From a virus, in the IMG/VR virus record IMGVR_UViG_3300025889_000547, positions 1-32,084 of that record: a stretch of DNA of 32,084 nucleotides. The stretch is one strand, 5' to 3'. Under the pieces are notes generated by a model. It saw only the letters and a program-made list of their open reading frames with translations. It had not been told where the DNA came from and ran no database searches. Positions within the stretch are counted from its first letter, which is position 1. Every line of letters begins with the position of its first letter. Of the stretch, positions 1-32,084 are shown in pieces. Made by a program: the position numbers and the translations under genes.

Positions 1-1629
1 TGGCAGCAGGAGATCGGTCAGAAGGAGCAGTACGTCACGGTCGAGCAGCTCATGGCGATCGCAGCGCAGAGCCCGACTGGCAGTGTATTGGCGGACCTGC
101 CGAACCTTCTGGCGAACCCGGAGGCAACTGATCAGTTGGCAGAGCTCCTGATGGCTGCGTTCCCGAACCTGAAGAAGCGCAAGGCCGTCAAGTGCGTGCA
201 GGACCTGCGTGAGGAGGGCGAGTGCGAGATCTACGTGCCGACGCTTGTGAAGAACGCTCCGAGCATTGCCGCGTTGGCGCCCTGGGACGAGCTGGCGTTC
301 CCTCCGGAGACCACTGACATCCAGAGTGCTCGAGTGGTTTTCCGCCGCTGCTACATGACCGAAGTGGAAGTCATGCAACATGTGGAGACCGACGAGTGGG
401 ATGAGGAGTGGGCCAAGCAGGCGATTGCGACCCGGGGCAAGTTTTCCAACTTCTCGGACTTCACTTACACGATCGGGCTCACCAACAACGCACTCCTGGA
501 CCGAGAGAACCTGGTGGAGGTCGTGTATGCCTACCAGAAGGCGCTCGATGAGGACGGTGTTCCGGGAGTCTACTGCACGGTGTTCTGTCCGCAGGTCGGC
601 GGCGCCTGGGGCAAGTTCGAGTTGATCGACTACGAGCACGGTCAGTACCCCTTCGTGGTGTGGCGTTCGGAGATGATCCACCGGAAGATTGCTGAATCCC
701 GTGGCGTCCCGGAGATCTGCAGCACCTGGCAGAACGAAATCAAGGCACAGCGGGACTCGATCTTCGACTACACGAGCCTCAACACGATTCCTCCGATCCA
801 GGTACCGAAGACTCGTGGTGGAAATCTGCGACTCGGGCCTGCGGTTCAGATTCCGGTGCTGCGTCCGGGTGAGATCTCGTTCATGGCGCCGCCTGCTAGG
901 GAGCCCTCGGTGGCCTTCAACCTGATTGCATCGATCCAGGAGCAGGTGGACAGGTACTTTGGTCGGCCTACCGAGAAAGTGCCTCCTGCGGTCACCCAGA
1001 TGCGGCAACAGAGGCTCGTGAACAACTGGCTGCACGGCTGGACCGAGGCGTTCCGACAGGTTCTGACGCTGACTCTGCAGTACGTTGGTCCAGAGGAAGT
1101 GGCCCGGATCACCGGAAGCAACGTGGCCCTGTCGACCAACATTCAAGATTTCGACGTTTCCCTTAAATTCGACGTTCGGGAATTAAGCACCGACCTGGTG
1201 ACCGAGAAACTGAAGGCCCTGGCGACTCTGGTTCTGCCTCTGGACTCGGTCGGTGTCGTGGATCGGACCAAACTGGTCGGCCTGGCGTTGCGTGCAGTCG
1301 ATCCGACGTTGGCAAACGAGCTTATCATGCAGGCTGGACCGGCTAGCCAGAAGATGTTCGACGAGACGAACGATGAGATTGGACTGATGGCGCTGGGCAA
1401 TCCTCCGAAGTTGCGTGAGAACGATCCGACGGCTCAGGCCAGGCTCAACTTTGCCCAGCAGATCCTCCAAGCGAATCCGAAGTACCAGCAGCAGGTGCAA
1501 CAGGATCAGCTCTTCCAGGCCAATTTGCAGAAGTACATCGAGAACCTTCAATTCTCAGTCCAACAGCAGCAAAACGCGGTCACGGGACGGCTGGGAGTGA
1601 CACCTGGAGCACAATCCCAACCGCAGTGA
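1..1629 (+). CDS. Portal protein (5' end outside window)
   Basis: The frame is open from the first base, 17 codons ahead of the first ATG at 52, so the gene very probably starts upstream; 542 residues are visible. Family knowledge: the portal is the dodecameric ring at the capsid vertex through which DNA is packaged and ejected, and to which the neck binds. What supports the call is the mixed alpha/beta middle, the central block ESRGVPEI followed by WQNEIKAQRD (around bases 700-760), a pattern I associate with large portals of podovirus-like phages, and a Gln-rich helical C-terminus. Position directly before a scaffold and a capsid gene agrees. The stop overlaps a possible ATG of the next gene (TGATG). 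A different head-vertex protein is possible but less likely. Confidence 0.75.
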   Translation, partial: WQQEIGQKEQYVTVEQLMAIAAQSPTGSVLADLPNLLANPEATDQLAELLMAAFPNLKKRKAVKCVQDLREEGECEIYVPTLVKNAPSIAALAPWDELAFPPETTDIQSARVVFRRCYMTEVEVMQHVETDEWDEEWAKQAIATRGKFSNFSDFTYTIGLTNNALLDRENLVEVVYAYQKALDEDGVPGVYCTVFCPQVGGAWGKFELIDYEHGQYPFVVWRSEMIHRKIAESRGVPEICSTWQNEIKAQRDSIFDYTSLNTIPPIQVPKTRGGNLRLGPAVQIPVLRPGEISFMAPPAREPSVAFNLIASIQEQVDRYFGRPTEKVPPAVTQMRQQRLVNNWLHGWTEAFRQVLTLTLQYVGPEEVARITGSNVALSTNIQDFDVSLKFDVRELSTDLVTEKLKALATLVLPLDSVGVVDRTKLVGLALRAVDPTLANELIMQAGPASQKMFDETNDEIGLMALGNPPKLRENDPTAQARLNFAQQILQANPKYQQQVQQDQLFQANLQKYIENLQFSVQQQQNAVTGRLGVTPGAQSQPQ

Positions 1630-1643
1630 TGGAGAGTCAGAAC

Positions 1644-1898
1644 ATGAACGAAGAGAAATTGAGGGAGGCGCTCTCGGGCCATTCTCCGGACGATCCGATA
1701 ATCAGGGCGATCACGCAGATCCTGGTCGGCATCATCGACGATGAGAGGGATATGGCCATACAGCCTAATCTCACAAACGAGGCTCGAGCATTTAACTGCG
1801 GACGAGTCGCTTCGGTTATCGATCTTGCAGAATATTTGGAAGTGCTAGGATGGAAAACATCATTGACTTCTAGAAAAACACACCCATCAGACGGGTAA
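1644..1898 (+). CDS. Small conserved phage protein between portal and scaffold
   Basis: An 84-residue, mostly helical, acidic protein without membrane segment or signal peptide. I chose the ATG at 1644 because GGAG at 1631-1634 sits nine bases upstream; an ATG at 1629 overlapping the portal stop would add five residues and has no ribosome binding site. The pattern HSPDDPIIRAI ... NEARAFNCGRVASVIDL resembles short hypothetical proteins I recall beside portal genes in other podovirus-like phages. No function is known to me. Its place between portal and scaffold suggests a role in head assembly or simply co-expression with head genes. The last 15 residues are polar and probably disordered. Confidence 0.7.
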   Translation: MNEEKLREALSGHSPDDPIIRAITQILVGIIDDERDMAIQPNLTNEARAFNCGRVASVIDLAEYLEVLGWKTSLTSRKTHPSDG

Positions 1899-1958
1899 CT
1901 GGTTTCTGGGTTCCATAAAAACCCTGACTAATAGCCCGACTTGCAGGGCCTAAAACGC
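1899..1958 (+). promoter_or_regulatory. Leader with two mutually exclusive hairpins before the scaffold gene
   Basis: GGGTT (1908-1912) can pair with AACCC (1920-1924), while CCCTG (1922-1926) can pair with CAGGG (1944-1948). The two stems share bases 1922-1924, so both cannot form together. The second stem would bury AGGG at 1945-1948, the only purine-rich site ahead of the scaffold ATG at 1959. A translational switch is an inference; the stems are only five base pairs long. Confidence 0.3.
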
Positions 1959-2972
1959 ATGGAAGCAACAAATACTGGGGAAGCGACACCCTCCCAAAAC
2001 ACGGCGCAGCAAATCAACCCGCTCACCTTCGACGAGTCGGCGTTGGCAAAACTCCTGAAGCAGAGGTTCTCCGAGCCCGAGCAGAAGGAAACAGTCGAGG
2101 AACAGGAACCAGCGTCCGCGGGTGCGGAGGAGCCGGTTGCCGAGGGGTCAGCGCCCGAGACTGCTGAGAACGGTGAGGAGACGACCGTGGACGAGTCCGG
2201 GGAGCAGGAAACTGTTCCGCAACAAGAGCAAGAGGACGATGAACCGGCTGGAGTCCAAAAGCGCATCAACAAGCTGGTGGCCCAACGTAAGGAGGCCGCA
2301 GCCAAGGCGGAAGCCCTGGAACGCGAGTTGAATGACGCCAGGACCAAGCTGGAAGTCCTCGAGCAGCAGGCATCTGCACCGCAGACATCAGTCGTTGCCG
2401 ACAACCCGTTCGCTGACATCTGGGACGAGACGAAGCTCAGTGATGAGTACCGCAAGGCCCGTGAACTGAAGCGATGGTGCGAAGACAACGCCGACGGCTG
2501 TGAGATTGGTGGGAAAGAGTACAGCGCGGAGGACATCAAGAGCATTCGCCGCAAGGTGGAAGACGCACTCGATGTTCACATTCCGACGAGGCACCAGTTC
2601 CTGAACAACTACAAGCAGATCAAGCCAATTGCCGAGGCATCGTATCCCTGGTGGAAAGACCGATCGAATCAGACGTACGCGGAGGCGCAGCAGGTACTGA
2701 GGCAGATGCCGCAGCTTGCGAGTTTCCCGGACTATCAACTTGCGATCGGTGACTTCCTGGAAGGACGAAAGATGCGGATGGAACGAGAGAAGAGCGCGAA
2801 GGTGCCAAAGGCTGCCGTCAAGGTGGCTCCAAAGCAGCCATCAGCTCCGAAGGCGAGTCCAGTCCGCACTGACAAGTCCACCAATGACGCTCTGATTGCG
2901 AAACGAAACTTCCTGAAAACCGGATCCAGTGCCGAACTGTCGAAGTTGCTTCAGAAAACGATTCTCAAATAA
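1959..2972 (+). CDS. Capsid scaffolding protein
   Basis: A 337-residue protein with the usual scaffold layout. The N-terminal third is very acidic and low in complexity. A Lys/Ala/Glu-rich coiled coil follows (around residues 110-140), then a mixed central part, a basic Lys/Pro/Ala linker, and a short basic C-terminal helix ending in LSKLLQKTILK. In scaffolds such a basic C-terminus commonly contacts the capsid subunit. The role would be to template procapsid assembly and then leave. It sits ten bases upstream of the capsid gene, where scaffolds normally are. I chose ATG 1959; an in-frame TTG at 1941 would add six residues. The call rests on composition and order, because scaffolds have little conserved sequence. 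Confidence 0.75.
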   Translation: MEATNTGEATPSQNTAQQINPLTFDESALAKLLKQRFSEPEQKETVEEQEPASAGAEEPVAEGSAPETAENGEETTVDESGEQETVPQQEQEDDEPAGVQKRINKLVAQRKEAAAKAEALERELNDARTKLEVLEQQASAPQTSVVADNPFADIWDETKLSDEYRKARELKRWCEDNADGCEIGGKEYSAEDIKSIRRKVEDALDVHIPTRHQFLNNYKQIKPIAEASYPWWKDRSNQTYAEAQQVLRQMPQLASFPDYQLAIGDFLEGRKMRMEREKSAKVPKAAVKVAPKQPSAPKASPVRTDKSTNDALIAKRNFLKTGSSAELSKLLQKTILK

Positions 2973-2981
2973 GGAAACACT

Positions 2982-4043
2982 ATGCCACTGCTTCAGCCCA
3001 ACCAGGTAAACCAGAACTCCTCCGGGTCTGCCATTCGCGAAGATCTCGCGGATTACATCGCGATTGTCGATGCGAAGAGCACCCCCTTCACCAGCCAAGC
3101 TCCAAAATCGAAGGATTTGGGAAATATGCGCTTCGACTGGCAAGTTGACTCGTACGGCGCCCCGGTTCTTGCCGGTGTCGTTGACGGTGCCGACGTGACT
3201 GTCTCCAGCGCCTCGAACCCGGTCGCCAACCGCGCTCGTCAGTCCAACTACGCTCAGGCGTTCCGTCGCGACCTGCGGATCGGTTTCATCGCCGAGACCC
3301 AGAATGTCGCTGGTGTGAGCGACGAGCTTGCGAACGGCATTTCCAAAAAACTCATTGAGCTCAAAAGGGATGCTGAGGCGACGTTCTGCTGCACCAACCA
3401 GGCTGCGGTGATCGACAACGGCACCAACGCCTATCTCACCTCGTCGCTTGGTAACTGGCTGACTGGCACTCCGGCTTCTGGATCTGTTGGTCTGCCTGCC
3501 ACGTACTCGGGCGGTGACTACGGTCCTGCTTCCGGCGCTGTGTCGACCACGACCACTGCCAACCTCACTGAGAGCACGGTCCAGAACGTCCTGACTGCGA
3601 TCTATGGCGCCACTGGCACCTACCGCACCTACGACGCGATCGTCGGAACCACTCTGAAGCGCGCCTTCACGAACCTGACGGCTGGCGCTGTCACGAGCAC
3701 CGCGAACAGCAGCAACATCGCTGCGACCAGCGTCCGGACCTTCAACCAGGATCTGAGCTCCGACACGTTCAAGTCTTCCATCGATATTTTCGTCGGAGAC
3801 TTCGGCACCTTGGTTCTGCACCCGTCCGTGTGGATCGGTGGAAAGACCAGCACTGCTTTGACGACTCAGGCGTTCAAGGGCTACGTGATCCCGATGGACA
3901 TGGTCGAGGTCCGATATGCCAAGTTGCCCGAGGTCAAGGAGCTCCCTGATGCTGGCGGAGGCCCGGCCCGGTTGGTCCAAATGATCGCGGGACTTGTGGT
4001 GAAAAACGCGCAGGGGATGGGCATGTTCAACGGCGCGACCTAA
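2982..4043 (+). CDS. Major capsid protein (SU10/DUF5309-like)
   Basis: 353 residues. The N-terminal stretch REDLADYIAIVDAKSTPF, then DWQVDSYGAP, is the pattern of the SU10-type major capsid family (DUF5309), which has the HK97 fold and builds the icosahedral shell. The middle is rich in Thr, Ser and Gly and probably forms the surface-exposed domain. The C-terminal part is beta-rich. AAGGAA at 2972-2977 is a good ribosome binding site. The gene is the last before a strong intrinsic terminator, which fits the need for very high expression of this one product. No N-terminal cleavage region is obvious; the scaffold is a separate upstream gene. Confidence 0.88.
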   Translation: MPLLQPNQVNQNSSGSAIREDLADYIAIVDAKSTPFTSQAPKSKDLGNMRFDWQVDSYGAPVLAGVVDGADVTVSSASNPVANRARQSNYAQAFRRDLRIGFIAETQNVAGVSDELANGISKKLIELKRDAEATFCCTNQAAVIDNGTNAYLTSSLGNWLTGTPASGSVGLPATYSGGDYGPASGAVSTTTTANLTESTVQNVLTAIYGATGTYRTYDAIVGTTLKRAFTNLTAGAVTSTANSSNIAATSVRTFNQDLSSDTFKSSIDIFVGDFGTLVLHPSVWIGGKTSTALTTQAFKGYVIPMDMVEVRYAKLPEVKELPDAGGGPARLVQMIAGLVVKNAQGMGMFNGAT

Positions 4044-4056
4044 TCAATCACTCAAC

Positions 4057-4095
4057 GGGGAGCATCTGCCAACGTGGTGGGTGCTCCCCTTTTTT
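4057..4095 (+). terminator. Intrinsic terminator after the capsid gene
   Basis: GGGGAGCA (4057-4064) pairs perfectly with TGCTCCCC (4082-4089), an eight-base-pair stem with a 17-base loop, followed at once by six T (4090-4095). It lies 14 bases after the capsid stop. The next gene is on the same strand with no clear promoter, so termination is probably partial, setting high capsid and lower downstream levels. Confidence 0.88.
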
Positions 4096-4107
4096 CTATA
4101 CACCAAC

Positions 4108-4461
4108 ATGATCGACAACGTACTCGACGGAATTCCTGAACATCTCCACGGAGCAATCCTCAAGGAGCTCAAGACTGGCTATCAACGCGAGATGGTGAAC
4201 GCCGAAGTCCATCAACGCCGGATCGCCAAGCAGTCTGAGCAAGTCCACAGATCCATCGACGGCATCGGGCAATTGCGGATGCGAGTGGACCCGACGCTCT
4301 ACCATCACTGGGGACAACAGCTCGGCTATGAGTGCTGGCGCGACAAGCAATTCCTCCGCGAGGTCGAGCGCGACAATCCGGAAGTTCGAGTGAAGTCAGG
4401 TGGAACACGCTTGCAGGTCGGCTATTCCGGGACCAACAAGAGGTTCAGCAAAACGTACTGA
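4108..4461 (+). CDS. Conserved phage protein of unknown function
   Basis: 117 residues from ATG 4108. A GTG at 4081 in the same frame lies inside the terminator and is rejected as a start. The first 60 residues look helical and charged. The second half carries the ordered motif LRMRVDPTLYHHWGQQLGYECW with a charged tail, a pattern I recall from hypothetical proteins encoded after capsid genes in other phages (motif shown in two parts in the sequence around 4275-4345). The cluster of aromatic residues and His suggests a folded C-terminal domain. Location between capsid and fibre suggests a virion or head-tail role, but I cannot assign one. Confidence 0.65.
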   Translation: MIDNVLDGIPEHLHGAILKELKTGYQREMVNAEVHQRRIAKQSEQVHRSIDGIGQLRMRVDPTLYHHWGQQLGYECWRDKQFLREVERDNPEVRVKSGGTRLQVGYSGTNKRFSKTY

Positions 4462-4464
4462 TTT

Positions 4465-6591
4465 ATGCCGCAGCAGATCATCAACATCGGAACAACCGAA
4501 AACGACGGGACAGGTGATCCGCTGCGTGACGCCTTCGACAAATGCAACGACAACTTCACTGAGCTCTACGGAAGCGGTGGCGGTGGAGGTATCGGTGGCA
4601 GCACAGGTGCCCTGGACAACGCGATCCTGCGAGCTGACGGCACTGGTGGTTCCACGCTTCAGAGTTCCGGTATCGTCATTGCCGACGGTGCATCTGGAAC
4701 ACTGAGCGGAACCAATAGCGGCGACGTCGCACTAGCAGGCACTCCGGACTACATCACGATCGCGGGGCAGACCATCACTCGCAATCAGATCGACCTGGCC
4801 ACTGACGTCACTGGGAACCTTCCGGTCGGGAACCTCAACAGTGGAACGTCAGCGAGCTCGTCGACATTCTGGCGTGGCGACGGTGTATGGGCGACTCCTG
4901 CTGGAGGTGGAGATGTTGCTGGACCTGCCAGTGCGACAGACAACGCGATTGCCAGGTTCGACGGAACGACTGGAAAAATCATCAAGAACTCGGCTGCGAC
5001 TGTTGCAGACACGACCGGGGACATCACGGCTGGCAAGTTCAACGGCGTCACGATCAGCGGATCTGGAACCATCAGCGGGTCCTCGAGCGGAACGAACACA
5101 GGCGACCAGAACCTGTTCAGCACGATTGCGGTCTCCGGGCAGAGCAGTGTGGTTGCTGACAGTACATCGGACACGCTGACCCTGGTTGCTGGATCGAACG
5201 TCACGATCACTACGGATGCCACGACTGACACGATCACGATTGCGGCTTCAGGAGGCGGTGGCGGTGCTCCTGTTGGCGCTGAATACCTGGTTGGCGCTGC
5301 AGATGGAACGCTCACCGCAGAACGTGTTGTCGCAAGCTCGACCAGCATCACTGCCAACCTGGGGACCGCTGGTGCTGCAACCTTCGAGCGTGCTGCTCTG
5401 ACTGGTGATGTCACTGCCAGCGCAAACTCTAACACCACTACGATTGCAGCAGGTGTGGTCGACACATCGAAGCTGGGCGGTGACATCACGACTGCCGGAA
5501 AGGCTCTGCTCGACGATGCTGATGCTGCGGCTCAACGGACCACGCTCGGACTTGGAACCCTGGCTACGCAGAACGGAACATTCTCTGGAACAAGCAGCGG
5601 CACAAATACTGGTGACCAGACAATCACGCTGACCGGGGACGTCACTGGATCTGGCACTGGATCCTTCGCTGCTACGATTGCTGCTGGTGCTGTCAGCACG
5701 TCCAAGCTCGGTGGCGACATCACGACCGCTGGCAAGGCGTTGCTGGATGATGCTGATGCTGCAGCGCAGAGGACGACGCTGGGGCTTGGCACTCTTGCCA
5801 CACAGAGCGGTACATTCAGCGGGACGTCGTCAGGCACCAACACTGGTGATGTCACACTGGCCTCTCCAAATAGGTATCTGTCGCTTGCATCTCAGCAGAT
5901 CACGGCTGGACTAGTCGATCTTGCGTCGCATGTAACCGGGGATCTTCCGTTCGCGAATCTAACTCAAGCAACTGGAGCCTCGGTTCTTCTTGGGCGCGGT
6001 TCTGCTTCTGGTGCAGGCGATTTCCAAGAGATCACGATCGGTTCTGGTCTCTCGATGTCCGGGACGACGCTGAGTGCTTCCGGAGGTGGAGGTGGAGGCT
6101 CGACCAACGTCTGGATTCCGGCCGCTCAGTGGATTCCTCGGACGACGACTGGTTGCGGCATCGATTCGCGGGAGTTGTCCACCAACAAGGTCAACACCGA
6201 CGAGCTCCTGTTCGATCCAGGTACCGACGAATTCGCCCAGTGCATGATCGTGATGCCCAGTAATTGGAACGCTGGTACGATCACGGCGCAGTTCCATTGG
6301 ACCGCCTCTACAGGTTCCGGGGACGTTGTCTGGGGGCTGTCTGGCAGGGCATACGCAAACGACGATGCACTCGATCAGGCGCAAGGAACGGCTCAGACAG
6401 TCACTGACACGCTCACCGCGATTAACGACCTAGAAATCAGCCCTGCTACATCAGCCATCACTCTTGGCGGTACGGCTGCGGCCGGAAACCCAGTGATTTT
6501 CGAGGTGTATCGAGACGCAAACGCGGGTGGTGATACGCTGGCAGCAGACGCTCGTCTTCTCGGAGTGGAAATCACCTACACCGCAGCGTAA
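4465..6591 (+). CDS. Tail fibre protein, repeat-rich
   Basis: 708 residues. The N-terminus [18 protein letters not shown] followed by DNFTELYG is a very common phage fibre start and probably anchors to the virion. The body is Gly/Thr/Ser-rich beta repeats: GTNTGD or a variant occurs four times. A 50-residue unit occurs twice with one amino-acid difference, and a third pair ([14 protein letters not shown] near the start, [14 protein letters not shown] near residue 490) brackets it. Gly-rich hinges (GGGGG) near residues 35 and 540 separate domains. The last 160 residues are a distinct, less repetitive domain, likely the receptor-binding tip or a trimer-forming foot. Its stop overlaps the next ATG (TAATG). 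Confidence 0.8.
5467..5850 (+). repeat. Two 50-codon protein repeats with rewritten codons
   Basis: Copies at 5467-5616 and 5701-5850 both begin [20 protein letters not shown] and run to GTNTGD. By hand count 49 of 50 residues are identical (only Asn/Ser at the 36th differs), yet 32 codons differ synonymously, including Ser codons changed between the TCN and AGY families. The copies are separated by 84 bases. Confidence 0.9.
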
Positions 6592-7340
6592 TGCACAGAC
6601 GGGCAAGACATCTCAACGCGGGCCACGCAGGAGCAAGCGTTTATGCAGACGCCAGGTATATCACCGGAGTAACCAATAACACACGAATGCTATATTGGTC
6701 ACCAGCAAGATGGACTGACCTATCAGGAAACGGCAATCACATAGTTGGTACTGGAGATAGCATAAGAGATCCTATTTATATATCAAGCGGATCAACCATT
6801 TCTAGTCTTCCTGTCGTAAGATTCATCGTTCCAACATTTGGTAATATAACGGCTGCGTACGGCTCCAATGATTTCAATGTAACGCAAAACAATTTATCAG
6901 CCGTTGTGGTCGCGTCATCAGCCTATGGGCTTGACGGAAGAATACTTAGTTTCAATCAGACATCCGTATCAGACCAAGCTGCAACTGGTGTCGGTGCGTT
7001 GGTCGTGACCAACGGAAATACAATTTTGTCTTCGAGAAAAGATAATGTTCTACTGAACAACGGACCCCTGACTGCCAATGCCCCATATGTAATGTCTTTT
7101 CTTTTGAATGGGTCGTCGCTGTACAACTTCCTGAATAAGAGGTCATCAGTTCCATTTACCGTATCGTCCACCTTAAACTCAAACCAAGTGTGGTTCGGCA
7201 CTGACAGAGCTCAGGCTGGAAATTCGCGCTGGTCTGGAGACATTGGGTGTGTAGCAATTTTCAAATTCAGTATCAGTGATGCTCTTCGACTTAGAATCGG
7301 AACGTCTTTTGCAACAAAATTCAAAGTGGCGTTTGAGTGA
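6591..7340 (+). CDS. Concanavalin/LamG-like lectin protein, AT-rich
   Basis: 249 residues. The order LYWSPARWTDLSGNGNH, then alternating beta strands, then DIGCVAIFKFSISDALRLRI is the signature layout of LamG/concanavalin-like jelly rolls on phage virions: a solvent-exposed trimmed sandwich that binds glycans. It starts on the stop of the fibre gene, so the two are probably co-translated and may share a fibre complex. Base use changes sharply: the gene is much richer in A and T (ATA, AAT and TTA codons are frequent) than the genes on either side. That points to recent acquisition or exchange of a receptor-binding module. The exact glycan target cannot be read. Confidence 0.65.
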   Translation: MHRRARHLNAGHAGASVYADARYITGVTNNTRMLYWSPARWTDLSGNGNHIVGTGDSIRDPIYISSGSTISSLPVVRFIVPTFGNITAAYGSNDFNVTQNNLSAVVVASSAYGLDGRILSFNQTSVSDQAATGVGALVVTNGNTILSSRKDNVLLNNGPLTANAPYVMSFLLNGSSLYNFLNKRSSVPFTVSSTLNSNQVWFGTDRAQAGNSRWSGDIGCVAIFKFSISDALRLRIGTSFATKFKVAFE

Positions 7341-7342
7341 TT

Positions 7343-7768
7343 ATGAATTATTTATCGTACCTTAGCCAACTCCGCTCCGAGACCGACCCGCAGATCATCG
7401 CCACACTGCTCCGCAAGGGCTGGGTTGAGGCTCCACCGCCGCCGTACGATCCTGCGACTGAGACCTGCCAGTGGGTGGACGGTGCTTGGGTAGTCGCTCC
7501 GATCGTTATTCCTGTTCCGACCGAGGTGCCGATGTGGGCGCTGCGTGAGTCTGTGATGTCTGCCGGTGAGATGTCCGCGATCACCAACGCACTGAACAGT
7601 CTGCCAGAACCGCAGAAGTCGATCGCCTGGAACCGCTGGGAGTACAAGGAGAGCATCGTCCGCGACAGCCCGATCATTCTGCAGCTTCAGTCCATGCTGG
7701 GGTGGAGCGACTCGTTCGTGGACACGCTGTACAAGAACGCAGCGGCGATCGCTCAGAAACCAAACTGA
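7343..7768 (+). CDS. Phage tail-associated protein, possibly fibre chaperone-like
   Basis: 141 residues from ATG 7343; a GTG at 7337 overlapping the upstream stop is an alternative. Base use returns to the GC-rich norm a few codons in. The N-terminal part has a Pro-rich linker (EAPPPPYDP) and a W-x-DGAW turn. The C-terminal half, VPMWALRESVM ... LPEPQKSIAWNRWEYKESI, resembles a domain I recall in hypothetical proteins and C-terminal tails encoded directly after phage fibre genes. That domain has been loosely likened to fibre assembly proteins; the link here is by position and pattern only. No catalytic motif is visible. Confidence 0.6.
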   Translation: MNYLSYLSQLRSETDPQIIATLLRKGWVEAPPPPYDPATETCQWVDGAWVVAPIVIPVPTEVPMWALRESVMSAGEMSAITNALNSLPEPQKSIAWNRWEYKESIVRDSPIILQLQSMLGWSDSFVDTLYKNAAAIAQKPN

Positions 7769-7810
7769 GAACTTGCAAGACCAAAATTCCAGGACCAAAG
7801 GAGACGAAGC

Positions 7811-8062
7811 ATGAACGTCGGAGCAAACCTACAACTCAGTGGCGAGTACGGCGGAAGGTACCTCACCAACGCATCCGGAACCGTGCAGGGCAACTGGTAC
7901 CAGCTTGAAGCGGTCGGCGCCACGGTCCTGGGAGCGGTCACGAGCAACATCGTGGACCTGCCTTCCGGTCTGAACCTGGCCGCGGGTCAGACTCTCAACG
8001 GTGTGTTCACGAGCGTCGCAGTCACCTCCGGAGCAGTCATCGCACTCAACCGAAGAAGCTGA
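7811..8062 (+). CDS. Small beta-rich virion protein, paralogue A
   Basis: 83 residues, almost entirely short beta strands with Gly and Thr, no charge clusters. AAAGGAG at 7796-7802 gives a strong ribosome binding site nine bases before the ATG. The protein begins MNVGANLQ and ends GQTLNGVFTSVAVTSGAVIA. The same frame of residues opens the next gene, so the two are paralogues. Small modules of this kind, a variable start followed by an L-x-x-G-x-T-L-x-G motif, are frequent in minor virion and decoration proteins of phages. The stop overlaps the next start (TGATG), suggesting coupled translation and perhaps a fixed ratio of the short and long forms. Confidence 0.65.
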   Translation: MNVGANLQLSGEYGGRYLTNASGTVQGNWYQLEAVGATVLGAVTSNIVDLPSGLNLAAGQTLNGVFTSVAVTSGAVIALNRRS

Positions 8063-8916
8063 TGAACGTCGGAGCCAACAGACAAATCGCCGCGGAGCTT
8101 GGTGCCAGGTACATCGACAATACCTACGGCAAGATCTTCGGCGACTTCTGCTTCATCACGGCGGTGTCTGCTGCGACGCTCACGGTGTCCGGCAGCAACA
8201 TCACGGATGCGACCTCGGTGACGCTGGCCCAGGGACAGACCATCCGTGGACGGTACACTGAGCTCACTGTCAGCAGCGGTGCGATCATCTGCTACAACTC
8301 GAGGGGTGAGTTTACTCGTGGCGCCTACACGACATCGACATTCCCCGCTGACGACACTCTCGACTGGGCTCAGTTTGGTAATGGCATCAGTCCCCCAGTC
8401 CTGATACCAAGCGGAACAAATGCCACATCTACACTTGGGAAAACAATAAATATCACTTCAATACGATCAGAAGGATTCACGACAGGAGACTCATATTTAG
8501 TAAGGCAGAGCTACCTCGACACATCCACTGGGCAATATGTAGACAATACATGGCGTGGCGGAATGGACTCCGACACCGTTTGCATCATGTCATCTGTAAA
8601 CAAACAGATAAATCTAACGTTTCCATCTGACATACGCGGAGTTGGATTTCAAGTTCAACAAAGCACATTTGGAGTGGGATACATAAATGCAAAGCTAAAA
8701 AATTCATCAGGGAATCCAATAAACACTCAGTTCGCATACGGAGATACGCAGGGTCAGGTAAAAATTGGAACTGCAGCATTCGTTGGATTTGAGTCATCCG
8801 TTCAAAACATACGGTCTGTTGAAATTACATGTTCATCAATAAGAGTTCCAGCAACACTTGTTAACACAATAAGGAACTATAATTTTGCGGTCGGAAAAAT
8901 ATACATCAAAACATGA
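8062..8916 (+). CDS. Fibre or spike protein, paralogue B with foreign-looking C-terminus
   Basis: 284 residues. Residues 1-85 (MNVGANRQ ... GQTIRGRYTELTVSSGAII) align along their whole length with the preceding 83-residue protein and likely form the virion-binding module. The remaining 200 residues are a beta-rich domain without recognised family. At about base 8395 the DNA changes abruptly from GC-rich to AT-rich, with ATA, AAA and AAT codons now common. This is what one expects when a conserved anchor has received a new receptor-binding tip by recombination. It overlaps the next gene by four bases (ATGA). Confidence 0.65.
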   Translation: MNVGANRQIAAELGARYIDNTYGKIFGDFCFITAVSAATLTVSGSNITDATSVTLAQGQTIRGRYTELTVSSGAIICYNSRGEFTRGAYTTSTFPADDTLDWAQFGNGISPPVLIPSGTNATSTLGKTINITSIRSEGFTTGDSYLVRQSYLDTSTGQYVDNTWRGGMDSDTVCIMSSVNKQINLTFPSDIRGVGFQVQQSTFGVGYINAKLKNSSGNPINTQFAYGDTQGQVKIGTAAFVGFESSVQNIRSVEITCSSIRVPATLVNTIRNYNFAVGKIYIKT

Positions 8917-9104
8917 GCTATCAGTTGGACCAAAGCTGTGTGTTGGTATTTCCTCAGTCTTTTATCGGCGACACCCCTGATCCGAACGGTGTCATCGAGG
9001 CTGGCATGAGTGCGATCTACACCGCAAACGAGGGCACTCCGAACGAGGTGAACTGGATCAAGACAACTGCTTCAGGAAACACTGGCTGGATCTCGAATCG
9101 ATGA
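8913..9104 (+). CDS. Small hypothetical virion-type protein
   Basis: 63 residues, beginning MSYQLDQSCVLVFPQ. The pattern DPNGVIEAGMSAIYT ... NWIKTTASGNTGW resembles the short Gly/Trp-ending segments at the ends of phage fibre and baseplate proteins, where a trimeric beta structure is formed. I can give no firm role. It starts on the stop of the spike-like gene and ends on the start of the next, so it is part of one translation-coupled run. Base use is GC-rich again, unlike the end of the upstream gene. Confidence 0.6.
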   Translation: MSYQLDQSCVLVFPQSFIGDTPDPNGVIEAGMSAIYTANEGTPNEVNWIKTTASGNTGWISNR

Positions 9105-9295
9105 ACATCGACAGCAACCACAACGCGAACCCCATCGGGATCCTAGCGGCTGCCGGTGCTGTGACGCTCGCCTCTCTCATCCCAACGCTGACCATGTGGT
9201 TCCAATTCGGGACTGCAGTTATCGGCTTCTCTCTCGCGGTCTACGGTGCCGTGCAGACCGTCAAGAAAATCAAAGCTAACAAGTCCAAAGAATGA
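9101..9295 (+). CDS. Small membrane protein, holin candidate
   Basis: 64 residues. A polar start (MNIDSNHNANP) is followed by two hydrophobic stretches, about residues 11-28 and 32-50, and a strongly basic tail (KKIKANKSKE). Such a layout, two membrane spans with a charged cytoplasmic end, is common in class II holins, which open the inner membrane at the end of infection. It is followed by a second holin-like gene and a lipoprotein of the spanin type, so a lysis role is reasonable. It might instead be an antiholin partner of the next gene. Overlaps on both sides are four bases (ATGA). Confidence 0.55.
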   Translation: MNIDSNHNANPIGILAAAGAVTLASLIPTLTMWFQFGTAVIGFSLAVYGAVQTVKKIKANKSKE

Positions 9296-9462
9296 ACGAC
9301 TCTATCAAATCCCTGGTCCGCCACATCCTCTCCGCTGCTGGTGGTTTTCTCGTCGCCAAGGGCCTCGTGTCTGCTGACCAGCTTCCCGAGATTGTCGGTG
9401 CTGTCCTGACTCTCATCGCTGCTGGGTGGGGCATCATGTCCAAGAAGAAGAGCGCCGAATGA
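9292..9462 (+). CDS. Putative holin (Pam3-gp28-like)
   Basis: 56 residues: MNDSIKSLVRHILSAAGGFL, then AKGLVSADQLPEIVGAVLT, a hydrophobic segment LIAAGWGIM and a KKK tail. The order R-H-x-L-x-A-x-G-G, A-K-G-x-(V/I), then a second hydrophobic helix, is the pattern I know from the family named Pam3-gp28 putative phage holins, which are about this length. It would form lesions in the inner membrane to release endolysin or trigger pinholin depolarisation. It starts on the stop of the preceding membrane protein and its stop overlaps the next gene. Confidence 0.7.
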   Translation: MNDSIKSLVRHILSAAGGFLVAKGLVSADQLPEIVGAVLTLIAAGWGIMSKKKSAE

Positions 9463-9632
9463 TCGAGCAGGTCGTCCTGGCACTTCTCAAGTTCATCGAG
9501 TCACTCCTACGCAAGGATACGACGGTTGAAGATGGAAAACGCAATCCGGGCCTTCGCGACAAGCTGCTCGATCGCATTCGCCAGCATGAACAGCGGGTGC
9601 GCGACGCGGGTGATCCTGGTGCCCAGCGGTGA
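9459..9632 (+). CDS. Small protein overlapping the Rz1-like gene
   Basis: 57 residues. The start (MIEQVVLALLKFIESLL) is hydrophobic to amphipathic and could lie on or partly in the membrane; the rest is charged and helical (RNPGLRDKLLDRIRQHEQRV). Its 3' part encodes a different protein in another frame from 9532 on. The arrangement, a small membrane-associated helical protein with an out-of-frame lipoprotein inside it, recalls Rz/Rz1 spanin pairs, but this protein is shorter than most inner-membrane spanins and I do not see a clear full span. It could also be an accessory lysis protein. Confidence 0.5.
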   Translation: MIEQVVLALLKFIESLLRKDTTVEDGKRNPGLRDKLLDRIRQHEQRVRDAGDPGAQR

Positions 9633-9756
9633 TCCTGTTCGACTAGCAGAGCCTGTCCGGGCCAAGGTGTGGGTGATCGACGCAAGTGGGAATCAAATCA
9701 AGTCTGCCAACCGCGTGACGCTCCCAGAGGGGTGGTACGCATTACCCAAGGAATAA
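9532..9756 (+). CDS. Rz1-like lipoprotein (outer-membrane spanin candidate)
   Basis: 74 residues from ATG 9532 (a TTG at 9526 is possible). It has a short N-terminal signal-like segment with one Arg and a hydrophobic core, then S-G-C at residues 21-23, followed by ATRVILVPSGDPVRL, KVWV and LPEGWYAL. The body pattern, CAT-R-x-hydrophobic-VPxGxPVRL ... AKVWV, is one I recognise from many phage lipoproteins next to holins. The lipobox is weak because Asn occupies the -3 position. The first 101 bases overlap the preceding gene in another frame, as in classical spanin pairs. If it is an outer-membrane spanin, the host has an outer membrane. Confidence 0.6.
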   Translation: MENAIRAFATSCSIAFASMNSGCATRVILVPSGDPVRLAEPVRAKVWVIDASGNQIKSANRVTLPEGWYALPKE

Positions 9757-9757
9757 C

Positions 9758-9907
9758 ATGACTCAAATCATCAACGTGTTGCAGCCCGACGGATCGATCC
9801 AGGAGATGTCCTGCGATGTCCAGATCGGAAGCCTGACGTGCGACGACGGATCGACTGTCCAGTGCATTGAGCTGCAGATCCCTCAACCTGAGCCTCCGGC
9901 TGAATGA
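9758..9907 (+). CDS. Small hypothetical protein
   Basis: 49 residues with four Cys-containing or acidic beta-like segments (QEMSCDVQIGSLTCDDGSTV) and a Pro/Glu-rich end (QIPQPEPPAE). It begins two bases after the upstream stop, with CAAGGAA (9748-9754) as ribosome binding site, and its stop overlaps the following ATG. The even spacing and overlap make it a real gene, though I do not recognise the family. Confidence 0.6.
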   Translation: MTQIINVLQPDGSIQEMSCDVQIGSLTCDDGSTVQCIELQIPQPEPPAE

Positions 9908-10149
9908 TCAACTACAAGGGCGAGAAGTTCGGTGGCTACAACAAGCCCAAGCGCACGCCCGGTGGTCCTAAGAAGTCCGCGGTGCTCGCCAAGGAAGGCA
10001 ACCAGGTCAAACTGGTCCGCTTCGGTGATCCCGACATGTCGATCAAGAAGCACATCCCGGAGCGTAGAGCCTCCTTCCGCGCCCGTCATGGCTGCGACAA
10101 CCCGGGCAGCAAACTCTCCGCGAAATACTGGTCCTGCAAAGCCTGGTGA
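9904..10149 (+). CDS. Small basic conserved phage protein
   Basis: 81 residues, rich in Lys and Arg. The order KFGGYNKPKRTPGGPKKS, then VKLVRFGDP, then RRASFRARHGCDNPGS and a Trp-Lys end (SAKYWSCKAW) is a pattern I recall from short hypothetical proteins of cyanophages and other marine phages, found next to neck genes. The function is unknown to me. High positive charge and a compact Cys/Trp-containing end suggest a nucleic-acid-binding or virion-packed protein. It lies three bases upstream of the adaptor gene. Confidence 0.65.
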   Translation: MINYKGEKFGGYNKPKRTPGGPKKSAVLAKEGNQVKLVRFGDPDMSIKKHIPERRASFRARHGCDNPGSKLSAKYWSCKAW

Positions 10150-10152
10150 CAT

Positions 10153-11076
10153 ATGGCCAAGACCGTCTCCTATTCCTACGTGCTGCAAAAAGCCTGCGAG
10201 CTGACTGGTCGCACATACCCACCGACGACTGAGGAGGCATCGTTCTTCCGGACGTTCATCGGGTCTGCGCTTCGTCAGGCATGGGAGGCGTTCGACTGGC
10301 CGGATCAGACCATCGTGCAGCAGGAGTTCTTCGCTCCGACCTATTCCGCGTCGACTGCCTACGCTGTGGGGGACGTGGTCTACTTCCTGGTCGAGGAGAA
10401 GTACTACCAGTGCGTCAACGCCTCCGGAAGCACCGGGAACAGTCCAACAACTGGCGGACCACAGGGGACTCTGAACGCAACATACTGGGCAGAAGCCAAG
10501 CCCAACTACAGCAACACCGATGGAGGAGACTGGTCGGCAAATAGCTCCTACGCGATCGGCGACATCGTTCTGTACCCGGTCACTCAGCAGTACTACCAGT
10601 GCGTCGCGACTCCTTCGATCGGGACGGTGCCGACCAACACTTCGTTCTGGGGCCTGCTCAATCCGTTCTTCCGATACGTGTCCAAGACGACCAACCCGGA
10701 CGGGACAACCCGGACCAACGAGCTCGGTGAGATCTTCGCGGTCTACATGAAGGATCCCAGGGCGGTCTCGATGCAGAGCCGGAACGTTCCGTACGCCTTC
10801 GACAGTGACGGGATGATCGTCCTGGACCAGGTGCCGTACGTCTGGATTGAGGTTCGACTGTTGCCTCCGGTCTACACTGCAGACCCATCCACGATACCGT
10901 ATCGGTTCAGCGAGATCTGTGCGTACCGGGCGGCTGGTCAGATGCTGCGAGTGGATGGCAAGGTCGACTTGGGTAATGAGTTCTTGCAGCTTGGCGAGTC
11001 CGCCCTATCAGACGAGGTAGACAAGGTCGCGAGGCAGGAGATGCAGGTTCGCCAGATCATTGTTCCGACACGCTAA
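10153..11076 (+). CDS. Head-tail adaptor (tail tube A-like) with two carbohydrate-binding-like inserts
   Basis: 307 residues. The helical N-terminus (SYSYVLQKACELTGRT, then a helix with WEAFDWPD) and the helical C-terminus (FSEICAYRAAGQMLRVDGK, then QLGESALSDEVDKVARQE) resemble the adaptor that docks under the portal in podoviruses. Between them are two modules of the CBM5/12 type: residues 64-112 (Y-x-A-S-T-A-Y-x-V-G-D-V-V-Y, YYQC, YW) and residues 127-166 (W-S-A-N-S-S-Y-A-I-G-D-I-V-L-Y, YYQC, FW). These modules usually bind glycans. The next gene starts on its stop and encodes the nozzle-like protein, the normal neighbour. Confidence 0.65.
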   Translation: MAKTVSYSYVLQKACELTGRTYPPTTEEASFFRTFIGSALRQAWEAFDWPDQTIVQQEFFAPTYSASTAYAVGDVVYFLVEEKYYQCVNASGSTGNSPTTGGPQGTLNATYWAEAKPNYSNTDGGDWSANSSYAIGDIVLYPVTQQYYQCVATPSIGTVPTNTSFWGLLNPFFRYVSKTTNPDGTTRTNELGEIFAVYMKDPRAVSMQSRNVPYAFDSDGMIVLDQVPYVWIEVRLLPPVYTADPSTIPYRFSEICAYRAAGQMLRVDGKVDLGNEFLQLGESALSDEVDKVARQEMQVRQIIVPTR

Positions 11077-13823
11077 TGCCAGACATCCAACAACTGGTCG
11101 GTCAGGACGATGGGTTCGTCGGAATGAACTCTCGACTTAACGCTGACTTGTTGCCTCCGGGCTATGTGTCGCTGGCCATCAATCGGCGCTTCGAGGACAA
11201 GAACATCAAGAACCGCTGGGGCGTGGTGCGTCCGAAGTGGGGTGGCCTTTGGGTCAACGGGAGTTTCACTGCGAACGCCACTGCGAACAACTCTGGGATC
11301 GGATCTGCTGTCGGTCTTTCGCAGGTAGAGGTCAACACGATCCTGTCCTGCAACGAGGTCGGGAATCAGCTCGTCTTCAAGAACGGGACCAGGCTGCTGT
11401 CCAAGTCGCTCGACAACACCAACGCGGTGATGAGCACGAGCGCGTATGCGTTCACGAATCCGAACCCGCAGACGTTCAAGTTCTACTCATCGACTACGGC
11501 GATCTCAGACATCGTTGCTCTGCTGAAGTACCGGGACAAGACCACCGGCAAGCAGGCTCTGATCGTCGCATCAAACCAGTCTCGGTCTGACGGTGGCCAG
11601 GGACGAGTCTTCCTGGTCCGCCCGAACCAGAGTCACCTGGAGATACCGCTGAACGGGCACGACTTCTACGACCGGGTCAAACTCATCCAGAGTGGCGATG
11701 CAGTCGTGATGCTGCGTCCCGGACCGGCGAGGTATTACATCAGCGGAATCGACGTAAACGGTACGACGGACACCATAACGCTTAACGTCACGCCGGACCT
11801 GCAGACAGGTGATCGAGTCGTCGTCCAGGCAGTCGGCAGCACTCCAAAGCCTCTGTGGGTCAGTACTACATCGGTCGGCGAAGGGTTCGGGCTATATGTC
11901 AACGTGGTCGGCACTGCGGTAACGCTTCACCTCAACAAGGCGAGTGCTCTGACGGGCGCCAACAAGCTGAACCTGGCAACTGGGCTGACCAGCTCCAACA
12001 GGTACTACATCGAGCTTCAGAACAACACGACGAGCTACGACATCACGCAGGGTCTCGAGAGCTTCCAGAACGACGGTCTTCCACTGATCATGGAGGCCAC
12101 GTACAGCCTCGGGAACGACGTCCAGGCCATTGACGCTGGGTTCAACCGGGTTCCTTCCTCTCGATCGATTGTCTCGGCTGATGCGACTGACGACACGGTG
12201 ACGGTTCCGAACCACAACTTCGTGGCTGGAGATCAGGTCGAGATCCTCAACAGCACCGGGGGAGGAGTGTCGAATGGCATTTATTACGTCTTCCCGATCG
12301 ACTCCAACACGCTTCGGCTGTTCCAGGGTGACACCGAGGAGACCGACTCACTCAACAACGCTGAACGGGCGACCTTCACTGCGACGATCTCGAGTGGGGC
12401 TGTCACCGGGGTCACGATTAACAACCAGGGCGACGGGTACCTGACGGCTCCGACGCTGACATTCTCGAGCGGGACTGCTTCTGCGACTGCGACGATCACG
12501 GATGGCAAGGTGACGCACGTCTCGATCGTAAGTGGCGGGTCTGCGTATGGATCAGCTCCGACGATCACGGCCTCGATGCCGAACACGTTGGTGGACATCA
12601 CCGCGTCGTTCACTGCGACCATCAAGAAGTCGAGTGCTTCCGGTGCCAGCATTCCAGCAGGCCGTGAGGGGCTCTACTTTCAGAACCGACTTCTGATGGT
12701 CTACGGAGCGGACTTCCTAGCAGTCTCTGATGTCCTGGATCCGCTGCACTACCAGCAGGTCACGAACGACTTCAAGCTGAACACCGGCAGCAACGATCGA
12801 GTGGTGGCTATTGCAGCCTTCAATTCGACGACGCTCGTGGTCTTCAAGGAGCGGTCCGTGCTGGCAGTCGAGAACCTGTACGGGGATCTCGGGACTGTCC
12901 GCCTCACTGAGGTCACGCGTGAATTCGGATGCGTTGCGCCAAACTCAGTGGTCAACACGGGCTCCGACCTGATCTTCCTGTCGCAGCGCGGAGTCATCAG
13001 CCTCAAGCAGACGGAATTCGGAATCTCTCAGTCGGTCATCCTGCCGCTCTCAGACAGTGTGCAGAACCTTGTCGACGACATCGATGAGACCAACTGGGAG
13101 AAGAGCTGCGCTGCGTATTTCGACAACAGGTACCTGCTGGCCCATCCGACTGAAGGTGGCGACGGAACCAATGACCGAGTGTTGGTGTACAACTTCCTCA
13201 ATCAGGCGTGGGAAGGCTACTGGAAGGGAGAGCTACTGAACCCGAAGTTCTTCGAGAGGGTTGTGGTGTCCGGTACCGAGCGGCTGGTATTCGCGGACGA
13301 GTCCGGGTTCATCCACAACTTCGACAAGAACTCCCTGGCAGATCGGAATTCCACTGGGACGTCCTATGAGATCGAGACTCGCGTTGAGTTCCGCGGATAC
13401 AATGCCGACGCCGTCGAACACAAACAGTGGACCGACCTGCACCTGGAGCTCAGGAACTGGAACACGCGCTACGATATCACGGTGGACTACGATGGAGTCT
13501 CCGAGAGCAATGACGTGGCCACAGATGTCACGAAGGACCGGACCGTCTACTACAAGTACGGCTACAGCCCCTACAACACGACGAACATCAACGACAACTT
13601 CCTCACGTCATACCGCCAGGACTACTCGACGCTGCCGGTGCTGAGGACTGGAGAGAACGGATTCGTTGCCGGTCTGCATCAGTCGTACACACACAAGGCT
13701 AGGCTCAAGGGACACGCATCTGCTGCTCAACCGATACTGACCACCGACCGAGGATCGCTCATCGTCGCCAACGTCAAGATGGTCGGGATTCCTTTCAGAC
13801 TCTACGGTAAGAACGACGTCTAA
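11076..13823 (+). CDS. Tail nozzle protein (tail tube B-like)
   Basis: 915 residues. Podovirus nozzles form the hexameric tube below the adaptor. The diagnostic stretch is in the third quarter: FKERSVLAVENLYG, then REFGCVAPNSVV, then LIFLSQRGVISL, a beta-propeller-like order that recurs in phage nozzle and stabilisation proteins. The N-terminus (DDGFVGMNSRLNADLLPPGY) also fits. Around residues 431-515 there are two beta repeats of the form V-x-x-V-x-I-x-x-x-G-x-x-Y-x-x-A-P-T that look like an inserted decoration. The C-terminal part is beta-rich and ends in Gly/Arg-containing strands. The gene begins on the adaptor stop (TAATG). Confidence 0.75.
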   Translation: MPDIQQLVGQDDGFVGMNSRLNADLLPPGYVSLAINRRFEDKNIKNRWGVVRPKWGGLWVNGSFTANATANNSGIGSAVGLSQVEVNTILSCNEVGNQLVFKNGTRLLSKSLDNTNAVMSTSAYAFTNPNPQTFKFYSSTTAISDIVALLKYRDKTTGKQALIVASNQSRSDGGQGRVFLVRPNQSHLEIPLNGHDFYDRVKLIQSGDAVVMLRPGPARYYISGIDVNGTTDTITLNVTPDLQTGDRVVVQAVGSTPKPLWVSTTSVGEGFGLYVNVVGTAVTLHLNKASALTGANKLNLATGLTSSNRYYIELQNNTTSYDITQGLESFQNDGLPLIMEATYSLGNDVQAIDAGFNRVPSSRSIVSADATDDTVTVPNHNFVAGDQVEILNSTGGGVSNGIYYVFPIDSNTLRLFQGDTEETDSLNNAERATFTATISSGAVTGVTINNQGDGYLTAPTLTFSSGTASATATITDGKVTHVSIVSGGSAYGSAPTITASMPNTLVDITASFTATIKKSSASGASIPAGREGLYFQNRLLMVYGADFLAVSDVLDPLHYQQVTNDFKLNTGSNDRVVAIAAFNSTTLVVFKERSVLAVENLYGDLGTVRLTEVTREFGCVAPNSVVNTGSDLIFLSQRGVISLKQTEFGISQSVILPLSDSVQNLVDDIDETNWEKSCAAYFDNRYLLAHPTEGGDGTNDRVLVYNFLNQAWEGYWKGELLNPKFFERVVVSGTERLVFADESGFIHNFDKNSLADRNSTGTSYEIETRVEFRGYNADAVEHKQWTDLHLELRNWNTRYDITVDYDGVSESNDVATDVTKDRTVYYKYGYSPYNTTNINDNFLTSYRQDYSTLPVLRTGENGFVAGLHQSYTHKARLKGHASAAQPILTTDRGSLIVANVKMVGIPFRLYGKNDV

Positions 13824-13829
13824 CACACT

Positions 13830-14762
13830 ATGCCACTCTTCGTAACAGTCACACCGGGCACGACCGTCACCAACTCAACGACGATTGACGCCACGACACT
13901 CAATCTGTTGGGCACGCCGTCCATCGACGTGGTTGGCACTGTGGATGGCGGGTCGCTGTCGCTGTCTCCTGGCTCCGTGAACACCAACGAGCTAGCAGCC
14001 AATGCTGTGACCAATGCCAAGATGGCGACCATGGCTGGGAATACGATCAAAGGTAACAACACTGGATCTTCATCAATCCCGCTGGACCTCACCACGACCG
14101 AGGTCAAGAACATGCTGGGGCTGAATCCTGCTGGCGGATTGGAGACCAGTGGATCCAACGTCCAGATTGCCAACAGCGGCGTCACCTACGGCAAAATTCA
14201 GAACGTAGCCGCCACATCACTGATCGGAAACGCAACTGGTTCGGAAGCGGCTCCGACTGCAATTTCGATCGGAACAGGTCTGTCGTTTAATGGGACAACA
14301 CTGAACGCAACCGGAAAGAGGTTCGATGTGTTGCTTGATGGAAGCGCGAATCTCAGTGGTGGTGACAGATACATCTCGCTGTATTTCACCGGAACAGGAA
14401 GGCCAGACTATAGGATTGGTCTGTGGTGCTTCCCGTGTCGCTATGAACAGTCTTACGCGATCTTCAGCACCGACTTCATTCCGACGAATTACGCGGTGGC
14501 TTTCACACTGCCACAACTATACTCACCTGCAGCATTCTCCGGAATGAAACTACAGTGGGCAACAACGCCGACTGGAACATGGTACGATGTTGATTCCGGT
14601 TTCGATATGCGTGGAGCTGCAAATTCTCACTTGAGATCGACGGGTTCCATATCAATCACTGGAACTCCTTCTGTCGTCTATTTCAGGCTTCAGACTGTGA
14701 GCCCAAGTCCAAATCCAGATGCCGTGTTGTACATTGTAGGATTCACACTTTCACTCTGGTGA
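13830..14762 (+). CDS. Second tail fibre protein
   Basis: 310 residues. The first 165 are typical fibre shaft: Thr/Asn/Gly-rich beta repeats with NTNELAANAVTNAKMATM, IKGNNTGSS and SLIGNATGSEAAPTAIS, which are stock motifs of phage fibre stalks. After about residue 165 an aromatic-rich globular domain begins (FDVLLDG ... YRIGLWCFPCRYEQ), likely the receptor-binding tip; its base use is less GC-rich than the shaft. The gene follows the nozzle gene, so this fibre may attach to the nozzle while the first fibre uses another site. The stop overlaps a GTG start. Confidence 0.72.
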   Translation: MPLFVTVTPGTTVTNSTTIDATTLNLLGTPSIDVVGTVDGGSLSLSPGSVNTNELAANAVTNAKMATMAGNTIKGNNTGSSSIPLDLTTTEVKNMLGLNPAGGLETSGSNVQIANSGVTYGKIQNVAATSLIGNATGSEAAPTAISIGTGLSFNGTTLNATGKRFDVLLDGSANLSGGDRYISLYFTGTGRPDYRIGLWCFPCRYEQSYAIFSTDFIPTNYAVAFTLPQLYSPAAFSGMKLQWATTPTGTWYDVDSGFDMRGAANSHLRSTGSISITGTPSVVYFRLQTVSPSPNPDAVLYIVGFTLSLW

Positions 14763-15166
14763 TCCAGCCCATCGCACAGTACCTGCGGAAGAAGCTCTCG
14801 AAAAACTTTGTCAGGTGGACTGACGAGGCCCTCGAGGACTACGTCATGTTCCATGTGGAACACGAGCAGCTCCTGGCAGTCGAGTCGAACGATGGGATCC
14901 AGGCAGTCATCATCGGCTGGCCAACTGAGGAGCGACAGGTCGAGAAGTTCTGCTGGCAGGAGCCCACGAAGCACGGTCGGTTCTGGTACTGGGATCAGGT
15001 CTGCGCGGAGACTCCAGAGGCATTCATGGTCGGCATGTCGCAGGTCTTTTTGCGTCGACCGGAGTCTGTGCAGCTCCCCTCATTCGGCGTACGGCACGGC
15101 AAGATTCGAGACTTCAAACCAGCAATTTTGATCTACAAGAAAGGCAACGAGATCTATGGGCACTGA
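14759..15166 (+). CDS. Hypothetical protein, possibly acyltransferase-fold
   Basis: 135 residues starting at a GTG that overlaps the fibre stop (GTGA). It looks mixed alpha/beta: an N-terminal helix, strands around LLAVESNDGIQAVIIGWP, a Trp/Tyr-rich middle (FCWQEPTKHGRFWYWD), a helix, and the end VRHGKIRDFKPAILIYKKG. I recall similar phage proteins between fibre and internal-protein genes, and the order of elements is reminiscent of GNAT-type folds, but no acetyl-CoA motif is clear. Its 3' end overlaps the next gene by 11 bases in another frame. Confidence 0.55.
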   Translation: MIQPIAQYLRKKLSKNFVRWTDEALEDYVMFHVEHEQLLAVESNDGIQAVIIGWPTEERQVEKFCWQEPTKHGRFWYWDQVCAETPEAFMVGMSQVFLRRPESVQLPSFGVRHGKIRDFKPAILIYKKGNEIYGH

Positions 15167-15959
15167 TGTAGAAGCACCAGCACCTCGCAATTATGGGCAA
15201 GAGACCCGGGAGACACTGCAGGCGCAGATTGACCTGACACCGGCACGCTATGCGGCTGAGGCTGAATACGCGCCACGATTTGCTGCACTGAACGCGCAGA
15301 TTGCACGTCAGCTTGCCCCTGAGATCACCGCGATCTATGGGCAGATGGCGCCGGAGCTGGCTCAGACCGAGGCCAAGGCCCGTGGCATCTCGCGTGCGGC
15401 TGATATCGGCGACATCGAGACGCTGGGTCCCCGTGCCCGAGAAGCGATCCGGGCATCGTCACCGGAGGCTGCGAGGCTTGCGGACACGATGACGCAGCAG
15501 GCTCAGTCTGCACTGTCGGCTGGGTCTAGGCTGACCCCAGAGCAGCAGCGGATGGCCCAACAGCAGACTCGTGCGGCCTATGCTGCTCGAGGACTGGCCG
15601 AGAGTCCCCGGGGTGCCGTTGAGGAAGCGGTGCGGTCGCAGCTCATGGGTGCTGGACTCCAGCAGCAACGCCAGCAGCAGGCCATGGGCGCACTTGCGGC
15701 GGAGCGAGGAGTCTACGGTGACGTCTTCCAGCAGGTCCTTGGACGTCCTTCGCAGGCGTTCGGCATGACTCAAGGTGCCTTTGGTCAGGCTCAGGGCATG
15801 GCTCCGGGAATGTTGTTCAATCCGGAGAGCCAGTACGCCGCGGACATCTATGGTAGCAACGTGCAGCAGCAACTGGCGGCTAGGACGGCTAGTGCGGCCA
15901 ATCAGACGGCTCTCATCGGTGCAGGAATCAGTGCTGCCGGATCAATGGGATCACTATGA
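15156..15959 (+). CDS. Internal virion (ejection) protein, Ala/Gln-rich
   Basis: 267 residues. Very rich in Ala, Gln and Arg, mostly helical, with long coiled-coil stretches in the middle (RMAQQQTRAAYAARGLAES; LQQQRQQQAMGALAAERGV) and a Gly/Ala-rich hydrophobic end (ALIGAGISAAGSMG). This resembles the smaller internal core proteins of podoviruses, which are ejected first and help form a channel through the envelope. It heads the block that contains the two larger internal proteins. The start at 15156 lies inside the preceding gene; the stop overlaps the next ATG. Confidence 0.65.
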   Translation: MGTDVEAPAPRNYGQETRETLQAQIDLTPARYAAEAEYAPRFAALNAQIARQLAPEITAIYGQMAPELAQTEAKARGISRAADIGDIETLGPRAREAIRASSPEAARLADTMTQQAQSALSAGSRLTPEQQRMAQQQTRAAYAARGLAESPRGAVEEAVRSQLMGAGLQQQRQQQAMGALAAERGVYGDVFQQVLGRPSQAFGMTQGAFGQAQGMAPGMLFNPESQYAADIYGSNVQQQLAARTASAANQTALIGAGISAAGSMGSL

Positions 15960-16321
15960 ACTACGGATATTCGCAGCAATACCAAGGCGGATTCGGCAGG
16001 TATGCTCCAGCGCCGTATCAGGCACCTTCGATTCCAGCATCTCAACAAGGGACGTCAGCTCTTGGGCGATACGCTCAAGGTCTGGACAAGCAGTACGGTC
16101 AGATCCAGTTCCTCAAGGAGCAGGGGTTCTCTGACGATGAGATCCAGCAGAAGTTCGGGCTGAACCCTAACATGGAGCAGGGGATTATGGGCCAGTACGG
16201 TGGCCTGCTGAATAAACGGGACGAGATGAAGGAAGACATCATCTCCGGAATTGAAAGCGGAGCTAAGTGGACAGGAAACCAAATAGCTTCAGGAGCAAAA
16301 TGGCTTGGTGGAGCACTGTGA
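15956..16321 (+). CDS. Small internal virion-type protein
   Basis: 121 residues. The start is Tyr/Gln/Gly-rich and disordered (MNYGYSQQYQGGFGRYAP), the middle has a helix-turn-helix-like run (FLKEQGFSDDEIQQKFGL) and the end is amphipathic and glycine-rich (GIESGAKWTGNQIASGAKWL), as in membrane-active peptides. Similar Tyr-rich starts occur in the 594-residue protein further on (MAEYGYSTPYRG), so the two may share a packing or processing signal. ATGA overlap upstream, GTGA overlap downstream. A role in DNA ejection is inferred from composition and place. Confidence 0.55.
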   Translation: MNYGYSQQYQGGFGRYAPAPYQAPSIPASQQGTSALGRYAQGLDKQYGQIQFLKEQGFSDDEIQQKFGLNPNMEQGIMGQYGGLLNKRDEMKEDIISGIESGAKWTGNQIASGAKWLGGAL

Positions 16322-16647
16322 TCACCAAGTTCCAGCGATGTTTCGGGCTCCGGCTGTTCCGGCTCTTCCGCTGGCAGCTTGAGATCTGGTTCTGTCCTGC
16401 AGGCGAAGTCATCCCGCTCCACACTCACGAGCAGTGCGACTCCCGCATCACGCACTGGCTGGGCAACGTCGAGTGGATGATGGGCGCCAAACGTCGGACA
16501 CTCTCGACCAGAGACATCGGTTGGACTCGTCACGTACCGGCAGGCTCGATTCACGGTGCCAAGGTCCACAGCTTCTCGATCTTCAGTAACCTGGAGAGGT
16601 GGACTGGTCGGCCATCGAGTGCTGCAATCGACTTCGTTCCCGCATGA
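16318..16647 (+). CDS. Cupin-fold protein
   Basis: 109 residues from the GTG that overlaps the upstream stop; an ATG at 16300 would add six residues. The start ITKFQRCFGLRLFRLFRWQL leads into strand LEIWFCPAGEVIPLHTH. His35, His37 and Asp41, and later His79 in VPAGSIHGAKV, match the two cupin metal-binding motifs closely enough for a single-domain cupin. I recall near-identical layouts in hypothetical phage proteins. The substrate is unknown; cupins include sugar isomerases, dioxygenases and plain binding proteins. The glycosyltransferase-like gene directly after it makes a sugar-related role plausible, but that is inference. Confidence 0.65.
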   Translation: MITKFQRCFGLRLFRLFRWQLEIWFCPAGEVIPLHTHEQCDSRITHWLGNVEWMMGAKRRTLSTRDIGWTRHVPAGSIHGAKVHSFSIFSNLERWTGRPSSAAIDFVPA

Positions 16648-17378
16648 AAATCTTCATTCTTTGCACTGCCAGGAGCAGAAAAATAGAACGGACATCTAGT
16701 CTGACGCTGGAAACGATCCATGTCGGATTCCCTGACACCCATGTTCACGTCGACTTCCAAGGTGATTGGGCAAGGTCAGAAAGAATAGAAGTTGGAGGAG
16801 TTCATTCTTCGACTGTTTTCCAGAAACCTAAAATTCACGGCGACTGGATCAAAGGGCTGGTCTATTCGGAGGAAAATCCGTTCGTCATTGCAGACCCAGA
16901 CCTTGTGTTTTTCTCTAGGTTCCCGATTGAAAAGTACATTGGCAACGCATGGGCTGGCGACCTGACTCCTTCGTTCAACTGTCCAGTGGCAAAGGCCAGG
17001 ACCGCATGGAGATTTCACACTTCGCTTCTATTTATTGATCCGATTCGACTTCGACTAGAGATCAGAGACTGGAAGGCAAAGGTAGAGGCCAACCAGTTTG
17101 TTCCTGGAGTTGATCTGTTTCGCCCAGCCTTGATTCCGACTGAGGATGGGAACCGATTCTACGACACGTGTTCATTCCTGTCTCACGCAATAGGTGCCAA
17201 GCACTTCGACGATGAAACTCTCGAATGTTATCGGCACCTTCACGCTGGCACTTGGTCTGACATCGTGGAGAAGTCGATGCCCGGGTTCCAGGATATGCAC
17301 CGGAAGCTGCTTTCGGATCGGCAATTCCTGAAAGAGTCTCGCACAATGCAGAATGAGTTCTACAGGAAGCACGCATGA
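16644..17378 (+). CDS. Glycosyltransferase-like protein (GT-A type, inferred)
   Basis: 244 residues from ATG 16644, which overlaps the cupin stop; earlier in-frame starts would lie inside that gene. The layout is strand MKIFILCTARS, helix, then strand HVHVDFQG, and an acidic D-P-D at residues 84-86 after a hydrophobic strand (PFVIADPDLVFFSRF). This is how GT-A transferases place the DxD that holds the metal and the sugar nucleotide. The following AGDLTPSFNCPVAK, the Trp-Arg-Phe segment and the late HLHAGTW agree with an acceptor half. It might modify virion proteins or host surface glycans. Base use is slightly more AT-rich than its neighbours. Confidence 0.5.
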   Translation: MKIFILCTARSRKIERTSSLTLETIHVGFPDTHVHVDFQGDWARSERIEVGGVHSSTVFQKPKIHGDWIKGLVYSEENPFVIADPDLVFFSRFPIEKYIGNAWAGDLTPSFNCPVAKARTAWRFHTSLLFIDPIRLRLEIRDWKAKVEANQFVPGVDLFRPALIPTEDGNRFYDTCSFLSHAIGAKHFDDETLECYRHLHAGTWSDIVEKSMPGFQDMHRKLLSDRQFLKESRTMQNEFYRKHA

Positions 17379-17800
17379 AGGAGATCCTGTCCATCTATCA
17401 GGAAGCATGCCTCGGCAATCAAAACGCGTTCGCCTTCGTTGTGGCGTTCCACGGCTACTGTCACCAGATCGACGACCTGATCGATGGAGACGTGGCATAC
17501 AGCCCTGAGAACCTGCTCAAGGTGCTGATGGCAGCGAACACGCTCTACTCGACGCCATTCTATTTGGAACATGCGTGGAGACTGCAGCCTGTCATTGCAA
17601 TGATCACCAACACGTACGCTGACTCTGTGGCCTGGGAGACTTCAGACGAGCCCTGGAAGCAACGCGTGGCGGACGTCATCAGGCAGTGCGGGAACGACAT
17701 GATCCTGGCAGTCGCGTGGATCGTCGGTGGATGGAATCACGTTCGCTCAATTTCGCTTCGACTTCGAGAGGCTGCCTACCACGATCAACACAAGGAATAG
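17375..17800 (+). CDS. Conserved phage helical protein of unknown function
   Basis: 141 residues, all-helical in appearance. The motif FHGYCHQIDDLIDGD near residue 29 and the late VAWIVGGWNHVRSIS recur in hypothetical phage proteins I remember from the internal-protein region of podoviruses. The DDLIDGD run looks like the DDxxD of isoprenoid synthases, but the protein is far too short for that family and lacks a second aspartate motif, so I do not call it one. The start overlaps the preceding stop (ATGA). Its job may be in virion assembly or in the small accessory cluster with the cupin and transferase. Confidence 0.6.
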   Translation: MKEILSIYQEACLGNQNAFAFVVAFHGYCHQIDDLIDGDVAYSPENLLKVLMAANTLYSTPFYLEHAWRLQPVIAMITNTYADSVAWETSDEPWKQRVADVIRQCGNDMILAVAWIVGGWNHVRSISLRLREAAYHDQHKE

Positions 17801-17802
17801 AT

Positions 17803-19587
17803 ATGGCCGAATACGGATACTCGACTCCCTACAGAGGGACCACGATTCAACCGCTCCCGCCTGGGTACATGGAGGCAGCCACCGCTCCGGGACGCAATCT
17901 AGCCGCTGGCATCGCGCAATTCGGCGCCGGTATCGGTCAGGCCATCCAACGGTACCAGGACAACAAGGCTCAGAACGAGGCAGCCATTCAAACTTTCGAG
18001 ACGCTCACCGGGATGGCCCAGCAGGCCCTGGCGTCCGACCCTCAGTACATCGCGGCACAACAGTACTACGAGACCGGACAGCTCCCACCTGGAGTCACTG
18101 AGGCTGACATCAATCGGTTCACGCAGAAGGTCCAGGCGGATAGGTCCATGCTCAATCGGATGGTCGGCCTGGGCGAGAAGTTCGGTGACATGAGCGTGGC
18201 CAAGAAGAAGGCTGCGATCGGTGACATGGCTATGGTGCTCCAGCAGTATCAGCAGCGCGGGGAGGCCGACATGAAGCGTGAGGTCAACCAGCTCGCACTC
18301 GACAAGGCCCGGCGTGAGGCTGCAACAACTAGGCAGATTGATATTCTGATGGGGCAGGCTGCAAAGATGCCGACCACGCGCACGGTCGATGTCCAAGAGG
18401 CTTATCAAGTTCCTGTTCCTCCTCCTGTTGGACAAGTTCCAGCAACAACTAAGGCGCAAGCACCTCAACCAGCAATTGAGGAGGTTGCAAAGCAAAGGTT
18501 GGCCCTCAAGCAAGAAGCTGATTCTCTTGAAAATCTTGCAGTCCTTAATGAGCGTGAGGCTATAACTCGTGAAAACCAGCTTAAGCAACAACAGGCTGCG
18601 CTGAATGCCACTCAGGCTCCGTATTCACAGACGGCGCTAGGCGCTTCGATGGCCGGTTCTGGAACTGGAATCAGGATTCCATCGCTACAGGGACAAACAA
18701 GGACTCCAACTCCTTTGGAGCAAGAAGTTGCTCAAGAAAAATTCAGAAGGCAGTCAGAAGAGGTTTTTTCATTCACATCTCAACTTCGTCAAAAAGCCGC
18801 AGAAGATCGGGCCAAGGCTCAACAACTTCGAGCCCAGATGGAAAACATTGGTAAACCTGCGGCTGTTAGTCAGCAGGCTAAAGCTGCACCAGTTGTTCCT
18901 GCTTTTGAAACTAGGACGCGGACAGTGCAGTCACAGCAGCAGGTGCCTTACGAGGATTTGAGGAGACAACTTGTAGACTTGGCTCGCACCGAAAGCATGG
19001 CTCCGGAGGCTTTTGCTTCCATTGACAAGGTGCTGGAGATGGCAGGAACAAAGAGGCCAATACAGGTCGAGTCTTCTGTAACTCCTGAAGGCATCACAGT
19101 GATTAGAGCTGACGGGAAGGTGGACATCATTCCGCCTGTCAAACAACCCAACCAGCCTCTTACTGAAGCAGACAAGGCGTTCATGTCCAACGTGTCTGAG
19201 TATAGGACATCTCTCGCCGAGCTTAACAACGCCATCGACAACTACGGGACATCCGAGTTCCTTGATCCCAAGGGGTCTGTCCTTCTCAATTCAATCCCAT
19301 ACAAGGTTGCCATCATGTATGCGAAGATTGTTGATCCGGGGTCAGTTGCGCGTGAAGGCGAAGTTGCTGCTGCAAAGAAATACCTCATACCGCTTGGAGT
19401 CGGTGTGCGTCCTTCTGTTGCCAAGGCAGCAATTGAAAACCAGTTGGCTGAGATTGAACGCAGGACGTCAATCTACGAGCAGATCACTGGAAGAAGGGTG
19501 CCCGGTTCTTCTGGAGTTACAGAATCGGGCTCTTCTTCTGATCGGTATACATTGATTCGCGGCAAAGAAATCAAACCCGTCCAGTAA
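17803..19587 (+). CDS. Internal virion protein, coiled-coil
   Basis: 594 residues from ATG 17803, with AAGGAA at 17792-17797 six bases upstream of it; an in-frame ATG at 17686 lies within the preceding gene and is rejected. Long Gln/Ala/Lys-rich coiled coils fill residues 60-420, with Pro-rich breaks. The C-terminal domain carries ADKAFMSNVSEYRTSLAEL, then IPYKVAIMYAKIVDPGSVAR and EGEVAAAKKYLIPLG, an order I recognise from internal virion proteins of podovirus-like phages. It would be packed in the head core and ejected with DNA. Between about 18400 and 19580 the DNA is less GC-rich than upstream. The giant gene begins at the next base. Confidence 0.68.
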   Translation: MAEYGYSTPYRGTTIQPLPPGYMEAATAPGRNLAAGIAQFGAGIGQAIQRYQDNKAQNEAAIQTFETLTGMAQQALASDPQYIAAQQYYETGQLPPGVTEADINRFTQKVQADRSMLNRMVGLGEKFGDMSVAKKKAAIGDMAMVLQQYQQRGEADMKREVNQLALDKARREAATTRQIDILMGQAAKMPTTRTVDVQEAYQVPVPPPVGQVPATTKAQAPQPAIEEVAKQRLALKQEADSLENLAVLNEREAITRENQLKQQQAALNATQAPYSQTALGASMAGSGTGIRIPSLQGQTRTPTPLEQEVAQEKFRRQSEEVFSFTSQLRQKAAEDRAKAQQLRAQMENIGKPAAVSQQAKAAPVVPAFETRTRTVQSQQQVPYEDLRRQLVDLARTESMAPEAFASIDKVLEMAGTKRPIQVESSVTPEGITVIRADGKVDIIPPVKQPNQPLTEADKAFMSNVSEYRTSLAELNNAIDNYGTSEFLDPKGSVLLNSIPYKVAIMYAKIVDPGSVAREGEVAAAKKYLIPLGVGVRPSVAKAAIENQLAEIERRTSIYEQITGRRVPGSSGVTESGSSSDRYTLIRGKEIKPVQ

Positions 19588-22500
19588 ATGCCCTACACAG
19601 TCGAGATCCCCGGAGGTCGTGGAATAGTCGAGGTGGCTGATGACGTGCCGCTCGAGGAGGCTAGGCTTCAGATCGAGAAGCAGTTCCCTCCCAACGGTGC
19701 CGAGATCGCCGAACGACTTGCCGCGGAGCCCGACTACCAGCCGACCACTGAGGAGTTCCAGCTCTACAAGGACTACGCCAAGGAGAAGCAGACCAGCTTC
19801 ATCGACTCGTTCGCTCAAGGGGTCGACTACATGCTCGGTGTCGCAGGTCGTGGCATTGCCGCTGGTGTCACAGAAGGCGCTGCACTCAACCCAGCCAACT
19901 ACCTCGAGGCGATGGGTCAGGGCACGCAGCAGCTCTACGGGATGATCGCCCAGTCGCAGGACCCCAACAGCGCACTGTTCAAGCTCAAGGACCTGATCAA
20001 CGGCACCGGAACAATCGAGTCTCAACGTCAGCAGTTCATCGAAGCCCGGAAATTCAACCAGGACCTGGCTAAGTACGAGAGCGGTGAGTCGACCTTCCTG
20101 CCCAAGGAGATGGTCAACCCTGAGTACGTTCAGGCTGCCGCGATGATCCTCGATCCAACACTGGCCCTCCCCGGGCTAGGCGAGGTCTTCGGTGCTGGCA
20201 AGCTGGCAACCAAGGGCGTCGGGCTGGCTGCTCGAGGCGTCGGACGCGGTGTCAGTGCGCTGGCAAGGCCCGTGGAGACTGCGACCAAGGCCGGTGAACG
20301 AATCCTGGCTGAGGCAATCAATGTGACTCCAGAGGGGCTCGCAACTGCAGCACGGACGACTGGTGTGGCTTCTGCGCTCGGTGTGGCGCCCGCGGTTGGC
20401 GTGGTCGGTGCCGTTCCTCTCATTGCAACGACTGCCCGGGAAGCTGGCGAAGCTCTGGCCACTGCTGGCGAGAACCTGCTGACTCAGCCTTCCAGGATTG
20501 GCCCGCTCGAGGCCATCGGACGCATTCCTGGAGCCAACCTCCGGCAACGCACGCTCGGTGTCATCGGACAGTACGGTGGGGACGCTGCACTCGACACGGC
20601 TCTGCGGGCTACTGCTGGTTCCATCGAGGGCGGCGCGATCGGTGCTGGTCTAGGTTACCTGGGAGGCGGACAGGAAGGCGCCGGGTTCGGTGCTGGATCT
20701 GGTGCTACGATGGGTGCTGCAGGTACAGCCGCGGCTCGTGGATACCAGAAGCTCACAGGCAAGGCAGCCCGGGAAGCTCGACAGGGAGACTTCGATCGGT
20801 ACGTCGCAAGCCAGGACGAGAACACTGCTAGTCTCCTGCGTCAGATCGAGAGTCAACACGGCCTGGATGTCGCTTCCGGATTCATGGACGCCACTGCACT
20901 GGTCCGTGGTCAGCTCGGGGACGTCAACGTGACGCTGCTCTCTGCTGAGGACTACAGGAAGCGGTTCGGAACCAACAGTCGCGGTGTCCAGATTCCAGAG
21001 GCCGACACGCCTGCCATCTACGTCAACGCGGACCTCTTCGGTCAGGGCAAGGGAGACTCTCCGCTCTACACGCTGGGCCACGAGGTCTTCCACGCTCTTG
21101 AACGTTCGGAGCAGCTCGCCAGTCGTGCCAGTGATATCAAGGACGCTCTGGTCGGCAGCTATGTCGTCACAGACGGTGTCGCAACGAAGGTCACCAATGG
21201 TCTGTTCGATGACGCTGAGGTGGAGGCCAGGTTCAAGCAGTACCGGGATAAGCTGGCGCCACAACAGGCTGAGGCTCTCGCTCAGTACGACACCCCACAG
21301 AAGCGTGCGGACTTCGTTGCCTCCGAGATCGCTGCTGAGTACACGGGCGCCCTGTTCGCTGGCCAGAAGCCTGACGCTTTGCTGCGCGGATTCAGTGGTC
21401 TGACGAGGACTCTGCTTGACCAGGCGCTGACCAAGAACGCCGACTCTGCGCTCAACCGGATCGCTCAACGCATCGAGAACACGTTCGGACTGAAGCCGCT
21501 CGACTCGATCCTGTTCCCAGACCTCAAGCAGGCCAGCCCCCAGGTGAACGCGATGCTGCGGGACATGGTGCGTGCTCGACGTAAGCTCGACGAGAGGATC
21601 CTGGCCGCAGACTCGGAGCTCACCGGAGCCATCAAGCCCAGCGACATGGGCAATCCGATCGCGGCAAAAGTCGCCCAGGACTTCGGAATCGCGGAACAGA
21701 ACCCGGACGGCACGACACGTTGGCTGACTGACGAAGAGATCAACGCACGTGAGTGGCGAGACAATCAGGCGGTCCAGGACATCCTGCTGACACGCCCGGG
21801 GGCTCGACTGGTCGACGGTGTGATCCAGGGACGGTTCTCGCCTGAGCAGCTCTCGGCCATCGAGCAGAGCCAGCAGGTGTCGTCTCGGATGAAGGACAAG
21901 ATCCGGGCAGTCGCTGCGTCCATCAACAACGGCAACTCCATCTTCATCGACTACAACGCAGCCACGCGTCGGGTGAAGAACCGCATCACCGGGAAGCACA
22001 CCTCGAAGTACTCGAGCGGCATCCGGATGACTCAGCGTGAGCTCTTGCCGTACGCGTTCTACTTCTCGAAGGCTGACAACCCGGTCATCAAGGCAATCGA
22101 CCTGACCAAGGTGCGACGCGCTGTCGAGGGATTCGTTCGCAAGGATGGATCGATCGATGGCATCTGGGAGAACATGGATGGGTTCATGTCGGACCTGGCC
22201 AAGTACTTCACCAATCTCGATTCGCCACGACGTCAGCCTAGCGCAATCGCTCTCGATTCAGATGCCAAGGCCAAGTTCATGGGGGACCTGGTCAACGACA
22301 TGGAGAAGGGCGGCAGGAAGTTCGTTCGCGATTTCCGTCTGGACCGCATGGGTGCTGTCGAACCCAGGAACTTCCGGGCCAGGATCTCCGAGGAGGCAAT
22401 CCAGTTCTCCAAGATGCGTTGGATGCCCAGCGAGAACGTCGGAGACACAAAGGTCACCGGGAGCGAGGAGGGCTACAGGATCGTCTCCAAGGACAAGAAC

Positions 22501-25500
22501 AGACTTTACGGACCCGATGGGAAACTGATCGGGATCTACGACACACAACTAGAAGCAGAAAGGAAAGCAGATGCCGCTCAAGCAAGGGTACAGTCGGAAA
22601 TCGATCAGCAGCAACGTCTCGCGGGAGATGAAGGCGGGCAAGCCGCAGAAGCAGGCCGTGGCGATCGCGTTGAGCGTGGCCAGGAAAGCGGCCAAGAAGG
22701 CGGGCAAGCACTCGGTCAGGTTCGACAAGAGGGGGATGTAACCCAGTACACAAAAGAAGAGAGGGCGGCACTCTCTGAGGCCAAGAAACGGATCTCCAGG
22801 AATCTCAAGGAGTACCCAGAAGCAGTGCCGCTCTCGATGAAGGTGAACTCTAAGACTGGTCGCGTAAAATTCGATCAGCTCAAGGGGCCAGATGGTCAGC
22901 CAATCCTGGATGCAAAAGGAAGGCCAGTCGTCGATGTAGTTTTCAAGAAACGGCCTTACAAAATCAGGAACTCTCCAAAACTGTCCAAGGACAACGCAAA
23001 AGCTGTCACGCAAGCTGCTGACCTACTTGAGGCAGACGCCAGGAAAGCCATCAATATGCCCTCGGTTTCCAATGGGCTTGGATGGTACAGCCGGATGCGC
23101 GAGTTCCTGCAGACTGCTTTCGGTGCGTCCATTGAATTGTTTGGTCAGTTGCTTGGAGCGACATCAGCTCGCACACCTGTCGACACGAACTTCAGGCAGG
23201 CGCTCGAGGCCATTCGAATGTTCAGCGCAGGGAACTACGACTCTCTGCTCAACGACTTCGATGCTCACGTAAAGAAGGCCAATGCTGATGCTCAGTCTGG
23301 AGAGCTATTGAGGAGGTGGAAGGAGAAGAATCCTAAGAAGCGAAAGTCGACGTTCAAGATTCAGGACGAACTCCGCAAAGAGATCAACAGGTTCGACAAG
23401 GTCCCACTTCGTGAAAACGGAAAGAAGTTCAACGCCAACTCACAGAAAGTTCTACACGTTCTTTACGGACTTTGGCTGGATCAAACAGTTGGACCAAAGA
23501 CTCCGAACTTCGCCGGAAATCTCACTGGTCGGACGCTGAAGGCAACCATCGACGTCTGGGCTGCTCGCAATCTCAGGAGGCTTTTGTACGAGGGCAAAGC
23601 AAAGCGATGGCGAATCCTTCCAGAACAAGAATCTGGAGTTACTGATCCGGACTTCTTCTTCGCCCAGGACGTCTACGACACGGTCGCGAAACGATTGGGA
23701 ATGAACGCAGACGATCTCCAAGCCCTGATGTGGTTCATGGAGAAGGACGTCTGGGAGAAGAACGGATGGACGTCCACGGTCGGAGCAGAGAAATCCAGTT
23801 TCGACAAGGAAGCAGGCAAGTTGGCGCTGGATCGCTATCAGGCCGGTGTGACCACATTCACGACTCCGGAACAGTACAGCCCAGAAATCCAGGAGAAGGA
23901 GCGGATGGCACTCAGGAACTCGATTGCCAAGATTCCCGGAATGACGAGCTCCAGGGTAACGCACTCGGACGGAATGTATGGAGACTACATCGAGCCATCG
24001 TTTGACGTGGAGTTCTCGGTTCAACGCAAGCCAGACGGGAGCTCACAGGACATCTCAAGCCAGGTCGCAGAGATCATTCGGATTGCATCAGAGCAGGGAC
24101 GCAAACAGACCGATGTATTCGTCTCGAAGGTGGTCGACCAAAACCATCCCAACGCAAGGCCAATGGTTGAGATCGGATTCAAGAAGGCAGCTTCACCTGA
24201 AGACGTCCAGGCAGTCGTTCAAGCGTTCCGTTCCAACGGCATCGACGGATTCACGATCGCCAAGGATACCAGGGGAAAAGTCATCGGAATCAGAGCTCAG
24301 TACATCCCTGAGATCTCAGCCAGATTTGACACGATCGAGCATCTCAACCCGGACAAATCCATTGACTTCGCGACCGAATGGATGAACAAGACGAGAAACG
24401 CTGCTCTCTCGCTCGATCAGATTGAGAATGTCAGCTACAAGCAACCCGGGTGGGTATCCACTACTGTCTATGGAATCGAAGAATACAGCTCCGCAACGCC
24501 CTCGGACAATGGCCGAACTAGCCGTCGCGATGAATTGGACCGCAGGCGGGCTGTCCTCGAATCAAGACAGATACCTAGTGGGCCAGCTCCCAACGAAGGA
24601 ATGGAGCCCGGGACCCCAGGACTTCCAACTTCTGGCGGAGATGTTCAGACAGAGGTCGTTCAATCCAGGACGCCAGAGATAGCTCGCTTGATGCCTGCCG
24701 ACGTCCGAGAGCGGTCCATAAACATCAACGACTCGGATGCGGACTACACCGGGATGATTGTCAGGGGTGAAAAGACAATCGAGACACGAGACAACCCAAC
24801 AAGCCTCAAGCCGTACATCGGGAAACGCGTCGGACTTGTCAGCACTGGCACCGGAGGAAAGGCCATGCTTGTCGGATCGGCTGTCATTGGTTCACCGAAG
24901 CAGTACAACACCGAAAGCGAGTTCCGTAGGGATTACTCAAAACATCGGGTCGAGCCTCAGTCTCTGTTTGACATCAAGAAGGGATCTCCTAAGTGGGGAT
25001 TCCCATTGGAAGACGTCAGACCCATTGAGCCAGTTCCAGCTCCCGCAGGCGGAATTGTCGCGAGGAAGATGCCGGAAGGGTTCCAGTTCATGCCAAGCGA
25101 CTCGGACTACCTAGCAGCGGTTAAGTCCGGCGACACGGCCAAGGCGCAGCAGATGGTCGATCAGGCGGCTAAGGCGGCGGGGTATACGGTGGGGCCTGTG
25201 TATCATGGAACAAACGCAGAGTTCACAGAGTTCAAGCGCGGTGATCTAGGGATCCATTTCGGAACTAAAGAGCAAGCAGCGGGTCGAGGTGGAACTCGTG
25301 AAATACGGGCCTTCCTGAAGGCGAAACCAATCCGTATTGACGACGATCCCGGGTTTTGGATGGGCCGAAAGATCGTTAATTTGCTGTCGGATCAAGGGGT
25401 AAACAAAACAGAGTTGTCCAAACTATTTAACAAAGCAGCGAGCGAAGGTGGATCCTCTGGGGAGCCGAACAGCAGCGCGGATATTCTGGCTCGCGGCCTA

Positions 25501-25854
25501 ATTGAACTAGGAATCGACTCGATTCAATATCCAAACAAGTTTGAGGGAGTTGGTGAAAGCGTTGTTGTTTTAGACCCCTCCCAGATCAAATCCGCCGACC
25601 CTGTAACCCGCGACGATGCTGGGAATGTGATACCCCTGAGCCAACGATTCCAGTCTACCAACGCAGACATCCGCTACATGCCAGCCCCGGTTCCAGACCC
25701 ATCCATCCCCGGTGCCTACTCCATGTCCGGCTATCGGATCCTGCCCGGGAAGACCAAGGGCAAGCTGCGGGTCTACTCTCCAGATGGCTCATTGGCTGGC
25801 GTAGTCGGCTCCGTGGATGACGCGCAGCGCATGATTCAACGCAAACTCCGCTGA
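19588..25854 (+). CDS. Giant polyvalent ejection protein: metallopeptidase, ASCH and ADP-ribosyltransferase-like domains
   Basis: 2088 residues. The N-terminus (YTVEIPGGRGIVEVADDVPL) is a common start of phage ejected proteins. Gly/Ala-rich hydrophobic parts (about 195-385) could insert in membrane. The metallopeptidase has H498-E-V-F-H502, with E580 as likely third zinc ligand. GEKTIETR at 1727-1734 marks an ASCH domain (RNA- or nucleotide-binding). V-Y-H-G-T (1871-1875), IHFG (1889-1892) and VVLDPSQIKSA mark an ART-PolyVal-type ADP-ribosyltransferase-like domain. Four [RQ]-hydrophobic-M-P-[SA] tags lie at 944, 1700, 1833 and 2029. A GYRI module is duplicated (962-997, 2048-2088). Residues 995-1051 are low-complexity and overlap an out-of-frame gene. 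It likely enters the host with the DNA. Confidence 0.8.
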   Translation: MPYTVEIPGGRGIVEVADDVPLEEARLQIEKQFPPNGAEIAERLAAEPDYQPTTEEFQLYKDYAKEKQTSFIDSFAQGVDYMLGVAGRGIAAGVTEGAALNPANYLEAMGQGTQQLYGMIAQSQDPNSALFKLKDLINGTGTIESQRQQFIEARKFNQDLAKYESGESTFLPKEMVNPEYVQAAAMILDPTLALPGLGEVFGAGKLATKGVGLAARGVGRGVSALARPVETATKAGERILAEAINVTPEGLATAARTTGVASALGVAPAVGVVGAVPLIATTAREAGEALATAGENLLTQPSRIGPLEAIGRIPGANLRQRTLGVIGQYGGDAALDTALRATAGSIEGGAIGAGLGYLGGGQEGAGFGAGSGATMGAAGTAAARGYQKLTGKAAREARQGDFDRYVASQDENTASLLRQIESQHGLDVASGFMDATALVRGQLGDVNVTLLSAEDYRKRFGTNSRGVQIPEADTPAIYVNADLFGQGKGDSPLYTLGHEVFHALERSEQLASRASDIKDALVGSYVVTDGVATKVTNGLFDDAEVEARFKQYRDKLAPQQAEALAQYDTPQKRADFVASEIAAEYTGALFAGQKPDALLRGFSGLTRTLLDQALTKNADSALNRIAQRIENTFGLKPLDSILFPDLKQASPQVNAMLRDMVRARRKLDERILAADSELTGAIKPSDMGNPIAAKVAQDFGIAEQNPDGTTRWLTDEEINAREWRDNQAVQDILLTRPGARLVDGVIQGRFSPEQLSAIEQSQQVSSRMKDKIRAVAASINNGNSIFIDYNAATRRVKNRITGKHTSKYSSGIRMTQRELLPYAFYFSKADNPVIKAIDLTKVRRAVEGFVRKDGSIDGIWENMDGFMSDLAKYFTNLDSPRRQPSAIALDSDAKAKFMGDLVNDMEKGGRKFVRDFRLDRMGAVEPRNFRARISEEAIQFSKMRWMPSENVGDTKVTGSEEGYRIVSKDKNRLYGPDGKLIGIYDTQLEAERKADAAQARVQSEIDQQQRLAGDEGGQAAEAGRGDRVERGQESGQEGGQALGQVRQEGDVTQYTKEERAALSEAKKRISRNLKEYPEAVPLSMKVNSKTGRVKFDQLKGPDGQPILDAKGRPVVDVVFKKRPYKIRNSPKLSKDNAKAVTQAADLLEADARKAINMPSVSNGLGWYSRMREFLQTAFGASIELFGQLLGATSARTPVDTNFRQALEAIRMFSAGNYDSLLNDFDAHVKKANADAQSGELLRRWKEKNPKKRKSTFKIQDELRKEINRFDKVPLRENGKKFNANSQKVLHVLYGLWLDQTVGPKTPNFAGNLTGRTLKATIDVWAARNLRRLLYEGKAKRWRILPEQESGVTDPDFFFAQDVYDTVAKRLGMNADDLQALMWFMEKDVWEKNGWTSTVGAEKSSFDKEAGKLALDRYQAGVTTFTTPEQYSPEIQEKERMALRNSIAKIPGMTSSRVTHSDGMYGDYIEPSFDVEFSVQRKPDGSSQDISSQVAEIIRIASEQGRKQTDVFVSKVVDQNHPNARPMVEIGFKKAASPEDVQAVVQAFRSNGIDGFTIAKDTRGKVIGIRAQYIPEISARFDTIEHLNPDKSIDFATEWMNKTRNAALSLDQIENVSYKQPGWVSTTVYGIEEYSSATPSDNGRTSRRDELDRRRAVLESRQIPSGPAPNEGMEPGTPGLPTSGGDVQTEVVQSRTPEIARLMPADVRERSININDSDADYTGMIVRGEKTIETRDNPTSLKPYIGKRVGLVSTGTGGKAMLVGSAVIGSPKQYNTESEFRRDYSKHRVEPQSLFDIKKGSPKWGFPLEDVRPIEPVPAPAGGIVARKMPEGFQFMPSDSDYLAAVKSGDTAKAQQMVDQAAKAAGYTVGPVYHGTNAEFTEFKRGDLGIHFGTKEQAAGRGGTREIRAFLKAKPIRIDDDPGFWMGRKIVNLLSDQGVNKTELSKLFNKAASEGGSSGEPNSSADILARGLIELGIDSIQYPNKFEGVGESVVVLDPSQIKSADPVTRDDAGNVIPLSQRFQSTNADIRYMPAPVPDPSIPGAYSMSGYRILPGKTKGKLRVYSPDGSLAGVVGSVDDAQRMIQRKLR
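22571..22741 (+). CDS. Nested small basic protein (DUF6496-like) out of frame in the giant gene
   Basis: 56 residues, MPLKQGYSRKSISSNVSREM, then KAGKPQKQAVAIALSVARK, then a Lys/Ala-rich end and FDKRGM, stop TAA. The order MPLKxGxSxKxISxN ... EMKAGKPQKQAVAIAL is one I firmly recognise from small basic phage proteins (I recall DUF6496 as the family name; this needs a search). AGGA at 22561-22564 is a ribosome binding site six bases before the ATG. By hand count 52 of 56 codons end in G or C in this frame, against 26 of 56 for the enclosing frame over the same bases. The enclosing frame here is Gly/Gln/Glu/Arg low complexity. Either dual coding or a relic swallowed by a fusion. Confidence 0.75.
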   Translation: MPLKQGYSRKSISSNVSREMKAGKPQKQAVAIALSVARKAAKKAGKHSVRFDKRGM

Positions 25855-25857
25855 CCC

Positions 25858-26448
25858 ATGGCCTACAAATCCGCAGATCACGCGAGGCAGACCGACAAGC
25901 TCCGCACGGATGTCGACGGGCTGAGTGTCCGCTGGGCCATCCTCCAGGATCAGCGTTCCAGCGGGACTTCTGCCGGCAGCTCCAGGTCGACGCTCACTGC
26001 GGACATCACGTACATCACCGCGGACTCCACCGAGTACACAGCCGACATGACTTCGGCAAACTGGTTGAACCGGGAGCTCAACACGATCGTTTCCGACGAA
26101 GCTGGCATCATCGAGAGACTGGACGGCAACACATTCCTCCTGGCGCCTGGTCGGTACATGATCCGAGCTCGTGCTTCGTTCCACTATACCCACGGGACTC
26201 GCGTGCAGATCTGGGACGCAACCAACGAGGAGTCAGTCGGTGAGAGCTGCAATGTCTACGTCGAGAACACTGTCGACGTATGCCCAGAAGCTGTCGCCAT
26301 CGTCGAGCCCAACAAACCGACCACCTACAGGATCAAGCGACGCTGCGAGCGCAGTACACCAGACGGTCTGGGTCGAGCAGTGAGCTTCGGGACCCCTGAG
26401 ATCTATTGCGTCGTCGAAGTCGCCCAGATCGCCAGCCTCAAGCCGTAA
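25858..26448 (+). CDS. Virion protein with C-terminal jelly-roll domain
   Basis: 196 residues. Residues 1-35 form a short helix (coiled-coil-like, DHARQTDKLRTDVDGLSVRW), followed by a Ser/Thr-rich linker. The C-terminal 130 residues have the strand order of a C1q/TNF-like jelly roll: LDGNTFLLAPGRYMIRARAS, then VQIWDATNEESVGES, then TYRIKRRCE and FGTPEIYCVVEVAQI. Such domains cap fibres or decorate capsids and form trimers. It is the last gene before the promoter-like region, three bases after the giant gene and far from the other fibre genes, so it may be a separate head decoration or short fibre. Confidence 0.65.
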   Translation: MAYKSADHARQTDKLRTDVDGLSVRWAILQDQRSSGTSAGSSRSTLTADITYITADSTEYTADMTSANWLNRELNTIVSDEAGIIERLDGNTFLLAPGRYMIRARASFHYTHGTRVQIWDATNEESVGESCNVYVENTVDVCPEAVAIVEPNKPTTYRIKRRCERSTPDGLGRAVSFGTPEIYCVVEVAQIASLKP

Positions 26449-26460
26449 GTAGAATTCTCC

Positions 26461-26490
26461 TTGACTCTGTAATTTTTTACAGGGCACTAT
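26461..26490 (+). promoter_or_regulatory. Candidate promoter of the replication block
   Basis: TTGACT (26461-26466) is one base from the sigma70-type -35 consensus. Eighteen bases on, CACTAT (26485-26490) is a poor -10 (three of six). Transcription would begin close to the ATG at 26497, giving a very short or absent leader. It lies at the switch from virion genes to recombination and replication genes. The weak -10 keeps confidence moderate. Confidence 0.4.
26467..26482. promoter_or_regulatory. Palindrome in the promoter spacer, operator candidate
   Basis: CTGTAA (26467-26472) and TTACAG (26477-26482) form a perfect inverted repeat around TTTT. It fills the spacer between the proposed -35 and -10, where a bound repressor would block polymerase. 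The next gene encodes a ribbon-helix-helix protein, a class that binds such short palindromes as dimers, so autoregulation is a natural guess. Confidence 0.45.
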
Positions 26491-26496
26491 CTACTC

Positions 26497-26649
26497 ATGG
26501 CGGCAAAGGGCAAACAACGGACTGCAACGGTCCAGATCGACCTAGTCACTCACACTCTCCTCGTAGCCTGGTGCCGGGACCGAGGTATCAAGCTGGGGCA
26601 TTACGTCTCTCAGCTCATTCAAGAGGCACTCAACAAGCAAACCAAGTAA
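26497..26649 (+). CDS. Ribbon-helix-helix DNA-binding protein
   Basis: 50 residues. A basic start (MAAKGKQR) leads into the strand TATVQIDL (residues 9-16), then a helix with hydrophobic Leu, Val and Trp (about 18-28), a turn RGIKLG, and a second helix HYVSQLIQEAL (35-45). This is the compact Arc/MetJ-type fold, in which the strand of a dimer reads the DNA major groove. It is the first gene after the candidate promoter and palindrome, so it probably controls its own operon and the replication genes. It has no strong ribosome binding site, fitting a leaderless or nearly leaderless message. A longer open frame of the next gene covers it and can hide it in automated calls. Confidence 0.75.
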   Translation: MAAKGKQRTATVQIDLVTHTLLVAWCRDRGIKLGHYVSQLIQEALNKQTK

Positions 26650-26651
26650 CC

Positions 26652-27506
26652 ATGACTAACAACCAAGTGGCACTCGTGCCCGTTTCGACCTACGACAAGG
26701 TCCAGGATCCAATGACCGCGGCGACTCAGCTCGGTGAATGGATTGCGAAGTCCGGCATGTTCGGATGCGAACGCGTCGAGCAGGGCAGCATCCTCGCCAT
26801 GCAATGCCTGGTGGAACGCAAGGCTCCCCTCGAGTTGGCCAAGCATTACCACATCATCGGTGGCAAGCTGTCGCTTCGTGCTGACGCCATGCTGGCATTG
26901 TATCGGGAACGCGGTGGCAAGGTCCAGTGGCTGCAATTCGATGACCAGGCTGCCAAGGCCAAGTGGTCCTACGACGGCAACAACGTGGAGATCGCGTACA
27001 CATCAGACGACGCCAAGCGTGCTGGCCTACTCCCCGCTCGTCCCGGATCCGGTTGGGCGAAGTTCCCCGCGGAGATGCTCAGGGCTCGTCTCATCAGCAA
27101 GGCAGTCCGCATGCTGGCCCCGGAAGTCTGCACCGGCACGTACACCCCGGAGGAGCTCGAGGATATCCAGCGTCCCCAACCCGCACAGGTCGTCATCGGC
27201 TCCATGTCGTCAGTCGCTCAGTCTTCCCAAGTCGAGGTCTCTGTGGCTCAGGCTGAGATCGTCGAAGAGGCCGCGACACTGACTCCCCAGGAGGCTGTCC
27301 TGAAGCTCGTCGAGGAACGTCAGTTGGTGCAGCAGGCTGAGACCTTCCTGTTCGGCAAGAAGTGGATCTCCGGAGAGCAGACCATCAAGGACCTCTCCAG
27401 CCAGCGTTGCGCGAAGATCCTGGCCAAGCCCGAGGCGTTCATCCGTGCGGTGCTCGATGACGTCAACTCGACCCCGGAGATCCCGGCTGAGGAGGGCGCA
27501 CAGTGA
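26652..27506 (+). CDS. RecT-like single-strand annealing protein
   Basis: 284 residues from ATG 26652, two bases after the regulator's stop; in-frame starts back to 26406 would overlap that gene. The order is that of RecT/Red-beta-type phage annealing proteins: LGEWIAKSGMFG, SILAMQCLVERKAPLELAKH, GGKLSLRADAMLALYRERGG, then YTSDDAKRAGL and, at residues 134-169, GWAKFPAEMLRARLISKAVR followed by TGTYTPEEL. These proteins coat single-stranded DNA and anneal it to complementary strands. The C-terminal 110 residues are an acidic linker and a small helical domain. The next gene is a RecB-like nuclease, the usual exonuclease partner. Confidence 0.82.
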   Translation: MTNNQVALVPVSTYDKVQDPMTAATQLGEWIAKSGMFGCERVEQGSILAMQCLVERKAPLELAKHYHIIGGKLSLRADAMLALYRERGGKVQWLQFDDQAAKAKWSYDGNNVEIAYTSDDAKRAGLLPARPGSGWAKFPAEMLRARLISKAVRMLAPEVCTGTYTPEELEDIQRPQPAQVVIGSMSSVAQSSQVEVSVAQAEIVEEAATLTPQEAVLKLVEERQLVQQAETFLFGKKWISGEQTIKDLSSQRCAKILAKPEAFIRAVLDDVNSTPEIPAEEGAQ

Positions 27507-28501
27507 GTTTCGTGACTCGTCCATCCAGCCTGCCTGCCCAGGCCAAGTCGCCAAGGTGGGAGTCCGCAGGCTCGACTGCCATCACCGAGGCCGGCAACGA
27601 TCGCCACACAGCCCTCGAGGAACTCCTCGCCGGGAAACGCTCTGTCTTCGACCTGTTGCCGGAGCACGAACAGCAGGCCGTCCAGTGGGCTCACGACTAC
27701 ATCAGGCTCAACGCGAATGGAGCCATACTATCGGAGCAGCCTGTCGAAATTAAGCGTGGCGGCGTCCCTGTCATGCGCGGGACTGCTGACGCTATTGGCG
27801 TTCGTCATCTTTTCGACTTGAAGTGGGTCGAGCGGAACTACAGTCAGCAGATGGCCGCTTATGCCCTGGGTGTCATGCAGACCTTCGGGTACGACTCCAT
27901 CACGGTCCACGTGCTCTTCGGGGAGACTCAGAGGGTTCAGCGGTATCCGATCACGATGGCTGAGGCCGAGGCACTGGTCTACCCGGTCCTGGACGCTGTC
28001 GCGAATCCTGAAACTCCCTGTCGTGCGTCCGAGTACTGCGGCTGGTGCAAACATCAGACCACCTGCCCGGTTATCCTGGGTCACGTTGGAAAGGTTGGTG
28101 ACGCCTACGAGATGGTCCGCCTCGAGGACTTCCACCTAGCCTCCGTCGATCAGGTCGCAGCCGCGCTCAACCTCGCCAAGGTCGCTGAGGAATGGGCCGA
28201 CTCGATCAAGTCCAAGGCACGTGACCTGGCTTTGTCCGGGATCCGCATTCCAGGCTACGAGATCAAGGAACGGTCCGGCGCCCGGGAGATCGCACCTGAG
28301 AACATCAACATCGCGTTCGAGCGCCTGCAGATGCCTCCAGAGGTCTTCCTCCGGGCATGCAAGGTATCCATCACCAGGCTCGTTGAGGAACTCACCACCA
28401 ACGGACTCAGCAAGAAAGAAGCGAACCAAGCAGTCAACGACCGCCTGCTCGGACTCGTCGAACAGAAACCCGCGGTCAAGTACCTAGCCAAACTCAAGTA
28501 A
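27503..28501 (+). CDS. Cas4/RecB-like PD-(D/E)XK nuclease (DUF2800-like)
   Basis: 332 residues from a GTG overlapping the upstream stop (GTGA). The nuclease core is readable: His35 (GNDRHTALE), Asp96 (RGTADAIGV), Asp105-Leu-Lys107 (FDLKW) and the QxxxY-type motif at 116-120 (QMAAY). Four Cys at 173, 179, 182 and 188 (CRASEYCGWCKHQTTC) could hold an iron-sulphur cluster. The arrangement agrees with DUF2800-type phage nucleases; unlike classical Cas4, all four Cys are C-terminal to the core. The C-terminal 130 residues are helical and may bind the annealing protein. It would resect DNA ends to make single strands for the annealing protein. Confidence 0.82.
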   Translation: MSFVTRPSSLPAQAKSPRWESAGSTAITEAGNDRHTALEELLAGKRSVFDLLPEHEQQAVQWAHDYIRLNANGAILSEQPVEIKRGGVPVMRGTADAIGVRHLFDLKWVERNYSQQMAAYALGVMQTFGYDSITVHVLFGETQRVQRYPITMAEAEALVYPVLDAVANPETPCRASEYCGWCKHQTTCPVILGHVGKVGDAYEMVRLEDFHLASVDQVAAALNLAKVAEEWADSIKSKARDLALSGIRIPGYEIKERSGAREIAPENINIAFERLQMPPEVFLRACKVSITRLVEELTTNGLSKKEANQAVNDRLLGLVEQKPAVKYLAKLK

Positions 28502-28505
28502 CCAT

Positions 28506-28922
28506 ATGCCACGCGTAGTCATTCAAGCAGTCGAAACCAACACCGTCCTCGCTCCAGGAGATTACCCAGCACGCATCGTCAAAGGTGCAGCAGGGATCCA
28601 GGCTGGCGGAAAACACAACGGAGCCGAGAAGGTCGAGGTCTGGTTCCGAATCGCAGAACAGAACACCGTCCGCGAGACCATCTTGTGGGTGCCGTCCATG
28701 ATGTGGAAGGTCAACAAGTTCGCGGCAGCCTGCGGATACGGTAAGGCCGGGGACGACGTCCTGATCGACGGAGAGAATGTCGTTGGTCGGAGCTGCATCG
28801 TGAGCGTCATCAAGGACGAGATCACCGACAAGAACGGCTCGAAGCGGACCATCAACCGCATCACCGAGTTCAAGGTTGGCACCGGGAAGGTCGATGACTT
28901 TCTCGCCGACGACGAACCGTGA
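28506..28922 (+). CDS. Single-stranded DNA-binding protein candidate (DUF669-like)
   Basis: 138 residues. It has OB-fold-like strand order: YPARIVKGAAG, then EKVEVWFRIAEQNTVRETIL, then CIVSVIKDEI, then NRITEFKV, and an acidic tail (DDFLADDEP). Acidic tails are usual in single-strand binding proteins, where they contact partner enzymes. Phage proteins of this shape (DUF669 and similar) lie after nuclease and annealing genes. The Lys/Trp/Asn segment near residue 60 (MMWKVNKFAAACGYGK) is also typical. It begins four bases after the nuclease stop, without a strong ribosome binding site. A different small nucleic-acid-binding role cannot be excluded. Confidence 0.7.
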   Translation: MPRVVIQAVETNTVLAPGDYPARIVKGAAGIQAGGKHNGAEKVEVWFRIAEQNTVRETILWVPSMMWKVNKFAAACGYGKAGDDVLIDGENVVGRSCIVSVIKDEITDKNGSKRTINRITEFKVGTGKVDDFLADDEP

Positions 28923-29026
28923 CCTAATCTACTAGGGGAATCGCGGCGGGGAGTCATGTCCCTGGTCAGGTTACGATCCCCGGGGAGGAACCGCGTAGAA
29001 CTCCCCACTTTCACTCTCATCTCATC
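28923..29026 (+). other. Structured intergenic segment
   Basis: A 104-base gap with dense pairing potential: CGCGG (28942-28946) with CCGCG (28991-28995), and GGGGAGT (28948-28954) with ACTCCCC (29000-29006). The two stems interleave, giving a pseudoknot order. Within the loop lie CCTGGTCAGG (28961-28970) and the perfect palindrome TCCCCGGGGA (28977-28986). It could be a regulatory RNA element of the resolvase gene or a replication site. No promoter or coding frame is convincing. Confidence 0.5.
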
Positions 29027-29494
29027 ATGCGAAATCGATACAACGTCGTCGGAGTGGACCCCGGAGTCTCAGGTGGAATCGCCTGCGTCGACCCGTCGGG
29101 CGCAATCACACTGCACCCAATGCCGGACTCGTTGCCTGGACTCCATCAGCTCCTGGTCGACATCCGATACAAGGACGCCCAACTCTGGATCGAGGAGGTC
29201 CCGAAGTTCACTGGACGCAACATCCCAGGCTCAACGGTCGCAGTACTATTCCAGAACGTCGGACGCATCGAGGGAATTGCACTGGCGCTGGGATACAGCC
29301 TGCACCGCGTTCCACCTACAGCCTGGCAGAATCCGCTGGGACTCGGAGGAAAACGCTCGTGCGCGACACCAGCCGAGTGGAAACGCAAGCTCAAGGCCAA
29401 GGCTGAAGAGCTCTATCCAAAGGTCGACGGCATCACGCTGAAGACCGCAGACGCCCTGCTGATTGCACACCACGCAATGGGAGGTGAGAGGTGA
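29027..29494 (+). CDS. RuvC-like Holliday junction resolvase
   Basis: 155 residues. RNase H-like fold with the RuvC order: NVVGVDPGVSGGIACVD (Asp11 catalytic), LWIEEVP (Glu56 or Glu57), GRIEGIALALGYSLHRVPP with TAWQ, then a basic helix and KTADALLIAHHA (Asp142). This matches phage RuvC-type endonucleases that resolve branched DNA from recombination or replication before packaging. The length is close to the family's usual 150-170. It belongs with the annealing protein and nuclease. Its stop overlaps a GTG start of the next gene. An ATG at 28956 opens a long competing frame across this gene that I regard as a shadow. Confidence 0.82.
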   Translation: MRNRYNVVGVDPGVSGGIACVDPSGAITLHPMPDSLPGLHQLLVDIRYKDAQLWIEEVPKFTGRNIPGSTVAVLFQNVGRIEGIALALGYSLHRVPPTAWQNPLGLGGKRSCATPAEWKRKLKAKAEELYPKVDGITLKTADALLIAHHAMGGER

Positions 29495-29673
29495 AATATC
29501 AGTGCGTCAAAAACCCGAACGTCATCGTCGTGATGATCAATCCAGATGCCGAGTTCCGGCTTGGAGAGGTTCGACACAAGGCAGTGGTCTACTTCAGGCG
29601 CGGCAAAGTCTTCGTCAGAAGGACCGAGGAATTCCACGCCAAGTTCAAACCATTGAAGGAGTATAAACCATGA
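29491..29673 (+). CDS. Small hypothetical protein
   Basis: 60 residues from a GTG overlapping the resolvase stop. It is beta-rich: YQCVKNPNVIVVMINPDAEF, then VVYFRRGKVFVRRTEEF and a basic Lys-rich end. It could be a small nucleic-acid-binding barrel, but I recognise no family. GAGGTGAGAGG upstream gives a purine-rich ribosome binding region. Its stop overlaps the ATG of the six-codon minigene (ATGA), and the binding site of that minigene lies inside its last codons. Confidence 0.6.
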   Translation: MKYQCVKNPNVIVVMINPDAEFRLGEVRHKAVVYFRRGKVFVRRTEEFHAKFKPLKEYKP

Positions 29674-29690
29674 GTGACTTTAGCCGCTGA
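29670..29690 (+). CDS. Six-codon minigene (MSDFSR) with strong ribosome binding site
   Basis: ATG AGT GAC TTT AGC CGC TGA. AAGGAG at 29656-29661 stands eight bases before the ATG, one of the best ribosome binding sites in the window, and the ATG overlaps the upstream stop. The stop lies inside the first hairpin (CCGC ... GCGG) of the structured segment. A leader peptide that couples translation to RNA folding is a possibility; a truncated remnant of a gene is the alternative. Confidence 0.45.
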   Translation: MSDFSR

Positions 29691-29864
29691 GTGGCGGTGA
29701 ACCTGCCGGGGGTACATCTCCCTCCTGAGTGGACCTAGTTGGTTCATGGACTTGGATCCCGGCAGGTTGTTTTTCCGCGGCTGAGTGGTCGTGGGATTGA
29801 AGGGATGAAACGCGAACGTCAGCGACATCAGACGTGACAGCCGGGAGAGACCGGCAAAACCAAC
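29674..29864 (+). ncRNA. Structured non-coding segment, possible small RNA or leader
   Basis: 191 bases without a credible gene. It contains three exact copies of CTGAGTGG (29687, 29725, 29781), a perfect 11-bp long-range stem (29700-29710 with 29758-29768), a hairpin ACGTC/GACGT (29816-29820, 29831-29835) and a hairpin GCCGG-GAGAGA-CCGGC (29840-29855). The last lies nine bases before the next ATG and includes the only purine-rich ribosome-binding candidate (GGGAGAGA). Function is not known; regulation of the following gene, a stable RNA or a replication site are all possible. Confidence 0.45.
29700..29774 (+). terminator. Long-loop stem with T-tract, terminator or attenuator
   Basis: AACCTGCCGGG (29700-29710) pairs without mismatch with CCCGGCAGGTT (29758-29768), followed by GTTTTT (29769-29774). 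The loop is 47 bases and holds a smaller stem GGACC/GGTTC. The stem and T-tract are those of an intrinsic terminator, but the loop is long. With the minigene upstream it could act as an attenuator. Confidence 0.5.
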
Positions 29865-30110
29865 ATGATCAAGTACACGATTCTGATAAACGAACACAAG
29901 AACCACAACATTGCCATTGGTGCGATGGCCGATGAAAACAAGCCAACCGACCGCGAGAGAATGGCACTGATGATGATCTTCTCAGCGATCAAAGCGGTGG
30001 CACTCCACATCGGTGATACTCGCGACATCTCGATGATGGAAGGTGGAGATGCGGTTGTGAAACTCGTCAAAGAAGAACTCAAGAAATCCAACGTCTCTCT
30101 TGGAGAATGA
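29865..30110 (+). CDS. Small hypothetical protein
   Basis: 81 residues. A beta-like start (MIKYTILINEHKNHNIAIGA) is followed by two helices (RERMALMMIFSAIKAVALHI and GDAVVKLVKEELKKSNVSL). No family is recognised. The ribosome binding region lies in the GCCGG hairpin just upstream, so expression may depend on opening that structure. It precedes the primase-helicase by three bases and probably shares its message; an accessory replication or host-takeover role is only a guess. Confidence 0.6.
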   Translation: MIKYTILINEHKNHNIAIGAMADENKPTDRERMALMMIFSAIKAVALHIGDTRDISMMEGGDAVVKLVKEELKKSNVSLGE

Positions 30111-30113
30111 GCA

Positions 30114-32084
30114 ATGACCGCACTCGAACGCGCTCGACGCTGGCTCGACGCAGTGCCAGGTGCCATCTCCGGATCTGACGGACACGGGCACACCTACTAC
30201 GTCACCAACACCCTGATGCATGGGTTCGAGCTGGGGGCCAATCAGGTCCTGGGACTGCTCATCGAATGGAACCGCACCTGCAGTCCTCCCTGGTCCGCCC
30301 GAGAGCTCAATCACAAGGTCGAGCAGGCACTGGCCAACGAAGACAAGTACGAGCGTCCCAAGGGTCACATGCTCGAGGATCACAGCGATCCACTGCCACG
30401 GGCCAGATTCCCGTCGCCACTGACGCGGACCCTCATCAAGGCAGATTCACCCTCGGCTCCCAAGTCGGGCGTTCCACTGCCCATCCAGGACGGTTGCAGG
30501 CAGCTCCTACTGGCAGCATTCGAGCACGGTGAGTGGATCTCGATCTCCGACGCTCACCTGAACGAGGACGGTCGCACTGTCCCCAATGGCTCCGGCTGCG
30601 TCATGGAACGGTCGCACTGGCTGGGCAAGCTCGATGCCGTCGAAGGCGATCCAAACAAGATCTGGAACTCCAGCGACAATCCCGGGGCCTACATCCGCAT
30701 CAACCCGGTGAAGGTCGGAGGAAGCACTGACAACGATGTCACAGTCTACCGACACGCGCTCCTGGAGTTCGATGGCATCCCGATCGAGCAACAATGGAAG
30801 GTCATCGTTGAGTCCAGCATCCCAGCGACAGCAGTGGTCCACTCTGGTGGGAAGAGCCTGCATGCCTGGGTGAAGGTCGATGCCCGGGACCGTGTCGAGT
30901 ATGCTGCACGAGTCTCAGAGCTCCTGAAGGTCCTCGAGTCGTACGGGCCAGACCCAAAGAACAAGAACCCGTCGAGGTTCGCCCGGCTCCCCGGCATGCG
31001 ACGTGGCCAGGGATTGCAGCACCTGCTCGCGCTCCGCATCGGCGCCAAGAACTGGACCGAGTGGATGGCCCGGAACTCCGACATCGGCACGTCAGAGTAC
31101 CGCATCAAGGACCTGTTCGATTTCGATCCGGCCAACGACCCAAACGAGCTGATCGGACGGCGCTGGTTGTGCAAGGGACACTCATGCCTCCTGGTCGGTG
31201 CGTCGGGTATCGGGAAGTCCACGCTGACCATGATGCTCGTCGTGCTCTGGGCAGTCGGTCGTGCTCCGTTCGGAATCAAGCCCAAGCGTCCGCTCAAGAT
31301 GCTGGTGGTGCAGGCTGAGAACGACATCGGTGACCTCGCAGAACAGTTCCGCGGCGCCGTCCAGGCTCACCTCCCCAACGACCCGGACATGGCCCGGATG
31401 CTCCAGGAGAACGTGGTCTTCGTGCGCGATACAGTACACACAGGCCGACAGTTCGTGGACCGCCTGCAGACGCTCATCGACCGGCACAAGCCCGACATGG
31501 TCTGGGTCGATCCCTTGTTGTCCTACATCGGCGATGACCTGTCCGATCAGCGAGTGGCATCTGAGTTCCTCCGCAACTGGCTTGGACCGCTCCTCGAGGC
31601 GACCGGCGTGGTGCTCATGGTGGTCCACCACATCCGCAAGCCATCGGCCAACGACAAGCGAACCAGCACCGACCTGCAGTACCTGGCGAGTGGTTCCTCT
31701 GAGCTCGTGAACTGGGCCCGTGCGGTCATGTACCTGGAATCACCGGACGAGGGACAGTACCGACTCCGACTCCTCAAACGCGGCTCACGGGCAGAGGCAG
31801 TGGACCACGAAGGCAAGACATCGGACTCAATCTGGATCAAGCGCGGAGACAACCATCAGACCTGGACGACATGCCCGGCGCCCGAGGAACCAAAGCAGCA
31901 ACGAGACGACGTACCTCAGATGACGGTCAGATTCGGCGGCAGTGGAAAACCAAAGGACGACGAAGTGAAAGGGTGGAACCGAGACGAGTACCTCAACAGC
32001 ATCAGCGGCTGGAGTAGCTACGTGGCCATGGTGTCAGACATCAGCTCCAAGTACCGGCTGACCAAGGAAGAGGCGAAGTCGCGC
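30114..32084 (+). CDS. Primase-helicase (3' end outside window)
   Basis: 657 codons, open to the last base. TTGGAG at 30100-30105 is the ribosome binding site. Three parts are visible. Residues 1-80 are a small helical domain (WLDAVPGAISG ... IEWNRTCSPPWSARELNHKV) often placed in front of phage primase-helicases. Residues about 190-320 are primase-like (AEP/PrimPol type): E218-F-D220, HSGGKSLHAWV at 243-253 and NPSRFARLPG from 285. Residues 340-600 are a RecA-like ATPase: Walker A GASGIGKST at 362-370 (Lys368) and Walker B MVWVD ending at Asp466, then VVLMVVHHIRKP. It would prime and unwind DNA at the replication fork. The C-terminus past residue 657 is not seen. Confidence 0.82.
   Translation, partial: MTALERARRWLDAVPGAISGSDGHGHTYYVTNTLMHGFELGANQVLGLLIEWNRTCSPPWSARELNHKVEQALANEDKYERPKGHMLEDHSDPLPRARFPSPLTRTLIKADSPSAPKSGVPLPIQDGCRQLLLAAFEHGEWISISDAHLNEDGRTVPNGSGCVMERSHWLGKLDAVEGDPNKIWNSSDNPGAYIRINPVKVGGSTDNDVTVYRHALLEFDGIPIEQQWKVIVESSIPATAVVHSGGKSLHAWVKVDARDRVEYAARVSELLKVLESYGPDPKNKNPSRFARLPGMRRGQGLQHLLALRIGAKNWTEWMARNSDIGTSEYRIKDLFDFDPANDPNELIGRRWLCKGHSCLLVGASGIGKSTLTMMLVVLWAVGRAPFGIKPKRPLKMLVVQAENDIGDLAEQFRGAVQAHLPNDPDMARMLQENVVFVRDTVHTGRQFVDRLQTLIDRHKPDMVWVDPLLSYIGDDLSDQRVASEFLRNWLGPLLEATGVVLMVVHHIRKPSANDKRTSTDLQYLASGSSELVNWARAVMYLESPDEGQYRLRLLKRGSRAEAVDHEGKTSDSIWIKRGDNHQTWTTCPAPEEPKQQRDDVPQMTVRFGGSGKPKDDEVKGWNRDEYLNSISGWSSYVAMVSDISSKYRLTKEEAKSR

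What the first reader, a model, noticed from the sequence alone, without database searches (positions are those of the whole stretch)
22571..22741. Complete small gene nested out of frame inside the 2088-codon gene
Seen: a 56-codon frame with ATG, ribosome binding site AGGA and TAA, reading MPLKQGYSRK ... GKPQKQAVAIAL. In this frame 52 of 56 codons end in G or C; the enclosing frame has 26 of 56 over the same bases and reads as Gly/Gln/Glu/Arg filler. Known: the motif order belongs to a small basic phage family (I recall DUF6496). Inference: this is either true dual coding on one strand, or a formerly separate gene swallowed when two larger genes fused. Automated callers will drop it because it lies wholly inside a long gene.
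Basis: partly seen in the sequence, partly recalled or inferred. Interest (0 to 1): 0.85.

Follow-up and report, generated by a model that had tools for sequence, protein, structure and literature searches.

The report
Hidden gene inside swappable phage gene
A small gene for a protein family found in phage particles lies out of frame inside a giant phage gene, in this phage and in every one of about 70 relatives that could be checked, and its two ends mark exactly where these phages swap the toxin-like tail half of the giant protein.

Summary
The 56-codon frame (22571-22741) is a real gene of phage family phrog_2423 (E 1e-19), lying wholly out of frame inside the 2088-codon gene. In IMG/VR I found about 69 further contigs with the same large gene. 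Every copy that reaches the site, in three diverged backbones, carries the small gene at the same place and in the same frame. In 28 of 29 records of 35-44 kb it is the only copy.

Selection acts on the nested frame (pN/pS 0.21-0.27; read in the large frame, the same bases give 2.0-2.6). The large frame is kept open and free of T-first codons, and AlphaFold gives no confident structure there. The domain just upstream is a paralogue of the large protein's own C-terminus, so the small gene was probably swallowed when the large protein lost its stop. Near-identical 3-kb downstream modules are attached to unrelated upstream halves. The nested gene is therefore the joint at which this polyvalent protein changes its C-terminal effector half. 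Translation in this phage and the recombination mechanism are inferred.

The parts
22571..22741 (+). nested gene, 56 aa, phrog_2423 family; predicted helical hairpin with a basic tail (pI 11.5)
   Evidence: intact in about 70 contigs; pN/pS 0.21-0.27
22561..22564 (+). Shine-Dalgarno-like AGGA, six bases before the nested ATG; present in backbone types 1 and 3, absent in type 2
19588..25854 (+). enclosing polyvalent gene, 2088 codons
21079..21093 (+). HEVFH (HExxH) motif in the N-terminal half, zincin-like metallopeptidase signature
   Evidence: sequence; motif meaning from PMC5512222
22390..22569 (+). internal copy of the C-terminal domain, probably a former C-terminus; its last helix runs into the nested ATG
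22570..22740 (+). enclosing-frame stretch over the nested gene (residues 995-1051), Gly/Gln/Arg/Ala/Glu-rich, no confident structure, read as a disordered linker
22742..25659 (+). exchangeable downstream module of the enclosing protein; begins at the nested stop
23128..23739 (+). DUF7178 region in the downstream module
25198..25599 (+). ART-PolyVal-like region (27.3 bits, below the cut-off of 31.2 in this window; above it in L088, L111 and L113)
25660..25851 (+). C-terminal domain, constant end of the enclosing protein and paralogue of 22390-22569

Best explanation
The 56-codon frame is a functional gene of a small phage protein family (phrog_2423) whose Pbunavirus member has been found in virions. 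It is read from its own start inside, and +1 out of frame with, the gene of a giant polyvalent protein. Probable history: the giant protein once ended with its conserved C-terminal domain, and the small gene followed directly as a free-standing gene. Loss of the stop let the large frame run on through the small gene in the +1 frame into a second polyvalent module with its own C-terminal domain. Present working: the same 171 bases give a basic helical-hairpin protein in one frame and a flexible polar linker in the other. Because the nested protein holds these bases nearly constant while the flanking modules diverge, they form a shared stretch of homology and a tolerant linker. Recombination there swaps the C-terminal effector half (ADP-ribosyltransferase, PBECR nuclease and unknown modules) onto different N-terminal halves without losing frame or small gene. 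Shown: the gene's identity, its conservation and selection, the open polar linker frame, the domain paralogy, and mosaic junctions at both ends of the nested gene. Inferred: translation in this phage, the fusion event, and homologous recombination as the mechanism.
For: Family: phrog_2423 E 1.2e-19; all 70 sampled relatives match it. Virion evidence for a homologue: PB1 gp20 is 46% identical to the nested protein. Its counterpart ORF22 in the PB1-like phage SCUT-S1 (7.46 kDa, after ORF20 of 84.53 and ORF21 of 31.72 kDa) was found in virions with 7 peptides, 77% coverage (PMC6521218); masses fit PB1 gp18-gp20. Universality: 64 contigs from a query without the small gene, 5 more of a third backbone, and every C-terminal-domain ORF not cut at its 5' side. 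Only copy in 28 of 29 records. Selection: nested pN/pS 0.21-0.27, enclosing frame on the same bases 2.0-2.6, enclosing frame upstream 0.26-0.29. Enclosing frame: wobble T 0/690 where it would make a stop and 2.1% elsewhere, against 20.9% in flanking codons. Linker pLDDT mostly 33-48. Domain paralogy E 3e-14. Joint: identity steps at the nested ATG and stop; L103/L134 98% over 3227 nt starting at the nested stop but 35% just upstream; nested-versus-upstream distance correlation 0.45 against 0.70-0.93 for equal-length upstream segments.
Against: There is no expression data for any nested member. Type 2 backbones lack a clear Shine-Dalgarno sequence. No unfused relative was found. The closest free-standing homologues lie after a P22-type coat gene or another structural gene, not after a polyvalent gene. 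The junction pattern shows mosaicism; it does not prove that the nested bases were the recombination substrate. Low AlphaFold confidence comes partly from a shallow alignment (9 sequences). All nested members are uncultivated metagenome contigs apart from fragments in bacterial MAGs.
Confidence: 0.8

Rival explanations
1. Only the nested gene matters at these bases: the enclosing frame is an unselected spacer that happens to be open.
For: Enclosing-frame pN/pS over the nested bases is 2.0-2.6, and the residues are low-complexity filler.
Against: The frame is open in every relative although chance openness under own codon usage is about 6%. T is depleted even where it would not make a stop (2.1% against 20.9%), so polar residues are favoured. 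Length changes among nested copies are in threes. More than 230 further codons with known domains follow.
Confidence: 0.1
2. The nested gene is only a conserved passenger; module swapping happens by other means and the junction seen there is a by-product of its conservation.
For: Any conserved gene between variable modules looks like a joint. The linker may simply be the place that tolerates fusions.
Against: Junctions sit at the exact start and stop of the nested gene. Cross-backbone pairs share downstream DNA at 93-99% beginning there. Nested-gene distances are decoupled from upstream distances.
Confidence: 0.3
3. The nested frame is reached by +1 ribosomal frameshifting from the enclosing frame, giving a truncated polyvalent protein with a basic tail.
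For: The nested frame is +1 and is open for a varying number of codons upstream in several members.
Against: The N-terminus MPLK.GYS is the same as in free-standing homologues from the Met on. Upstream bases differ between backbones while the ATG is kept. No shared slippery site was seen by eye.
Confidence: 0.04
4. The small frame is a chance open frame or a dead relic in a GC-rich gene.
For: High GC3 makes long chance frames common in this window (119 ORFs of 80 aa or more).
Against: Profile match E 1e-19, pN/pS 0.21-0.27, intact in all relatives.
Confidence: 0.01

Closest known systems
phrog_2423 / DUF6496-like small phage proteins (e.g. Pseudomonas phage PB1 gp20)
   Same: Same family by profile; same size, MPL N-terminus and GK.QKQAVAIA core; head-gene neighbourhood in PB1, Serratia phage MyoSmar and P22-like phages; a PB1-like member was found in virions (PMC6521218).
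   Different: Free-standing genes there; here wholly inside another gene, with a distinct C-terminus RFDKRGM.
Polyvalent proteins of phages (Iyer et al. 2017, PMC5512222)
   Same: Very long multidomain protein encoded with virion genes; HExxH motif, ART-PolyVal and PBECR modules, variable architecture.
   Different: That paper's text contains no occurrence of 'overlap' and uses 'nested' only for a hairpin fold in the passages shown; a fixed nested gene at the swap point is not described there.
Embedded phage genes such as lambda Rz1 in Rz (from general knowledge; PMC5295617 came up)
   Same: A complete small gene inside another gene, same strand, different frame, conserved across relatives.
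   Different: Rz and Rz1 are functional partners in lysis; here the two proteins are unrelated families and the small gene also exists free-standing elsewhere. It also marks module junctions.
Polymorphic toxins with a conserved N-terminal part and exchangeable C-terminal toxin domains (general knowledge; compared in PMC5512222)
   Same: Constant upstream part, junction, exchangeable C-terminal effector part.
   Different: The junction is an out-of-frame gene rather than a protein motif, and a constant C-terminal domain follows the variable module.

Membership tests
phrog_2423 | match to the family profile over most of its length | tested here: met
   E 1.2e-19, residues 1-45 to profile 1-45 of 52
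phrog_2423 | complete gene with its own start, stop and ribosome binding site | tested here: met
   ATG, TAA, AGGA; the Shine-Dalgarno sequence is missing in type 2 relatives
phrog_2423 | protein is made and present in virions | not testable with these tools
   shown only for a homologue in a PB1-like phage (PMC6521218)
PF20106 DUF6496 | score at or above the Pfam gathering cut-off of 24 bits | tested here: not met
   15.1 bits, E 0.03; 32 of 70 relatives match at E up to 0.1
dual-coding (overlapping) gene pair | nested frame under purifying selection | tested here: met
   pN/pS 0.21-0.27
dual-coding (overlapping) gene pair | enclosing frame also constrained over the overlap | tested here: met
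   open in all relatives; T-first codons depleted; the exact residues are free to vary
dual-coding (overlapping) gene pair | both proteins expressed | not testable with these tools
   needs proteomics or ribosome profiling
phage polyvalent protein | several effector or enzyme domains in one long virion-cluster protein | tested here: met
   DUF7178 and ART-PolyVal-like here; ART-PolyVal and PBECR5 above cut-off in relatives; capsid protein gene in the same strand array
phage polyvalent protein | packaged and injected into the host | not testable with these tools
   no proteome of this clade

The most novel reading that the evidence does not exclude
An essential, out-of-frame virion gene serves as the fixed recombination joint of a hypervariable giant protein. 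Selection on the nested protein preserves the DNA homology, and the second frame supplies a tolerant linker. Effector modules can then be exchanged while frame is kept, and recombinants that break the joint lose a needed gene.
Probability: 0.45. Interest if true: 0.85.

Novelty: new variant of a known kind. Interest (0 to 1): 0.72.

Why it matters
Gene callers normally drop such a frame, so a conserved phage gene (the only copy in 28 of 29 records) is probably missing from annotation in this whole group. It gives a clear case of a known free-standing gene captured inside another gene, rather than a new frame arising by overprinting. It also suggests a testable role for gene overlap: keeping a stretch of DNA constant so that the variable effector half of a giant protein can be exchanged there.

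Tried and rejected
Looked for the unfused ancestor (large gene ending before the small gene) with queries for the upstream domain, three N-terminal or upstream alignments and the C-terminal domain in IMG/VR, with the upstream and C-terminal domains in GTDB genomes, and with both in the phage collection: none found. Two of the nearest capsid relatives, phage C75C1 and Sinorhizobium phage phiM5, carry neither the large protein's domains nor the small gene. Free-standing homologue records searched lack the C-terminal domain (no positive control in that call). Fold search of the hairpin model gave nothing significant, and no solved structure matches the family profile. The paper library has no paper naming DUF6496. 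Rejected: chance frame, sequencing indel (about 70 contigs agree), frameshift product, de novo overprinting (free-standing homologues in unrelated phages).

Full report
Observation. The frame 22571-22741 is as described: 56 codons, ATG to TAA, AGGA six bases before the start. It is +1 relative to the ORF 19588-25854 of 2088 codons. GC3 counts are 52/56 and 26/56.

Identity of the small protein. It matches phrog_2423 at E 1.2e-19 over residues 1-45, and all 70 sampled relatives match the same family. Pfam DUF6496 is only a sub-threshold match for this member (15.1 against 24 bits), although 32 of 70 relatives match it at E up to 0.1. AlphaFold gives two helices (9-21, 26-43) at pLDDT about 90 and a basic tail; pI is 11.5. 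Elsewhere the gene is free-standing. It follows a P22-type coat gene in MW202867, and the ends of the upstream ORFs in several close relatives look like the same coat family. It also follows a head morphogenesis gene in Pseudomonas phage PB1 and Serratia phage MyoSmar. In the PB1-like phage SCUT-S1, ORF22 (7.46 kDa), right after ORF20 (84.53 kDa) and ORF21 (31.72 kDa), was found in virions with 7 peptides and 77% coverage (PMC6521218). The masses of PB1 gp18, gp19 and gp20 are 84.54, 31.46 and 7.55 kDa, so ORF22 is taken to be the homologue of this family (inference from order and mass).

The large protein. It has an HEVFH (HExxH) motif, a DUF7178 region and an ART-PolyVal-like region below its cut-off. 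Relatives carry ART-PolyVal and PBECR5 above cut-off in the part after the small gene. With the SU10-like capsid gene in the same array, it fits the phage polyvalent proteins of Iyer et al. (PMC5512222).

Conservation of the arrangement. A 146-residue alignment of the large protein just upstream of the small gene, not containing it, found 67 IMG/VR loci. Every locus that reaches the site (two are cut by contig ends) has the small gene at the same frame offset, with the large frame open beyond it. A further five contigs carry a third upstream type, also with the nested gene. A query for the C-terminal domain gave the same answer: the only ORFs without the nested gene are cut at their 5' side. 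In total this is about 69 contigs plus the window, with no exception. In 28 of 29 records of 35-44 kb the nested copy is the only one; the 29th has two nested copies at opposite contig ends.

Selection. In the nested frame pN/pS is 0.21 (type 1) and 0.27 (type 2). Reading the same bases in the enclosing frame gives 2.58 and 2.01, and 147 upstream codons of the enclosing frame give 0.29 and 0.26. Protein-level constraint at these bases therefore sits in the nested frame. The enclosing frame is nevertheless shaped. T at the nested wobble position, which is the first base of an enclosing codon, occurs in 0 of 690 T-capable codons where it would create a stop. Elsewhere it occurs in 2.1%, against 20.9% in flanking enclosing codons and about 25-31% in free-standing homologues. 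A random synonymous rewrite under each phage's own usage leaves the frame open in a median 6% of cases. The resulting stretch is rich in Gly, Gln, Arg, Ala and Glu and AlphaFold gives it pLDDT mostly 33-48 (only nine sequences, so low confidence there is expected in part). The picture is a stop-free polar linker whose exact residues are free.

Origin. The domain that ends at the nested ATG (22390-22569) is a paralogue of the large protein's own last domain (25660-25851): 40% identity in the window and hhalign probability 98, E 3e-14, between the two family alignments. In the terminal copy the last helix is followed at once by the stop; in the internal copy the nested ATG lies at that point. 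The simplest history is that the internal copy was once the C-terminus, the small gene followed it, and loss of the stop fused the protein to a second module. No unfused relative was found, so this is inference.

The joint. Comparing backbone types 1 and 2, nucleotide identity is 0.47 in the last 15 bases before the nested ATG and 0.95 in the first 15 from it. It is 0.92 in the last 15 bases of the nested gene and 0.48 then 0.35 after the stop. Even within type 1, identity falls from 0.93 to 0.43 at the stop, because many different modules follow. Pairs from different types share near-identical modules from the stop onward: L103/L134 98.0% over 3227 nt and L121/L150 97.8% over 3116 nt, with 35-38% identity in the 60 bases upstream of the nested gene. 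Conversely, 93 same-type pairs have over 90% identity upstream and under 45% downstream. Distances in the nested gene correlate only 0.45 with upstream distances, against 0.70-0.93 for equal-length upstream segments. So the nested gene is the point where upstream and downstream halves are exchanged. Homologous recombination within it is a reasonable mechanism, and RecT-like and exonuclease genes lie just downstream, but this is inferred; conserved function alone could leave a similar pattern.

Caveats. Types 1 and 3 have AGGA before the start; type 2 has no clear Shine-Dalgarno sequence. There is no expression data for any nested member. Sequences counted here are related, so counts are not independent events; the three backbone types are the conservative unit.

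Verdict. The gene is real and dual-coding, of a known small family, captured inside a polyvalent gene, and it coincides with the module-swap joint of that gene. This is a new variant of known kinds (embedded phage gene, polyvalent protein shuffling), with the link between the two as the unexpected part.

Noticed in passing
window 22414-22440, 25669-25700 and downstream modules of L086-L152: A short motif (F/Y/W)MP recurs at module boundaries of the large protein (RWMP, FQFMP, IRYMP, RFMP); it may be a cleavage site or a scar of module joining.
   Followed up: no
L095 and L103 (same contig), also L204/L160, L276/L302 and L199/L286: Several contigs carry pieces of two different versions of the large gene at their two ends, as if assembly of a circular or permuted genome broke inside this gene because of strain variation.
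   Followed up: partly
L131-L151 (type 2 backbones), 20 bases before the nested ATG: Type 2 relatives keep the nested gene without a clear Shine-Dalgarno sequence (GCAGAAAAAGATT-ATG).
   Followed up: partly
L219:3278-3946 (Tunturiibacter phage Tunturi_3): The small-protein match lies inside a 222-codon annotated gene, possibly an in-frame domain of a larger protein; frame not checked.
   Followed up: no
L322 (Verrucomicrobiota MAG contig) and L323 (Paceibacterota MAG contig): Pieces of this large gene are binned into two bacterial MAGs of very different phyla; probably phage contigs mis-binned, so the host is unknown.
   Followed up: no
window 26406-28501: RecT-like gene and exonuclease gene lie directly downstream of the large gene, a recombination pair next to the swapping gene.
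   Followed up: no
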